From Cyanobium sp. CACIAM 14 (GTDB lineage: Bacteria; Cyanobacteriota; Cyanobacteriia; PCC-6307; Cyanobiaceae): 64,000 nt of DNA. The notes beneath the pieces were generated by a model, which made no database searches, was not told the DNA's origin, and saw only the letters and a program-made list of their open reading frames with translations. Position 1 is the first letter of the stretch, and each line of letters opens with the position of its first letter. The stretch is from the NCBI GenBank assembly GCA_000708525.1, contig JMRP01000001.1, positions 62,001-126,000 on the forward strand, given 5' to 3'. The translations under genes were made by a program, and so were the position numbers. Of the stretch, positions 1 through 64,000 are shown piece after piece.

Positions 1-230
1 TCCTCTGAGGTCTCCATCTGGCGCCGCAGTTCCTCGGTCAGGTCGCGTCGCGGCGACCCTCCCGCCAGGACCGGCCGCAGATCCTCCGGCAGGGCCTCGG
101 CCGCCAGAGCCGCCAGTTCCAGCTGGCGCAGGCTGAGGGAATCCACCACCGAGGGCCGCTGGAGGCTGTCGATCAGCCCACCCATCCAGAGGAGACCGCT
201 CAGGGTCAGGCTGATCAGGGCCAGCAGCAC
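1..230 (-). CDS. membrane protein, N-terminal fragment (possible CPBP-family intramembrane protease)
   Basis: Reading leftward, the frame encodes a hydrophobic first segment (starting VLLALISLTLSGLLWMGG) and then a hydrophilic stretch rich in Leu, Ala, Glu and Arg (DSLQRPSVVDSLSLRQLELA); it runs off the window edge. The arrangement, one N-terminal membrane helix then a soluble stalk, fits the start of a cyanobacterial CAAX/CPBP-type membrane protease, but the catalytic part lies outside the window, so the family is a guess. The first usable start in frame is GTG at 230. A GTG at 292 in another frame would give a more natural N-terminus (MDRLSGTPSRSG) but is separated by a run of eight C at 243-250, so a homopolymer length difference may hide the true start. 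It is divergent from the phosphatase gene at 383. Confidence 0.5.
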   Translation of the reverse strand, partial: MLLALISLTLSGLLWMGGLIDSLQRPSVVDSLSLRQLELAALAAEALPEDLRPVLAGGSPRRDLTEELRRQMETSE

Positions 231-382
231 CTTCCACCCGGCGGGGGGGGCTGCGGTCCGGATCGGGAAGGGGTGCCGCTCAACCGGTCCACCTCAGCGG
301 TGAAGGGGGACCGATTCTCCCCCGCGGCCTCCCGCCCTGCGACCGGTGTCCTTCCGTCCCATACGATGGCCCCGTCTGCGCC

Positions 383-1717
383 ATGAGCACCTTGCCCCTT
401 CGCATCGTGCTGGTTCGCCACGGCGTGAGCAGTTTCAACCTGGAGCACCGCGTTCAGGGACGGGACGACCTCTCGCACCTCACCGAGGAAGGGGAGCTGC
501 AGTCCCGGCTCACGGGCCAGGCCCTGCGCGAACTCGGCTTCGAGGCCGTCTACAGCTCGCCCCTGCAGCGGGCCCGCGCCACGGCGGAGACCCTGCTGGC
601 GAGCCATGGCGCGTCCGTCTCGCCGGAGTTCGACGACGACCTTCTGGAGATCGACCTGAGCCCCTGGAGCGGCTTGCTGCGCAGCGAAGTGCGGGCGCTG
701 GATCCTGAGCAGGAACGTCGCTGGCGCGAAGCCCCGGAGACCATGGAGCTCCGGCGTGCCGACGGCCGCGCCTACCGCCCGGTGCCCGAACTGATGGAGC
801 AGGCGGCGCGCTTCGCAGGCCGGCTCCGGGCACGCCACGGCGACGGTGAAGCCGTGCTGGTGGTGGCCCACAACGCCATCCTGCGCTGCCTGGTGCTGCA
901 CCTGCTCGGTCTGCCGGCGAGCGCCTTCCTGCGCCTGCGGCTCGACAACGCCTCCATCTCGGTGCTGAACCTCTCTCGCGGCGAGGGCGGGAACCCCCAG
1001 GTGCAGCTGGAGTCCCTCAACGGCATCGCCCATCTGGGCGTCCCCCTGCCCGCGGCGGCTGCCGGCAGCCGCCTGCTGCTGGTGCGCCACGGGGAGACCG
1101 ACTGGAACCGGGAGGGGCGTTTCCAGGGCCAGATGGACATCCCGCTCAACGCCCATGGCCTGGCCCAGGCCGAGGCGGCGCGGGCCTTCCTGGCCCCGGT
1201 CCCCCTGCAGCGGGCCTACAGCAGCGACATGGCCCGGCCCCTGCGCACGGCCGAGGTGATCCTCTCTTCCCACCCCGGCGTGCCCCTCACCAGCACCCGG
1301 GGGTTGCGGGAGATCGGGCACGGCCTCTGGGAAGGACGGCTCGAGAGCGAGATCGCCGCCACATGGCCCCAGCTCCTGGCCGACTGGAAGCGGACCCCCC
1401 AGACCGTGCAGATGCCCGAGGGGGAGACCATCGGCGACGTCTGGGACCGGTCGCTGGACACCTGGAACCGGATCGTCGCCGGGCTGGCTCCGCAGGAAAC
1501 GGCCCTGGTCGTCGCCCATGACGCGGTCAACAAGACCATCCTCTGCTCCCTGCTGGGTCTCACCCCCGCCGACATCTGGACGGTGAAGCAGGGGAACGGC
1601 GGCGTCACGGTGGTCGACTATCCACGCGGAGCGGCGGCACCGCCGGTGCTGGCCAGCCTCAACCTCACCGCCCACCTCGGAGGGGTACTCGACCGCACGG
1701 CCGCCGGAGCCCTCTAG
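383..1717 (+). CDS. tandem histidine phosphatase family protein (phosphoglycerate mutase-like)
   Basis: A 444-residue protein made of two complete histidine phosphatase domains. Domain 1 (about residues 6-200) has the RHG motif with catalytic His13 and the second catalytic His in VVAHNA (His163). Domain 2 (about 228-430) repeats this with RHG at His236 and VVAHDA at His379, and has the EIGHGLWEG loop typical of the family. Both active sites look intact, so this is a duplicated and still potentially double-active enzyme. Substrates in this family range from phosphoglycerate and phosphoserine to alpha-ribazole phosphate; the sequence alone does not choose. A role in cobalamin nucleotide-loop assembly is conceivable because a cobK gene lies 12 kb away, but that is weak. 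It starts at ATG 383, and the next gene on the same strand begins 49 bp after its stop. Confidence 0.9.
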   Translation: MSTLPLRIVLVRHGVSSFNLEHRVQGRDDLSHLTEEGELQSRLTGQALRELGFEAVYSSPLQRARATAETLLASHGASVSPEFDDDLLEIDLSPWSGLLRSEVRALDPEQERRWREAPETMELRRADGRAYRPVPELMEQAARFAGRLRARHGDGEAVLVVAHNAILRCLVLHLLGLPASAFLRLRLDNASISVLNLSRGEGGNPQVQLESLNGIAHLGVPLPAAAAGSRLLLVRHGETDWNREGRFQGQMDIPLNAHGLAQAEAARAFLAPVPLQRAYSSDMARPLRTAEVILSSHPGVPLTSTRGLREIGHGLWEGRLESEIAATWPQLLADWKRTPQTVQMPEGETIGDVWDRSLDTWNRIVAGLAPQETALVVAHDAVNKTILCSLLGLTPADIWTVKQGNGGVTVVDYPRGAAAPPVLASLNLTAHLGGVLDRTAAGAL

Positions 1718-1766
1718 AGCGTCCCCTTTCGCCCCCGAGGCCCCCTTCCCCCCGAGGCCGTCCGCC

Positions 1767-3047
1767 ATGCTCCGTCGTCTGCTCATCCGCGGGGTGCATC
1801 TGCTCGAAGCCCCCGACCGGCCCCCGCGGCGGGCCGACGTGCTGATCGAGGGCGGCCTGCTGGCGGCGATCGATCCGCTTCCCGAGGCAGAGACCCCAGA
1901 GGCCCCGCGGAGCTTCGAAGGCGAGGGCTGCTGGCTGGGACCCGCCCTGGTGGATCCCCACAGCGTGCTGGAGGATCCGCTCCTGGGTCGGGCGGAAACC
2001 CTCGCCAGCCTCGCGGCCGCCGCCGCGGCAGGTGGTTACGGAACGGTGGCCCTGCTCCCCTGGGCCTCCACCTGGCGCGACCGGCCCGAACGGCTGGGGC
2101 TGGCCTGGCCCGCCCCCCTGCGCCTCCTTCACTGGGGCAGCTTCAGTCGCGACGGCCTCGATCAGGACCTGGCCCCCCACGGCGACCAGCTGGAGGCCGG
2201 GGCCTGCGGCCTGGCAGCCGGCCCTGCCCTGCCGCCGATCGACCTGCTGGAGAGGGGTCTGCGCCTCGGGGAGATGGGCGACCGGCCGGTGCTGCTGCCG
2301 GCCCGGGACGGTTCCCTGGCCCGGCGTGGCTTCGTGCGGGAGCGGGTGGAGGCTCTCCGGGCCGGCTGGCCCCTGGATCCCCCCGGCAGCGAAACCGTTC
2401 CCCTCGAGACCCTGCTCTCCCTGGCCGACGACCTGCCCGCTCTGGCGCTGCGACTGATGAACCTCTCGACCGCCGAGGCGGTGGAGCGGTTGGCTCGCCT
2501 GGAGCGGCCTCCCCTGGCCTCGGTGAGCTGGTGGCATCTGGTCGCCGACAGCGGAGGTCTCGATCCGGTCGAGGAAGGCTGGCGACTGGTTCCTTCCCTG
2601 GGAGGGCCCCAGGACCGCCGGGCCCTTATCCAGGCCGTGGCCGATGGAGTCGTCGCCGCCGTCGCCGTGCACCATGTGGCCCTCGATCCGGAGGAGCAGC
2701 TGCTGCCCCTGGATCAGCGCCGGCCGGGAGTGGCGGGCCATGGCCTGGTGCTCCCGCTGTTGTGGGAGGAGCTGGTGGGCCGCCAGGGCTGGCGGCCGGA
2801 GCAGCTCTGGCAGGCCCTCTGCTGGGGTCCCTCCCGCTTCCTGGCGTTGCCGGAGCCGACCCTGGCCCCGGGCAGCCGCCAGTGGCTTCTCTTCGATCCG
2901 GCCCGCGCCTGGTGCCCGGCGGAGGAGGCCGACCCCTCCCTGGCCGCCAACCGTCCCTGCCGGGAGCGCCGGCTGCAGGGCAGGGTGATCGCCTCAGGGC
3001 TCACCGATCCGGCTGGCTGGGCTGTGGCAGCGGACCTGCCGAGCTGA
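1767..3047 (+). CDS. dihydroorotase-like protein, probably catalytically inactive
   Basis: A 426-residue amidohydrolase-fold protein with the overall order of class I dihydroorotases: an N-terminal beta-sandwich (LLIRGVHLL...ADVLIEGGLLAAID), a barrel and a closing beta segment. The metal-binding signature, normally Asp-x-His-x-His-x-Arg, reads DPHSVLEDP at residues 63-71, so the second His is Val67. The catalytic TDHAPH segment near the C-terminus reads AVHHVALDPEEQ, so the Asp is lost. The following GLVLPLLW still aligns with the GLE...LPL segment of true enzymes. Non-catalytic dihydroorotases are known as partners of aspartate transcarbamoylase in some bacteria, which is one possible role here; this is inference. 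Its 3' end overlaps the convergent lepB by 47 bp. Confidence 0.8.
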   Translation: MLRRLLIRGVHLLEAPDRPPRRADVLIEGGLLAAIDPLPEAETPEAPRSFEGEGCWLGPALVDPHSVLEDPLLGRAETLASLAAAAAAGGYGTVALLPWASTWRDRPERLGLAWPAPLRLLHWGSFSRDGLDQDLAPHGDQLEAGACGLAAGPALPPIDLLERGLRLGEMGDRPVLLPARDGSLARRGFVRERVEALRAGWPLDPPGSETVPLETLLSLADDLPALALRLMNLSTAEAVERLARLERPPLASVSWWHLVADSGGLDPVEEGWRLVPSLGGPQDRRALIQAVADGVVAAVAVHHVALDPEEQLLPLDQRRPGVAGHGLVLPLLWEELVGRQGWRPEQLWQALCWGPSRFLALPEPTLAPGSRQWLLFDPARAWCPAEEADPSLAANRPCRERRLQGRVIASGLTDPAGWAVAADLPS

Positions 3048-3756
3048 AGGGGAAGAAGCGCCAGAAGGCCCGGCCGATCAGTTCGCTATCGGGCAGGAGC
3101 GGACCGCCTGGCCAGAAGCGGGCGTCCCAGCTGTTGGCCCGGTTGTCTCCCATCACCACCAGATGGCCGGGGGGCACCACCACGTCGATCGTGCGGCAGG
3201 GGCCGACCCCCTGGCGGTCGACGGGGCAGTAGTTCTTGACGTAGGGCTCGTCGAGGGGGCGGCCGTTGATCGTGACCCGGCCCCGGGGGTCGGCCACCAC
3301 CCGCTCCCCCGGCAGGCCGATCACGCGCTTGATGTAGGCATCGCAGGCCGGCTGCTGGATCCCCGGCAGGGAGCCGATCAGAGGCAGGTTCACCAGCAGG
3401 CAGTGCAGGGCACCCGGCTTGGTGGGCCCCGTGAGGATCGGATCGAAGTGGTAGGGAGAGTGGAACACCACCACCTCGCCGCGCCGGGGCGGGCGGAAGC
3501 GGTAACTCAGTTTTTCCACCAACAGCCGGTCCTGAAGCTGCAACCCCGGCAGCATCGAGCCGGAGGGGATGTAGCGGGCCTCCACCAGGAACTGGCGGAT
3601 GCCGAGGGCCACCGCCAGGGTGATCAGCACGCTGCGCCAGAACGCCCAGGGGTTCTCCTCCCCTTCCTCCCGTCGACCCTGGTGACCCTGCCGATCCTGG
3701 GGGTGAGAGGTCAGATGACGGTCGCCGTCGTCGGCCTGGGGATCCGAAGGGGTCAA
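3001..3756 (-). CDS. lepB: signal peptidase I
   Basis: Type I signal peptidase that cleaves signal peptides from proteins exported across the plasma or thylakoid membrane. One N-terminal membrane helix (WRSVLITLAVALGIRQFL) is followed by the catalytic serine box YIPSGSMLPGLQLQDRLLVEK and the lysine box YIKRVIGLPGERV; the later GDNRANSWDARFW segment is the conserved box E. The catalytic domain contains an extra Cys-containing loop. The start is uncertain: I chose TTG at 3756 (LTPSDPQADDG). GTG at 3802 is an alternative, and the start must lie below 3824 if the divergent gene is not to be overlapped. A Gln/Arg/Asp-rich cytoplasmic head precedes the helix. It converges with the dihydroorotase-like gene, sharing 47 bp. 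Confidence 0.92.
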   Translation of the reverse strand: MTPSDPQADDGDRHLTSHPQDRQGHQGRREEGEENPWAFWRSVLITLAVALGIRQFLVEARYIPSGSMLPGLQLQDRLLVEKLSYRFRPPRRGEVVVFHSPYHFDPILTGPTKPGALHCLLVNLPLIGSLPGIQQPACDAYIKRVIGLPGERVVADPRGRVTINGRPLDEPYVKNYCPVDRQGVGPCRTIDVVVPPGHLVVMGDNRANSWDARFWPGGPLLPDSELIGRAFWRFFPFSSAGPLPQPSQPDR

Positions 3757-3823
3757 GGGATTCGTGCGGCGGGTTCCGTGGTCGGGAGGCAGATTAGGCA
3801 CCTGTCCGCCCGAAGCGTCCCCG

Positions 3824-5389
3824 ATGGCACGCCCACGCTGGCACCAGCCCACGGTTATCTCCACCAGTGGCCTGGGCAGGCGCTGGGATCGCTTCGTGGC
3901 GCTGTGGGCGGCCCTGAATCTCGTCCTGGTCGCCTTCGACATCACCTACATCCCCCTGCGCACCTTCTGGCTGCAGCGGAATCTCTATCCGCTGCCCTCG
4001 GTGCCCCTGGCGGTGCCCCTCACCTTCCTTCCCGACATCACGCCCTGGGTGGATCCGATCAAGGGGATCGAACCCCACCGGGAGACCGAGGCCTACCTGC
4101 GTCAGTTCGACCGCCTCGATGCGGCCCTGAGCCAGGGCGCGGCGGGTCGGCTCACCGCTTCCCAGCGGCAACTGCTGCAGGAGCAGGTGCAGCTCACCGC
4201 CGAGATGATCGACTCCAACCCCATGCTGGCGTCGGGAACTTCCGGCACCCTGGAGAAGATCAAGAACCGCCTGCGGCAGCGGGCCGACCGGGATTCGGCC
4301 AAGCAGGCCGCCGCGGTGCTGCTGAGCCCCGACTGGCTCTCCTCCCATGCCTGGGAGCGGGAACGCCAGTTCTGGCGCCAGCAGGTGCTGCCCCTGGTGG
4401 CCACCGCCTACTGGCGATCGATCGACGAGAACGGGCGGCCGACGGATCATTTCTGGTGGTACGACCTGGTCCTGTTCCAGAGCGTCTTCGCCCTGGACAT
4501 CCTGCTGCGGGCCGTGCGCCTGCGCCGACGGCTGCCCGGCCTGAGCTGGGGCAGGGCTCTGCTGCGGCGCTGGATTGATCTTCCCCTGTTGCTGCCTTTC
4601 TGGCGCTGGCTGCGGGTGGTGCCCGTGCTGGAGCGGCTGCACACCAGCGGGTTGATCACGATCGAACCGATCCGGGCCGTGATCAGCCGGGGCGTCGTGG
4701 CCCTGCTGGCGGTCGAGCTCTTCGAGGTGCTGGCCCTGCAACTGATCGATGGCCTGCAGCAGCTGATCCGCTCGCGCCGCTGGCCGATGCGGATCCGGGC
4801 CCTGCGCAGCCATCAGACCGTGGTCAGCAATGACGAACGGGAGCTGGTGGAGCTGGTGCGCATCTGGGCGCCCCTGCTGCTGGTGCGGGTGGCGCCCCGA
4901 CTGGCGCCCGAACTCCAGGGGGTGCTCGGCCACGCCCTGCAGCAGAGCCTTCAGAACGTCATCGTGCCCTCAGCCCTGCGCCAGCTCCAGCCCCTGCTCC
5001 AGGTGGAAAAGGAGCTCAGCCGTCAGCTCGCCGGGGGCATGGTCGACAGCCTGCTCGACCTGGGACGCAGCACCGGCGAGCGCCTCAGCCGCCGTGACGA
5101 CCAGCAATTGGAACTTCTCCAGACGTTCATCGACCGCTTCTGGGAGGAACTGGCCGAGGCCCTGGAGAGCGGCGCGGCCCTGGAACGCTCCCAGCAGTTG
5201 CTCTGCGCCTTCCTGGAGGAATTCAAGGCCACGTACGTGAGCCAGATCAGCCGCGCCGGTATCGAGGGGCTGATCGAGGAGCTCGATCAGCTGATGGTCA
5301 GGGGTGCACCGGCTTCGGAGCAGCAGCAGCCCGTGAGTCCTGTGGCGAGCCGAGGAGCTCCTCCCATTCCTGGGGCCGGAAGCCGGTGA
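3824..5389 (+). CDS. conserved membrane protein of unknown function with S4-like arginine segment
   Basis: A 521-residue protein I cannot assign. A membrane helix lies at about residues 23-45 (RFVALWAALNLVLVAF), followed by a long soluble, partly helical stretch to about 205. A cluster at 211-310 then resembles the voltage-sensor part of ion channels: a helix ending LDILLRAVRLRRR, then RRWIDLPLLLPFWRWLRVVPVLERL (249-271) with regularly spaced Arg and a helix VVALLAVELFEVLALQL. The remainder (about 315-521) is amphipathic and helical with no recognisable pore. The resemblance to S2-S4 is by eye only. The ATG at 3824 was chosen because an upstream in-frame ATG at 3764 would overlap lepB control sequences. 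Its 3' end overlaps the convergent ArsC-like gene by 92 bp. Confidence 0.8.
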   Translation: MARPRWHQPTVISTSGLGRRWDRFVALWAALNLVLVAFDITYIPLRTFWLQRNLYPLPSVPLAVPLTFLPDITPWVDPIKGIEPHRETEAYLRQFDRLDAALSQGAAGRLTASQRQLLQEQVQLTAEMIDSNPMLASGTSGTLEKIKNRLRQRADRDSAKQAAAVLLSPDWLSSHAWERERQFWRQQVLPLVATAYWRSIDENGRPTDHFWWYDLVLFQSVFALDILLRAVRLRRRLPGLSWGRALLRRWIDLPLLLPFWRWLRVVPVLERLHTSGLITIEPIRAVISRGVVALLAVELFEVLALQLIDGLQQLIRSRRWPMRIRALRSHQTVVSNDERELVELVRIWAPLLLVRVAPRLAPELQGVLGHALQQSLQNVIVPSALRQLQPLLQVEKELSRQLAGGMVDSLLDLGRSTGERLSRRDDQQLELLQTFIDRFWEELAEALESGAALERSQQLLCAFLEEFKATYVSQISRAGIEGLIEELDQLMVRGAPASEQQQPVSPVASRGAPPIPGAGSR

Positions 5390-5711
5390 GGATGCGCCCG
5401 GAGCCGGTGACCAGGAAGGGTCGTTTGATCAGCCGTCCATCCGCGGCGAGGGCCTCCAGGGCGGCGGACTCCTCCATCGCCTTCACCCTTGCCGCTCCGA
5501 GCGCCCGGTAGCTCTGCCCGCTGGTGTTGAACAGCCTGGTCCGTCCGCCCAGCTGCTCTTGGGCCTGGCGCAGCAGCCCCATGGGCGGAGGGGTGGTGGT
5601 GATGTCGATGGCCTCGAAGGGGATGGCCCGCTCCCTGAGCCAGGCGATCGCCTTGCGGCAGGTGCCGCAAGCGGCGTAGTGGTACAGCCTGTGAGGAGCC
5701 TCGGCGGCCAT
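5298..5711 (-). CDS. ArsC/Spx family thioredoxin-fold protein
   Basis: A 137-residue protein of the arsenate reductase / Spx family. It has a thioredoxin-like N-terminus with a CGTC dithiol (Cys15 and Cys18 counting from MAAEAPHRLY), the family's mid-region FNTSG...YRALG, and the conserved basic loop LIKRPFLV. A CxxC pair near the N-terminus is the Spx-type arrangement, whereas classical ArsC has a single Cys followed by Arg; cyanobacterial members are usually annotated as Spx/MgsR-like or as arsenate reductase related without proof. No role can be fixed from the sequence. It lies just downstream (6 nt) of the ferredoxin gene on the same strand, so a shared transcript and a redox theme are plausible. 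Confidence 0.85.
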   Translation of the reverse strand: MAAEAPHRLYHYAACGTCRKAIAWLRERAIPFEAIDITTTPPPMGLLRQAQEQLGGRTRLFNTSGQSYRALGAARVKAMEESAALEALAADGRLIKRPFLVTGSGRILTGFRPQEWEELLGSPQDSRAAAAPKPVHP

Positions 5712-5716
5712 GGCCC

Positions 5717-6079
5717 CTACTTGCGACCGACCAGCGCCTTGAGGGCCCCCATCAGACTGTTGGAGCCCTTGCCAACACCGGCCTCCGGCCGGGTGCGGAT
5801 GGTGACGTCCCCGTTGACGGTGGTGCGGCAGCTCAGTCGGTAGGTCGCCGGACGATCCGCCAGGTAGACCTCCTCGACGTCGCTGCGGGGGGAGAGGTTG
5901 CGAGCCCCTTCCACCACCTCCACCACGCAGGTGCCGCACTGGCCGAGTCCGCCGCAGTTGTTGAGATTGTTGAGGCCCGCGTAGGGGTTGATGCCGGCGT
6001 CGAGAGCCGCCTTGCGGAGGTTCGCCCCTTCGATGCAACCAACCTGCTGGCCTTCCTTTTCGAAACGGATGGTGGGCAC
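5717..6079 (-). CDS. [2Fe-2S] ferredoxin, adrenodoxin-like cysteine spacing
   Basis: A 120-residue ferredoxin-fold electron carrier. The four cluster cysteines are Cys42, Cys48, Cys51 and Cys84 (NNCGGLGQCGTC ... YRLSC), a C-x5-C-x2-C-x32-C pattern closer to adrenodoxin/ISC-type ferredoxins than to the plant photosynthetic C-x4-C-x2-C type, so it is probably not the main PSI acceptor PetF. The C-terminus carries a short extension ending ALKALVGRK. The start is taken as GTG at 6079 (VPTIRFEKEG); an upstream in-frame start at 6109 would add ten atypical residues. It is followed after 6 nt by the ArsC/Spx-like gene and is divergent from the methyltransferase at 6194. Confidence 0.9.
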   Translation of the reverse strand: MPTIRFEKEGQQVGCIEGANLRKAALDAGINPYAGLNNLNNCGGLGQCGTCVVEVVEGARNLSPRSDVEEVYLADRPATYRLSCRTTVNGDVTIRTRPEAGVGKGSNSLMGALKALVGRK

Positions 6080-6193
6080 GGTCGATTCGGGGTGACGGGC
6101 GCCGCCCAACTTAGGTCACGCCTGCCCCCCTCCCCGCCACTTTCGTTGCCTTGAGAAAGGATCGGCAAGGGCGGCAGGGAGGGGCTGCCTACC

Positions 6194-6904
6194 ATGGCGC
6201 CCCCGCCTCGGTTCGTCTTGCTTTCCCCCGACCCAGCCCAGCCCCGGCTAGGCGCCTACGACCTGGTGGTGCAGCAGCTCATCCCCGGCTACGCCAGCCT
6301 GGCGCGTCTTTCCGTGGCGCTCCTGTCCATCTCGCCGCTGGCCTCACGGGAGGGTGCGGCCGTGCTGGTGGCCGGGTGCGGCACCGGAGCCGAACTGCTG
6401 GAGGCGGAGGCCCAGCGGCCCGATTGGCTCCTCACCGCCATCGACCCTTCCGAGGAGATGCTGGAGGTGGCCCGACGGCGGCTGCGCAACCATGCCCGCA
6501 TCGCATGGCGTCGCAGCACCGTGGAGGATCTGGGCGCCGACGCCCTCTTCGATGGCGCCCTCTCGGTGCTCGTTCTCCAGTCTCTCCCGGACGACGGCAC
6601 CAAGCTGACCTTCCTGAGCGCCCTGGCCCGCAGTCTCAGGCCCGGGGGCCAGCTCGTTCTCGTGGATCTGATGCGGCCCGAACGATCCGCCCTCTCCGCC
6701 CAGGTGGCTGATGCCTGGCGCGGCTTCCAGCGGGCCAGCGGCGCTCCGGAGGAGGATCTGGATCTGAGCGGTCAGATCCTCGGCTTCCATCCCATCGGCT
6801 TCGCCCGGTTGACGGCCCTGGCGGAGGCCGCAGGACTCAGCGATCCTGCGCCGTTCTTCCAGGCCCTGGACTTTCAGGGGTTTCTGCTGCAGCGACGGGC
6901 CTGA
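6194..6904 (+). CDS. class I SAM-dependent methyltransferase
   Basis: A 236-residue Rossmann-fold methyltransferase. Motif I is VLVAGCGTGAELLEAE, the acidic residue ending strand 2 is in LTAIDPSEEML, and motif III/post I is seen in the LRPGGQLVLVDL stretch. An N-terminal segment of about 50 residues (YDLVVQQLIPGYASL) resembles the lid of the CmoA/UbiE-like group. The substrate cannot be told from sequence. It starts with ATG at 6194. Its last 68 bp are overlapped by the convergent unknown gene. Confidence 0.85.
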   Translation: MAPPPRFVLLSPDPAQPRLGAYDLVVQQLIPGYASLARLSVALLSISPLASREGAAVLVAGCGTGAELLEAEAQRPDWLLTAIDPSEEMLEVARRRLRNHARIAWRRSTVEDLGADALFDGALSVLVLQSLPDDGTKLTFLSALARSLRPGGQLVLVDLMRPERSALSAQVADAWRGFQRASGAPEEDLDLSGQILGFHPIGFARLTALAEAAGLSDPAPFFQALDFQGFLLQRRA

Positions 6905-7295
6905 ACGGCAGGACTTCCGCCTCGAGTGGGCTGGGGGGGACCCGCCGGTCCATCACCACCCCCGTGAGCGGCACGACCACGGTGAGCAGACCGAGCAGGA
7001 ACCCACCCACCAGACCGAAGGGCTGATCCAGCATCATGCCGGGTGCGTCGGCCTCGTACAGCGCACTTCGCTGAATCGTTCTGGGAGGCTGGGAGTGGCT
7101 AGGGCGACTGGGGCCCGGACTGTCGGGTTCCCCCGCGCTTTCGCCTTCGCCAGCGGCCGGGGCGAGAGCGATGGCGTCCCGGCTGAAGCCGGTGTCCGTG
7201 ACGGGGGACACCTGGGCGGATGCCATGGTCAGGTGCTTGGAGCGGGCCGAGGGACCGGAACGATGGGAGGGACGTGCGGGTCGGGGTTGATCCAT
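6837..7295 (-). CDS. small unknown protein with one membrane helix
   Basis: A 152-residue protein of unknown function. The first about 75 residues are polar and rich in Pro, Ser and Ala. A conserved-looking core follows, RSALYEADAPGMMLDQPFG, then a single membrane helix GLVGGFLLGLLTVVVPLTGVVMD and a disordered tail. The tail runs into the 3' end of the methyltransferase gene, so the exact stop may matter less than the core. ATG at 7295 is preferred over a GTG ten codons upstream. The core-plus-helix layout suggests a membrane-anchored accessory protein; no function is proposed. Confidence 0.6.
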   Translation of the reverse strand: MDQPRPARPSHRSGPSARSKHLTMASAQVSPVTDTGFSRDAIALAPAAGEGESAGEPDSPGPSRPSHSQPPRTIQRSALYEADAPGMMLDQPFGLVGGFLLGLLTVVVPLTGVVMDRRVPPSPLEAEVLPFRPVAAAETPESPGPGRTAQDR

Positions 7296-7415
7296 GCAGT
7301 CGTGCTCCGGACGGACCGGGAGCACTGGATGCCAACGAAGAAAGACGGGTTCATTGTGCCACCCATTCCCAGGGTGGCCCCGCCCTGGAGGGAAGTCGAG
7401 ACCGAAAGCGGCGGT

Positions 7416-7937
7416 TCAGGCCGCCGGCCGGGACTGGGCGTGGGGGTGGCGGTGCAGGTCGAGGGTGCCGGTGGAGGGCTCGGCCCTCTCCAGGTGGGCC
7501 CGGATCGCCTTGAGCTCCTCCAGGATCGAAGCGAGCAGCTGCTGGGTCGCAGTGGAGGGCGAGTTGAGCACCTCCACCGTGACTTCCTTGATTCTGAGCA
7601 CGTCCCGGGCGAAGCGGGCCACCTCGTGGGGGTGGAACATCAGCGGATCCTTCTGATCGCTGCGGTACTCGGGGTTGAGCTTCCGAGGATTGAAGGGAGG
7701 GTTGAGATTGCGCGGATCGGTATTGGTGTAGCGATACACCGAAGCTCTGGATCGGTTCAGGGATCTCTGAACCTCATCGATGCCGATGAGGGGCTCCTCG
7801 CTGCCGCTGGCAGCCTGAAACGGGCCGGGTGGATGAGCCGGCAGGGTGGCGATAGGGGTCTGCCCTGCGGGCGCCGGCGCCTGAGAAGCCAGCGGGCCGG
7901 TCGCCGCGGAACCGGCCTGTGCAGGGTGAACAAGCAT
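7416..7937 (-). CDS. AlpA/excisionase-like helix-turn-helix protein, unknown role
   Basis: A 173-residue protein. The first about 45 residues are low-complexity (Pro/Ala). Residues 48-110 look like a winged helix-turn-helix of the MerR/AlpA/excisionase type: LIGIDEVQRSLNRSRASVYRY (recognition-helix candidate) followed by an Asn/Pro-rich wing (NLNPPFNPRKLNPE) and FHPHEVARFARDVL. The tail (about 112-150) is predicted helical and may dimerise (STATQQLLASILEELKAIRAHLERA). No phage or plasmid genes are nearby, so a chromosomal regulator or nucleoid protein is more likely than a prophage remnant. The assignment is by pattern only. The start ATG 7937 faces proS divergently. Confidence 0.65.
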   Translation of the reverse strand: MLVHPAQAGSAATGPLASQAPAPAGQTPIATLPAHPPGPFQAASGSEEPLIGIDEVQRSLNRSRASVYRYTNTDPRNLNPPFNPRKLNPEYRSDQKDPLMFHPHEVARFARDVLRIKEVTVEVLNSPSTATQQLLASILEELKAIRAHLERAEPSTGTLDLHRHPHAQSRPAA

Positions 7938-8121
7938 GAGACGGTGCTGGGACGGCCTGGATCAGCGCCAGAACTTAGCAGAGTTTCCTGATTCCATCGG
8001 GTTGGCCGGCACCCGCAAGGCCATCGCCCGAAGGCCCGATGCCAGGTGGCGTCTCAGCTGTCTCCTGCGATGGCGTTCGACTCTGAGGTGATAACGTCCA
8101 GCGCCGAATCGGGTTTTCTCC

Positions 8122-9912
8122 ATGCGCGTCTCCCGCCTCATGCTGGTGACGCTTCGCGACGACCCGGCCGAAGCGGAGATCACCTCCCACAAGCTGCTGC
8201 TGAGGGCCGGGTACATGCGACGCCTGGCTCCCGGGATCTTCGCCTACCTGCCCCTGCTCTGGAGGGTGCTTCAGAAGATCTCCGCCATCATCCGGGAGGA
8301 GATGGCAGAGGTCGACGCCCTCGAGACCCTGCTCCCCCAGCTGCAGCCCGCCGACCTCTGGCGGCGCAGCGGCCGCTGGGACGGCTACACCGCCGGCGAG
8401 GGAATCATGTTCCACCTGATCGACCGCCAGGAGCGGGCCATGGGCCTGGGCCCCACCCACGAGGAGGTGGTGACGGAACTGGCGGCCGACCTGCTGCGCT
8501 CCTATCGCCAGCTGCCGGTCTGCCTCTATCAGATCCAGACCAAGTTCCGCGATGAGATCCGGCCGCGCTTCGGCCTGATGCGGGGCCGGGAATTCATCAT
8601 GAAGGATGCCTATTCCTTCCATGCGGATGAGGCCTGCCTGCGCCGCACCTACGCCGCGATGGATGGGGCCTACCGACGCATCTTCGAGCGCTGCGGATTG
8701 CGCGCGGTGGCCGTCGAAGCCGACAGCGGGGCCATCGGCGGTTCCGCCAGCCAGGAGTTCATGGTCACCGCCGAGGCCGGTGAGGATCTGATCCTGGCGA
8801 GTCCCGACGGCCGCTACGCCGCCAACCAGGAACGGGCGGTCTCGTTGCCGCCCCCGGCCGTCCCCCTGGAGGTGGAGGGTCTGCGGACCCTGGCCACCCC
8901 CGGCCAGACGAGCATCGAGGAGCTCTGTGCCGCCCACGGCTTCGATCCCACCCAGACCGTCAAGGTGCTGCTGCTGCTGGCCCGGTTCGCCGCCGCCCCC
9001 GCCCGCGCCGTGCTGGTGTGCCTGCGCGGTGATCAGCAGCTCAACGAGGTCAAGCTGGCCAACGCGGTCACGGCCCGCTGCCCCGATGCCGGCGCCCTTC
9101 TGGAGATCGGCCCTCTGCTGCCGGACCATCTCGCCGGCGGGCTGGCCGGGGGTGTGCCGTTCGGGTCCGTGGGCCCCCATCTGGAGGATGCCCTCCTGCC
9201 AAAGGGAGAGGCCTCCGGCGCAGGGCCCGTGCTGCGCCTGGCCGATTCCAGCGCTGCCGAGCTGGAGGCCTTCGTCTGCGGGGCCAACCGCGAGGGTGAG
9301 CACCTGGTGGGGGCCCGCTGGGGCGAGCTCTGCCCGCTCCCCGAGGTGGTGGATCTGCGCGCGGCCCAGCCTGGAGATCGCTGCCTGCACGATCCCTTCC
9401 AGCGGCTGGAGGCGGCCCGGGGCATCGAGGTGGGCCACATCTTCCAGCTGGGTCGCAAGTACTCCGAGGCCCTCGAGGCTCGCTTCACCGATGAGACAGG
9501 CAGGGAGGAACCCCTGTGGATGGGTTGCTACGGCATCGGCGTCTCCCGCCTGGCCGCGGCGGCCGTGGAGCAGCATCACGATGCCGACGGTATCCGCTGG
9601 CCCCTGGCGATCGCGCCCTATGCGGTGATCATCGTGATCGCCAGCAGCCAGGACCCGGTGCAGGTGGCCCTGGCCGAGCGGCTCTACGGCGACCTGGGCC
9701 GTGCCGGCATCGATGTCCTTCTGGACGATCGCCCCGAGCGGGCGGGTGTCAAGTTCAAGGACGCCGACCTGATCGGCATTCCCTGGCGGCTGGTGGTGGG
9801 GCGCTCTGCCGCCGAGGGCAGGGTGGAGCTGGTGGACCGCAGCGGCGGCGGCGGCCGCCAGGACCTGAGCGCCGAAGAGGCGCTCGAGCGGCTGCTTCGG
9901 CTCCATGCCTGA
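8122..9912 (+). CDS. proS: prolyl-tRNA synthetase
   Basis: Charges tRNA-Pro with proline. At 596 residues it is the bacterial-type ProS with the editing insertion between class II motifs 2 and 3. Visible signatures are the N-terminal MRVSRLMLVTLRDDPAEAE, the active-site GPTHEEVVTEL, motif 2 FRDEIRPRFGLMRGREFIMKD, SASQEFMV, and motif 3 GCYGIGVSRLAAAA, followed by the anticodon-binding domain. It starts at ATG 8122. Its last 8 nt overlap the start of psb27, so the two are probably co-transcribed. Confidence 0.97.
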   Translation: MRVSRLMLVTLRDDPAEAEITSHKLLLRAGYMRRLAPGIFAYLPLLWRVLQKISAIIREEMAEVDALETLLPQLQPADLWRRSGRWDGYTAGEGIMFHLIDRQERAMGLGPTHEEVVTELAADLLRSYRQLPVCLYQIQTKFRDEIRPRFGLMRGREFIMKDAYSFHADEACLRRTYAAMDGAYRRIFERCGLRAVAVEADSGAIGGSASQEFMVTAEAGEDLILASPDGRYAANQERAVSLPPPAVPLEVEGLRTLATPGQTSIEELCAAHGFDPTQTVKVLLLLARFAAAPARAVLVCLRGDQQLNEVKLANAVTARCPDAGALLEIGPLLPDHLAGGLAGGVPFGSVGPHLEDALLPKGEASGAGPVLRLADSSAAELEAFVCGANREGEHLVGARWGELCPLPEVVDLRAAQPGDRCLHDPFQRLEAARGIEVGHIFQLGRKYSEALEARFTDETGREEPLWMGCYGIGVSRLAAAAVEQHHDADGIRWPLAIAPYAVIIVIASSQDPVQVALAERLYGDLGRAGIDVLLDDRPERAGVKFKDADLIGIPWRLVVGRSAAEGRVELVDRSGGGGRQDLSAEEALERLLRLHA

Positions 9913-10360
9913 TCCCCGTAGGATTCCGCCAGATGACGCTCCCGCCTTGGTTGCCTTCCTGCGCCGCAGCCTGCTCCGCCCCCTGCTGGCCCTTGGACTG
10001 TGCCTCTGCCTGGGGCTCACCGGCTGCAGCCAGGCCGCGGCCGGACTCAGTGGCAACTACGTCGACGACACCGTGAGCGTGGCCCAGACCCTGCTCACCA
10101 CAATCGCTCTGCCCCAGGACGATCCCTCCCGCCAGGAGGCGGAACTGGAGGCGCGCCAGCTGATCAACGGCTACACCGCCCTCTACCGGCCCCGCCGTGA
10201 CATCCGCGGCCTGGCCTCCTTCACCACCATGCAGACCGCCGTCAACGCCCTGGCGGCCCACTACGCCGGCTACGCCAATCGTCCGCTCCCCGACACCCTT
10301 CGCAGCCGTCTGGAGAAGGAGCTCAAGAGCGCCGAGGCCTCGGTGACGCGAGGCGCCTGA
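9905..10360 (+). CDS. psb27: photosystem II assembly lipoprotein Psb27
   Basis: Psb27 binds the lumenal face of PSII assembly/repair intermediates (CP43) and keeps the manganese cluster from assembling too early. The 151-residue precursor has a signal peptide with a clear lipobox LTGC, the lipidated Cys being residue 41, and the family core SGNYVDDTVSVAQTLL...ALYRPRRDIRGLASFTTMQTAVNALAAHYAGYANRPLP. The start ATG 9905 overlaps the proS stop by 8 nt (ATGCCTGA). The stop codon lies inside the first copy of a short tandem repeat that continues downstream. Confidence 0.95.
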   Translation: MPDPRRIPPDDAPALVAFLRRSLLRPLLALGLCLCLGLTGCSQAAAGLSGNYVDDTVSVAQTLLTTIALPQDDPSRQEAELEARQLINGYTALYRPRRDIRGLASFTTMQTAVNALAAHYAGYANRPLPDTLRSRLEKELKSAEASVTRGA

Positions 10361-10406
10361 TTCGATGACCCGAGGCGCCTGATCTTTGACTGACGGGCAC
10401 CTGATC
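10344..10406. repeat. three imperfect tandem copies around the psb27 stop
   Basis: The segment TGACGCGAGGCGCCTGAT (10344-10361) recurs as TGACCCGAGGCGCCTGAT (10366-10383) and, degenerated, as TGACGGGCACCTGATC (10391-10406). Copy one contains the psb27 stop codon. The copies look like a recent local duplication in the psb27-purA spacer. Confidence 0.75.
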
Positions 10407-10432
10407 TGAGAAGCTCACTCTTTGTGCTCAGA

Positions 10433-10449
10433 AGCGGCTTCGGGCCGCT
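10433..10449 (+). promoter_or_regulatory. hairpin directly upstream of the purA start
   Basis: AGCGGC-TTCGG-GCCGCT forms a perfect 6-bp stem with a 5-nt loop ending 6 nt before the TTG start of purA, in the position where a ribosome binding site would be expected. It could lower translation initiation. No U-tract follows, so it is not an intrinsic terminator. The functional reading is inference. Confidence 0.4.
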
Positions 10450-10455
10450 GTTGCC

Positions 10456-11769
10456 TTGGCCAACGTTGTCGTCATCGGTGCGCAGTGGGGTGACGAAGGG
10501 AAAGGCAAGATCACCGATCTGCTCAGTCGCTCCGCCGATGTCGTCGTCCGCTATCAGGGCGGGGTCAACGCCGGTCACACCATCGTCGTCGAGGACCGGG
10601 TCCTCAAGCTGCATCTGATCCCCTCCGGGATCCTCTATCCCGACACCACCTGCCTGATCGGCTCGGGCACCGTGGTGGATCCGAAGGTGATGCTCAGCGA
10701 GGTCGACACTCTGCTGGAGCTGGAGATCGACGTCTCCGGCCTCAAACTCGCCTCCACGGCGCACGTCACGATGCCCTACCACCGCCTGCTGGATCAGGCG
10801 ATGGAGCAGCGCCGCGGCGAGCGACGCATCGGCACCACCGGCCGCGGCATCGGGCCCACCTATGCCGACAAGTCGGAGCGCAACGGCATTCGGGTGATCG
10901 ATCTGCTCGATGCCGACTGTCTGCGGGAGCGGCTGCTCGGACCCCTCGCCGAGAAGAACGATCTGCTCGAGAAGGTCTATGGGCTCCCCGGCCTCGATCC
11001 GGAGCAGGTGATCGAGGAGTACGCCGGCTACGGCCGCAGACTCGCCCCCCACGTGGTGGATTGCACCCGCACCATTCACGAGGCGGCAAGAGCGCGCAAG
11101 AACATCCTCTTCGAGGGGGCCCAGGGCACCCTGCTGGATCTCGACCACGGCACCTACCCCTACGTCACCTCCTCCAATCCCGTCTCGGGAGGGGCCTGCA
11201 TCGGCGCGGGCGTCGGCCCCACCCTGATCGATCGGGTGATCGGCGTCGCCAAGGCCTACACCACCCGGGTGGGGGAGGGTCCCTTCCCCACCGAACTGGA
11301 GGGCAGCCTCAACGATCACCTCTGCGACCGCGGCGGCGAATTCGGCACCACCACGGGCCGGCGACGCCGTTGCGGCTGGTTCGATGGCGTCATCGGGCGC
11401 TACGCGGTCCAGGTCAACGGCCTGGACTGTCTGGCCATCACCAAGCTCGACGTGCTGGACGAACTGGATGAGATCCAGGTGTGCGTGGCCTATGAACTCG
11501 ACGGTCGCCGCATCGAGCACTTCCCCAGCAGCTCCGAGGATTTCGCCCGCTGCCGTCCCGTCTTCGAGACCCTGGCCGGCTGGCAGTGCTCCACCGCCGA
11601 CTGCCGCAGCCTCGAGGATCTGCCCCCCACCGCCATGGCCTATCTGCGCTTCCTGGCCGAGCTGATGGAGGTGCCGATCGCCATCGTCTCCCTCGGTGCC
11701 AAGCGGGATCAGACGATCGTCGTCGAGGATCCCATCCACGGCCCCAAGCGGGCCCTGCTCAGCGTCTGA
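10456..11769 (+). CDS. purA: adenylosuccinate synthetase
   Basis: Converts IMP, aspartate and GTP to adenylosuccinate, the first committed step to AMP. The 437-residue protein opens with [21 protein letters not shown] (P-loop and catalytic Asp), contains the HNAGHT-like segment as [24 protein letters not shown], and has [20 protein letters not shown] and the C-terminal [14 protein letters not shown] loop. The initiation codon is TTG at 10456; no ATG is available in a sensible position and the product aligns with family N-termini from residue 2 on. Confidence 0.97.
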
Positions 11770-11830
11770 GCCCGGACAGCCGCCCCAGGCTCAGGCCTCC
11801 TCTCCACCGTTCCTTCGCCAGGGTCCCCGT

Positions 11831-12829
11831 TTGACCAGCACTGCCAAGACCTTCGATGTGGTCGGCATCGGCAACGCCATCGTCGATGTCCTCGTCCAGG
11901 CCGACGACGCCTTCCTCGAGGACCACGGCCTCACCAAGGGCACCATGGCCCTGGTGGACGAGGACCAGGCCGAACGCCTCTACGCCAGCGTCGGCGCCGG
12001 GCTCGAGACCTCCGGCGGCTCGGCGGCCAACACCCTGGCGGGCATCGCCCAGCTGGGGGGGCGGGCCGGCTTCATCGGCCGGGTCCGGGACGACCAGCTC
12101 GGCGCGATCTTCAGCCACGACATCCGGGCCGTCGGCGCCAGCTTCGAGACGCCCCCCGCCCGCTCAGGTCCTGCCACGGCGCGCTGCCTGATCCTGGTCA
12201 CCCCCGACGCCCAGCGCACCATGTGCACCTACCTCGGAGCCTCGGTGGGTCTCGACCCGGCCGACCTGGATCTGGACATGGTGCGTCAGGCGAAGGTGCT
12301 CTACCTCGAGGGCTATCTCTGGGACAGCGAGGAGGCGAAGCGGGCCTTCATCGCCGCCGCCGAGGTGATGCGCGCCAGTGGCGGCGAGGTGGCCCTCACC
12401 CTCTCCGACGCCTTCTGTGTGGAGCGTCATCGCGACAGCTTCCAGGAGCTGGTGGACGGTCACGTGGACGTGCTCTTCGCCAATGAGATGGAGATCACCT
12501 CCCTCTACGAGACCGAGAGCTTCGAGGCGGCGGTCGAGATGGTGCGGGGCCGCTGCCGGATCGCGGCCCTCACCCGCAGCGAGCGGGGTTCGCTTCTGCT
12601 GTGCGGGGATGCCAACGTCGCGATCGAGCCGTACCGGCTCGGTCCGCTGGTGGACACCACCGGAGCGGGTGATCTCTACGCCGCCGGTTTCCTCTACGGC
12701 CACACCCGCGGCGAGAGCCTGGAGCGCTGCGGCCGCCTGGGGTCCCTCTGTGCCGGCCAGGTGGTCACCCAGCTGGGGCCGCGTCCCCAGGCCTCCCTGC
12801 CGGAGCTGGTGGCCCGGCATCTGGGCTGA
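11831..12829 (+). CDS. PfkB/ribokinase-family sugar or nucleoside kinase (adenosine kinase-like)
   Basis: A 332-residue PfkB-family kinase. It has the N-terminal VVGIGNAIVDVLV strand, the substrate-loop GGSAANTLAGIAQLGG, and the ATP/anion-hole motif DTTGAGDLYAAGFLYG with the catalytic Asp. The compact lid and the DVVGIGNAIVD opening are typical of bacterial adenosine kinase-like members; ribokinase or fructokinase activity cannot be excluded. Its position just downstream of purA would fit purine salvage, but they are separated by 61 bp. The start is taken as TTG 11831 (LTSTAKTFDV). The last 65 bp overlap the convergent cutA. Confidence 0.88.
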   Translation: MTSTAKTFDVVGIGNAIVDVLVQADDAFLEDHGLTKGTMALVDEDQAERLYASVGAGLETSGGSAANTLAGIAQLGGRAGFIGRVRDDQLGAIFSHDIRAVGASFETPPARSGPATARCLILVTPDAQRTMCTYLGASVGLDPADLDLDMVRQAKVLYLEGYLWDSEEAKRAFIAAAEVMRASGGEVALTLSDAFCVERHRDSFQELVDGHVDVLFANEMEITSLYETESFEAAVEMVRGRCRIAALTRSERGSLLLCGDANVAIEPYRLGPLVDTTGAGDLYAAGFLYGHTRGESLERCGRLGSLCAGQVVTQLGPRPQASLPELVARHLG

Positions 12830-13175
12830 GCCGCGGTGCCAGCTGCTCCTGGAGCCAGGCGCTGTAGGCCCCGTCACTGCCGGCGCTCCAGTGGATCCAC
12901 TCCGGAGTGTCGTAGCTGTGCAGGTCCGCCAGGGCCGCGCGCAGGGCTGGCAGGCATTCCGGCAGGGTCTTGAGAAGCAGCTGCACCTCCCCGGACCGCT
13001 CCAGCCGGCCCTGCCAGCGGTAGTGAGAGATCACCGGGTGGAGGGTGGCGCAGGCCACCAGCCCCCGTTCCAGCAGTGCCAGGGCGAGGGACTCGGCCCG
13101 CTCCTGGTCGGCTTCGGTGGTGAGCACCAGGCTCAGAGGGGAGGCGTCCGCCGGCGCGGCAGGGGGCTTTGGCAT
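12765..13175 (-). CDS. cutA: divalent-cation tolerance protein CutA
   Basis: A 136-residue CutA1-family protein; these form trimers with a ferredoxin-like fold and are linked to copper tolerance in E. coli, though the molecular role is unsettled. The family pattern is clear: LVLTTEADQERAESLALALLERGLVACATLHPVISHYRWQG, then EVQLLLKTLPECLPALRAALADLHSYDTPEWI. The YRW(Q)G and SYDTPE segments are the most conserved parts of the family. The C-terminal about 20 residues are low-complexity and lie over the 3' end of the kinase gene. Confidence 0.93.
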   Translation of the reverse strand: MPKPPAAPADASPLSLVLTTEADQERAESLALALLERGLVACATLHPVISHYRWQGRLERSGEVQLLLKTLPECLPALRAALADLHSYDTPEWIHWSAGSDGAYSAWLQEQLAPRLSPDAGPPAPAGRPGDAAPAG

Positions 13176-13200
13176 CGGGCAGGTTGCGTCGGGGGTGCGT

Positions 13201-14073
13201 TCAGCCGCGGCTCCCGCCGGGGTCTCCACTCTGGCCCAGGCGCTCCAGCAGGTGCTGCAGCGGCAGAACCTCCAGGCCCAGGGGCTCCGGGGGGCGCTCC
13301 AGCAGCAGCAGGCGCAGGCCCAGCTCGTCACAGATCCGGTGCCAGTGGGCTTCGTTCGTTCCACCGGAACGGCGGCTGAGCACCGTTTCGATCCCCCAGT
13401 GGCGGCAGAGGGCGCGCTCGAGGCCGCCATCGGCGGTGGGTCGCAGGGGCGCCAGCCGTCGGGGGTCCAGTCCCGCTGCCAGGGCACCGGCCAGGGCCTC
13501 GCGGCTGGGCAGGAGGCGGGCGTGATGCAGGGCCTGGGGCGAGGCCGCCACGGCTTCGGCCAGGCGGCGGGCACCGATGGCCAGGAGCAGCCGTTCGCCG
13601 GGCCGGCAGCGGCTGCCCAGGTCGGCCAGATCGGCCAGAGGAGTGGCGCCTCCGGGGCCCAGATCCGGCCGGTGGAGGCGCAGCAGGGGCTGCTCCAGGG
13701 CCGCGCAGGCGCTGGCCAGGGCGGCGCTGATGCGGGTGGCGAAGGGATGGGTCGCATCGATCACCCAGCGGTAGGGTTCGCCCCGCTCCCTGGCAGCGGT
13801 CAGTTCGGCGGTCACCCCCGCCTCCGGTCCGTCCGCTCCGCCGATCGCCCCCACGGCCAGTTCCTGGTCGGGGTGGTGGCCATAGGCGAGGGCCGCGCCG
13901 CGGCTCACCAGGCTGACCTTCAGGCGCCAGCCCCGGGCCAGGAGAGCCTGCGCCAGGGGCGGCCCCTCCCCCGTGCCGGCGATCAGCCAGATCCGCCCCG
14001 CCGGCCGCCGCGCCTCCCCCTGGGGCACGCTCTGCCGCCCGTGGGGCCCATGCATCAGGATGGGCTCTGCCAT
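13201..14073 (-). CDS. cobK: precorrin-6A/cobalt-precorrin-6A reductase
   Basis: NAD(P)H-dependent reductase of the corrin ring pathway to (pseudo)cobalamin (CobK in the aerobic and CbiJ in the anaerobic nomenclature). The 290-residue protein shows the family's IWLIAGTGEGPPLAQALLARG dinucleotide-binding start, the diagnostic WVIDATHPFATRIS, LLLAIGARRLAEAV, and SRRSGGTNEAHWH near the C-terminus. It starts at ATG 14073, 25 bp downstream of the cutA-side gap, and is divergent from ssb with only 14 bp between start codons, so promoters must overlap the coding ends. It indicates that this organism makes a corrinoid. Confidence 0.92.
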   Translation of the reverse strand: MAEPILMHGPHGRQSVPQGEARRPAGRIWLIAGTGEGPPLAQALLARGWRLKVSLVSRGAALAYGHHPDQELAVGAIGGADGPEAGVTAELTAARERGEPYRWVIDATHPFATRISAALASACAALEQPLLRLHRPDLGPGGATPLADLADLGSRCRPGERLLLAIGARRLAEAVAASPQALHHARLLPSREALAGALAAGLDPRRLAPLRPTADGGLERALCRHWGIETVLSRRSGGTNEAHWHRICDELGLRLLLLERPPEPLGLEVLPLQHLLERLGQSGDPGGSRG

Positions 14074-14087
14074 CCGTTGATCCGGGC

Positions 14088-14595
14088 GTGAACCACTGCT
14101 TGCTCGAGGTGGAGGTCCTGGAGGCCCCCCAGGTGCGCTACACCCAGGACAACCAGACGCCGGTGGCGGAGATGGCCGTCCAGATCGATGGTCTTCGGCC
14201 CGATGACCCTCCCGGGCAGCTCAGGGTGGTCGGCTGGGGCAACCTGGCCCAGGACCTGCAGAACCGGGTGCAGGTGGGACAGCGGCTGCTGCTGGAGGGT
14301 CGCCTGCGCATGAACACCGTCACGCGCCAGGACGGCCTCAAGGAAAAGCGCGCGGAGTTCACCCTCTCCCGGCTGCATGCCATGGCGCCGGCTCCGCCCC
14401 AGGCTTCGGCGGATCCGGCTCGCGTCGCGCCACCCCGGCCGCTCAGCGCTCCGCCGGCGCCCCCCGCCGACCCGCCGGGCCCCTGCGCCCGGCCGTCCCG
14501 CCTCCGCCGCTCCCGTCGAGGCTCCCGTGCCCGTGTGGAACAGCTCCCCCCTGGTGCCGATGGGAGACGAGGAGGAGGACGAGATCCCTTTCTGA
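14088..14595 (+). CDS. ssb: single-stranded DNA-binding protein, frameshifted as given
   Basis: The OB-fold half is intact in one frame from GTG 14088: MNHCLLEVEVLEAPQVRYTQ, LRVVGWGNLAQDLQNRVQVGQRLLLEGRLRMNT and KEKRAEFTLSRLH. The expected acidic partner-binding tail, here ending MGDEEEDEIPF with stop at 14593-14595, is in the +1 frame. The join is most simply placed at the run of six C at 14460-14465: with one C fewer, the Pro/Ala linker reads on into APAPGRPASAAPVEAPVPVWNSS and the acidic tip. Without the shift the frame continues to 14678 with an Arg-rich tail that lacks the tip. SSB is essential, so a sequencing error, strain-specific variant or programmed slippage are all possible. Confidence 0.85.
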
Positions 14596-14644
14596 TCCAC
14601 GGGAAGCGGGTCGACCCAGCGCTTCTCCTCGCATTGGCCGTCCC

Positions 14645-14884
14645 TCAGAGGCGTTCGGCAGCCTGCTCCAGCAGCTGACCAAGCTCCCGCTCCAGGGCTG
14701 CCAGATCGAGCCGCCATTCACTCCAGCGGCCGCTGTCGATCTGGCGCAGCAGCCACAGCCGGTCCTCCCCCAGCTGGCGCAGCAGCTCGGCGGTGCTCGG
14801 TTCGTTGCCGTCGCTCCAGGGGGAACCACCGGCGTCGGGGGGATCCCCGAGGCCGGGGGAGGAGGCGTTGCGGGAGCTGGTCAC
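14645..14884 (-). CDS. small hypothetical protein
   Basis: A 79-residue frame starting GTG 14884 (VTSSRNASSPG). The first 30 residues are polar and rich in Gly, Pro and Asp; the second half is strongly helical and amphipathic (AELLRQLGEDRLWLLRQIDSG, then LAALERELGQLLEQAAERL) and could form a coiled coil. I do not recognise a family. It is divergent from the DUF2854 gene and convergent with ssb. The composition of the helical half looks protein-coding; the start is uncertain. Confidence 0.5.
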   Translation of the reverse strand: MTSSRNASSPGLGDPPDAGGSPWSDGNEPSTAELLRQLGEDRLWLLRQIDSGRWSEWRLDLAALERELGQLLEQAAERL

Positions 14885-14941
14885 GGCTTGGCATGGGGGC
14901 CTGGGTCCCCATCCTGCCCCCCGCTGCAGGAGGATGGGCCG

Positions 14942-15517
14942 ATGCAAGCGTTCCTCTCCCCCGGCAGCCTGGTCACGGTCGCCGGCGCCGTCCTCACTGT
15001 GATCGGTGCCATCGCCTATGCCACCGACAGCCCCAACATCAGCCTGGCGGGTGTCTTCTACGGGGTGCCGATCCTGCTCGGTGGCCTTGCCCTGAAGTCG
15101 TCCGAACTGGCGCCGGCCGCACTCCTCACCCCGGCCGCCCAGCTGCGGGACCTGCGCCAGCGTCCTGCCAGCGAACCCCTGCGCAGGCTCCTGGGTGACG
15201 TCACCCGCTGGCGCTACGGCCAGAAGGCCCACCTGGAGACCTCCCTGGAGGCCCTCAGGCTCTGGGACGAGGAGGATCCACCCCAGCTGGTGGCGGTCGA
15301 GGAGCTCGATCACGACGGCGGCTACGGCCTGCGCCTGACGATCGACTGCCATGGGGTGCCCTACGAGCGCTGGCAGGAGCGCAGGGAGCGCCTGGGCCGT
15401 TTCTTCGGCCCGGGCCTGACGGCCGAGCTCCGGCAGCCCGCCCCCGGACGCCTGGAACTTAGCCTGCTGCCCTCCCCTGCCCCCACCGAACCGTCCCTCG
15501 CCACCCCCGCCCCTTGA
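14942..15517 (+). CDS. DUF2854 family membrane protein
   Basis: A 191-residue protein of the cyanobacteria- and chloroplast-associated DUF2854 family, function unknown. Two closely spaced N-terminal membrane helices are seen: [23 protein letters not shown] and [22 protein letters not shown] soluble domain follows ([32 protein letters not shown], then [20 protein letters not shown]). ATG 14942 is preferred; an upstream ATG 18 codons earlier adds an unlikely polar head. Its stop overlaps the TTG start of argB, so the two are translationally coupled. Confidence 0.88.
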
Positions 15518-16410
15518 GTCCCGATCGGCACATCAGCGCGGAAGACACCCTGCGGGTGTCGGTTCTCAGCGAAGCCCTGCCCTATATCCAGCGATTCTCC
15601 GGCCGCCGCATCGTCATCAAGTACGGCGGCGCCGCGATGGTCAGGGAAGACCTGCGGGATGCCGTGTTCCGTGATCTCGCCCTGCTGGCCTGCGTGGGCG
15701 TCCAGCCGGTGGTGGTGCACGGCGGTGGGCCGGAGATCAACCAGTGGCTGGGGAAGCTGGCGATCGAGCCCCGCTTCCGGGATGGTCTGCGGATCACCTG
15801 TCCCGACACCATGGACGTGGTGGAGATGGTGCTGGTGGGACGGGTCAACAAGCAGATCGTCAACGGCCTGAACCGGGTGGGGGGCAGGGCCGTGGGCTTT
15901 TCCGGCAGCGACGGCGGACTGGTGCAGGCCCGCGCCATGGGCGATGGCACCCTCGGGGTGGTGGGCGATGTGGCCAGGGTGGACCCCGCGGTGCTCTCCC
16001 CCCTGCTGGCCAGCGGTTACATCCCGGTCATCTCCAGCGTGGCCCCCAATGCGCAAGGCCTGGCGCACAACATCAACGCCGACACCGTGGCCGGCGAACT
16101 GGCCGCGGCCCTGCAGGCGGAGAAGCTCATCCTGCTCACCGACACCCCCGGCATCCTGCGCGATCGCCATGCCCCCGAGAGCCTGATCCGTCAGCTCAGC
16201 CTCGGCGAGGCCCGGGAGCTGATCGCCAGCGGCGTGGTGGAGGGGGGGATGACCCCCAAGACCGAATGCTGCATCCGGGCCCTGGCCCAGGGGGTGAAGG
16301 CGGCCCACATCATCGACGGCCGGGTGCCCCATTCCCTGCTGCTGGAGGTGTTCACCGACGCCGGCATCGGCACCATGGTGGTGGGCAGCTCCGGCGCGCT
16401 GCATGGCTGA
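15514..16410 (+). CDS. argB: acetylglutamate kinase
   Basis: Phosphorylates N-acetylglutamate in arginine synthesis and, in cyanobacteria, is the target of the PII protein, which relieves arginine inhibition. The 298-residue protein has the N-terminal helix of the arginine-sensitive, PII-regulated type ([20 protein letters not shown]), the kinase signature [19 protein letters not shown], and the ATP-site LTDTPGI. The start is TTG 15514, sharing 4 nt with the DUF2854 stop. It overlaps the start of the following DUF3153 gene by 8 nt, forming a three-gene unit. Confidence 0.97.
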
Positions 16411-17533
16411 GGATCCGCTGGCCGAGGCCCGGCGGGCCCTGGATCGAGGCGAGTACGGCCAGGTGCTGCGGTTGCTGGAGCCGCTGCAGGAGAGCCGGTC
16501 TCCCCTCACCAGGGCGGGAGCCGAGCTGCGTCTGCTGATGGCCACGGCGCTGATGGGCCAGGGGCGGACCGACCGGGCGGCCGCCTGTTGCCGCCCGTTG
16601 GTGCACTGCCATGACGCCACCCTGCGGGCCCAGGCCAGGGCGTTGCTGGAAGTGCTCGAGGCTCCGGAACTGCGCCGTCCTCGCGACTGGTCTCTCACTC
16701 TGCCGGACCTGGGTGGCACCCCGCCGATCGAAGGCCGCGGCGGCGGCCTCCAGCGCCCGCGCCGGGACCCTGACCCGCCACCGCCGCCGCCGGTGGGATC
16801 CACCCGGGCGCCGCTGGGCTTCGCCGTGCTGGTGGGGGCGGTGCTGGTGCTGCTCGCCGCTCTGCTGGGCGGCTGCATGGAGGTGCGCACCGACCTGAGC
16901 TTCGAGGGACCCGGCCGCCTGCAGGTGAGCCACCACCTGCGCAGCGGCTCCGCCCCCGAGAGCCCCTGGCAACGGCAGTTCGTCGCGGTCCTCGAAGGGC
17001 GCTCCCCCCGGATTGCCTCCCCCGGGCCCTTCCGGTCCGCCGCGGAGAGCGGGGAACGGGTGCTCTCCACCCCCGTGCTGCCAGCGGCCCAGGCCCTCCG
17101 GTCCCTGGCGGGCAGCCTGGAGGTGGCCGGCGAGATCAGCGGCCTGGCCCTGGCGCCCCCGGTGGTCCTCTGGGAGGAGCGGAACTGGCTGGTGGGGGTG
17201 CGCCAGCATCTGCGGCTCGAGTTCGATCTGCGGCCCCTCGAGGCGATCCCGGGCCTGGCCCTGAGCCTGGGACTCTCTCCGCTGCGGCAAGCCGCCGTCC
17301 TGCGGGCGGCCCCGTCGGAAATCCGGAAGGCACCGGCTGCGGAGCCGGGCGGTCGGGGACGTCTGGTCTGGCCGCTGCAGCCGGGTGAGCGCAACGTCCT
17401 GGAGCTTCGCTGCTGGCGCTGGAGTCCCCTGGGTCTCGGCGCCGTGGCGGTGGGCCTCGCCCTGCCTCTGGTGCTGGCCCTGCAGGCGCTGCGACTGCGG
17501 CTCGGCTTCGGCCTGCCGGAACTGCCGGCCTGA
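16403..17533 (+). CDS. DUF3153 domain protein with N-terminal TPR-like region
   Basis: A 376-residue membrane protein. Residues 1-90 are helical and TPR-like ([22 protein letters not shown]). A Pro-rich linker leads to a membrane helix at about 137-160 ([19 protein letters not shown]) that ends in a Cys, resembling an internal lipobox. The DUF3153 domain follows ([21 protein letters not shown]) and a C-terminal helix ([21 protein letters not shown]) anchors it again. DUF3153 proteins are cyanobacterial and uncharacterised. The start overlaps argB by 8 nt. Confidence 0.85.
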
Positions 17534-17560
17534 CCCCCACCGGGGGGCGTCGGTTCCTGC

Positions 17561-19894
17561 TCAGAGCTCGAGGGGGTCCGGATCGATCGTCAGGCTCACC
17601 CCGCGGGGCAGGGCCCGCCGCAGGTCCTCCTCCGGCGGCAGGGGCAGGGGTGTTCCCTCCGCTGTCCCTCCCTCCGCGGAGGCAAGGCCCCCATGGAGGA
17701 GCAGCTGCCAGCGGCTCCTGCCGGCCACCCGGGCCACCGGGGCCGGGGCCGGTCCGAGCAGCACCCAGCCCGCTCTCTCCAGAGCGGGCCGGATCCTTTC
17801 GGCCAGGGCGGCGGCGGCGGTGGCGGTGCCGCTGGCGCTGGGACCGGCCAGCCGCAGCAGGCACGCCCGGCCGAAGGGCACCATCCCCCCCTGGCGCCGC
17901 AGCTCCAGCTCCTGGGCCAGGAACGCCTCGTAACGGCCGTCCACCAGGTGCCGGATCACGGGGTGCTCGGGGCTGTAGGTCTGCACCAGCACCTCCCCGG
18001 GGCGCTCCCCCCGGCCGGCACGGCCGGCCAGCTGCAGCAGAAGCTGCAGACACTGCTCCGACGCCCGCAGATCAGGCCGGTGCAGCAGGCCGTCGGCCGC
18101 CAGCACTGCCGCCAGCGTGACCCGCGGCAGGTCCATGCCCTTGGCCAGCATCTGGGTCCCCACCAGCACATCGGCCTCACCGGCGGCGAAGCGCTCGAGC
18201 AGCCGGCGATGGCCGTCCCGGCCCCGGGTGGTGTCCCGGTCGAAGCGGAGCAGCCGCAGACCCTGGAGCTCCGAAGCCAGCTGCTCCATCACCCGCTGGG
18301 TGCCGGCGCCGAACGGTTTGAACGCGGTCGATCCGCAGTGGCCGCAGCGGTCCCCCATCTCCTGGCGGTGATCACACCAGTGGCAGCGCAGCCATTCCCG
18401 GCTGTCGCCACCCCGCCGGTGACCGCGATGCACCGTCAGGGCCACGTCGCAGTGGGGACACAGCACCACCTCGCCGCAGCTGCGGCAGCTGAGGAAGGCC
18501 CGGTAGCCCCGGCGAGGCACCAGCACCACCGCCTGCTCGCCCTTCTCCGGCAGCGACTCCAGCCGCGCCATCAGCGGCCGGCTGATCAGGCGCCGGTGAC
18601 CGTCCACCAGTTCCTGGCGCATGTCCACCAGCCGCACCGGCGGCAGGGGCCGCTGCCCGATCCGCTCCGGGAGCGGCAGCAGCAGGGTGTCGGGGGCTTC
18701 CCCGGCCGCACCGGACTGGCAGCGCCACCAGGTCTCGAGGGAGGGCGTGGCGCTGCCGAGCACCAGCCGGGCCCCCGTCAGCCGGGCCCGCAGGCGGGCC
18801 ACCTCCCGGGCGTGATAGCAGGGCATGGGACTCTCCTGCTTGTAGGAGCCGTCGTGTTCCTCGTCGATCACGATCAGCCCCAACCGGCCCAGGGGCAGGA
18901 AGACCGCCGAGCGTGTGCCGACGGCCAGGCTGGCCTGGCGGTGCAGGCCGTCGTCGAGGCAGCGCCGCCAGGCGACCACCCGCTCGGCGTCGCCCATGCC
19001 GCTGTGGTACTCGATCACCCGCGGACCGAAGCGTCGCCGGCATCGGTCGAGCAACTGGGGGATGAGGCCGATCTCCGGCGCCAGGATCAGCACGCTCCGG
19101 CCCGCCTCCATCTCCCGGGCGGCCGCCTGCAGGTAGACCTCGGTCTTGCCGGACCCGGTCACCCCCCAGAGCAGCAGCGACTGGCCGGCTGGGGCCGCGG
19201 CGATCGAGGCCACCGCCTCGGCCTGGGCCGGGGTGGGTCGGCGTGGGGACTCCCGCTGGATGGGAGTGCCCGCGCCAGCCTGGCCTCCGGCCCCGGCCCC
19301 CTCCGCCGCCAGAGGCGCCCGGACCGGCTCCCGCCGCAGCAGTCCCCGGCGTTCCAGGCCGCTGATCAGGGAGCGTCCGAAGCCGTCCTGGGTCACGAGG
19401 TCCCGCAGCAGACGGCGTCCGCCGTGCTGTTCGAGATGGTCCAGCAGGGCCTGCTGGCGGGGGCTGGTGGCCGGCTCGCTGCTGGTCGGGTTCCGCCACA
19501 CCAGCCACTGGAGCCGGCCCAGACCGGTGATACGGCGGCTCTGGCCCAGCCAGCCCGGGGGCAGGGCGCTCTTGAGGGTGCGGAACAGTCCGGCATGGCA
19601 CTGCTCGGCCACGGCCTCCAGCAAGCCCTGCCAGAGCGGATCGATGGCGGCGCTCTGCAGCACCGCCTCCACCGGCAGGGCGGCCCTGCCCTCCAGGGCG
19701 GCGGGGCGGTCGCTGGGGGTCGCCACCACAAGGCCCGTGTGGGGCCGGCCCTGGAGTCGCACCCGCACCAGGTCGCCCACACCGATGGCCAGGCCCTGCG
19801 GATTGGCGTAGGAGAAGGTCCGGCCCTCCCGGCCGGCTTCCAGCCAGACCTCCAGCCAGCCCGGGGGTGCGGGCCGCGGGAGGGAGGAGGGCAT
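17561..19894 (-). CDS. priA: primosomal protein N' (PriA helicase)
   Basis: Superfamily 2 helicase that restarts stalled replication forks. The 777-residue protein has the 3'-DNA-binding domain at the N-terminus (WLEVWLEAGREGRTFSYANP), Walker A LLLWGVTGSGKTEVYLQA, the DEEH Walker B (VIDEEHDGSYKQ), motif III-like GSATPSLETWW, eight cysteines for two zinc sites between about residues 450 and 510 (CRSCGEVVLCPHC ... CHWCDHRQEMGDRCGHC), and helicase motifs V/VI (VLVGTQMLAKGMDLPRV, QLAGRAGRGERPGEV). ATG 19894 is chosen over a TTG four codons upstream. It is divergent from rpoD. Confidence 0.95.
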   Translation of the reverse strand: MPSSLPRPAPPGWLEVWLEAGREGRTFSYANPQGLAIGVGDLVRVRLQGRPHTGLVVATPSDRPAALEGRAALPVEAVLQSAAIDPLWQGLLEAVAEQCHAGLFRTLKSALPPGWLGQSRRITGLGRLQWLVWRNPTSSEPATSPRQQALLDHLEQHGGRRLLRDLVTQDGFGRSLISGLERRGLLRREPVRAPLAAEGAGAGGQAGAGTPIQRESPRRPTPAQAEAVASIAAAPAGQSLLLWGVTGSGKTEVYLQAAAREMEAGRSVLILAPEIGLIPQLLDRCRRRFGPRVIEYHSGMGDAERVVAWRRCLDDGLHRQASLAVGTRSAVFLPLGRLGLIVIDEEHDGSYKQESPMPCYHAREVARLRARLTGARLVLGSATPSLETWWRCQSGAAGEAPDTLLLPLPERIGQRPLPPVRLVDMRQELVDGHRRLISRPLMARLESLPEKGEQAVVLVPRRGYRAFLSCRSCGEVVLCPHCDVALTVHRGHRRGGDSREWLRCHWCDHRQEMGDRCGHCGSTAFKPFGAGTQRVMEQLASELQGLRLLRFDRDTTRGRDGHRRLLERFAAGEADVLVGTQMLAKGMDLPRVTLAAVLAADGLLHRPDLRASEQCLQLLLQLAGRAGRGERPGEVLVQTYSPEHPVIRHLVDGRYEAFLAQELELRRQGGMVPFGRACLLRLAGPSASGTATAAAALAERIRPALERAGWVLLGPAPAPVARVAGRSRWQLLLHGGLASAEGGTAEGTPLPLPPEEDLRRALPRGVSLTIDPDPLEL

Positions 19895-19908
19895 GGTGGC
19901 CTGCAATC

Positions 19909-19937
19909 TTGCAAAGATCTCACCCCATTCCTAGGAT
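19909..19937 (+). promoter_or_regulatory. probable sigma-70-type promoter of rpoD
   Basis: TTGCAA at 19909-19914 and TAGGAT at 19932-19937 are separated by exactly 17 nt, a good match to the -35/-10 pattern recognised by group 1 sigma factors, in an unusually AT-rich pocket. Transcription would begin near 19944 and leave a leader of about 420 nt before the rpoD ATG. Confidence 0.6.
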
Positions 19938-20361
19938 GAGCTAGTTGGGCAGCTTCAAAGGCTGCCGTCGGAACCGCGCAGAGTTCCGTCCACAGGGAAG
20001 ACCCGCAGAGGACGACCGGGGAGATTCTCCCCCCACGACCCTCCGGTCTGAGACCACCCGTGACAGCCCTGCAGCGGCTCTGGCCGCCCATCCAATCCAG
20101 ACCAGCCCACCGCGTCATCTCCCTGGAGCGCTCCATTCCCGATCCGGTAGCAGGCGGTCCGAGAGAACGCCCGTCCTTCCTCCTGATGTCCGCATCTCCT
20201 CCACCCCCAGCGCTTTTCCTGGGGCCGTGAAGGAGGTCTCCATTCCAAGGCTCCACGCCAAGGATCCACGCTCCTGAGATCCCCGGGCCGGGCGGGACGC
20301 CACCCGCCGGATGGTCCTTTCCGTAGCACTCCCTTACCCCATCCCCTTTCGCGTCGTTTCC
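19938..20361 (+). other. long rpoD leader / intergenic region
   Basis: About 420 bp between the promoter-like site and the rpoD start, the longest non-coding stretch in the window. An open frame from TTG 19945 to 20277 is present but its product is Ser/Arg/Pro-rich with no family features, so I treat it as non-coding leader. I see no known riboswitch or intrinsic terminator in it. Long leaders on principal sigma genes can carry additional promoters or regulatory RNA, which cannot be decided here. Confidence 0.5.
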
Positions 20362-21630
20362 ATGAGCCCAGTCGCCGCCAAGGCCACAGCCGCTGTTCCC
20401 GAGATCCTGGCCACCGTCACCGCCAGCGGGGAGGTGGTGCCCATCGAACCGACGGCCCCCGCTGACGCGACGATCAAGAAGGCCACCTCCCGCAGCAAGG
20501 CCTCCAAGGGGGGCGCCAAGACCGGTGCGAAAGCCGCCGTGAAGGCCACCCCCGCCAGGGCTGAGGTTCCGGAGATCGAGCCGGAGGACGACCTGGCCGA
20601 CTCCGTGGTGGACGTGGTCGAGACCGGCAAGGATGCCAAGGCGGCCAAGGCCCTCGCCAGCATCAAGGTGGGCCCCAAGGGCGTCTACACCGAGGATTCC
20701 ATCCGGGTCTATCTGCAGGAGATCGGTCGCATCCGCCTGCTGCGACCCGATGAGGAGATCGAACTGGCCCGCAAGATCGCCGATCTGCTCGAGCTGGAGG
20801 AGAAGGCTGCCGAGTTCGAGGCTGACAAGGGCCACTTCCCCGACATCAAGGAATGGGCGGCTCTGTTCGACATGCCCCTGATCAAGTTCCGTCGGCGTCT
20901 GATGTTGGGCCGCCGGGCGAAGGAAAAGATGGTTCAGTCCAATCTGCGACTTGTCGTCTCGATCGCAAAGAAGTATATGAACCGTGGGCTTTCCTTCCAG
21001 GATCTGATCCAGGAGGGAAGCCTCGGTCTGATCCGTGCCGCCGAAAAGTTCGATCACGAGAAGGGATACAAGTTCTCCACCTACGCCACCTGGTGGATTC
21101 GGCAGGCCATCACCCGTGCCATTGCCGATCAGAGCCGTACCATCCGCCTTCCGGTTCACCTCTACGAAACCATCTCCCGGATCAAGAAAACCACCAAGAC
21201 GCTCTCTCAGGAATTCGGTCGCAAGCCCACCGAGGAGGAGATCGCCGAGAGCATGGAGATGACGATCGAGAAACTGCGCTTCATCGCCAAATCCGCCCAG
21301 CTGCCGATCTCCTTGGAGACACCCATCGGCAAGGAGGAGGATTCCAGGCTCGGAGACTTCATCGAGGCAGACATCGAAAATCCGGAGCAGGACGTGGCGA
21401 AGAATCTGCTGCGGGAGGATCTGGAGGGTGTGTTGGCCACGCTCAGTCCCAGGGAGCGGGACGTGCTGCGCCTGCGTTACGGACTGGATGATGGCCGGAT
21501 GAAGACCCTTGAGGAAATCGGTCAGATCTTCGACGTGACACGGGAGCGAATTCGCCAGATCGAGGCCAAGGCTCTGCGCAAACTTCGTCACCCGAATCGC
21601 AATGGCGTTCTCAAGGAGTACATCAAATAG
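20362..21630 (+). CDS. rpoD: principal (group 1) RNA polymerase sigma factor
   Basis: The main vegetative sigma factor (SigA/RpoD1 in cyanobacteria). The 422-residue protein starts with a Lys/Ala/Ser-rich head (about 1-105) replacing region 1.1. Region 1.2 is [24 protein letters not shown], region 2 includes [21 protein letters not shown] and [21 protein letters not shown] (2.3-2.4), region 3 [14 protein letters not shown], and region 4.2 [21 protein letters not shown]. The intact region 2.4 and the C-terminal RKLRHPNR...LKEYIK mark group 1. ATG 20362 fits the known start. The conserved core uses fewer GC-ending codons than its neighbours, as is common for highly expressed genes. Confidence 0.96.
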
Positions 21631-21666
21631 CACTGCTCTCATGGCCCGCAAGCGACGCAGGTCCGA

Positions 21667-22818
21667 GTGAGTGAGCGATCAGTCCATCCAATCGCCGAGA
21701 GCGGATCCATGACAGCATCCGCTCCAACACTGCGGCTGACGGTGGTGCTTCCCACCTTCAACGAGTGCGCGAACGTCGAACCGATCGTGACGGCACTGCT
21801 GCCGTTGCGGGACAGCTTCGACCTCGAACTGCTGTTCGTCGACGATGACTCCAGTGATGGAACATCCGAGAAGGTACGCCTCCTGGCTCACCGCTATGGC
21901 TGTGTGCGGCTGATTCGACGCGTCGGTCGATTCGGCCTATCCAGCGCCATCAAGGAGGGAATTCTCGATGCCACCGGTGACGTGGTCGTGGTCATGGACA
22001 GCGACGGGCAGCACGAGCCGCAGGCGGTGGCCCGCACCGTCTCCACCCTGCTGGAGACCGGTGTGGATCTCGTCATCGGCAGTCGCTTCCATCCGGAAGC
22101 CAGGATCCTGGGCCTCAGCCAGCAACGGGAGCGGAACTCCACCTGGGCCAATGCGGTGGCCCGTTTCAGCCTGCCCCGCTACCGGCACCTGACCGACTAC
22201 ATGAGTGGTTTCTTCGCCCTGCGTCCGGAGCGGTGTTTACCCTATGTACGCAGGGTCGACGTGAACGGATTCAAGTTTCTGTATGAACTGCTGGCCCTCA
22301 GCCACGGTCACCTCGCCGTGGCGGAAGTGCCCTTGAGCTTTCAGCCCCGCAGTGCGGGGGAATCCAAACTCAATCTGGCTGTGATCTGGGATCTGGGCGT
22401 CTCGATCCTGCACACCCTGCTGCTGCGGATGGTGCCGCGGCGGGCCGTCAGCTTCGCTCTGGTGGGAGGTACCGGTATCGGCATCCACCTGATGGTCTTC
22501 GCCCTCGCCGAGGGGCTGCTCGGTCTCGCCTTCGAGCAGGCGCAGGTGCTGGCGGTGGTGAGCGCGGGGTGTTCCAATTACCTGATCAACAACGTGCTGA
22601 CCTTCCGTTCCCAGCAACTCAGCGGTCTTCCCCTCCTGCTTGGCCTGATCCGTTTCCTGCTCGTCACCTCCCTCGGCATGGTCGCCAATGTGGGCGTGTC
22701 CTCCGCGTTCTATCGCCAGGTCACCCCCCAGCCGCTGTTGGCCCTGTTCGCCGGAATCGCCGTTGATTTCGTATGGAAGTACGCGGCCTCCTCCCGCTTC
22801 GTCTGGAACACCCCCTAG
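21667..22818 (+). CDS. GT2 glycosyltransferase fused to GtrA-type membrane domain
   Basis: A 383-residue fusion. The N-terminal part (about 20-255) is a dolichol-phosphate-mannose synthase-like GT-A fold: LTVVLPTFNECANVEPIV, LLFVDDDSSDGTSE, and the DxD-type VVVMDSDGQHEP. The C-terminal part (about 265-380) is a GtrA domain with about four membrane helices (RAVSFALVGGTGIGIHLMVFA, NYLINNVLTFRSQQ, FLLVTSLGMVANVGVSSAF, FVWKYAASSRFVW). Known fusions of this type charge undecaprenyl or polyprenyl phosphate with a sugar and flip it across the membrane. Either GTG 21667 or ATG 21709 could be the start. The next gene is a GT39-type transferase, which would use such a lipid-linked donor. Confidence 0.92.
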   Translation: MSERSVHPIAESGSMTASAPTLRLTVVLPTFNECANVEPIVTALLPLRDSFDLELLFVDDDSSDGTSEKVRLLAHRYGCVRLIRRVGRFGLSSAIKEGILDATGDVVVVMDSDGQHEPQAVARTVSTLLETGVDLVIGSRFHPEARILGLSQQRERNSTWANAVARFSLPRYRHLTDYMSGFFALRPERCLPYVRRVDVNGFKFLYELLALSHGHLAVAEVPLSFQPRSAGESKLNLAVIWDLGVSILHTLLLRMVPRRAVSFALVGGTGIGIHLMVFALAEGLLGLAFEQAQVLAVVSAGCSNYLINNVLTFRSQQLSGLPLLLGLIRFLLVTSLGMVANVGVSSAFYRQVTPQPLLALFAGIAVDFVWKYAASSRFVWNTP

Positions 22819-22856
22819 GACCGGCGTTCGGATGGCCGGCCGTGCGGCCCCTGCAG

Positions 22857-22908
22857 CCCCCTTGCCCTTGCTGCCGCCCCCCTTGCCCTTGCTGCCGCCC
22901 CCCTTGCG
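22857..22908. repeat. 21-bp tandem repeat, about 2.4 copies
   Basis: The unit CCCCTTGCCCTTGCTGCCGCC recurs with TTGCCC at 22862 and 22883 and a partial third copy (TTGCGC) at 22904. It sits in the 147-bp gap between the GT2-GtrA and GT39 genes. The period is a multiple of three but neither strand offers a plausible gene here. Confidence 0.85.
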
Positions 22909-22965
22909 CCGGCAGGGGTGGGCCCGGGCCTTAACTTCCTCTTGATCCCGCCACCCGATCCCTGC

Positions 22966-24819
22966 ATGGTTGTCGCTCCCCCAGGAGCCCCGGTGGCAGG
23001 CCCCCGCGCCAGGGCCCACCGCCATCTGGTCTGGGTGCTGAGCGGGCTGTGGCTGCTGCTGATCTGCTGGCTCGCCTTCTTCCAGGGGCTGGGCAGCCTC
23101 GGCCTCATGGACAAGACCGAGGCCCTGTTCGTGGAGGTGGGCCATCAGATGCTGGAGCGGGGCGACTGGGTCACTCCCTGGTGGAACGGCCAGCGTTTCT
23201 TCGACTACCCCGTCTGGGGGTACTGGATGGTGGCGCTCAGCTTCCGCCTGTTCGGGGTGTCCGAGTGGGCGGCCCGGCTGCCGGTGGCCCTCGCCGCCAG
23301 TGGGGTGGTGCTGGCCGGTTTCGGTCTGATGCTGGCCTGGTCCCCTCCGCAGGAGCCCGGGCGACCCCGGCTGCTTCGGGCGGCTCTGGCGGCAGGGATT
23401 CTGGCCACCACCCCGGGCTGGGTGGGCTGGGGGCGGACCTCCACCACGGACATGTTTCTGGCCAGTGCCATCACCCTGGCGCTGTTCGGGTTCCTGCTGG
23501 TGCATCGCCACCCGGCCCATCCCTGGCTGGCCCCTCTGGGCCGGACGGCGATGGCCCTGTTCGCCGGGATCGCCGTCCTGGCGAAGGGTCCCGTCGGTCT
23601 GCTGCTCCCCGGCCTGGTGCTGGTGGTCTTCCTGGCGCTGACGGGTGGCTGGCGTCCCTGGCTGCGCTGGCGGCCGCTGCTGGCGATGGTGGCCCTGTTC
23701 CTCGGGGTGATCCTTCCCTGGTACGCGGCGGCGGCGGTGGCCAACGGCAGCGACTTTCTCGGTGGTTTTCTCGGGTTCAGCAATCTGAAGCGTTTCACCT
23801 CCGTTCTCTATGACCATCCCGGGCCGCCCTGGTTCTATCTCCCCTGGCTGGTGCTCCTGCTCTTGCCCTGGTCCCTATTCCTGCCAGGCGCCATCGTCGA
23901 CCTGCGGTTCTGGGACTCCCGTCGCCGGCGTGAGGGCCCGGGGGAGACAGCCGGACCCGCCGGGGCCGGTGGCCTTGGCTCCAGAGACGGCAGCCTGGGG
24001 CTGTTCCTGCTGCTCTGGCTGGCGCTGATCGTGGCGTTCTTCTCCGCCGCCGCCACCAAGCTTCCGGGCTACATCCTCCCGGCCCTGCCGGCGGGGAGTC
24101 TGCTGGTGGCGCTCTTCTGGCGGCCCCTGCCGGGGGCGGACGCTGGCCTGACGGCAGGGGATGCCGGCCGGCCGGTGCGCCCCCGCCGCTCCGGGGCGAG
24201 GATCGCCGCCACGGCGGAGGTGCTTCTGCTGGCGGCGATGGCGGTGGCCGCTGCGCTCGCCCCCGTCTGGGTGGCCGGCGACCCTGCCTATCCGGCCTTC
24301 GGGTCGGCCCTGCAGCGCTCAGGTCTGCCGCTGCTGCTGGCGCTGTGCCTGGGGATCACGGCCCTCGCCCTGCTGGTGACCGTGCTGCGGCCGGGGGCCG
24401 CCGGCTGGCTCTGGGTCCCCAGCCTGGCCGGCTTCCTGACCGTTCTGGCCGTTGTGATCCCCCCCCTCGGCCCTCTTCTCGACCGGGAACGTCAGCTTCC
24501 CCTGCGCCAGATGGCGCGGCTGGCCCACGCCGAGGCCCGACCCGGCGAGCCCCTGTTCATCGTGGGCACCAAGCGCTACAGCCTCCTGTTCTATGGCGAG
24601 CCCGAAGCATCCTTCGTCTCGGATCGCCTCCATATCGCCCAGCTGGGGCTCCATCGACAGGCCCCTTCCGGTGCGGCCTCCCTCAGCCCCACGGTTCGCC
24701 TGCTCGGCGACCGCCGCGCGCTCGAGGGTCTGGCCCTGCCCGATCAGGGCATCGAGCTGCTGGGCCGCAGGGGTGAACTGACCCTGTGGCGGGTCCCGCG
24801 ACGCCACCTTCAACCGTGA
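22966..24819 (+). CDS. GT39/ArnT-type membrane glycosyltransferase
   Basis: A 617-residue integral membrane protein of the GT-C class with about a dozen helices. The first periplasmic loop carries the catalytic acidic motif in LMDKTEALFVEVGHQMLERG, followed by DWVTPWWNGQRFFDYPVWGYW, which is the pattern of the ArnT/PMT family (dolichyl- or undecaprenyl-phosphate-sugar transferases). The C-terminal about 100 residues form a soluble periplasmic domain (LFIVGTKRYSLLFYGEPEASF). The acceptor (lipid A, glycan or protein) is unknown. ATG 22966 (MVVAPPGAP) is chosen from several in-frame starts. It shares 1 nt with the PAP2 gene start (TGATG). Confidence 0.88.
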   Translation: MVVAPPGAPVAGPRARAHRHLVWVLSGLWLLLICWLAFFQGLGSLGLMDKTEALFVEVGHQMLERGDWVTPWWNGQRFFDYPVWGYWMVALSFRLFGVSEWAARLPVALAASGVVLAGFGLMLAWSPPQEPGRPRLLRAALAAGILATTPGWVGWGRTSTTDMFLASAITLALFGFLLVHRHPAHPWLAPLGRTAMALFAGIAVLAKGPVGLLLPGLVLVVFLALTGGWRPWLRWRPLLAMVALFLGVILPWYAAAAVANGSDFLGGFLGFSNLKRFTSVLYDHPGPPWFYLPWLVLLLLPWSLFLPGAIVDLRFWDSRRRREGPGETAGPAGAGGLGSRDGSLGLFLLLWLALIVAFFSAAATKLPGYILPALPAGSLLVALFWRPLPGADAGLTAGDAGRPVRPRRSGARIAATAEVLLLAAMAVAAALAPVWVAGDPAYPAFGSALQRSGLPLLLALCLGITALALLVTVLRPGAAGWLWVPSLAGFLTVLAVVIPPLGPLLDRERQLPLRQMARLAHAEARPGEPLFIVGTKRYSLLFYGEPEASFVSDRLHIAQLGLHRQAPSGAASLSPTVRLLGDRRALEGLALPDQGIELLGRRGELTLWRVPRRHLQP

Positions 24820-25481
24820 TGCGCCTCGTACTGCTGCCGAGGGACAAGGTCCTTCTGCCTCTCTGCCTTGCCCTGCTGCTGGGACTCAACCAGGCCGTCG
24901 GGCCGGGACGGCCCCTGGCGCTGCTGGACGGCGCCATTCTCGACTGGCTTGGTGAACACCTGCGCGGCCCGGTGGGGAATGGGCTGGCCCAGGTGTACAG
25001 GGTCAGCGGCGTGGGGTTCACCGCCGTGCTGGTGGCGATGGCCCTCCTCCATCTCCTGCGAAAGCGCTGGTGGCGGGATCTTCGCCTTCTGGTGATGGCC
25101 AGCGGCGGCATCCTGGTCCTCGTCGACCTGGTGTTCAAGCCCCTCTTCAGCCGCAACCGCCCGCCCGGCAGCCTGCTGCCGGTGGACGGGCACAGCTTTC
25201 CCAGTGGCCATGCCGCCGGGGCCGTCGCCTTCTACTTCGCCATGGTGGTGATCCTCTCCTCCCACCACCCTCGGCTGCAGCGGCCCCTGGCGATCGGCGC
25301 CTGCCTCTGGGTGGGCCTGGTCTGGCTCAGCACCCTCTACGTGCGGGCCCACTGGCCCACCGATCTGCTGGCCGGGGCCGCCGTCGGCGTGGCCTGGCTC
25401 ACGGTTTGCCTGGGATTCTGGCGCGATGCTCCGCCAGCGACGCTCCAGAGTGGCACCAACCCTCCACCCTCCTCCCCTTGA
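24819..25481 (+). CDS. PAP2 superfamily membrane phosphatase
   Basis: A 220-residue membrane phosphatase. The three PAP2 signature parts are present: KPLFSRNRPPG (C1, K-x6-RP), SFPSGHAAGAV (C2, PSGH) and RAHWPTDLLAGAAVG (C3, SR-x5-H-x3-D with the leading residues V-R). Such enzymes recycle undecaprenyl pyrophosphate or dephosphorylate phosphatidate; next to a polyprenyl-phosphate-sugar pathway, undecaprenyl pyrophosphate recycling is the attractive reading (inference). ATG 24819 overlaps the stop of the GT39 gene. Its stop overlaps the TTG start of the DUF1824 gene. Confidence 0.9.
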   Translation: MRLVLLPRDKVLLPLCLALLLGLNQAVGPGRPLALLDGAILDWLGEHLRGPVGNGLAQVYRVSGVGFTAVLVAMALLHLLRKRWWRDLRLLVMASGGILVLVDLVFKPLFSRNRPPGSLLPVDGHSFPSGHAAGAVAFYFAMVVILSSHHPRLQRPLAIGACLWVGLVWLSTLYVRAHWPTDLLAGAAVGVAWLTVCLGFWRDAPPATLQSGTNPPPSSP

Positions 25482-25897
25482 CCTCTGCTCATCCCTTCGC
25501 CGGGGTTGCCGGCCTTCGGGGGCTCCGCAGCGCCCCTGCGCTGGAGGCCGAGCAGTGCCGGCGGCTGCGGGAGGAGCTTCTCTCCCTGCTCGCGCCCTGC
25601 GGCTGGTTCACGGTCGGCATCATGGCGCCGTCCCCCACCGCGGCCCTGGCGGCCCTGCGTAGCCTCGAGTCGGCTCTGGGCTGGTCTGCGCTGGAGCCGG
25701 CGGAAGAGGCTGACGGGGCCGCCGATGCCGGTACCGCGGCGGGACCCGTGTTCCTGAAGGGCAACCAGCGCAGCGGCCAGTTCCTGCTGCGCCGTGAGGA
25801 CGGGCTCGGTGAAGGGATCCTGATCACCGGCCACGAGGCCGACGATCCGGCGGCGGCGGACACCTGGGGACCCTTCCCGCTGGATCTGTTCCGCTGA
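25478..25897 (+). CDS. DUF1824 family protein
   Basis: A 139-residue soluble protein of the cyanobacterial DUF1824 family, function unknown. The helical N-terminal half is [47 protein letters not shown]. The C-terminal beta-rich half has the family pattern [16 protein letters not shown] and ends [10 protein letters not shown]. The start is TTG 25478, overlapping the PAP2 stop by 4 nt, so it is coupled to the glycosylation genes in position, although a functional link is not known. Confidence 0.82.
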
Positions 25898-26006
25898 TCC
25901 CATCAGCAGATCACGTTCCTTCCCCCGGCCAGCAAGGCCAGGACGGCCGGTCCCTAGGCTGGGCGGCTGTGACCTGGCAGCCGTCGCTGCCCCCCCCGAT
26001 CGCCCG

Positions 26007-26960
26007 ATGACCAGCTCCACCCTGCGCATCGCCTCCCGCCGCAGCCAGCTGGCCATGGTCCAGACCCACTGGGTGCGCGATGAACTGGCCCGTGCCCATC
26101 CGGGGCTGACCATCTCGATCGAGGCGATGGCCACCCAGGGGGACAAGATCCTCGACGTGGCTCTGGCGAAGATCGGTGACAAGGGCCTGTTCACCAAAGA
26201 GCTCGAGGCCCAGATGCTGGTCGACCGGGCCGACATCGCGGTGCACAGCCTCAAGGACCTGCCCACCAACCTGCCCGAGGGACTGATCCTGGGCTGCATC
26301 ACCGAGCGGGAGGATCCCGCCGATGCCCTGGTGCTTCACGACCGGTACCGGGAGCACAGCCTCGCCACCCTGCCCGAGGGCAGTGTGGTGGGCACCAGTT
26401 CCCTGCGGCGCCTGGCCCAGCTCCGTCACCATTACCCGCACCTGGAGTTCAAGGATGTGCGCGGCAATGTGATCACCCGCCTCGAGAAGCTCGATGCCGG
26501 CGTCTACGACTGCCTGATCCTGGCGGCCGCCGGGCTCACCCGGTTGGGGCTGGGGGATCGCATCCACGAGCTGATCGATCCGGCGATCTCCCTCCATGCC
26601 GTGGGTCAGGGGGCCCTCGGGATCGAGTGTCGCGAGGGTGACCAGGCCGTGCTGGACACCATCTCCGTGCTCGAGCACCTCCCCACCGCCCGCCGTTGCC
26701 TGGCCGAGAGGGCCTTTCTGCGCCGCCTCGAGGGAGGTTGCCAGGTGCCCATCGGGGTCAACACCCGCTTCGAGGGCGACGATCTGGTGCTGACGGGGAT
26801 GGTGGCCAGCATCGATGGCCGGCGCCTGCTGCGTGACAGCTGCCGCGGGCCGGCGGCGGATCCCGAGGCGATCGGGGTGGCGCTGGCGGAGACGCTCCGC
26901 AGCCAGGGCGCCGGGGAGATCCTGGAGGAGATCTTTGCCAGCGTCCGTCCCGGCAGCTGA
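26007..26960 (+). CDS. hemC: porphobilinogen deaminase (hydroxymethylbilane synthase)
   Basis: Condenses four porphobilinogens into hydroxymethylbilane in heme, chlorophyll, bilin and corrin synthesis. The 317-residue protein has [18 protein letters not shown] at the start, [32 protein letters not shown] with the catalytic Asp region, the substrate-binding [11 protein letters not shown], and the dipyrromethane-anchoring Cys in [12 protein letters not shown]. Start ATG 26007. The TTG start of clcA lies within its last 26 bp. Confidence 0.97.
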
Positions 26961-28992
26961 AGCCTCCGCCGCGGCGGCCACCGGCTCCGACGCCGATGTG
27001 AGGGGTCTGCCGTTCCAGTGGAACCTGCTGGCCTGGGCCGCCCTGGTCGGCACGCTCACGGGGCTGGCGGTGGTGGCGTTCCACGAACTGCTGGGCTTCA
27101 TCAACAACTTCCTCTTCGGGCCCTTCGTGGAGGGGCTGCTGGTGATCGGGCGCTCCACACCCGCCTCTCCCGCCGAGATCCCGCCCATCGACCTGCCGCC
27201 CCTGGCGGCCGACAGCGGCACCCCCCTGAAAGCCCTGCTGCAGCTCGGTCTGGATGGCATCGGCCTGATGGCCTCGGCTCCGGCCCCGCCGGCTCCTCCC
27301 GAGCCGCCACCCGTCAGCCTGCCCACCCCGCCCGACTGGCTCGCCCTCTGGCCCGTGGTGGTGGTTCCCACGCTCGGGGGCCTGGCGGTGGGTCTGCTGC
27401 GCCATGTCGGCGGCAGCATCGGTCCGGGGCTGGCCAGCCTGATGGCGATCGCCGACGGCAGCCAGGGCGGAGAGCCGCGGCTACCCTTGCTGCGCCTGGT
27501 GGCCGCCTCCCTGAGTCTGGGCAGCGGCGCCTCCCTGGGCCCGGAGGGTCCGAGCGTGGAGGGGGGAGGCAACATCGGTCTGTGGGTGGCCCTCAGGGGC
27601 CGGCTCTCCCCCCAGGCCCAGAAAGCCATGGTGGCCGCGGGAGTGGCGGCGGGCCTGGCCGCCGGTTTCAAGGCTCCCATCGCCGGGGTGTTCTTCGCCT
27701 TCGAGGGCAGTTACAGCGCCATCCCCGGACGCCCCAGCCTGCGGGCGGTGCTGGTGGCGGCGGTCGCCTCCGCCCTTGTCACCCAGCTCTGTCTCGGCGA
27801 TACCCCCATCCTGCGGTTGCCGGCCTACGAGGTGCGATCACCACTGGAGCTCCCCCTTTACCTGGGCCTGGGCCTGCTGGCCAGCCTGATGTCCTGGCTG
27901 TTGATCCGCCTGCTGGGCGCCGGCCGCGGGGAGCGGGTCCAGGCGCTGGTGCGGAGGCTGCCCCCAGGCCTGCCCACGGCCCTCGGAGGAGCCGCCGTCG
28001 GTGCCATGGCCCTGGTCTTTCCCCAGGTGCTGGGGGTCGGCTACGACACGATCGAAGCGCTGCTGGGCCGGGACGGAGGGATCCCCCTGCTGACCCTGGT
28101 GGCCCTGATCGGCGTGAAACTGGTCGCCACCACGCTCAGCAATGCCACCGGCTTCGTGGGCGGCGGTTTCGCCCCTTCCCTTTTCCTCGGAGCGGTGCTG
28201 GGCAGCTGCTACGGCCAGGTGCTGGGCAGCGGCGGTCTCGATCTGCCGGTGGCCGAACCGCCCGCCTACGCGATGGTGGGCATGGCCGCGGTGCTGGCGG
28301 GCAGTGCCCGGGCTCCGCTCACGGCCCTGCTGCTGCTGTTCGAACTGACCCGCGACATCCGCATCGTGCTGCCGCTGATGGCTGCCGCCGGCCTCAGCGC
28401 CGTGCTGGTGGAGCGCTGGCAGGGCATCCACGACCCCGGCCTGATGGGTCCGGATCCGCTCGAGGAACAGCGTCGTGCCCAGCTGGCGACCATTCCCATC
28501 GAGGAGGCCTTCGAACCGGAAGCTCCGCTGGTGCTGCCCGCCTCATGGCCGGCGGCCTCGGCCCTGATCCGCCTGATCGACAGCCATGGCCACTGTCTGT
28601 TGGTGGAGGAGGAGGCTCTCACCCTGGGGCTGGTCACCCTGGCGGATCTGCAGCGGACCCTTTCCTCGAAGCAGGATCAGGGGCCGGATCAGGGGAGGCC
28701 GATACTGCTGCGGGAGTGCCTGCGCACCGAACTGGTCTGGCTGGCTGGGGGCGTCAACCTGGACCGGCTGGAAGATCAGCTGGGCCCGAACGGTCTGCGT
28801 CAGGTGCCTGTCTTCGCTGTGCCGGAGGGCAGCGGCGGTCACCTCCCCCATGGACTTCCCCGAGGCGGACTTCCGGTGGCCACGCTGCGTGGAATGGCCA
28901 GCCGCGATGGAATGGCCCGTGCGCTGGCCCGCAGGCTTCAGGCCGCGTCGGTCCGGTCGGCCATCAGGGCTTCGGCCACCGGATCGGCCTGA
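26935..28992 (+). CDS. clcA: ClC-family chloride channel/transporter with C-terminal CBS region
   Basis: A 685-residue membrane protein. About the first 470 residues form the ClC core with the gating-glutamate segment [16 protein letters not shown] (canonical GREGP has Arg/Lys where this has Pro), the inter-subunit [14 protein letters not shown], and [16 protein letters not shown] long Pro-rich loop ([18 protein letters not shown]) is inserted between the first two helices. The C-terminal about 150 residues resemble a CBS pair ([30 protein letters not shown]). Chloride/proton exchange is the family function. I chose TTG 26935; GTG 26998 is the alternative. The 3' end overlaps a small antisense-oriented gene by 55 bp. 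Confidence 0.9.
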
Positions 28993-29108
28993 GAAAGAAG
29001 CCCGAGAATCCGCTGGAGATCCAGTTCCGACAGCTCGCCATCACGGCTCCACTTCAGCGACGTGCCGTTCAGCTGGTCGGTTGTGGGTTGGTTGGCGGAG
29101 TCGAACAT
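28938..29108 (-). CDS. small acidic protein (56 aa), unknown function
   Basis: ATG 29108 opens a 56-residue frame: MFDSANQPTTDQLNGTSLKW, then [20 protein letters not shown] and [16 protein letters not shown]. It is acidic and contains one clear amphipathic helix ([16 protein letters not shown]). The composition is protein-like and unlike the Arg-rich shadows of neighbouring genes. It overlaps the end of clcA by 55 bp in convergent orientation. No family recognised. Confidence 0.65.
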   Translation of the reverse strand: MFDSANQPTTDQLNGTSLKWSRDGELSELDLQRILGLLSQADPVAEALMADRTDAA

Positions 29109-29250
29109 GGCTAGGGGAACGGCGCCTTCGGCGAGTGCCGGTGGTGGTCTGAAAGTCGAGGGTAAGTGTTTGCACTCACACCCAGAACGCTTTCGGACGG
29201 ATCTCCAGAATCTCTTTCGGCGCGGTTCCGGAGTTCAGGGCACACCGGAT

Positions 29251-29856
29251 TCAGGGCGTCACCACCACCGGTGTTCCGATCTCCACCTGATCGAAGAGGG
29301 CCCGCACGTGCGGGGTGAGCATGCGGACGCAGCCGTGTGTCACGGCGGACCGGGAGGTGACGGTCCAGGCCCAGGCGCTGGGGGTGCCGTGGATCCCGTA
29401 CTGGTCCTTCTCGGTGGCGTGGAAGCCCATCCAGCGGTCCCCCAGGGGGCCCTGAGCTCCCTGGGTCTGGTTGACCTTGCCGCTCTTGGTGCTCTGGTAC
29501 TGGGGATTGATGACCTTGTTGCGGATGCGGTAATGGCCGGTGGGTGTGGGGGTGGCGGGGTCGCCGATCGCCACGGGCCAGCTGCCCAGCACCCTCCCGT
29601 TTTCCCGCAGGCTGATCGTCCGCTTGCCGAGCTCGAGCACGATCTCCCGGGTGCTTGTGACGGCGGCGCTGGTTGAGGAGGCCGGTGCCGCCGGTGCGGG
29701 GGTCCCCACGACCGGAGGAGTGATTCCGACCTGTGGTCTGATGGCGGCGCTGGTCGCCGGTACCGGGGCGGGCATCTCGACCGCCCTTGCCCCGGAAGCG
29801 ATGGAAGCTCCCCAGCCGGCGGTCAGAGCGAGCAGCAGGGCAAGGGAGCGGGACAT
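29251..29856 (-). CDS. L,D-transpeptidase (YkuD/ErfK family), exported
   Basis: A 201-residue exported protein with a signal peptide (MSRSLALLLALTAGWGASIASGARA) and a Pro/Ala-rich spacer up to about residue 68. The YkuD catalytic domain follows: IVLELGKRTISLRENGRVLGSW, the His in YGIHGTPSAWAW, and the nucleophile block SAVTHGCVRML (Cys with His-Gly before it). Such enzymes make 3-3 peptidoglycan cross-links or attach proteins to peptidoglycan. Start ATG 29856. It is followed upstream by ppa on the same strand with 51 bp between. Confidence 0.93.
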   Translation of the reverse strand: MSRSLALLLALTAGWGASIASGARAVEMPAPVPATSAAIRPQVGITPPVVGTPAPAAPASSTSAAVTSTREIVLELGKRTISLRENGRVLGSWPVAIGDPATPTPTGHYRIRNKVINPQYQSTKSGKVNQTQGAQGPLGDRWMGFHATEKDQYGIHGTPSAWAWTVTSRSAVTHGCVRMLTPHVRALFDQVEIGTPVVVTP

Positions 29857-29907
29857 GGGACGCGGATGGACGTGGACGGGATGCGTGGGCCTCCGGCGCG
29901 GTGGATG

Positions 29908-30495
29908 TCAGCCGACCAGCCGGGGGGCAACAACGGAAACATAGCGATCTTCGCACTCCTTGATGATGCGAACGGCCTCGCTGCTGTCATGGAAGCCGTT
30001 GACCCTGCAGGTGCCGGGCTTCTTCAGATCCTTGTAATGCTCCCAGTAGTACTGGGTTTCCTTGAGCCAGTGATCGCCCAGCTGGGTGTAGCTGGTGATG
30101 TGATCCATGCGCTTGTCGTCGGCCAGCACCGCGATCACCTTGTCGTCCACTTCCCCGCCGTCGTCGAAGCACATGATGCCGATGATGCGTGCCTCCACCA
30201 GGCTTCCGGGAATGAGCGGTTCGGTCACGCCGACGATCTCGATGTCGAGCGGATCCCCGTCCTCGTCCCAGGTGCGTGGGATGCAGCCGTAGGCGAAGGG
30301 ATAGGCGAGAGAGGAATAGCCCACCCGGTCCAGCTTGAGGTGGCCGGTTTCGGTGATGAGTTCGTACTTGTTGATCGTGCTCGAATTCAGCTCCACGATG
30401 GCGTTCAGCCGCAGTTCCGCCTCATCGGCGAAGGCCGGCAGCACATGCAGCAGGTTGAGCATGGTGCGGCTGGGGGCGTGGTCGATGTTCGCCAT
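29908..30495 (-). CDS. ppa: inorganic pyrophosphatase (family I)
   Basis: Hydrolyses the pyrophosphate released in biosynthesis. The 195-residue protein shows the Mg-site sequence DEDGDPLDIEIVG with the three signature Asp, preceded by YPFAYGCIPRTW, plus the conserved IGIMCFDDGGEVDDKVIAV and HYKDLKKP near the C-terminus. Lys at KYELITETGHLKLDR is the substrate-binding basic segment. ATG 30495 is the only good start. Confidence 0.97.
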   Translation of the reverse strand: MANIDHAPSRTMLNLLHVLPAFADEAELRLNAIVELNSSTINKYELITETGHLKLDRVGYSSLAYPFAYGCIPRTWDEDGDPLDIEIVGVTEPLIPGSLVEARIIGIMCFDDGGEVDDKVIAVLADDKRMDHITSYTQLGDHWLKETQYYWEHYKDLKKPGTCRVNGFHDSSEAVRIIKECEDRYVSVVAPRLVG

Positions 30496-30522
30496 GGGGG
30501 AGCGATTTTCTGCGGCGGCATC

Positions 30523-32049
30523 TTACGCAGCCATCCCGGAGAGCCCCTCGAGCTTCGAACGGAGGTAGGCCAGGAAGGGTCGGGCGCTCAGCGGTTGGCC
30601 CGTGACCCGCTCGACCAGCTCCTCGCCGTTCACCGATCGCCCCAGGGGCCAGACGTTCGCCCCGAGCCAGGCCTGCAGCGCGGCCTCCTGTCCCTCCCGC
30701 ACCAGTCCCTCGATGGAGCCGATCTCCCGCTCCAGGGCCTCGGCGATCTGGGCGCTGATCAGATGGCCGAGGGCGTAGGAGGGGAAATAGCCGAAGAGGC
30801 CCTCCGCCCAGTGGATGTCCTGAAGGCACCCCACCGCATCCGAGGGGGGCTCGAGGCCGAGCAGCTCCTGCATCCGGCGCTTCCAGCGTCCGGGCAGTTC
30901 CTCCACCGGCATCTCCTGCTCCAGCAGGGCCAGCTCCAGCTCGAAGCGCAGCACGATGTGGAGGGTGTAGCTCAGCTCGTCGGCCTCCACCCGGATCAGG
31001 CCTGGCCGCAGCGGGTTGAAGGTGCGCCAGAAGGCGAAGGCGCCGTCCCAGGGGTCTGCCCCCAGCCCCCGGCAGAAGCGGGGATGCCAGCGCTCGGCGA
31101 AGGCACGGCTGCGGGCCACGCGGCACTCCCAGAACAGCGACTGGGATTCGTGCACCCCCATCGAGGTGGCCTCTCCCAGAGGCCAGGGGAACCAGTGGTC
31201 GTCGCCGCGGGGCAGGCCCTGTTCGTAGAGGGAGTGGCCCCATTCATGGGCGGTGGCCAGGAACGCCGAGAGCGGCTGGCCGCTCACCACGCGGGTGGTG
31301 ATGCGGAAGTCGTCGGGGCCCACCGTGCAGGAGAACGGATGGGCCGAGCGGGAACGTTGGCAGCGACGCCCGTCGTAGCCCCAGCTCTCGAGCAGCTCGG
31401 CGGCGAGCTGCTCCTGCAGGCCCTCCGGCAGATCGGCGGCGGCGCCGCCGCCGGCCGATGCGTCGGCGACGCGCTCCAGCAGGGGTGGGAGTTCGGCCTC
31501 GAGCGGGGCGAACAGCTCCGCCAGCCGCGCCTTGCTGATGTCGGGTTCGAAGGGTTGGGCCAGCACTTCCCAGGGGCTGCGCTCCACCGGCTCGGCCGCT
31601 GCCAGCTGGGCGGCCTGCTCGCGGCGCAGGCGGATCAGCTCCCGCAGCGCCGGTGCGAAGGCGGCGAAATCGCTGGCCGCACGAGCCTCCTGCCAGATGG
31701 CATTGCCACGTGACTGGGCTCGGGCCAGCGCACTGACCAGGGCCGGATCGAGACAGCGCTGGCGGTTCAGCTCCAGCCGCAACAGTTCCAGGTTGCGGCG
31801 GCGCTCCGGCGGCGCGGACGGATCCAGCTCCGCCTCGGCGGCCGCCACCAGCTCGGCATAGGCCTCGGAGCTCTGACGTTCGTGCAGCTGGGTGGCCAGC
31901 AGGGCCAGCTGCTCGCCCCGCCAGGCGGCGCCGGCGGCCGGCATGACCGTGTTCTGGTCGTAGTAGAGGGCGCTGCTGATGGAGCCCAGCAGACGGGTGG
32001 TGTGCAGATGCCGGTGGAGCGCTTCGAGGGCTGGAGCCGCTGTGGGCAT
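30523..32049 (-). CDS. M32 family metallocarboxypeptidase (Taq type)
   Basis: A 508-residue soluble zinc carboxypeptidase. Key features are the start ALEALHRHLHTTRLLGSISSALYYDQNTVMPAAG, the HExxH zinc motif in LATAHEWGHSLYEQG, and the downstream VHESQSLFWECRVARS that supplies the Glu ligand; the C-terminal IHWAEGLFGYFPSYALGHLISAQ is also diagnostic. M32 enzymes remove C-terminal residues with broad specificity. Start ATG 32049; the 164 bp upstream, to the MscS stop at 32214, hold nothing else I can support. Confidence 0.95.
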   Translation of the reverse strand: MPTAAPALEALHRHLHTTRLLGSISSALYYDQNTVMPAAGAAWRGEQLALLATQLHERQSSEAYAELVAAAEAELDPSAPPERRRNLELLRLELNRQRCLDPALVSALARAQSRGNAIWQEARAASDFAAFAPALRELIRLRREQAAQLAAAEPVERSPWEVLAQPFEPDISKARLAELFAPLEAELPPLLERVADASAGGGAAADLPEGLQEQLAAELLESWGYDGRRCQRSRSAHPFSCTVGPDDFRITTRVVSGQPLSAFLATAHEWGHSLYEQGLPRGDDHWFPWPLGEATSMGVHESQSLFWECRVARSRAFAERWHPRFCRGLGADPWDGAFAFWRTFNPLRPGLIRVEADELSYTLHIVLRFELELALLEQEMPVEELPGRWKRRMQELLGLEPPSDAVGCLQDIHWAEGLFGYFPSYALGHLISAQIAEALEREIGSIEGLVREGQEAALQAWLGANVWPLGRSVNGEELVERVTGQPLSARPFLAYLRSKLEGLSGMAA

Positions 32050-32213
32050 GGCGTCGGTGGAGCCGGTGGCGCCAGCATGGCGCCGGTGGCTGATGGCTGC
32101 GCCCGTGAACGGCCCTCGGCAGCGTTGGCCGCCGCTGTGCCCCCTCGATGTCCAGAGGCCAGACGCCTGCCAGTGACCGTCGAGGGTTCCCCATCGGATC
32201 GCCCCCGAAGCGC

Positions 32214-34001
32214 TCAGCCCGCCGTGGATGCCAGGCTGATCCCCTCCTGGCCCAGGCGTTCCACCAGCCGCTGGAGCAGCTCCCGCCGGGCGCCACCCTG
32301 GCGGCCCGTTGCGGTGACGAGGAGAACGCTCAGCCACACCGCGTCCACCGTCACCTCGCTGACGCCGCGAACCTGAGGCGCCTTGAGCAGCAGAGGCTGC
32401 CAGGCGGGGTCGGCGGCGAAGGCAGAGGTTTCCTCCCGCACCAGTGCCAGTGCCCTGGGGAGATCCAGGCCACCGGGGGCCAGGGGCAGCTTCAGCTCGG
32501 CGCCGCTGTGCAGCTTGGTGTGGTTCACCACGGGCTCGCAGCGGCTGTTCGGCACCGTCACCACCCGCTGATCGGCCCCCCGCAGTTCCGTGCTCAGCAT
32601 GCCGATGTCCACCACCTCGCCGGAGAGACCACCGAGGTCCACGCTGTCACCGATCGCATAGCGGTCGTCCAGGAGCACCACCAGCCCGGCGACGAAGTCC
32701 CGCAGCAGTCCCTGGAACACCAGGGCGAGGGCACCGAGCAGGGCGCCGCTGGCCAGCACGGCACTGGCGGAGAGTTCCCGGACACCAGGGATCCCGGACA
32801 CCACCCAGAGCGCCACCACGGCACAACCGGCGAGGCTGATCAGGCGCCGGCTCATCAGCTGCAGGCTGTGATGGCGCTGGTCACGGCGGGCACGCCGTTC
32901 CTCAGGCAGGTCAGCCCGCGCGGAGGCCCACTGACTCAGCAGGAACCGGCCGAGCAGCCGCAGCAGCAGGGCCACCAGTGCCACCACCGCCACCTTCAGC
33001 AGCACACCGAGGGGCAGCAGCAGCAGATCCAGGGCGAGGGGCACCTCACCGGGCACTGCGAAGGTCGCGACCCCGGCCATGGTCACCAGCAGCGCCAGGG
33101 CCAGGACGAACAGGAGCCCTCTCAGCCCCCTCCCCTGCTGCAACCGCAGGTTCCTTCGGGTGCCCAGGGCATGACCCTTCTCCTCCGAGGGGGGCACGAT
33201 CCTGCCGCGACTGCGGCGCCATAGAGCCAGCACTCCCAGCAGCAGCGTGCCCAGGGCGAGCTCGATCACGGCCACCCGCCGCCAGCGCCGCCAGAGTTCG
33301 GTCGGCGTCAGGATGCGGCGGGCGTAGCGGAGCCGCCGCTCGAGCACGGAGCGCCAGCGTCGCGCCAGCCGCTCGGTCGTGGTCCCGTAGAGGCGTGCGT
33401 CCTCCTGGGTCACGGTGAGCACCGGCAGAGGACGTTCTCTGCCTGGTTCGGAGGCCTGCAGGACCACATCCCCGCCAGCCTGTGGGACGGCCTCGACCCG
33501 CAGGGCCTCCGCCGGGCCCCTCAGGCCCAGCCGCTGGTCGGAGCAGGGATTCGCCCCATCCCGCAGGAAGGCGGCCTGCAGGAGCTGCTCTGCCAGCCAT
33601 TCGCCCGTGCTGCAGAGGTGGGGAGGGCGGTAGAGGAGGGCCATGTTGCCCTCGATCACCCGGGCCCGCTGCACCGCCGTGGGGTGTCCCGCCGTGCCTG
33701 AGCCGAGAGAGGGGGAGGTGACGGGGAACACCGGGATGCCGAGGATCCGCACCGGGGCGATCTCGAAGCTGCCGGCCTCGGTGGGGGTGTCGCCCGTGGA
33801 CGGCGGCGCAGGAGCTGTAGCGCTCCCTGTGGACTTGCCGGCAAAAGCCCCGCCGGCGATGGCCAGCGGGGCCAGTGCCCCCAGCATCAGCGCCAGGGGG
33901 AGGATCAGGACGAGGACGCTACGGCGCAGACAAGACCTGCGGTGGAGGCTTCGCGGAAGGAAGAGGAAGCAGGGCCTGGACACGGGGCCATGGAGCGCCA
34001 C
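32214..34001 (-). CDS. MscS-family mechanosensitive ion channel
   Basis: A 595-residue protein with an N-terminal hydrophobic segment (SVLVLILPLALMLGALAPLAIAGG, likely a signal or anchor), a periplasmic domain of about 200 residues, and at least four more membrane helices. The MscS pore helix and beta domain are clear: ASAVLASGALLGALALVFQGLLRDFVAG, then YAIGDSVDLGGLSGEVVDIGMLSTEL and VVTVPNSRCEPVVNHTK. The family releases solutes on hypo-osmotic shock. The start is GTG 34001. It lies about 140 bp downstream of the hli operon on the same strand, with two hairpins between. Confidence 0.93.
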   Translation of the reverse strand: MALHGPVSRPCFLFLPRSLHRRSCLRRSVLVLILPLALMLGALAPLAIAGGAFAGKSTGSATAPAPPSTGDTPTEAGSFEIAPVRILGIPVFPVTSPSLGSGTAGHPTAVQRARVIEGNMALLYRPPHLCSTGEWLAEQLLQAAFLRDGANPCSDQRLGLRGPAEALRVEAVPQAGGDVVLQASEPGRERPLPVLTVTQEDARLYGTTTERLARRWRSVLERRLRYARRILTPTELWRRWRRVAVIELALGTLLLGVLALWRRSRGRIVPPSEEKGHALGTRRNLRLQQGRGLRGLLFVLALALLVTMAGVATFAVPGEVPLALDLLLLPLGVLLKVAVVALVALLLRLLGRFLLSQWASARADLPEERRARRDQRHHSLQLMSRRLISLAGCAVVALWVVSGIPGVRELSASAVLASGALLGALALVFQGLLRDFVAGLVVLLDDRYAIGDSVDLGGLSGEVVDIGMLSTELRGADQRVVTVPNSRCEPVVNHTKLHSGAELKLPLAPGGLDLPRALALVREETSAFAADPAWQPLLLKAPQVRGVSEVTVDAVWLSVLLVTATGRQGGARRELLQRLVERLGQEGISLASTAG

Positions 34002-34059
34002 TGCGACCAGCCTGACGGAGGCGCGGGAGGGTTCCGTGGGAGGCCGGGAACAGTCGGGA

Positions 34060-34107
34060 ACAACCCCACGTGAAGGGTTGGGACCTCGGAGCTGGCCCTG
34101 AGGTCCC
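34060..34107. other. two inverted repeats between hli operon and MscS gene
   Basis: CAACCC...GGGTTG (6-bp stem around CACGTGAA, about 34062-34080) and GGGACCTC (34080-34087) with GAGGTCCC (34100-34107, 8-bp stem). Neither is followed by a T-run on either strand, so they are not classical intrinsic terminators, but they could cap or stabilise the end of the hli transcript. Confidence 0.5.
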
Positions 34108-34140
34108 TAGGAGGGGAGATTCAGCGACTGCTGATGGGGC

Positions 34141-34260
34141 TCAGCGGTTGGTGCCGGCGGAGAGGTCGCTCGGTCGGCTGAGGACGAATCCCACCATGCC
34201 GGTCAGCAGGACGACCAGAACAAGGGCGCCGGTGATCGCGGCGGTGTAATCGGTGTTCAT
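34141..34260 (-). CDS. 39-aa single-helix membrane protein
   Basis: ATG 34258-34260 opens a 39-residue frame with a short polar N-terminus MNTDYTAA, one membrane helix ITGALVLVVLLTGMVGFVL, and a polar tail SRPSDLSAGTNR. The size and layout resemble the small thylakoid subunits of photosynthetic complexes, but it does not match PsbN, PsbX, PsbY, PetM, PetN or PsaM patterns I know. It begins 5 nt after the hli stop, so it is almost surely co-transcribed with hli and likely linked to light stress. Confidence 0.6.
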   Translation of the reverse strand: MNTDYTAAITGALVLVVLLTGMVGFVLSRPSDLSAGTNR

Positions 34261-34265
34261 GGCGA

Positions 34266-34409
34266 TCAGCCCAGACCGATCTGGGAGAGGATGCCCTGGC
34301 CGGTGAGAAGCTCGGTGGCCAGGCCGATCACGAAGCCGAGCATGGCCAGGCGGCCGTTCCAGGTCTCGGCGAAGGCGACGAAGCCGAAGCGGGTGGTCGA
34401 GTCAGTCAT
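34266..34409 (-). CDS. hli: high-light-inducible protein (one-helix LHC-like)
   Basis: A 47-residue one-helix protein of the chlorophyll a/b-binding-like superfamily. The helix carries the chlorophyll-binding generic motif ExxNGRxAMxGF: FAETWNGRLAMLGFVIGLATELLTGQG. Hlips bind chlorophyll and carotenoid and protect PSII assembly intermediates and chlorophyll synthase under excess light. ATG 34409 is used; the longer upstream frame is not supported. An HLR1-like site lies 24-41 nt upstream and a second small membrane protein follows 5 nt downstream. Confidence 0.95.
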   Translation of the reverse strand: MTDSTTRFGFVAFAETWNGRLAMLGFVIGLATELLTGQGILSQIGLG

Positions 34410-34432
34410 TGATGTTGAGGAATGTTTCAAAG

Positions 34433-34450
34433 ACTGTAACGCATTGTGAA
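34433..34450 (-). promoter_or_regulatory. HLR1-like direct repeat (candidate RpaB site) upstream of hli
   Basis: On the minus strand the sequence reads TTCACAAT-GC-GTTACAGT. The HLR1 consensus is two copies of (G/T)TTACA(A/T)(A/T) separated by 2 nt; this site matches 14 of 16 defined positions with the right spacing. HLR1 is bound by the response regulator RpaB in front of high-light genes including hli. It is close to the start codon, so it may overlap the core promoter and act as a repressor site under low light (inference). Confidence 0.6.
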
Positions 34451-34561
34451 GCCTGTGGGGTCGCCGGGGCCCCTTCCCCCGGCGATACCGCCACAAGGCA
34501 CCCCCTGGAATCCATTCGCCGCTGGCGGCGCCATGGTGGAGATCCCCCGCCCCCCGGATCG

Positions 34562-35230
34562 ATGCATCCCCCCTCCCCGGAGCAGGCCCTGGTGCTCGCG
34601 GCCATCGAGCGGTTCATGGCCGACCCCGATCTGGCGCTGGAGGAGGAGGGGACCGAGGCGCAGCGCTTCGAGGGCGCCGGCAGCGCGGACGCCGGTGATG
34701 TGCTCGGCGCGATCCTGCGGGCCCTGACCATGGTGCTGCCGCTGGAGGAGATCGAACTGGCGGTGACCGGGCTGCTGACCGTGCACTGCGACCAGCTCGA
34801 CGACGACACCCAGGTGGTGCTGGAGGCTCTGCTCAGCGCCATCGAGCGGGACGACGAGGAGATGGCCCTCGAGAGCCTGCTCGCCAGCGAGGCCCGCCTG
34901 CTGGAGGCCAATGCCCTCGACGGCAACTGTCTGCTGGTGTGGGATCCCACGGAAGACGCGCCGTTGCAGGAGATGGAGATCCTCGACGTTCTCGAGCGCT
35001 ACCCCTGCCGGGGGGAGTCCGCCCGCTGGACCTGTGACGACTTCGTGGCCCTGCTGGAGGGAAAGATCCTGCAGTGGCGCAAGACGATGGTGGCCCTGGA
35101 GATCCTGCAGGAGCAGCCAGACACCCGCCCCGCCGCCAGCACCATGGTGCTCGTGGTGCCCGAGGACCCCGAGGCGCCCCTCCAGCAGGTGGAGGTGGGG
35201 GTGACCCTGACCCCTGGAGCCTGCCCCTGA
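34562..35230 (+). CDS. conserved acidic protein of unknown function
   Basis: A 222-residue strongly acidic, soluble, mostly helical protein (LEEIELAVTGLLTVHCDQLDDDTQVVLEALLSAIERDDEEMALESLLASEARLL region, positions about 60-120). The C-terminal half contains LEGKILQWRKTMVALEILQEQ and a beta strand ASTMVLVVPEDPEAPLQQVEV. I recognise no domain. ATG 34562 is chosen; the frame is open further upstream but crosses the hli promoter. Its stop is 4 bp from the convergent OsmC stop. Confidence 0.7.
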   Translation: MHPPSPEQALVLAAIERFMADPDLALEEEGTEAQRFEGAGSADAGDVLGAILRALTMVLPLEEIELAVTGLLTVHCDQLDDDTQVVLEALLSAIERDDEEMALESLLASEARLLEANALDGNCLLVWDPTEDAPLQEMEILDVLERYPCRGESARWTCDDFVALLEGKILQWRKTMVALEILQEQPDTRPAASTMVLVVPEDPEAPLQQVEVGVTLTPGACP

Positions 35231-35234
35231 GGGT

Positions 35235-35648
35235 TCAGGCAACCGTTCCCCAGTGGAACCGCATCGGCACGTTGCCCTCCAGGCTGACCTTCACCGGGCA
35301 GGTCTCGCCGGCACGCACCAGCAGTTGCCACTGGTCGGAAGAGAGTCCCGCCGGCAGGTCGATCCAGGCCTCCAGCAGGGCGATCCGGCGCACGCCGCCG
35401 CTGGTCATGCTCTTCTCCACCCGCACCTGGGCACCCTCCAGCGCGATGCCGTGGCGTTCGGCCACGATGCCCATCACCGTCAGCACGCAGGTGGCCAGGG
35501 CCGTCGCCACCAGATCGGTGGGGGAGAACGCTTCCCCCTTCCCCTGGTTGTCCACCGGAGCATCGGTGACCAGGGCCGAACCGGAGGGCGCATGGGTGGC
35601 GCCGCAGCGCAGGGCGCCCTCATAGCGGCAGGTGATCGTCGTGGGCAT
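35235..35648 (-). CDS. OsmC/Ohr-family peroxiredoxin-like protein
   Basis: A 137-residue OsmC-fold protein. The two redox cysteines are in LATCVLTVMGIVAERHGI and RAGETCPVKVSLEGNV, with the family sequence GEAFSPTDLVATALATC. OsmC/Ohr proteins reduce organic hydroperoxides; the conserved PTDLVATALATC is more OsmC/YhfA-like than Ohr. Start ATG 35648. Confidence 0.92.
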   Translation of the reverse strand: MPTTITCRYEGALRCGATHAPSGSALVTDAPVDNQGKGEAFSPTDLVATALATCVLTVMGIVAERHGIALEGAQVRVEKSMTSGGVRRIALLEAWIDLPAGLSSDQWQLLVRAGETCPVKVSLEGNVPMRFHWGTVA

Positions 35649-35729
35649 GGGGCTCGCAATGCGATGGCGCGGGATGCACAGGCTGCCAGGGGTTCCGCTC
35701 CTACGCTGATCGGGCCGTGATGCAAGCCC

Positions 35730-36179
35730 TTGCCGCCGATCCTGCTCGTGGCCGGCCGCCCTGTCGGGACTCTGGCGGAGACGATCCGGCTTGCCGTCAC
35801 ACCGGTCTTTCTGCTGGCGGGCATCAGTGGGTTGCTCGGGGTGATCACCACCCGGCTGGCGCGCATCATCGACCGCGCCCGGCTGCTCCGGGAGCGGGAG
35901 GCCGGCGCCAGCCTCGCCCGGCGGCGGCAGGTGGTGGAGGAACTCTGGCTGCACCGTCGCCGCATGACCCTGGCCTCCAAGGCGTTCACCTGTGCGGCCA
36001 GCAGCTTTCTGCTGGTGGCGACGGTGGTGGTGGTCCTCTTCCTCAGCACCCTGGCCGCGATCGATCTCACGCCGCTGGTGGCCCTGCTGTTCATGCTGGC
36101 GATGGGCTCGCTGATGGCGGCGGTGGTGCTGCTGCTCCGGGAGGTGCAGCTGGGCAATCTGGCCATGAGGCGCTTCTGA
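35730..36179 (+). CDS. DUF2721 family membrane protein
   Basis: A 149-residue protein with three membrane helices: VTPVFLLAGISGLLGVITTRLARIIDR, FTCAASSFLLVATVVVVLFLS, and LVALLFMLAMGSLMAAVVLLLRE. The arginine-rich cytoplasmic loop (RARLLREREAGASLARRRQVVEELWLHRRR) between the first two helices is typical of DUF2721, whose function is unknown. The start is TTG 35730 (LPPILLVAG); no ATG fits the frame. Confidence 0.85.
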   Translation: MPPILLVAGRPVGTLAETIRLAVTPVFLLAGISGLLGVITTRLARIIDRARLLREREAGASLARRRQVVEELWLHRRRMTLASKAFTCAASSFLLVATVVVVLFLSTLAAIDLTPLVALLFMLAMGSLMAAVVLLLREVQLGNLAMRRF

Positions 36180-36229
36180 CCGCGTCCGCCACCGGGCCTT
36201 CGCCAGGGCTTCACTAGGCCACAAGGGCT

Positions 36230-37774
36230 TCAGGAGGCCGCCAGGCCGATCTCCTCCAGCAGTCGCCTCTGCGCACGGGCGCTCACGAAGCGATGGGCAG
36301 CCATGGCGCCGCTCACCGCCACCGGCGGCACGCCGATGCCCGGGAACACGCCGGCCCCGCAGAGCACGAGACCCTCGATCGGGGTGGTGCCCCCGGGGAA
36401 GGGCCCCTGGTCGGCAGGCCAGGCCGGGCCGTAACTGCCCTGATGGATGCGCAGGTAATGGCGATGGGTGAGAGGGGTGCCCTGCAGCTCGAGCACCACC
36501 CGTTCGTGCCAGTCGGGCAGCACCCGTGACAGGGCTTCCGAGAACACACCGCAACGCTCGCGCTTGAGAGCTTCGTAGGCGGGGCTGCCCCGCTCGAGGC
36601 CCTGCCAGAGCTCCCAGGGCTCGTTGGCCGGCGTGTAGCCGTGCAGCACCTGGTGGCCCGCCGGGGCCAGAGAGGGATCGAGGAGGGAGGGCATCGACAG
36701 CACCACCATGTTGCGTTCGGCTCCGATTCCCCGCTGCCAGTCGCCCACCCAGACGTGATGGATCGGGAGGGCATCGAGATCCGCTCCCCGCAGGCCCAGG
36801 TGCCAGTGCAGGAACCCGGCGCAGGCCGGGGTGGCCGCCTGACGCCGCCGCCAGCGGGAGGGCACGCTCTCCGCCGGCAGCAGGGGGAGCAGATCCCAGG
36901 GACTGGTGTTGGCGATCACTCCACGCGTCGCCTCGAGGCGCTCACCGCTCTCCAGCCGCACCCCGGCGGCCCGGCCCTGCGCCAGCAGGATCTCCGCCAC
37001 CGGCGCCCCGGTGCGCAGGCGGCCGCCACGGCGCTCGAGTCCCCGCACCAGCGCCGCCGCCACGGCCCCGCTGCCGCCGATGGGGTAATCGAGACAGGCC
37101 TCGGCTTCGAACCACTCACCGAACAGGGTCGCCATGGCGGCGGCGCTGGTCTGATCCATCGCCAGACCCGAGATCAGGAAACAGAGCAGATCGACCCAGT
37201 GCAGCAGGAACGGATCCCGCAGGTGGCGGCGCGCGATCGGCCCAAACGCTCCCCCCAGGCCCGCCAGCCGGCCCGCCTGGCCGAGCAGGCGCAGGGCCTG
37301 ACCGCCGCCCAGCGTGGTGGCCAGCCCCGCCCCAGGCCGCAGGGCCAGCAGGGGCAGGGCACGGGCGGCCTCGCAGCTGGGTCGGAGCGCCGCCAGGAAG
37401 CGAGTCCATTCCGCCGCCGCCGCCGCACCGCGAAGATCCCGCAGCAGGGCAAGGAACGGCTCCTGCCCCACCCCCACCCGCAGGTTCCCCTCCGGCAGCA
37501 GCAGACCCCAGTCGCGGTAGGTCGCCACGGGCACCGTTTCTCCCACCGCCCGCAGCACCTGGGCCAGGGGATTGCTGCTCGGCCACCGCCCCAGGCCGCT
37601 CCACAGCGATGGGCCGGATTCGAAATGGAAGGGTCCGCGCCGAAAGCCATGGGCTGCCCCGCCGGGGGTGGTGTGGCCTTCCAGCACCAGCACCTCCAGT
37701 CCATGGCGGGCGGCGATGGCGCCGGCACACAGGCCACCGAGCCCACTGCCCACGACGATCAGATCGACGCTCAC
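36230..37774 (-). CDS. FAD-dependent oxidoreductase of the carotenoid isomerase (CrtISO/CrtH)-desaturase family
   Basis: A 514-residue flavoprotein. The FAD-binding start is VDLIVVGSGLGGLCAGAIAARHGLEVLVLE, with TPGGAAHGFRRGPFHFESGPSL after it; the C-terminal FAD motif is LVLCGAGVFPGIGVPPVAVSGAMAAHRFV, which is the CrtISO-type ending. Cyanobacterial CrtH isomerises poly-cis lycopene; related members include CrtO-type ketolases, so the substrate is not certain. GTG 37774 is preferred; the frame is open to 37954 but those residues lack family features. Confidence 0.85.
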   Translation of the reverse strand: MSVDLIVVGSGLGGLCAGAIAARHGLEVLVLEGHTTPGGAAHGFRRGPFHFESGPSLWSGLGRWPSSNPLAQVLRAVGETVPVATYRDWGLLLPEGNLRVGVGQEPFLALLRDLRGAAAAAEWTRFLAALRPSCEAARALPLLALRPGAGLATTLGGGQALRLLGQAGRLAGLGGAFGPIARRHLRDPFLLHWVDLLCFLISGLAMDQTSAAAMATLFGEWFEAEACLDYPIGGSGAVAAALVRGLERRGGRLRTGAPVAEILLAQGRAAGVRLESGERLEATRGVIANTSPWDLLPLLPAESVPSRWRRRQAATPACAGFLHWHLGLRGADLDALPIHHVWVGDWQRGIGAERNMVVLSMPSLLDPSLAPAGHQVLHGYTPANEPWELWQGLERGSPAYEALKRERCGVFSEALSRVLPDWHERVVLELQGTPLTHRHYLRIHQGSYGPAWPADQGPFPGGTTPIEGLVLCGAGVFPGIGVPPVAVSGAMAAHRFVSARAQRRLLEEIGLAAS

Positions 37775-38073
37775 GCTCCCCTCGGTGGGTGGGATGGGGT
37801 CATCGGAGGCTGAGCACCCATCGGGTGGTGGGACTGCAAAGGTGTCGGCAGTGGCCGAGAAGATGCCCAGAATCGTATACAGAAGTGCGTCTCCATCGCT
37901 GCCCTGGAGTGTTGCCTCATCGCCTCCCTTGGTGATCGCCAGGCCCGGGTCCAAGACCCCACGCTCCGCTAGCGAATGCTCCGTATGATGGCCTGTGCGC
38001 TTCCCCTTGGCCGTCCTCCACGGCGGCCACGCGACCGCTCCCTTGCTAGGCAGGGATGTCCTGCCGTTCGACG
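37775..38073. other. divergent intergenic region, CrtISO-like / YjbQ
   Basis: About 300 bp between the divergent start codons. It is less GC-rich than its flanks around 37865-37900 (AGAATCGTATACAGAAGTG) and probably holds both promoters. I see no gene, RNA structure or strong -35/-10 pair I would defend. Confidence 0.4.
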
Positions 38074-38526
38074 ATGCTGCGCCAGTGGCTGTCGGAAGTT
38101 TCCGTGCCCACCACGGGCGAGGGCTTCACCGACATCACCGGGAGCCTCAACGCAGAGATCACCGCGAGTGGCCTCCGCCTAGGCAGCGCCACCATCGCCT
38201 CGCTGCACACCTCCTGTTCCCTGACGGTGAACGAAAATGCCGACCCGCGGGTCCTGGTGGATCTGGCCGCCTACCTGCGGGCCCTGGTGCCTCAGGAGGG
38301 TGTGTGCCCCGTCAGCGGTCTTGGCGAGCGGCGCCGCTGGGTGCACGATGACGAGGGGCCGGACGACATGCCGGCCCACATTCGCACCGCCCTGACCTGC
38401 ACGAGCCTCTCACTCCCCTTTCGCTCCGGCCGACTGCTGCTCGGCACCTGGCAGGCGGTCTACCTCTGGGAGCACCGCGCCCTCCCCCATCACCGGCGGC
38501 TCAGTCTTCATCTCCTCGGCGAATGA
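38074..38526 (+). CDS. yjbQ: YjbQ/UPF0047 family protein
   Basis: A 150-residue protein of the YjbQ family, which forms trimers; E. coli YjbQ has a weak thiamine-phosphate synthase activity and the real role is unclear. Family motifs are GEGFTDITGSLNAEI, LHTSCSLTVNENADPRVLVDL, GPDDMPAHIRTALT and LLLGTWQAVYLWEHRALPHHR. ATG 38074 (MLRQWLSEVSV) is preferred over an upstream ATG at 38056. Confidence 0.92.
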   Translation: MLRQWLSEVSVPTTGEGFTDITGSLNAEITASGLRLGSATIASLHTSCSLTVNENADPRVLVDLAAYLRALVPQEGVCPVSGLGERRRWVHDDEGPDDMPAHIRTALTCTSLSLPFRSGRLLLGTWQAVYLWEHRALPHHRRLSLHLLGE

Positions 38527-38551
38527 CCCTCGCGTCATGTCCAGCCGGCCA

Positions 38552-39232
38552 TCAGGGCTTGCGGGCCTCGATGTACATCGACTCCCCCTGGCGCTGGTGG
38601 AGATTGACAGGCTCGATGCCTTCGATCGTGGAATGGCCCGGGGAAAGCGTATCGATGTCCACGAAGCCCACCTCGGCAAGCATGGCGGTGATGGAGCCGG
38701 CGTCGTGATGGGCCAGATAGTGTTTCGCCGGGACCACCAGGTCCCTGAGCTTCTGTCTCAGGCCGATGGCTTCACTCCTCGGTGGGGAGATCATGCTGAC
38801 CAGCCTCCTGCTGTCCCGGTCCTCGAGGTAGGTCTGCACTTCCCTTGCCAGGTCCAGTCCGGCCAGCCGCAAGGCCCCACCGGACTTCAGCACCCGGAGG
38901 CATTCCCGGAAGAAGTGCCGGATCTGCTGCTCCGCGAAGCAATCGATCATGTGCGAGGTGTAGATCAGATCGATGCTCTGATCCGCAAACGGCCATCTCC
39001 TCAGCACATCGACCGGAACGACGTCATGGGCCCGGAGGAACCTTATGAAGTCGAAGGTCCGTTCATCGACGAGTCCTGTGGCCCTGGCCACCTGCAGCAA
39101 TGGCCTGGGAAGTGTCGCGAGCCGAGCCGACAGGGAGCCATCGCAATTGATCCAGCCCTCGAGGAAGGTCTGTCCGCATCCCATGTGAAGCTTCTTCGGG
39201 GCAACCTGATGGGTCCAGGGCTCTCCCTTCAT
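38552..39232 (-). CDS. SAM-dependent methyltransferase-like protein, atypical composition
   Basis: A 226-residue Rossmann-fold protein with motif I KKLHMGCGQTFLEGWINCD, the mid part WPFADQSIDLIYTSHMIDCF, and VLKSGGALRLAGLDL. It resembles methyltransferases of glycan or surface-polysaccharide clusters. It uses codons rare in its neighbours (ATA, AGA, several AGG, TTG) and looks less GC-rich, which suggests acquisition from elsewhere. ATG 39232 is preferred; the frame is open from GTG 39319. It is divergent from phhB. Confidence 0.8.
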   Translation of the reverse strand: MKGEPWTHQVAPKKLHMGCGQTFLEGWINCDGSLSARLATLPRPLLQVARATGLVDERTFDFIRFLRAHDVVPVDVLRRWPFADQSIDLIYTSHMIDCFAEQQIRHFFRECLRVLKSGGALRLAGLDLAREVQTYLEDRDSRRLVSMISPPRSEAIGLRQKLRDLVVPAKHYLAHHDAGSITAMLAEVGFVDIDTLSPGHSTIEGIEPVNLHQRQGESMYIEARKP

Positions 39233-39345
39233 GCCTGCCTGTCGAAGCAGCCGGATGCTAGGGCGACAGGTGAAGGATGCCCGTTCGGCTGCTGCCAGGC
39301 TGAGCGTCTCCGGGAGCACCGATCCCTCCCACAGCCGCTTTCGCC

Positions 39346-39633
39346 ATGGCCGCCAAGCCCCTCACCCCCGCCCAGATCGCCGCCCTTTCCAAGGATCTGC
39401 CGCAGTGGACCCTGCGGGAGGGCAAGCTGCACCGCGAACTGCGCTTCGCCGATTTCTCCGCCGCCTTCGGCTTCATGGCCCGGGTGGCCCTGGCGGCCGA
39501 GGCGATGGGCCACCACCCCGAATGGTGCAACGTCTGGAACCGGGTGACGATCAACCTCACCACCCATGACACGGGCGGGCTGTCGGATCTGGATCTGGAG
39601 CTGGCGCGGCGGATCGACGCCATGGCGGGCTGA
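39346..39633 (+). CDS. phhB: pterin-4a-carbinolamine dehydratase
   Basis: A 95-residue PCD/DCoH protein that dehydrates 4a-hydroxytetrahydropterins. The active-site block is complete: [33 protein letters not shown], with the catalytic His pair in HHPEW and the His in THD. In bacteria without phenylalanine hydroxylase it may serve molybdopterin or pterin recycling. Start ATG 39346. The name phhB follows the family name; phenylalanine hydroxylase itself is not seen here. Confidence 0.93.
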
Positions 39634-39721
39634 CCTCACCCCTCGGGAGACCGGGCTCGCTGCGCTCACGGGGGGCCGGAGAGGCTGCTCCTAGCCTCAA
39701 CCGACAACAGACACTGCCTTC

Positions 39722-40495
39722 ATGAGCTTCCGCTACCTCAATCGCGTTGCCAGCGAGGAGAACATCCGGGCGTTCCTCGAGTTGGCCGATCTGGCCCTTG
39801 GCGCCGGTGATTCGCCCGAGAACGTGTTCCGGCTCTCCGACCGGCTGCGGGACTCCCGTCCGATGCAGCTCTGCCGCAGCCGCCTGGCGAAGCACCCGGA
39901 GGCCCAGGCCCTGATCGCGGCGCGCCATGCCTGTGGGCCCTACGACGCTGCCGACCTCAGGGCGCTGCCGAAGGGAAGTCTGGGTCACACCTATGCCACG
40001 GTGCTCGAGGCGATGGGGTACGACATCAACTTCTTCCCGGCCCCGGAGTTCTTCCACAACCTGGCGAGCGATGCCGATTACATCAACTATCGGGTCTATG
40101 CGACCCACGACCTCCACCACATCCTCACCGGCTTCAGCCTCGACAACTTCGGCGAACTCGGCGTCATCAGCGTCAGCGTCGCCCAGTTCTCCCACCCCGG
40201 CCTGGCCTTCACCGACCTGATGGCCCTGCTGATGCGCTGGTTCCGCACCGACACTCCTCTGGAGGATCTGGAGGACCCGCGCGAGCAGGCGCGCACGGCC
40301 GCCTATGCCTTCGCGCGGATCAGTCAGGGCCTGGAGATGGGGCTGGCGGCCCGGCCGCTGTTCCCGGTGCTCTGGGAGGAGCGGATGGCCCAGAACCTGG
40401 ACGATCTCCGGGCCGAGCTGGGCGTGGCGGCCGTCACCGAGGGGCCATGGAGCTGGCATTCCGACCCGAAGCTCCAGGAGGCGCTGGCCGCCTGA
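39722..40495 (+). CDS. COQ4 family protein
   Basis: A 257-residue soluble, helical protein of the COQ4 family. The metal motif is exactly that of eukaryotic COQ4: His129-Asp130-x-x-His133 followed by Glu145 (THDLHHILTGFSLDNFGE), the HDxxHx11E pattern. COQ4 in eukaryotes acts in ubiquinone synthesis, including oxidative removal of the ring C1 carboxylate. Cyanobacteria make plastoquinone and not ubiquinone, so the substrate here must differ or the role is another quinone or lipid step; this is open. Start ATG 39722. It converges with clpB. Confidence 0.9.
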   Translation: MSFRYLNRVASEENIRAFLELADLALGAGDSPENVFRLSDRLRDSRPMQLCRSRLAKHPEAQALIAARHACGPYDAADLRALPKGSLGHTYATVLEAMGYDINFFPAPEFFHNLASDADYINYRVYATHDLHHILTGFSLDNFGELGVISVSVAQFSHPGLAFTDLMALLMRWFRTDTPLEDLEDPREQARTAAYAFARISQGLEMGLAARPLFPVLWEERMAQNLDDLRAELGVAAVTEGPWSWHSDPKLQEALAA

Positions 40496-40512
40496 AGCTT
40501 CGGGGTGACCCC

Positions 40513-43143
<2,631 letters not shown>

Positions 43144-43294
43144 GGATGGTTTCCTCGCTCGGGTGCGGTCGCTGAAGCCAACGTATGAATCCTGAGCGGA
43201 TCGGCCGATGGGGAGGACCGAACCGTTGCGTTCGGCCCTCCTCCCTGTTGCCGTGGAGGCCGAACCGGGCGGGAGTGGCAACCGCCCAGGGGGC

Positions 43295-43648
43295 TCAGGG
43301 CAGCGGCACCCGCTGGCCCCGCTGGTTGCCGCACAGCTGGGTGGGGCAGCCGTCCGGGCCGTAGATGGCATCCGCCGCCGACAGGCAGCCCATGCGGTTC
43401 TTGTTGGTCACCTGGGCTGGAGCGATGCGGAGGGGCTGGAAGGACCGCTCCTGGGGCGGCACCACCAGAGGGCAGGCGGGCGGCGACAGGCCGGGGCTGG
43501 CGGGGATGGCGAGGGGCTGGTTGGGGGAGGCCTGCTGGGCCCCGGCCGCCAGAGGCGCCAGCACCTGGAGCCCGGTCAGCAGAACGGCGCCGGCCGTGGC
43601 CGCCGTTCGGGCCGTGAAGGCTGATCCTGCGGCTGCCGGGATCGCCAT
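43295..43648 (-). CDS. exported small Cys-containing protein
   Basis: A 117-residue protein with a signal peptide ([20 protein letters not shown], then [18 protein letters not shown]) and a mature part with four Cys, [33 protein letters not shown], that could form two disulfides in the periplasm. No family recognised. ATG 43648 is preferred over a GTG/ATG upstream. It is divergent from the next small gene and follows clpB on the same strand. Confidence 0.65.
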
Positions 43649-43728
43649 GGCGGGGACGCGGTTGGGGCGATTCTCGCTCCCCGTTCGAGCCACCGCCTAC
43701 CCTTTCACCCCCGTCCCCGTCCCTGTTG

Positions 43729-43938
43729 ATGTCTTCCCCCGCCGCCGATCAGGCCCTGGTGGCCGAACTGGCCCGTGAGTCGCTCACCCTGGGCGGTGGC
43801 GCCATGGAACTGGAGCGGGATTGCTGGCGAGCCGTGCATCGGCATGTGCACGGCATGCTTCCTTCGGAGTACGACATCCGCGAGGTGCCGGAGGAGCTCT
43901 ACCTGGCGGTGCTGGCCGCCCGCCGCGCCCTCGGCTGA
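43729..43938 (+). CDS. small conserved hypothetical protein
   Basis: A 69-residue helical protein, MSSPAADQALVAELARESL, then TLGGGAMELERDCWRAVHRHVHG and YDIREVPEELYLAVLAARRALG. Three His cluster in AVHRHVHG. The composition is clearly protein-like. No family recognised. ATG 43729 follows an alternative TTG by one codon. It converges with petJ with a terminator between them. Confidence 0.65.
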   Translation: MSSPAADQALVAELARESLTLGGGAMELERDCWRAVHRHVHGMLPSEYDIREVPEELYLAVLAARRALG

Positions 43939-43947
43939 TCTCCCATG

Positions 43948-43972
43948 AAAAAAGCCCCGGCGAGGCCAGGGC
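43948..43972 (-). terminator. Rho-independent terminator of petJ
   Basis: On the minus strand GCCCTGGC-CTC-GCCGGGGC forms an 8-bp stem (one G-U pair) directly followed by six T. It lies 45-70 nt after the petJ stop. A second perfect hairpin (CTCCGGC-GCGT-GCCGGAG) sits between the stop and this terminator. This is the only classical intrinsic terminator I see in the window. Confidence 0.85.
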
Positions 43973-44017
43973 GTGAATGCGAGGGCTCCGGCGCGTGCCG
44001 GAGAAGGAGCCGGGGGA

Positions 44018-44359
44018 TCAGGCCCAGCCCTTGGAGGCCATGTCCTCGACATAGGCCGCCACGTCGGCGATGTCGGCTTCGCTCAGCTTGCCGCCGAAGG
44101 CGGGCATGGCGTTCTTGCCATTGGTGACCTGGTAGGCGATGGCCGCCTCGTGGCCGGACTCGTAGTTGGCCAGATAGGCGCTGAGAGCATCGGCCTTGAG
44201 GGTGCGCTCGGCATTCACCACGTTGCCGCCGCCCATGTGACAGGCGGCGCAGTTGGCGGAGAAGATCTGGCCGCCGTGGGCAGCATCGGCGGCGAAGCTC
44301 GGGGCGGCACCGAGCACCAGCGCCAGGCAGAGGGCGAAGAGGGAAAGGAGACGACGCAT
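44018..44359 (-). CDS. petJ: cytochrome c6
   Basis: Lumenal electron carrier from cytochrome b6f to photosystem I (and to cytochrome oxidase). The 113-residue precursor has a signal peptide ([23 protein letters not shown]) and a mature cytochrome of about 89 residues with the heme site CAACH and the axial Met in [12 protein letters not shown], ending [13 protein letters not shown] 44359 is chosen from two close ATGs. A strong terminator follows; the upstream 117 bp to the SDR gene are AT-richer than average and hold the promoter, though I cannot assign boxes. Confidence 0.96.
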
Positions 44360-44476
44360 GGGAAGGTGCAAAGAAAGGTGCTCGGAAGCACTTGCAACCG
44401 GCTCAAATTAGGCAACGGCCGGGTGCCGTCGCGGCCGGCCGACACAATCGCAACAATTGCCTTGGGAGCCTCCCTC

Positions 44477-45508
44477 TCAGGCTGCCGATGCCCGCCCCAG
44501 GCGACCGCGGTGGGGAACGCCGGCGGTTTCGAGCACCGCCTCGAGGGTGGGCGCCAGGCTCACCAGGCCGAACCGTTCCGGTGGACTCACCGGTTCGTGA
44601 ACGAAGTGGCGCTGGCGGATCGAGAAGCGGTCCCAGGCGTTGACATCGATGCGCAGCAGCCGGATCAGTCCCTCGATCAGCCATCCCTGCAGGTCGAGGC
44701 CGATCGGTGGCACCCACATCCGGCGCCAGCGGCACAGGCTGGCCACGGCGCCGTTGACGGTGATCGGTGCCTGGCCCAGCACCAGACGGCGGATGGGCCC
44801 CTGGCCCGGCTCAGGATTGGGGCCGTGGGGGGTGGTGGCCAGATGGGCGCAGACCGTGGCGATGTCGGCGGCATGGATGAAATGGAAGCTGGCCTCGGTG
44901 CGCAGCCAGCGTGCCAGCCACAGCCAGCCCAGGGCCTCCTTCAGGCCGGCCGTGAGATAGCTGGTGGGGTGGGGATCGGCCTTGCCCAGCGATCCCCCGA
45001 ACACCAGGGTGGGGAACACTGCCACGATCCTCTCCGCCAGGGGGTGGACCTCCAGGTCCTGCAGGCAGGTGGCCTTGGTCTGGATGTACTCGGTGCCGTA
45101 GGCCGTGGCCTCCGGCAGGAGGTTCAGGCGTCTGTCGAGGATGCTGGCGGTGGAGAAGTAGATCACCTGCTGCAGCCGCTCCGGGTCGGTGAGCCGCAGC
45201 AGTTCCTTCACGGCAAGCACGTTCACCTGGCGGGCCCGTTCCGGATCGCCCCAGGCGGTGGCGGTGTGGATGATCCTGTCGGCGCTGGCGATGGCTGCCC
45301 TGTGGGGCTCGAGATCCCGCAGATCTCCCACCAGCAGGGTGATGCGGGGGTGGTCAGCGGGGACGGCGCGGAGCTTGGCGGGATCCCGCAGCAGCAGCAG
45401 CAGCCGGGCCTCGCTGTTCGCCAGGAGGTTCTCTGCGATGTACTGGCCGACGCAGCCGCTGGCGCCGGTGATCAGGATGCGCTGGGGCCCGGAGCTAGGG
45501 ATGCTCAA
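44477..45508 (-). CDS. NAD(P)-dependent epimerase/dehydratase (extended SDR)
   Basis: A 343-residue extended short-chain dehydrogenase. The coenzyme motif is [19 protein letters not shown] (GxxGxxG), the acidic/basic selector is in LLRDPAKLR, and the active-site Tyr-x3-Lys is seen as YIQTK after YFSTAS. The substrate is not evident; nucleotide sugars, steroid-like lipids or flavonoid-like reductases share this fold. It starts at TTG 45508, sharing 4 nt with the hemE stop (TTGA), so the two genes are translationally coupled. Confidence 0.87.
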
Positions 45509-46563
45509 ACAGTGGCCCCCAGTAACTGGTTGACGGCCTTGCCGGTCTCGAAGAAGACCCGGGCGTTGTCTTCGGGGGTGCCGGGCAGGATGCCGTGGCC
45601 CAGATTGAGGATGTGGCGGCGGCCGCGGGCCTTGCGCACGGTGTCGAGGATCCGCTCGCGGATGGCTTCGGGGGTGCCGAACAGCAGCCCCGGATCCACG
45701 TTCCCCTGCACTCCCACATGCTGGGGCAGGCGGGCACAGCCGTCGGCCATGTCCACGGTCCAGTCGAGGGAGATGAAGTCCACCCCCGTGCGGGCCATGC
45801 GCTCGAGCACCCCGGCACTGCCTGAGATGTAGAGGATCAGGGGGGTGTCGGGATGGGTCGCCTTCACCTGATCGATCACCCGCTTCTGATACGGAGCGGC
45901 GAACACGTCGTAGTCGATCGGGCTGAGCTGGCCGGCCCAGGAATCGAACAGCTGCACCACCTGGGCGCCGCTTTCGATCTGATAGCGCACGTAGGTGGCG
46001 ATCGAATCGGCCAGGTGACCCAGCAGCCGGTGCAGCAGCGCGGGCTCCCGGAAGGCCATCGCCTTGATCACCGAGTAGGTCTTGGAGCTCCTGCCCTCCA
46101 CCGCGTAGGCGGCGAGGGTCCAGGGGGCGCCCACGAAGCCCAGCACCGCCGCCGCGTTGCCCACATCGGCCCGCAGCCGGGTCAGCACCTCGCCCACGAA
46201 GGGCAGCGCCTCGGCCGGATCGAGGGGCCGCATGGCGTCCACCTGCTCGGCGCTGCGGATCGGCGGATCGATGATCGGCCCCTTGCTCTCAATGATGTCG
46301 AAGTCGATCCCCATGCCCGGCAGCGGCGTGAGGATGTCGGAGAAGAGGATCACGCCATCGGGGCGGAAGGCGTGGAAGGGCTGCATCGAGATCTCATAGG
46401 AGAGATCGGGGTTCTCCGAGCGTTCGCGGAAGCCGGGATGGCGGTCGCGCAGGTCGCGGTAGACCTTCATGTAGCGGCCGGCCTGACGCATCATCCACAC
46501 CGGAGGCCGCTCCACCTGCTCACCTCGGGCGGCGCGCAGCAGCAGGGGGGCGGTGTCGGCCAT
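45505..46563 (-). CDS. hemE: uroporphyrinogen decarboxylase
   Basis: Decarboxylates uroporphyrinogen III to coproporphyrinogen III in heme and chlorophyll synthesis. The 352-residue protein has the signature [21 protein letters not shown] (active-site Arg pair) and [17 protein letters not shown], then [17 protein letters not shown] and [12 protein letters not shown]. Start ATG 46563. It heads a two-gene unit with the SDR gene. Confidence 0.97.
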
Positions 46564-46847
46564 GGATGGCTGGGATGACGATGCAGCAACCTAGCCGAAG
46601 GGGCCGTGCCGACCCGAAACGATTCTGCCCGTGGAGCCGATCCCGGCGGCGTCCGGCAGCGCCCCGACCACACCATCGCCCCGAACAGCATCGACGGCAC
46701 GGCAGGCGCTGCCGCTCGCGCTGTCGATCCCCCCGTTGCGCTGGTTGTGGCTGCTCTGCCGCGGCTCGGCCGGAGGCTGCCCCGGCGCCCCTAGCGTTCC
46801 TGTGCCACCACGACGGCAGGCCGTTCCCTCTGTTGACACTCGGGCCG
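46564..46847. other. divergent intergenic region upstream of hemE
   Basis: About 280 bp between hemE and the next rightward gene. Open frames here give Arg-rich or low-information peptides; a 62-codon frame from GTG 46606 cannot be excluded but lacks family features. The region probably contains the hemE promoter. Confidence 0.35.
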
Positions 46848-47405
46848 GTGAGGTCTCTGCCGCCGGTGATGGCGATCGCCTTCGGCTGGGGCCTGGCGGA
46901 GGGGACGCTTTTCTTCATCGTTCCCGATGTCTTCCTCACCCTGCTGGCGCTGGGACCGCTGGGGCCCCTTCTGCTGGCCTGGGCCGGGTCCATCCTGGGA
47001 TCGCTGGCCGCGGTGCTGCTGCTGTTCCGCTGGATGGCGGCCGATCCGGGGGCCGTGCTGAACCTGATCGAGGCGCTCCCGGGGATCTCGCCGGAGATGA
47101 TCGCTTCCGTCACGGCGGCGATGGCCCACCACGGCCTGCCCTGGTCTCCCTTGCTGGTGACCGGAGGCATCCCCCTGAAGGTCTATGCGGTGGCGGCGGC
47201 AGGTCTTCAGCTGCCGCTCGCGAGCGTGCTTCCCTGGACCCTGTTCGCCCGTGTGGTGCGCATCGGCCCGGTGCTGCTGCTGGCCCTGGCGGTGAAGCGG
47301 CTCGCAGGGCAGTCCGTCCGGCGCCATCCGCGCCGATGGTTCTGGGGTGTGATCCTGGCGTGGACGGGGTTCTACATGATCTATTTCCAGCGAATGGGCT
47401 GGTGA
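46848..47405 (+). CDS. small polytopic membrane protein (VTT/YqaA-like)
   Basis: A 185-residue hydrophobic protein with four to five helices: MAIAFGWGLAEGTLFFIVPDVFLTLLALGP, LLLAWAGSILGSLAAVLLLF, PLLVTGGIPLKVYAVAAAGLQLPL, and FWGVILAWTGFYMIYFQRM. The glycine- and proline-rich re-entrant-like FFIVPDVFLTLL resembles the SNARE-associated/VTT (DedA, YqaA) group, which is linked to lipid scrambling or transport; this is by eye. GTG 46848 or ATG 46869 may be the start. Its stop is 1 bp from the convergent acyltransferase stop. Confidence 0.6.
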   Translation: MRSLPPVMAIAFGWGLAEGTLFFIVPDVFLTLLALGPLGPLLLAWAGSILGSLAAVLLLFRWMAADPGAVLNLIEALPGISPEMIASVTAAMAHHGLPWSPLLVTGGIPLKVYAVAAAGLQLPLASVLPWTLFARVVRIGPVLLLALAVKRLAGQSVRRHPRRWFWGVILAWTGFYMIYFQRMGW

Positions 47406-47406
47406 C

Positions 47407-48075
47407 TCATTCCCAGCCGCTGGAGGGCAGCTCGGCCAGCAGAGCGGCCATGCGCTCCTGGAGAGCGGCCATGAAGCGGCGGCGGTCGCCGTCCCAGGGC
47501 AGCGGTTCACCGACCGCCACGTCACAGCAGAAGGGCACCAGCAGGGCCTCTCCGCGGGGGAGGGCCTTGCCCAACCCCCGCAGCACCACGGGCGTGCAGC
47601 TCAGCCCCGGCCGCCGCTGCAGCAGGTGGGCCACGCCATGTTTCAGGGGCCCCATGGTCTCCGGTTCGCCCCGGGTTCCTTCCGGGAACAGGATCACGAT
47701 CCTCCCCGCGTCCAGGGCCGCCTCCACCGGTGCCAGGGGATCGCGCCGGCCCGGCCGGCTGTCGCGTTCGATCGGGATGATCGCCAGCACCCGCCGGGCA
47801 AACCAGGAGAGGAGGCCATGGCTGAGGAAATAGTCGGCGGCGGCCACCGGCCTCAGCCGCGGCATCAGGCTCCCGGGGAACAGGCTCATCAGCACGAACA
47901 CGTCCAGGTGACTGTTGTGGTTGGCCACCACCAGGGCGGGTCCCTGTCGCGGCAGGTGCTGCGGATGGCGCACGTTGACCCCCAGGATCAGTGCCAGCAC
48001 GGGCCGCACGAGCAGCAGGAAGAACAGGCGCCGCAGCCAGGCGGGATAGGGGGCCTCCGGCGGGCTCAAGGCCAT
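47407..48075 (-). CDS. 1-acylglycerol-3-phosphate acyltransferase-like (PlsC family)
   Basis: A 222-residue membrane-associated acyltransferase. The catalytic NHNSHLD (HxxxxD) lies in LVVANHNSHLDVFVLMSLFPG and the glycerol-phosphate-binding FPEGTRGEPETMG follows in its usual place, preceded by RVLAIIPIERDS. It is the last gene of a three-gene, translationally coupled lipid unit: its start overlaps the cdsA-like stop by 10 nt. The main PlsC of the cell may lie elsewhere, so this could be a specialised acyltransferase. Confidence 0.9.
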   Translation of the reverse strand: MALSPPEAPYPAWLRRLFFLLLVRPVLALILGVNVRHPQHLPRQGPALVVANHNSHLDVFVLMSLFPGSLMPRLRPVAAADYFLSHGLLSWFARRVLAIIPIERDSRPGRRDPLAPVEAALDAGRIVILFPEGTRGEPETMGPLKHGVAHLLQRRPGLSCTPVVLRGLGKALPRGEALLVPFCCDVAVGEPLPWDGDRRRFMAALQERMAALLAELPSSGWE

Positions 48076-49046
48076 CCCGGCCACTGCACCTGGCCCGTGT
48101 AGGTGCTCCACCGGAACAGCACGTAGACGAAGTGGAAGAACAGGGGGGCGGTGTAGGTGAGGCTGTCCACCCGGTCGAGGATCCCGCCATGGCCAGGCAG
48201 CAGGGAGCCGCTGTCCTTGATGCCCAGATCCCTCTTCAGCGCCGAGATGTTCAGGTCGCCCACGAAGCCCCCCAGGCCGATGATCAACCCCGCCGCCAGG
48301 GAGGCCGGCCAGGCCAGGGGCGTTAGCAGTGGGCCCAGCAGGGTCCCCAGCAGGGTGGTGCTGGCCACCCCCCCGACGAAGCCGGCCCAGGTCTTGTTCG
48401 GGCTCACCTTCGGAGCCACCGGCGGTCCCCCCAGGCTCCGCCCCCAGAGGTACTGGGCGATGTCGTTGAGCTGGGTGAGCAGCACGAGGTAGAGCACCAG
48501 GCCCGGGCCCACGGCCCGGCCGGGGTCGTCGGCGAGCCGCAGGATCAGCAGGAAAGCGGCATGGCTGAGGCTGAACACGGTGGTCATCAGGCCCCACTGG
48601 ATCGTGCCGGCCGCCCGCAGGTAGCCCCCCGTCTCGCCGATCGCCAGCATCCGCACCGGCAGCAGCAGGAAGCAGAACACCGGGATGAAGGCCAGGAACA
48701 TCCCGTACCACTCCATCGCCACCAGCAGGTACTGGACGGGAATGGCCAGGTAGGCCCAGAAGAGCACGCGCCGGTCGACGCGGCGGGTGGGGATCAGGGA
48801 GACGTACTCCTTCAGGGCCAGAAAGCTGATCAGGGCGAAGAAGCCGATCGACACCCCGCGGCCCACCACCAGGGCCACCAGGAAGACGGCCACCATCTGC
48901 CACCAGGTGCGCACCCGCAGCCGCAGGTTTTCCGCGTCAGGCCCCGGGCGGCGGCGGCTGATCACGGCCGAGGCCAGGCTGGCCGCCACCAGCAGCCCCA
49001 GGATCGCCGCCATGACGGCCAGCACGGGGGTGGGCGGCAGGGTCAT
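48066..49046 (-). CDS. CDP-diglyceride synthetase-like (CdsA/YnbB family)
   Basis: A 326-residue membrane protein with about eight helices. The phosphatidate cytidylyltransferase signature is at the C-terminus: FVGDLNISALKRDLGIKDSG, followed by LLPGHGGILDRVDSL; upstream is PKVSPNKTWAGFVGG. It makes CDP-diacylglycerol from phosphatidate and CTP. The context with a CDP-alcohol phosphatidyltransferase on one side and a PlsC-like acyltransferase on the other suggests a dedicated set, and it resembles the YnbB branch more than the housekeeping CdsA (inference). It overlaps the upstream gene by 4 nt (ATGA). Confidence 0.87.
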   Translation of the reverse strand: MTLPPTPVLAVMAAILGLLVAASLASAVISRRRPGPDAENLRLRVRTWWQMVAVFLVALVVGRGVSIGFFALISFLALKEYVSLIPTRRVDRRVLFWAYLAIPVQYLLVAMEWYGMFLAFIPVFCFLLLPVRMLAIGETGGYLRAAGTIQWGLMTTVFSLSHAAFLLILRLADDPGRAVGPGLVLYLVLLTQLNDIAQYLWGRSLGGPPVAPKVSPNKTWAGFVGGVASTTLLGTLLGPLLTPLAWPASLAAGLIIGLGGFVGDLNISALKRDLGIKDSGSLLPGHGGILDRVDSLTYTAPLFFHFVYVLFRWSTYTGQVQWPGWP

Positions 49047-49681
49047 GGGGCCGCGGGGCGCGCGGGAGCCGCGAGATCGGTGGCCGTGGTGAGGGCCTGC
49101 CGGGAGCGGTTGACGATCGTGAGCATCGCCAGCAGGGCCATGGCGGTCAGGAGGGCTCCCACCCACCGTCCTGCAGGAACCCCGAGCCCCAGCACCAGGG
49201 CCATCAACCCGAACAGGAAGGCCCGGTCGCTCTTGCCCAGGGGACCGTCGTAGCGGCGGTCCGCTCCGATCTGCACCGCCACAACCCCGGTCATCTCCAC
49301 GATCACCCCCAGACTCACGACCAGGGCGAGCAGCACCGGAGGGATGCCGCCCACCAGCGCCAGTGGCAGGTAGAGGACCGTGTCGGCCAGCACGTCACCC
49401 AGTTCGTTGAGCAATGCCCCCAGACGGCTGGCCTGGGCGAATTCCCGCGCCACCATCCCGTCGAGGGCGTTCAGGGCCATGCGCACCAGCAGCACCGGCG
49501 GCAGGGCCAGCAGGCAGGCCCGCTGCCCGCCCGTCAGAGCCAACGCCCCACCGGTGAGCACCGAGAGCCCCAGGGCGGTGAAGGTCAGGCCGTTGGCGGT
49601 GACTCCCACTCCCACCAGGACGTTGGCCAGGGGCCTCAGCAGGGACTGGAAGCGGGGCTTGAGGTCGTAGATCGTGGCCAC
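49043..49681 (-). CDS. CDP-alcohol phosphatidyltransferase (YnbA-like)
   Basis: A 212-residue membrane enzyme with about six helices. The family signature D-x2-DG-x2-AR-x8-G-x3-D-x3-D is recognisable with exact spacing but reads N71ALD74G..A78R79...G88ALLN92ELGD96, so two of the four metal-ligand Asp are Asn. The N-terminus IYDLKPRFQSLLRPL and this Asn variant are as I remember for the E. coli YnbA group. Normal members join CDP-diacylglycerol to glycerol phosphate, serine or inositol; the alcohol here is unknown. GTG 49681 lies 20 nt after the glgB stop, so glgB and the lipid genes may share a transcript. Confidence 0.85.
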   Translation of the reverse strand: MATIYDLKPRFQSLLRPLANVLVGVGVTANGLTFTALGLSVLTGGALALTGGQRACLLALPPVLLVRMALNALDGMVAREFAQASRLGALLNELGDVLADTVLYLPLALVGGIPPVLLALVVSLGVIVEMTGVVAVQIGADRRYDGPLGKSDRAFLFGLMALVLGLGVPAGRWVGALLTAMALLAMLTIVNRSRQALTTATDLAAPARPAAP

Positions 49682-49701
49682 GGCCGACCTGCTCTCACGG
49701 C

Positions 49702-51996
<2,295 letters not shown>

Positions 51997-52047
51997 GGAG
52001 GATCGCTGGGACACGCGCCGGGAGCTTAGGGCGCTGGAAGCGCGTCC

Positions 52048-52818
52048 TCAGCGTGCCGGGGCTGGAGGAGCCGGATCGGTGGGGAAATCCACGCCGATGA
52101 TCTGATTGTTGGCATCCAGGGTCACGAAGAGGTTGTCAGTGAGGCGGTTGAACTCGGTGTTGACGATGACCAGCTTCATCTCCGGGGTGCTTTCGGCGCG
52201 GCTGATGTGCTTCACGCGGACGAAGTTTCCGGTGATCCGCTGCAGGTTGAGCCACTTCTGCTGCAGCTGCGCCTGGGAGATCTGCTCCTGCACCACCGGA
52301 GAGAGGAAGCTGCTGGCGGAGATGAACTGACCACCGGAGAGCGCCTTCATGAAATCGCCCACCACCTTCTCGGCGGGCTGGTCGGTGACATTGAAGTGGT
52401 AGCCCTCGATCCTGCCGCTGGCGTCGATCACCATCAGCAGGTCGCGTGGGCCCGCGCTGGTGAAGAGGGTGGCCTCCACGGTGCTGGAGTCGTAGCCCGG
52501 CTGGATGCTGCGGATCGTCCAGCGCAGCAGACGGGGCTGGGTCTTCATGGTGCTCGCCACCATGCTGGGGCTGCTGACGCGCTGCAGGGCGGGGGCGAAC
52601 TGCTCGAAGCGCGCCTGGGCATCCCCCTTCTGGATGGTGCGCAGGATCCGCTCGGCGGCCGCCCGCGCCTGGGCCTCGCTGAGTGCCGCGCTCGGCTGGC
52701 CGGAGGCCATGGGAGCAGGAGCCGCCTGGGCCCAGGCCCCGCGCGGTGCCAGCAGCGACAGGCCGCTCAGCAGGAGCGTCAGGCCGATCAGGGCGGGGCG
52801 CGGGTGGGGGCGCGGCAT
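52048..52818 (-). CDS. exported protein with two DUF3887-like repeats
   Basis: A 256-residue periplasmic or lumenal protein. Residues 1-30 are a signal peptide ending at AWA-Q. Two similar domains follow (about 48-140 and 145-250), each with a helical start (AERILRTIQKGDAQARFEQFAPALQR; VVGDFMKALSGGQFISASSFLSPVVQ) and a beta-strand end (LLMVIDASGRIEGYHF; LFVTLDANNQIIGVDF), consistent with duplicated DUF3887 modules. Function unknown. It lies 51 bp upstream of glgB on the same strand. Confidence 0.8.
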   Translation of the reverse strand: MPRPHPRPALIGLTLLLSGLSLLAPRGAWAQAAPAPMASGQPSAALSEAQARAAAERILRTIQKGDAQARFEQFAPALQRVSSPSMVASTMKTQPRLLRWTIRSIQPGYDSSTVEATLFTSAGPRDLLMVIDASGRIEGYHFNVTDQPAEKVVGDFMKALSGGQFISASSFLSPVVQEQISQAQLQQKWLNLQRITGNFVRVKHISRAESTPEMKLVIVNTEFNRLTDNLFVTLDANNQIIGVDFPTDPAPPAPAR

Positions 52819-52885
52819 GGACGAAGCGGGGCGTGTGCGCTCAGTTTGCCGGAAGCCTCGGTGGCGGATCAGGGAGGTCAGAGGA

Positions 52886-54538
52886 TCAGGGAGAGGCCGG
52901 GAGCAGGGGGTCCAGGCTGAGGCGGCTGCCCTCCAGTTCGAGGGTCAGGCTGATCACCCGGTGATCGGGACCGCTTCCCCCCATCGGCCGCCGGCCGTCG
53001 CCGGGGTTCACGGCGATCTGGGGCCAGGCCGCCGCCGCCAGAGACAGCCGCAGCCGCTGTCCCGGTTCCAGCTGCGCGCACACGGGCTGGAACCGCAGCG
53101 ACCGCCAGTTCCCTCGGCCTGCCGGCCGGGGTCCGAAGCGGGCCACCCCCGTGCAGAGCTGGTGGACCGTGCGGCCGTGGGTCTCCAGCACCGAGAGCGC
53201 TGCGCAGAGATCGAAGCTCGGTTGGTCGGCGGAGATGCGCAGCCGCAGCCTCAGGCTGCCCAGCAGCAGCAGCGGATCCTCCAGGGGCGCCGTGCTGAAG
53301 CAGGCCACGTCCGCCCGTCGGTCGAGATCGCCGCGGTCGGCAGGGCCGGCATCGAGGCCCAGGTGGCCGCCTCGGCCCGGCACGGCCCGCCAGGGATCGT
53401 GCACCAGCACCACCGTGGAGGGGCCCGTCGGCTCCCACGCCGCCGGCGGGAGGTCATCCGCCGGGGCGGAGGGCCGCAGTTCCCCCTCGTCGCTGCGGAT
53501 CGCCGCCAGACCGCCGGAATGGAGGCTCCAGGCCAGGGCCGGGCTGGACCGCTCGAGGTGCTCCGGCCCCTCAAGCTCCAGCCAGGACCCACTCAGGGCG
53601 CACTGCAGCCGCAGCGGTTCCGGCGGCCCGGCCGGGAAGGAGGCTGGGGGCGGCACCTGCAGATGGCGGCGGAAGAAGGCGAGCAGCTCCGCGTCGACCC
53701 CCCCCTGCCAGTCGAGATGGGTCCAGGCGCCGATCAGCAGACCTGGCCGGCCGCCGGCGGCCCGGGCCCGTCGCCACAGATCCAGCACCCCGCCCAGGTG
53801 GGGATCGTGCCAGCCCCCGATCAGGAGCATGGGGCGTCGCAGCAGTTCGGGCGTCACGGAATGGGTCGTCCAGCCGTCCGCTGCGGCCGGGTCCTGGGTC
53901 AGCCAGCGCAGGCCCATGCCGTCGGGGTCGTGGCGCTCCAGCAGGGCCGGGCCTTCCTCGAGGAAGCGGCCGGACTGCAGACTCCTGCGAATCTCCCGCC
54001 AGGCCTCTGTCTCGCCGCGGCGCCGGCATCCCTCGGCCGCCAGCTGCAGCGCCCAGGCCAGCCCCAGCGCCCACCAGTGGGCGCCCCCCTCGCTGGCCCA
54101 GTGCAGGCGCTCGTCGAGACCGCACATGGCCGGGGCGAGGCAGTCGGGCAAGGCGGCGGCGTCGCCGGAACCGCCGCCGTCGTTGAGGAGCTGGGTCAGA
54201 CCCTGGTAGGAGAACCCGTAGGTGCCCACCCATCCGTTGCTGCCCTCCAGGCCCCGGGCCCAGCGGATGGTGGCGGCGCCGTCGGCGGCCTCCTGGCCGA
54301 AGCCGCCGAAGTCGCCCTCCGAATCCCCCCGGCCGCGCACGTCCTGCACCACCACGAGGAACCCCCGCTCCGCGTACCAGCTGGGATGGGCGTAGGTCAC
54401 GGTGGAGGCGATGGCCCGGCCGTAGGGCTGGCGCATCACCAGCACCGGCCAGGGTCCTTCCCCCTCAGGGCGCCAGAGCCGGGCCGCCAGTCGCACGCCA
54501 TCGGGGCAGTTCAGCCAGGCGTCCTGGACCCGGACCAC
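52886..54538 (-). CDS. CocE/NonD-family alpha/beta hydrolase (S15-like)
   Basis: A 550-residue hydrolase of the X-Pro dipeptidyl-peptidase/CocE class. The catalytic Ser is in VGTYGFSYQGLTQLL, preceded by VVVQDVRGRGDSEGDFG; Asp is in LLIGGWHDPHLGG and His in LIGAWTHLDWQGG. The C-terminal jelly-roll (DPLLLLGSLRLRLRISADQPSFDL) is typical of the group. Substrate may be an ester, amide or acyl-peptide and is unknown. The start is GTG 54538. Confidence 0.9.
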   Translation of the reverse strand: MVRVQDAWLNCPDGVRLAARLWRPEGEGPWPVLVMRQPYGRAIASTVTYAHPSWYAERGFLVVVQDVRGRGDSEGDFGGFGQEAADGAATIRWARGLEGSNGWVGTYGFSYQGLTQLLNDGGGSGDAAALPDCLAPAMCGLDERLHWASEGGAHWWALGLAWALQLAAEGCRRRGETEAWREIRRSLQSGRFLEEGPALLERHDPDGMGLRWLTQDPAAADGWTTHSVTPELLRRPMLLIGGWHDPHLGGVLDLWRRARAAGGRPGLLIGAWTHLDWQGGVDAELLAFFRRHLQVPPPASFPAGPPEPLRLQCALSGSWLELEGPEHLERSSPALAWSLHSGGLAAIRSDEGELRPSAPADDLPPAAWEPTGPSTVVLVHDPWRAVPGRGGHLGLDAGPADRGDLDRRADVACFSTAPLEDPLLLLGSLRLRLRISADQPSFDLCAALSVLETHGRTVHQLCTGVARFGPRPAGRGNWRSLRFQPVCAQLEPGQRLRLSLAAAAWPQIAVNPGDGRRPMGGSGPDHRVISLTLELEGSRLSLDPLLPASP

Positions 54539-54549
54539 TCAGGCCACCC

Positions 54550-54900
54550 TCAGAAGACGGTGGAGCAGTGGAGACCGATCACGTAGGTGGCCAGCACCTC
54601 GGCATCCAAGGGGCTGAGGCCCCGGCTGCTGGCCAGGCTGGCGATCGAGGCCTTCGAGGTCGCCGAGATGCCCTGGGCGTTCAGCTGGCGGAACTGCTGA
54701 CACAGGCTCTGGGCCAGGGCCGGGTTCTGCTTCACCGACTCCAGCAGGGTGGACTGGGCGTGGACCTGCGGAGCCGCCGCGGCGAAGAGGCAGGCGGCCC
54801 CGACGAGGCTCGCGATCCTGTGGGGCAGGCGATGGGGGGAATGGTGGTTCGTGGCCTTGCTGCGAAGGGATGGGCGAAGGGGTGACACTGAGCGGGGCAT
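54550..54900 (-). CDS. exported small protein with two cysteines
   Basis: A 116-residue protein with an extended N-terminus, a hydrophobic export signal (IASLVGAACLFAAAAPQVHAQ) and a mature helical part TLLESVKQNPALAQSLCQQF...GISATSKASIASLASSRGLSPLDAEVLATYVIGLHCSTVF. Two Cys (SLCQQ and LHCS) could pair. No family assigned. It ends 11 bp before the CocE gene start on the same strand. Confidence 0.7.
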   Translation of the reverse strand: MPRSVSPLRPSLRSKATNHHSPHRLPHRIASLVGAACLFAAAAPQVHAQSTLLESVKQNPALAQSLCQQFRQLNAQGISATSKASIASLASSRGLSPLDAEVLATYVIGLHCSTVF

Positions 54901-54963
54901 CGCTGCCTCCGACGTCTGGATGTATTCCAGTCAAGCCCTCTTTGGGGGCGCAGGCGTCAGGGG

Positions 54964-55395
54964 TCAGTTCGGGGAGCGACCGGTGGACCGGCGGGCCCTG
55001 CGGATCCAGTCGAGCACCCGCGGCAGCTCCAGGGGCGGTACCGCCGAGCCGGTGAGGCGGCGCTGCAGTCGTCCGAGCTGGAGCAGAAGCCGCTGGGGAT
55101 CGGCGTCGGCGAGCCCGGTGGTGCTGGCGATGCCGCCATGGAGCAGCAGGGCCGCCTCGTCGGGGGCCAGGCCCACCTCCGTCACCAGCCGGGCTTGCCC
55201 CCGCAGCCGGATCAGGCGCGCTTCGCTGGCTTCCCCGGACGCCGCAAGTTGCCGCAGCCGGCGGTCGTCGAGCCGGGCCAGGGCCGCCCAGCTCTCGATG
55301 CCCGCCTGCTGCAGCCGCTTGCGTTCCGGGGCCATGTGGGGCGGTGGCCGGAAGGGCCAGGGGGCGGCCTGGCCGGACTGGGGACGCAGCTCCAT
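54964..55395 (-). CDS. DUF4332 domain protein
   Basis: A 143-residue soluble helical protein with two helix-hairpin-helix-like repeats of the DUF4332 type: LQQAGIESWAALARLDDRRLRQLAASG and LLHGGIASTTGLADADPQRLLLQLGRLQRRL. Such repeats often bind nucleic acid or form small helical solenoids; the role is unknown. ATG 55395 is chosen over TTG 55407. It sits 5 bp after the Ycf51 gene on the same strand. Confidence 0.75.
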   Translation of the reverse strand: MELRPQSGQAAPWPFRPPPHMAPERKRLQQAGIESWAALARLDDRRLRQLAASGEASEARLIRLRGQARLVTEVGLAPDEAALLLHGGIASTTGLADADPQRLLLQLGRLQRRLTGSAVPPLELPRVLDWIRRARRSTGRSPN

Positions 55396-55412
55396 GGGCG
55401 GCTCCAAGCGAC

Positions 55413-55880
55413 TCAGGACGCCCCGGCGAGGCTGCCGGTGGCCAGGTCCCGAGTGGTTTCCGCCAGCACCACCGGCCGCCCCACGCCCGGCCCTGCCGCC
55501 TCGACCCGGCGGAGCCGCACCCGCACCTCGCCGGCGCTGCTGCTGCGGCCGCCGCCGCGCAGGTTGCGGGCCACCTGCTCCAGGGATGGGGCCACGGCCT
55601 CGGCGGGGAGGTCGGCGGGGGCGGCGGCGACGACCAGATCGGTGCCGTTGTCGAACACCACCGGCACCTGCACGGCCCCCGGCACGCTGACCCGGGGGGT
55701 GTAGCTGATGGCGAACGCCAGGCAGGAGAGGGCCAGCAGGGCCGTGAAGCTGGTGATCCCCACCAGACGGAAGCGGATACCCCAGCGGGCGAGGAATCCG
55801 GTGACGGTGAGCAGCGCCAGCACCCCGCTGGCGGCCCCCAGCCAGGTGCCGGCCACGAGCAGGATCGGATCAGCGGCCAT
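55413..55880 (-). CDS. ycf51: Ycf51 family protein (DUF2518)
   Basis: A 155-residue cyanobacterial/plastid-type protein with two N-terminal membrane helices (LVAGTWLGAASGVLALLTVTGFLA; LVGITSFTALLALSCLAFAIS) joined by WGIRFRLVG, then a soluble domain SVPGAVQVPVVFDNGTDLVVAA...LEQVARNL and a beta-rich end. This is the Ycf51 pattern; function unknown, conserved in cyanobacteria and some red-lineage plastids. ATG 55880 is used. It is divergent from the tamB gene with 67 bp between. Confidence 0.88.
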   Translation of the reverse strand: MAADPILLVAGTWLGAASGVLALLTVTGFLARWGIRFRLVGITSFTALLALSCLAFAISYTPRVSVPGAVQVPVVFDNGTDLVVAAAPADLPAEAVAPSLEQVARNLRGGGRSSSAGEVRVRLRRVEAAGPGVGRPVVLAETTRDLATGSLAGAS

Positions 55881-55947
55881 GGGCGCGGGACGACGGAACA
55901 GGCTTCCTATCTTGCGGCTGCCCGGGGATGGCGGTAGACCCCCTGCG

Positions 55948-58900
55948 ATGCCCTGGCTGCCCGTGCGATGGTCCCCTTCGGCGCGCCGGCGAGCGCGGCA
56001 GGGTCTTCTTGCCGCCGGACTGGTGGGGGGCGGCCTGGCGGTCGGCGTCGTCTGGTTCGACCGGATCGTCGGCACGCTCTACGGCCGGCTCAGGCCCGGG
56101 CTGGAGCGGCAGATCGGAGCGGTCATGGGCCGGCCGCTGCTGCTGGGGCCTTACCAGGGACTCCGGCCTGACGGACTCTGGATCGGTCCCAGCCGTTTCC
56201 TGAGGGGCCCGCTGGACGGCTCGACCGCCTCGGTGGAGGGCCTGCGGCTGCGCCTCGATCCGCTGGCCAGCCTGTCGCTGCGCGGAGCGGTGCTGGATCT
56301 GGGCCTGAAGCGGGCCCGGGCCGAGTTGCAGCCCAACGCCCGCGGCCAGGTCTGGGTGTTGGGCACGCTCCCTCCCGGCCGGGAACCCCCGCGTCTCGAC
56401 CTGCATCTGAGCCTGCTCGAGCCCGGCGCCGTGCGGCTGACGGGGAGTGGCGCCGCGGCACGGCCCCTCGATCTGAAGCTGGCCGGACGGGTGGACCTGC
56501 GCCTGCATCGGCGGGAGCTGGATCTGGGCCTGCGGCTGCAGCCCCCCGCCGGCGGGGGTGGAGGGTCCCTGCTGCTGAGCCTCACGGGGCAGTGGCAGAC
56601 GCAGCACTGGCAGGGCCGGCTGACCGCCCGCCGCTTTCCCCTGAGCCTGCTGCGTCCGGCCCTGCCCTTCAGCGACCGGCCCGGCGGGGTGCTGGCCGGG
56701 GAGGCCGAGGGGCGGCTGGGATTGATGGTTGCCACCGGTCCGGCCCGCTGCGACGGTGGCCTGGAGCTGAGGCAGCTTCGCTGGCAGCTGGACGCCCGCG
56801 CCCAACCCCTGACGGCGGAGCGGTTGCCCATCCGCTGCCGCGACCGGGCCCTGATCCTGCCCTCCAGCCCCTGGCGGTTCGGGAGCTGGGAGGGGCGGCT
56901 CGCCGCCCGGGCCGATGCCGACCACCGGCTGGATCTGCAGCTGGAAGCCCGGCCGCCGGCGCGCCATCCGCTCGGCGCCCGGCCCCTGAAGGCGGATCTG
57001 CAGGGAGACTGGGGTGAGGGCCAGCTGCGCATCCGCCGGCTCACCGGACGGCTGGGCGGCTCCAGCCTGGAGGCCCGGGGGTCCGTGGGTCGGTCGCTGG
57101 CCATCGCCGCCCGTTGGCGGCTGGATCCGAAGGATCTGCCGCTGGGCGCCCGTCTGCCCGCCTGGCTGCGCGACCCTCTGGCCGGCACGCTGCAGGCCGA
57201 TGGCCGCCTGGCGGCGCCCCGCCTGCGGCTGGAGACGGCTCGGCAGACCCAGCCCCTGCTCGGCTCCTGGCAGGCGGCGCTGGTGTGGAACGAGCGCCTG
57301 CTGCGGCTGGAGCGCTTCCGCTCCGACCACGTCGAAGCCACGGCTCGCCTGCCCCTGGCCTTCCAGGCCGGCAAGGGCCTGGTGGCGGGGCGTCTGGAGG
57401 CCCGGCTGGATGTCCGCGCCTATCCCCTCGCTCGCCTCCGGCCGGTGCTCGGCACCTTCCTGCAGGGACGGCTGGACGCGCAGGGACTGATCGCCGGGCC
57501 CCTGGCGGAGCTTCGCCCCGATCTGCGGCTGCGCCTCGCCCAGCCGGGGGCGGGGCCCCTGCTGCTGCGGGAAACCTGGAGCGGCAGCCTGCGGGAGCGC
57601 TCCCTCGACCTGACGGCCGTGGCTCCCACGCCGCAGGGACGCATCACGGCCCTGCTCGACCGCCGCTGGCAGCCGGTGCGGGCCGCGATCGAGCGGGACG
57701 GGGGCCGGCTCGGCTTCGAAGGCCGTCCGGCGGACTACCGCTGGAGTGCGACGAGCTTCCCCCTGCGGGGCCTGGCGGTGGCCACCGGACCCCAGCGCCG
57801 CCTGCGAGCGCTCCAGGGGGCCCTGAGCGGCAGCGGCCGTCTCGGTCTGCAGCCGCTGGGCTTCGACGGGCGGGTGGAACTGCGCTCGCCGCAGTTCCTG
57901 GGGGTGGGCGGCCGGCGGATTCTTGCCGACGTGCAGTACGACGACCGCCGCTATCAGGTGAAGGGCCGGATCGAGCCCCTGGGGCAGGGCACGATCCTCG
58001 CCACGGTGGCCGGGCGCTGGAACGGCCCCTTCCGGGCGCGCTTCCAGGCCAGCCAGCTCTCCACCCTGCTCTTCCGGCAGCTCAACGACGCCTGGCCCCT
58101 CTGGCGGGGGGCGCCGGCCCCTTCCCGTGGTCGGGCCAGCGATCTGGGCACGCTGATGATCGACACCATGGGAGGCAGCGTCGGCGACCAGCTGCGGGCC
58201 CTGGGCCAGGCCGAGGAGAGGCTGGCGGCCCGGAACCTGGCGGCCAGCCGCTCCAGCCGAGCCGAACGGCTGGAGCGGCTGCAGGCCCTGATCGATGCCG
58301 ACCTGCTGCTCAGCGGGCCGGAATTCGCCCGCACCCAGGTCGACCTCAGCGCCAGCGGCCACCTCTGGTTCGACCGGGGCGACCGGGCCGAGGCCCTCGC
58401 CAGCCGGCCCTTCCAGGTGCGGCTGGAGGGACCGCTTCTCGGCGGGCGGGGAAGCTTCAGCCTCGCCGATCTGCCCCTCTCCCTGCTGGCCCTGCTCACG
58501 CCCCTGCCGGACAGCCTGCGGGGCAGCCTGGCGGCGAAGGGGCGCTACCGGCTGGGCGGCGCTCGACCCGAGCTCAGCGTCGAGCTGGCGCTGGTGGACG
58601 GCCGCCTGGGGGAGCAGCCGCTGTGGCTCGAGAGGGGCCGGGTGGACCTGCGGGCCGACGGCCTGGGCCTGGATCTGGCCCTGCGGGCCGAAGGGGCCTC
58701 CCGCAGCGTCGACCTGGCGGGCACCATTCCGCTGGAGGCCTCCCGGCAGGGGCTGGAGCTGCGCCTGGCCACCCGGGGCGACGGCCTCAGGTTCCTCACC
58801 CGCCTGGCGGGAAAGGCGTTCGAATGGCAGGAAGGCGGCGCCGACCTGCAGCTGCTGGTGCGCGGCAGTCTCGATGACCCGATCGCCAACGGCTTCCTGC

Positions 58901-60279
58901 GCCTGCGGGATCTCCGCTGCCGCTTCATCGGCCAGGACGTGAAGGACGTGGAGGCCACCGTCCTGTTCGACTTCGAGCAGATGGTGGTGCAGGACTTCCG
59001 GGCGCGGGTGGGGCCGAAGGGGCAGCTGACCGGCGAGGGCCGGCTGGGTCTCTTCCGGCCCCTGCCCGAGGCGCGCACCCTCACCATGAGCCTGGAGCAG
59101 GTTCCCTTCTCGGTCCCGCGGATGGTGGCGGTCGGGGACGGCCGGCTGCACCTCAGCGGCAGCCTGCTGGCTCCGGTGCTCGGCGGCGACGTGGCCCTCA
59201 GCCGCGGCATCGTCAACGTCCAGCCGGGGCAGCTGGCGGCCAGCGAACCGGTGTCCGACCAGCCGGTGCAGCCGCGCAGCATGAACGAGCTGCTGGAGGC
59301 GAAGTGGCAGTTCGACAGGCCCCTGGTGCTGCTCGGACCGGATGTGGAGTCCACCACCGCCGAGTCCCTGCGGGCGTCCGTGCCCCGCTTCCCCTACCTG
59401 GCCTTCCAGGACATGACCCTGCGGCTGGGTCCGAATCTGCGGGTGGTGATCCCCAACATCGCCAACTTCGTCGCCGCCGGGCGGCTGCGGATCGCCGGGC
59501 GTCTGGACCCGTCGTTGCAGGCCTCCGGAGTGGTGCGGCTGCTGGGCGGGCGGCTGAACCTCTTCACCACCAGCTTCAGCCTGGATCCGGACGCCCCCAA
59601 CGTGGCGATCTTCACCCCCTCCCTCGGGCTGGTCCCCTACCTGGACATCGCCCTGCGCACCCGCATCTCCGACAGCCTCAGCGTGCTCAATCCCGCCGGG
59701 GTGGGGGAGAACGGGCCCTCGGTGCAGAACGCCCCCAACCAGGCGGGGTTCACCGCCCTCAATCAGCTGAACCTGATCCTGGTCACCGTCTCGGTGAGCG
59801 GACCGGCGGATCGGATCGCCGAGAACCTGAAGCTGCGCAGCAGTCCACCCCTGCCCCAGGACCGTCTGGTGGCCCTGATCGGCGGCAACTCCCTGGCGGG
59901 GCTGAGCGGCGGCAGGGCCGGCGCGGCGCTGGCCACGGTGGTGGGCCAGACCCTGCTCTCACCGCTGCTGTCGTCGCTCAGCGATGCCTTCGGGCAGCGC
60001 GTCAGCCTGGCGCTCTATCCCACCTATGTGAACCAGGCGATCAACACTCAGCGGGACCTTCCCTCCCGGCGGGTGCCGCCCCAGCTGGTGCTGGGGGCGG
60101 AGATCGGCATCGACATCACCAACCGCCTCAACTTCTCGGTGCTCGCGGCCCCCAACCGCACCGATGTCCCCCCCCAGTTCACGTTCACCTACAAGGCCTC
60201 CGACACCTTCAACCTGCAGACCTCGATCGACACCGAGGGGGCCTGGCAGAGCCTGCTGCAGGTGTTCTTCCGCTTCTGA
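55948..60279 (+). CDS. tamB: TamB/Tic236-like translocation and assembly module protein (DUF490)
   Basis: A 1443-residue envelope protein: an N-terminal inner-membrane anchor (GLLAAGLVGGGLAVGVVWFD), a very long beta-rich, repeat-like body predicted to span the periplasm, and a C-terminal DUF490/TamB domain (VRLLGGRLNLFTTSFSLDPD, FTPSLGLVPYLDIALRT, LNQLNLILVTVSVSGPAD, LSPLLSSLSDAFG). In proteobacteria TamB helps outer-membrane protein or lipid transport; chloroplast Tic236, its descendant, links the TIC and TOC complexes. ATG 55948 is preferred although the frame is open further upstream. It is the longest gene in the window. Confidence 0.93.
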   Translation: MPWLPVRWSPSARRRARQGLLAAGLVGGGLAVGVVWFDRIVGTLYGRLRPGLERQIGAVMGRPLLLGPYQGLRPDGLWIGPSRFLRGPLDGSTASVEGLRLRLDPLASLSLRGAVLDLGLKRARAELQPNARGQVWVLGTLPPGREPPRLDLHLSLLEPGAVRLTGSGAAARPLDLKLAGRVDLRLHRRELDLGLRLQPPAGGGGGSLLLSLTGQWQTQHWQGRLTARRFPLSLLRPALPFSDRPGGVLAGEAEGRLGLMVATGPARCDGGLELRQLRWQLDARAQPLTAERLPIRCRDRALILPSSPWRFGSWEGRLAARADADHRLDLQLEARPPARHPLGARPLKADLQGDWGEGQLRIRRLTGRLGGSSLEARGSVGRSLAIAARWRLDPKDLPLGARLPAWLRDPLAGTLQADGRLAAPRLRLETARQTQPLLGSWQAALVWNERLLRLERFRSDHVEATARLPLAFQAGKGLVAGRLEARLDVRAYPLARLRPVLGTFLQGRLDAQGLIAGPLAELRPDLRLRLAQPGAGPLLLRETWSGSLRERSLDLTAVAPTPQGRITALLDRRWQPVRAAIERDGGRLGFEGRPADYRWSATSFPLRGLAVATGPQRRLRALQGALSGSGRLGLQPLGFDGRVELRSPQFLGVGGRRILADVQYDDRRYQVKGRIEPLGQGTILATVAGRWNGPFRARFQASQLSTLLFRQLNDAWPLWRGAPAPSRGRASDLGTLMIDTMGGSVGDQLRALGQAEERLAARNLAASRSSRAERLERLQALIDADLLLSGPEFARTQVDLSASGHLWFDRGDRAEALASRPFQVRLEGPLLGGRGSFSLADLPLSLLALLTPLPDSLRGSLAAKGRYRLGGARPELSVELALVDGRLGEQPLWLERGRVDLRADGLGLDLALRAEGASRSVDLAGTIPLEASRQGLELRLATRGDGLRFLTRLAGKAFEWQEGGADLQLLVRGSLDDPIANGFLRLRDLRCRFIGQDVKDVEATVLFDFEQMVVQDFRARVGPKGQLTGEGRLGLFRPLPEARTLTMSLEQVPFSVPRMVAVGDGRLHLSGSLLAPVLGGDVALSRGIVNVQPGQLAASEPVSDQPVQPRSMNELLEAKWQFDRPLVLLGPDVESTTAESLRASVPRFPYLAFQDMTLRLGPNLRVVIPNIANFVAAGRLRIAGRLDPSLQASGVVRLLGGRLNLFTTSFSLDPDAPNVAIFTPSLGLVPYLDIALRTRISDSLSVLNPAGVGENGPSVQNAPNQAGFTALNQLNLILVTVSVSGPADRIAENLKLRSSPPLPQDRLVALIGGNSLAGLSGGRAGAALATVVGQTLLSPLLSSLSDAFGQRVSLALYPTYVNQAINTQRDLPSRRVPPQLVLGAEIGIDITNRLNFSVLAAPNRTDVPPQFTFTYKASDTFNLQTSIDTEGAWQSLLQVFFRF

Positions 60280-60335
60280 GCGAAGGGGCCGCGTGAGTCA
60301 GGGAGCGGACACGGGGGGCTGGGTAGGGTGCGGCG

Positions 60336-61250
60336 ATGGCCTCGTCCTTCCCACCGCCTCCCTCGGGGGCGCAGCTGATCGGCATCGACCTGGGGGGCAC
60401 CGCCATCAAGCTGGCGCGCTGCGATCGCCGGGGCACTCCGCTGGCCGAAGCCGAGCGACCCACGCCCCAGCCGGCGGTGCCGGGGGCGGTGTGCCTGGCG
60501 ATCGCGGAGGCCATCGGGGCGATCGATCCCGACCGGTGCGCCGACCGGGTGGGCATCGGTCTGCCGGGCCCCTGCGATGCGGCAGGGCGGGTGGCGCGGA
60601 TCTCCATCAACCTGCCGGGCTGGCACGACGTGCCCCTGGCGGACTGGCTCGAACCCCAGATCGGCCGGCCGGTGGTGCTGGGCAACGATGCCAACTGCGC
60701 CCTGCTGGGGGAGGCCTGGCAGGGGGCCGCCCGCGGAGTGAACGACGTGCTGCTGCTCACCCTGGGCACCGGGGTCGGCGGGGCCGTGCTGCTGGGGGGC
60801 CGGCTCTTCACCGGCCACGGCGGCGCGGCGGCCGAACCCGGTCTGATCGGGGTGGATCCCGACGGTCCCCCCTGCCGCAGCGGCAACCGGGGCTCGCTGG
60901 AGCAGTTCTGCAGCATCGAGGGGCTGGCACGCCTGAGTCCGCTCGATCCGAAGGAGCTGTGCCGCCGTGCCGACGCCGGCGACGCTGAGGCCCGGGCGGT
61001 CTGGGCGGCCTACGGACGCAGCCTGGGGGTGGGGCTCAGCTCGCTGCTCTATGTGCTCACCCCGGAGCTGGTGCTGATCGGCGGTGGTCTCAGCGGCGCC
61101 AGCCACCACTTCCTGCCGGCGGTGTGGCAGGAGGTGGAGCGGCGGGTGCTGGCGGTGAGCCGGGAGGGGCTGGCGATCCGCCGCTGTGCCCTGGGCAACG
61201 GCGCCGGCCGGCTGGGGGCGGTGCGGCTGGCGCTGGACCGCTTGGGATGA
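60336..61250 (+). CDS. ROK-family sugar kinase lacking the zinc site
   Basis: A 304-residue ROK kinase, probably a glucokinase or related hexose kinase. ATP-binding [12 protein letters not shown], catalytic Asp in [13 protein letters not shown] and the [12 protein letters not shown] phosphate loop are present. The zinc signature His plus CxCGxxGCxE is lost consistently: the His position is Leu170 (AEPGL) and the cysteine block reads C180RSGNRGSLE, keeping only one Cys. ROK proteins without zinc exist, so activity is still likely. It overlaps or abuts the start of proA (possible ATGs at 61247, 61250 and 61259). Confidence 0.9.
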
Positions 61251-61258
61251 TGGGTGCC

Positions 61259-62590
61259 ATGAGCCAGACCATCACCTCGCCGGCCAGCGTCGTTCCGGAG
61301 CCCGATCCCCAGCTGCTGCAGCGGGCCGCTTCGGTGCGTCAGGCCGCCATGGCCCTGGGCCAGTGCAGCGACGCGGAACGGCGGGCCGCGGTGGAAGCGA
61401 TGGCCACCGCCCTCGAGGCCGCCAGCGAGGAGATCCTGGAGGCCAACCGGGCCGACCTGGCCGCCGCCGCTGCCGATGGGCTGGCGTCGGCGCTGGTGGC
61501 GCGCCTGAAGCTGGACGGGCTCAAGCTGGCCGGCGCCATCGCCGGGGTGCGGCAGGTGGCGGCGCTGGCGGATCCGCTCGGTCGGCGTCAGCTGCACACG
61601 GAACTCGACGAGGGACTGGTGCTGGAGCGGGTCACCGTCCCGCTGGGGGTGGTGGGCGTGATCTTCGAGGCCCGGCCCGATGCGGTGATGCAGATCGCTT
61701 CGCTGGCGGTCCGCGCCGGCAACGGCGCCCTGCTCAAGGGGGGGCGGGAGGCCGGACGCAGCTGCCGGGCGATCGTGGCGGCCCTGCACCGGGGTCTGGC
61801 CGGCACGACGGTGGCGCCGGGCTGCCTGGAGCTGCTCACCAGCCGCGAGGAGAGCCTGGGGCTGCTGCGCCTCGATGGGCTGGTGGATCTGATCATCCCC
61901 CGGGGCTCCAATGCCCTGGTGCGCTTCATCCAGGACAACACCCGCATCCCGGTGCTGGGCCACGCCGACGGCATCTGCCATCTCTACGTGGACCGGGCGG
62001 CCGAGCCGGCCCAGGCCCTGCGCATCGCCATCGACAGCAAGACCCAGTACCCGGCCGCCTGCAACGCCATCGAGACCCTGCTGCTGCACCGGGAGGTCGC
62101 CTCCATCTTCCTGGCCGAGGCGATCCCGGCGTTCACCGCGGCGGGGGTGGAGCTGCGCGGCGATCCCGTAGCCTGCGCCCTCGGGGTGTCCCACGCCGCC
62201 GGTCCGGGCGCCTGGGACACGGAGTACTCCGATCTCATCTTGAACGTGAAGGTCGTGGCCGATCTGGAGGAGGCCCTGGAGCATGTGCGTCGCCACGGCT
62301 CCCGGCACACCGATGCCATCGCCACCACCGATCCGGTGGCGGCGGACCGTTTCCTGCGGGCCGTGGACAGTGCCGGGGTGTTCCTGAACTGCTCCACCCG
62401 CTTCGCCGACGGCAACCGCTACGGCTTCGGGGCCGAGGTGGGCATCAGCACCCAGACCCTCCCCCCGCGCGGACCCGTGGGCCTGGAGGGGCTGGTCACC
62501 TACCGCTACAGGCTGCGAGGCGAGGGTCACGTCGTCGCCGACTACGCCGATGGATCGCGCCGGTTCCGCCACCGGTCGCTGCCGCTGTGA
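61259..62590 (+). CDS. proA: gamma-glutamyl phosphate reductase
   Basis: Second step of proline synthesis, reducing gamma-glutamyl phosphate to the semialdehyde. The 443-residue ALDH-superfamily protein has [52 protein letters not shown], and the catalytic Cys in [13 protein letters not shown], with [23 protein letters not shown] at the C-terminus. ATG 61259 (MSQTITSP) is preferred; earlier in-frame ATGs overlap the ROK stop. Its stop overlaps the GTG start of folB. Confidence 0.97.
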
Positions 62591-62949
62591 GCGACGCTAT
62601 CCAGGTGCGGGGCCTGAGGCTCTGGGCCCACGTGGGGGTGCTGGAGAAGGAACGGCAGCATGGCCAGTGGTTCGAGCTGGACATCCGCCTGCGCGCCGAT
62701 CTGACGGGCACCGCCCAGCGCGACGATCTGAGCGAGGGCCTTGATTACGCCATCGCCATCGAAGCCCTGCGGGCTCAGGCCCGGGTCATCTACTGCAACA
62801 CCCTGGAGCACTACAGCGAACGCATCCTCGATCTGCTGGAGGAGTGCTACGGGCCGATCCCCATGGCGCTGGAACTGAGCAAGTGCCGGGCGCCGATCCG
62901 TGGCTTCAGCGGCCGGGTGTCGGTGAGCCGGCAGAGGCGCTGGGACTGA
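62587..62949 (+). CDS. folB: dihydroneopterin aldolase
   Basis: Folate pathway aldolase converting dihydroneopterin to 6-hydroxymethyl-dihydropterin. The 120-residue protein shows [31 protein letters not shown] (with the conserved GVxxxE), [15 protein letters not shown], and C-terminal [19 protein letters not shown]; the catalytic Lys is not obvious in its usual place (SKCRAP is the nearest). GTG 62587 overlaps the proA stop by 4 nt, giving a ROK-proA-folB run of close genes. Confidence 0.92.
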
Positions 62950-63003
62950 CCCGGCGCTTCGGCTCCTGGGGTCATCAGGGCGGCGGACCGCTGAGGTACC
63001 TCC

Positions 63004-64000
63004 TCAACGCTCTTGGGCTGGAGCCCGTTCCTGCTGCCCGATGCCGCTCCAGGAGCGCAGCAGGGTCTCGGTGAGGCGCCGGAAACGGGCCGGCTCCAGG
63101 TCGCCGAGCGCCTCCCCACGCCGGCTCTGCCAGGCCCGCCAGCCCAGGGTGCTCACCAGGCTGTTGTGGGCCGGAATCCCGAGCCGGCGCAGCGCGTCCC
63201 GTCCCGCTCCGGCGGGCTTCAGCGGCAGGGGACCGCGCTGCGTCTCCAGGGCGCCGGCCATGGCCACCAGGTCCTCATCCGCTCCGGCGGCCGCCAGCAG
63301 CTCCAGCCCCACCGGCATCCCGCGCCGGTCGACGCCGATCGGCAGCACCACCGCAGGGACCCCCGCGTTGCTGCTCACGAAGCAGGTGATCAGCTCGGAG
63401 GCCTCGCTGCGGGCACCACCCCGCCGGTCGGGCAGCAGCAGCAGCGCATCGAGACGCTGTTCGGCCAGCAGGACCTCCAGCCGGCGCCGGTTGGCGGCGA
63501 TCACCCCGCGCGCCCGCGCCTGCGCGGCCGGATCGGCGCGGAACAGCTCCAGGCAGCTGGCGGCGGTCCATTCGGGAGGGATCCGGCCGGAGCGGCAGAC
63601 ATCAGCCCACTGACGCCGCGGGCCTGGATAGGTGGCCAGAACGGCATCGATGCGTGGGGCGGAGCCGCGCACGAAGGCCGGGCCGAGACGGGGATCGAAC
63701 TCCTTGAGCTCCACGGTTTCCAACACCTCGGCGCCGCTGGCGCGCAGCAGGGCCACCCCCTGCGCCAGCAGGCGGCGCGCGTCCGGATCGGTGGGCTCCA
63801 GCGATGCGCTTCCGGCCCTGCGCAGCACGCCGATGCGCCGGCCGGCGAGGGGGGCGGGGCGCTCTGCCGCCGGCCGCCGCCAGTCGCTGGCGATCACCGC
63901 CAGGCCTTCGGCCAGAGTGGGCATGTCCCTGGCGATCAGCCCCGGGGTGCCGTTCACGAACCCGATCGGGAACACCCCCTCGCTGTCGAAGCGGTCCTGG
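63004..64000 (-). CDS. amidase family protein, C-terminal part (runs off the window)
   Basis: The visible about 331 residues are the C-terminal part of an amidase-signature enzyme; the Ser-Ser-Lys core would lie beyond position 64000. Seen here are DRFDSEGVFPIGFVNGTPGLIARDM (equivalent of the D-xxGP-x-ARxV segment), a long variable helical region, and the closing NAGVPAVVLPIGVDRRGMPVGLELLA typical of amidases. Specificity (Asp-tRNA/Glu-tRNA amidotransferase GatA or free amides) cannot be told; the tail is shorter and more divergent than GatA. Convergent with folB, 54 bp apart. Confidence 0.8.
   Translation of the reverse strand, partial: QDRFDSEGVFPIGFVNGTPGLIARDMPTLAEGLAVIASDWRRPAAERPAPLAGRRIGVLRRAGSASLEPTDPDARRLLAQGVALLRASGAEVLETVELKEFDPRLGPAFVRGSAPRIDAVLATYPGPRRQWADVCRSGRIPPEWTAASCLELFRADPAAQARARGVIAANRRRLEVLLAEQRLDALLLLPDRRGGARSEASELITCFVSSNAGVPAVVLPIGVDRRGMPVGLELLAAAGADEDLVAMAGALETQRGPLPLKPAGAGRDALRRLGIPAHNSLVSTLGWRAWQSRRGEALGDLEPARFRRLTETLLRSWSGIGQQERAPAQER

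Follow-up and report, generated by a model that had tools for sequence, protein, structure and literature searches.

The window analysed here, a stretch of 64,000 nucleotides from Cyanobium sp. CACIAM 14, carries an operon belonging to the YnbA/arc1 group. Its form is small, with three genes, A, B and P, and a fourth gene, X, beside them. A is a CDP-alcohol phosphotransferase homologue with asparagine at two of the four aspartate positions of the metal motif, and this odd catalytic site is common to all of the close relatives examined and is not a local feature. Our preferred reading, whose chances we put at about even, is that A-B-P encodes a complete pathway of its own, gained horizontally, that leads to a single minor phospholipid, the metal site of A being altered.

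The operon and its genomic site

The features are as follows.

49043..49681, minus strand: A, YnbA-family CDP-alcohol phosphotransferase homologue, 212 aa, GTG start, double-Asn motif
48066..49046, minus strand: B, YnbB/CdsA-type CDP-diacylglycerol synthase, 326 aa, PF01148
47407..48075, minus strand: P, PlsC-type acyltransferase, 222 aa, PF01553
46869..47405, plus strand: X, membrane protein, 178 aa, convergent to P, with P-adjacent homologues elsewhere
46566..49725, no strand assigned: extra stretch flanked by hemE and glgB, missing in 6 of 12 congeners examined
49702..52014, minus strand: glgB, upstream flank of the extra stretch
45505..46563, minus strand: hemE-like gene, downstream flank of the extra stretch

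A starts with a GTG at 49681, and its final sense codon, ending at 49046, is followed by the stop at 49045-49043. B extends from an ATG at 49046, within a 4-nt overlap (ATGA) with the A stop, to 48066, and P from an ATG at 48075, with a 10-nt overlap with B, to 47407. Thus, the three overlapping genes given in the preliminary description (minus strand, 49681-47407) are correct in coordinates and strand. This extent holds for A-B-P, but the set is larger and gene X (46869-47405, plus strand) had been left out; X and P are convergent, with their stops 1 nt apart.

The proposed YnbA/YnbB/PlsC-type composition was upheld by Pfam matches above the cut-offs for A (PF01066, 31.3 bits, cut-off 22), B (PF01148, 220.7 bits, cut-off 24) and P (PF01553, 81.1 bits, cut-off 23). 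The narrower NCBIfam models were not reached: B scored 100 bits against the equivalog PRK11624 (cut-off 385), with only residues 149-312 aligned, and P scored 60.8 bits against AGP_acyltrn (TIGR00530, cut-off 102.95). By eye, the C-terminal motif of CdsA is intact in B, and the acyltransferase motifs NHX4D and FPEGTR are visible in P. A search of the own genome (71 contigs, 96.6% complete) detected, elsewhere, one PF01066 gene with the canonical motif DWADGVLAR...LDPLTD, one PF01148 gene and four PF01553 genes, so that A-B-P is an extra set. The idea that the operon supplies a separate phospholipid therefore remains the best reading, with this set standing beside a single canonical PF01066 gene.

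In 6 of 12 congeners, hemE directly follows glgB, without A-B-P or X, whereas in the window this interval contains 3.2 kb extra, filled by A-B-P and X; the fetched stretches of the other 6 gave no blastn match to hemE. A was found in 2 of 201 family genomes, in none of 10 listed congeners and in 8 of 386 phylum genomes (matches of at least 238 bits); 204 of the 386 match at E ≤ 0.001, and all but the 8 score at most 78 bits. X occurs in 1 of 121 family genomes, namely the window's own. Cyanobium sp. FGCU52 (L027) has the order glgB-A-B-P-hemE without X, and among the loci examined only this copy and that of the window have glgB beside A. On the quick tree, the window A groups with the copy of G156 and with L027 (SH-aLRT 86 and 94), and two alphaproteobacterial rows adjoin this group (SH-aLRT 86), without strong support. 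The patchy presence and the empty glgB-hemE site in congeners point to an acquired module with a merely local linkage to glgB. Horizontal transfer is thus the simplest reading of the distribution, with loss in many congeners a less likely alternative for A-B-P. Accordingly, the distance of 20 nt between the glgB stop and the A start, noted earlier, is exact, but this neighbour is not a general one; a general tie to glycogen metabolism was rejected on the same ground.

Relatives in other bacteria and gene X

The neighbourhood of A was surveyed around the best 80 of 159 relatives, of which 79 could be assigned to a phylum (11 phyla; 62 Pseudomonadota). Counting matches of >50 bits anywhere in the locus, B is present in 74 and P in 70 of these 80 loci, and in 63 of them A is followed by B, on the same strand and no more than 200 nt away. 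B and/or P is lacking in 10 loci: four (L017, L031, L059 and L061) end at most 1.4 kb from A, and in L042, L057, L062, L065, L081 and L085 P was not found within 6 kb, four of these being without B too. Within the phylum of the window's genome, L147 (G156) consists of A-B-P, and L148, L149, L150 and a Pseudanabaena plasmid (L005) have A-B-P plus a short YnbC-like gene, while around a double-Asn copy in L151 (G337) neither B nor P was matched within 12 kb. In L152 and L153, distant homologues with both Asn adjoin B- and P-like genes. As for viral contigs, 9 stretches fit a search pattern, and none encoded a relative.

Two larger forms occur among the 80 loci. One adds a YnbC-like gene (C, 19 loci) and a YnbD-like gene (D, 17 loci); YnbC-like proteins are of hydrolase/methyltransferase type and YnbD-like proteins of PAP2/phosphatase type. 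The C/D label requires 8 changes on the quick tree (shuffled mean 21.6), with L098, L101 and L102 labelled as "other" despite the short YnbC-like gene beside them. The second form adds X in 20 loci: in 19 the X homologue shares the strand of P and comes 0-160 nt behind it, with the match in L044 being partial, and in L014 it lies about 4 kb away. X was not found in the remaining 60, some of which end early at contig ends. Of the loci, 71 extend 3 kb or more past the downstream end of A, and in these X and C were mutually exclusive (none with both, 19 with X only, 17 with C only, 35 with neither; Fisher p 0.0035), which is only suggestive because the loci are related. An obligate role of X in the system is not supported, its label requiring 15 changes on the quick tree (shuffled mean 19.2; 4 of 500 shuffles as low).

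X is possibly a distant relative of the VTT/DedA proteins, to which it shows a weak profile similarity across most of its length. Six of 19 X members match the VTT domain (PF09335) at E ≤ 1, but the best score, 32.2 bits, lies below the cut-off of 33.9, so that no member attains it, and the X of the window gave no VTT match and no credible Pfam match. The comparison with six E. coli DedA-family proteins was likewise weak (hhalign E 3.5e-4, probability 37), and the list of fold matches to viral proteins, also weak, was led by three SNARE-associated (VTT) proteins (E 0.27 to 1.2). Sequence and fold searches of the PDB gave no convincing match for X, a comparison with the single protein YqaA no similarity, and the plasmid search no match.

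The likeness to the E. coli ynbAB genes that was first noticed holds for the double Asn, shared by YnbA (L003), and for the adjacent YnbB, but the in vivo evidence is for a P. aeruginosa cluster. The E. coli K-12 stretch contains ynbC and ynbD and lacks a P match, whereas the window has P; an E. coli plasmid copy (L004) has the order A-B-P-C with a short D-like match. The P. aeruginosa cluster is arc1, antagonism resistance cluster 1 (PA2541-PA2536; eLife 2022, PMC8926400), which is under Gac/Rsm control and is required when the cells are attacked by a T6SS. In each arc operon the gene with the strongest hit, which for arc1 is PA2541 judging by the strain list, was deleted; this lowered fitness under T6SS attack, and complementation partly restored it, while the mutants tolerated heat, peroxide, salt and detergent as the wild type did (PMC8926400). 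Five of the six arc1 genes look like phospholipid genes to the authors, who name no product in the sections consulted (PMC8926400). Since PA2541-36 are written as arc1A-F there, yet the methods use Arc1F with primers for PA2541, we prefer the locus number to the letter. The start of PA2541, taken from the published primer, was found once in 398 Pseudomonadaceae genomes, in L146, where 5 of 10 tested primer stretches fall in an 8-kb region with the order A-C-D-h-P-B (h, weak match). The PA2541-type protein of L146 is a double-Asn YnbA, and B and P are in the cluster, as in the window; arc1 differs in gene order and in its YnbC-like, YnbD-like and one further gene, whereas the window has A-B-P and X.

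These relatives suggest that the operon might be a device for defence against antagonism or envelope damage, like arc1, with its lipid product serving defence. The requirement for PA2541-36 under attack favours this, and sporadic presence with acquisition fits defence cargo. On the other hand, a comparison with the PADLOC models gave nothing for A, B, P or X, and in the own genome the arc1 gene C has only a weak, generic hydrolase match to YnbC (24.3 bits) and D has no match, in a search without positive control; neither is proof. We regard a defence role as unlikely overall, though a serious candidate, and it is compatible with the preferred reading of a phospholipid pathway.

The altered signature of A

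CDP-alcohol phosphotransferases are described as having eight absolutely conserved signature residues (excerpt of PMC4634129), D1xxD2G1xxAR...G2xxxD3xxxD4. The motif of A reads N71-A-L-D74-G-M-V-A-R ... G88-A-L-L-N92-E93-L-G-D96, or in general form N-x2-DG-x2-AR-x8-G-x3-N-x3-D, with Asn at D1 (N71) and D3 (N92), and with D2 (D74) and D4 (D96) kept. Because D1 and D3 are Asn, A departs from this signature and is treated here as a homologue of these enzymes rather than a canonical one.

The substitution at two metal-ligand positions is thus as first reported, but it is not peculiar to this operon: the window copy and 85 of 85 relatives, E. coli YnbA among them, carry both Asn, as judged by strict pattern, eye or alignment. 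These relatives comprise the best 80 of 159 from a species-genome scan, whose patterns included neither Asn, E. coli K-12 YnbA and four plasmid copies (taken from 30 matched records); keeping the best 80 weights the sample toward close relatives of the window copy. The strict pattern fits 83 of the 86 sequences, counting the window, and misses L019 and L033, which differ at the motif Arg and have N/N in the sequence, and L041, which has N/N in the alignment. The 88-row alignment counts two extra window copies (L088 and L091), and two of its rows, L066 and L068, were trimmed wrongly; these have N/N by the strict pattern. Eight further copies have both Asn (seven from the same phylum and the Pseudomonadaceae copy L146), and the survey of the Asn variant in the ynbA family that had been proposed thus gave N/N in all of these copies. 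Both Asn also occur in the distant members L106-L109 and L111-L114, whereas the motif of L110 is eroded further. On the quick tree the branches of distant double-Asn rows measure 4 to 10 changes per column, so we do not claim that the double Asn arose only once. We found no description of it in the literature (open-licence PMC papers).

A is homologous to the YnbA family along its entire length, and its identity to 47 relatives ranges from 44 to 64% in a 48-row alignment, in which, as in every filled row of the larger one, N71, D74, N92, E93, D96, D100, E129, R142, R153 and R192 are invariant. A72, G75, A78, G88, Y144, G146, P147 and G149-A154 are further invariant columns of the 48-row alignment. 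This invariance of the motif and of the acid and Arg columns argues against decay of A.

In MtPgsA1, Mg-1 is bound by D68 (D1), D71 (D2) and D89 (D3), D89 binds Mg-2 too, and D93 (D4) is the presumed base (excerpt of PMC6506517). In MjPSS, D1 and D3 each bind both metals (excerpt of PMC8633023), and thus the YnbA family replaces exactly those two Asp that touch both. The invariant E93 of A aligns with MtPgsA1 A90 and MjPSS Ser63, which the same excerpts give as acceptor-site positions, and E129 is placed in the fourth membrane helix of an AF2 model. As for mutants, Ala at any of D1-D4 impairs C. albicans Cho1, and in yeast Cpt1 Ala at D3 or D4 abolishes activity and at D2 leaves it at the wild-type level (excerpt of PMC8727905). 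A might therefore be inactive as a transferase.

Indeed, A could be a pseudoenzyme, binding CDP-DAG or some other lipid without converting it and acting as a regulator of, or scaffold for, B and P, as would fit the loss of two of four motif Asp in all members examined and the impairment of related enzymes by Ala at D1 or D3. However, the sample shows no variation at D2, D4, G75, A78 or either phosphate-binding Arg, and binding alone seems to need less. The fitness cost of deleting the arc1 gene, partly restored by complementation, also speaks against it, although it is no proof of catalysis by itself. We consider a pseudoenzyme distinctly improbable.

Fold, acceptor and probable product

The AF2 model of A (43 sequences, pLDDT 93.3) has PIP synthases as its closest folds (5d91, Z 19.9, 3.1 Å over 193 residues), with AF2299 (4o6m, Z 18.6) just below and PGP synthase 7drj at Z 11.9 over 168 residues. 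In a profile alignment, MtPgsA1 R155 and R195, which are proposed to hold the phosphate of the acceptor inositol phosphate, have R153 and R192 of A as their counterparts. The position just after D4, where PIP synthases have Lys or Arg (R94 in MtPgsA1, position 97 in A), carries an aliphatic residue (Val, Ile or Leu) in every filled row of the larger alignment; R94 is conserved in inositol-phosphate-using enzymes and nearly essential (excerpt of PMC6506517). Furthermore, the inositol-phosphate synthase domain PF07994 gave no match in the own genome (96.6% complete), in a search that was positive in 5 of 14 controls, three of them above the cut-off. The aliphatic R94 position and the missing PF07994 match disfavour inositol phosphate, and together with the retained Arg pair they suggest that A uses another phosphate-bearing alcohol. 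Compared with the PIP synthases MtPgsA1, RsPIPS and MkPIPS, A is thus alike in fold and in the two Arg, but differs in the Asn at D1/D3, the aliphatic residue at R94 and the Glu at the A90 position.

A phosphate acceptor also figures in a module for an MPIase-type glycolipid (GlcNAc-PP-diacylglycerol), in which A would move the phosphatidyl group onto a sugar phosphate; a phosphate instead of a hydroxyl nucleophile could ease the need for a full metal site. The retained acceptor-phosphate Arg is consistent with this, and overproduced YnbB raises MPIase in E. coli and is regarded as a backup for it; YnbB makes CDP-DAG in vitro, yet does not substitute for CdsA (excerpts of PMC6362211 and PMC7018664). 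However, the literature excerpts report that CdsA and YnbB make compound I themselves, so that A would be unneeded for MPIase, and that a ynbB knockout grows as its parent does, with MPIase not significantly changed. Such a module is therefore hard to favour and, in our estimate, very unlikely.

The least probable alternative is an ordinary PGP or PIP synthase with a drifted motif, in an operon merely duplicating housekeeping enzymes: the top fold matches and the R155 and R195 equivalents agree with it, but A reaches only 23.5 bits against NCBIfam pgsA (TIGR00560, cut-off 109.1) and 31.2 bits against PIP synthase (cut-off 170), the R94 equivalent is aliphatic, PF07994 was not found, a canonical PF01066 gene exists elsewhere in the genome, and the double Asn is uniform in the sample where drift would scatter. 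The pgsA score also counts against the ordinary phosphatidylglycerophosphate synthase that the preliminary description named as part of a refuting outcome. We would not classify A as a PIP synthase, as PgsA or as a canonical CDP-alcohol phosphotransferase.

In the preferred pathway for a minor phospholipid, P would acylate lysophosphatidic acid to phosphatidic acid, B would activate this to CDP-diacylglycerol, and A would exchange CMP for a small alcohol, probably one carrying a phosphate. The active site of A would operate with Asn in place of D1 and D3, and with D2, the base Asp (D4) and the invariant acids E93 and E129 present. In a subset of bacteria, X might take over the product within the membrane, for instance by translocating it. 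This reading draws support from the linkage to B and P, the invariance, the PIP-synthase fold and the phosphate-binding Arg, as well as from the L152 and L153 contexts, the fitness cost of PA2541 deletion and CDP-DAG synthesis by YnbB. Counted against it are the missing R94, the Ala defects at D1/D3, the normal ynbB knockout, the wild-type stress survival of arc mutants, the L151 copy without B or P, and the presence of X in few loci. To these are added that the literature searched reports no product for any YnbA-family member, and that, in the excerpts, YnbD did not replace PGP phosphatases and has no function ascribed. More tentatively, and at somewhat below even chances, YnbA/PA2541 could represent a second catalytic type, in which Asn stands at D1/D3 and the invariant carboxylates E93 and E129 rebuild the site, and which makes a phospholipid from its own cassette of PlsC-, CdsA- and transferase-type genes in many phyla, with X as a carrier in some.

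Since A and its close relatives carry the double Asn, A-B-P may make a membrane lipid in an unusual way. The same two signature positions are broken, with the surrounding residues kept, in E. coli K-12 YnbA and in a gene of the P. aeruginosa defence cluster. Two questions thus become directly testable, namely which products ynbAB and arc1 yield and whether this fold can function without the classical metal ligands, and the three- or four-gene form found here offers a small version of the system in which to search for the product.

Larger clusters on plasmids

Genes for the YnbA-type CDP-alcohol phosphotransferase (A), the YnbB/CdsA-type enzyme (B), the PlsC-type acyltransferase (P) and a YnbC-like protein (C), together with a short match to the YnbD-like phosphatase (D), form a cluster on an E. 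coli plasmid whose typing is conjugative, IncK2/Z (L004, 6998-11094), and this cluster includes P, whereas the ynb stretch of E. coli K-12 lacks it. A 19-kb plasmid record of Burkholderia ambifaria likewise carries A, B, P, C and D with a hypothetical gene (L007, 4949-11293), adjoined by cellulose-synthesis genes.

YnbC-like genes and an additional frame

A short YnbC-matching gene follows A-B-P in four cyanobacterial loci, and that of L005, a Pseudanabaena plasmid, carries a methyltransferase annotation.

Positions in these four loci
L148, 2556-3356
L149, 2802-3602
L150, 2951-3805
L005, 9344-10129

In the Cyanobium genome itself, two weak matches, one of a hydrolase to YnbC and the other of PlsC type, occur near each other about 900 bases beyond the window end (contig positions 126874-128234). 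The Thiobacillus-type loci L018, L023, L042 and L073 contain an additional open frame of about 150 codons after B (for example, L042, 8543-9016).

Distant double-Asn homologues within the phylum

Elsewhere in the phylum, distant CDP-alcohol enzymes with Asn at both D1 and D3 of the motif also adjoin genes resembling B and P (L152, 4118-7580; L153, 2616-5534), and in L153 two differing enzymes of this kind flank P and B.
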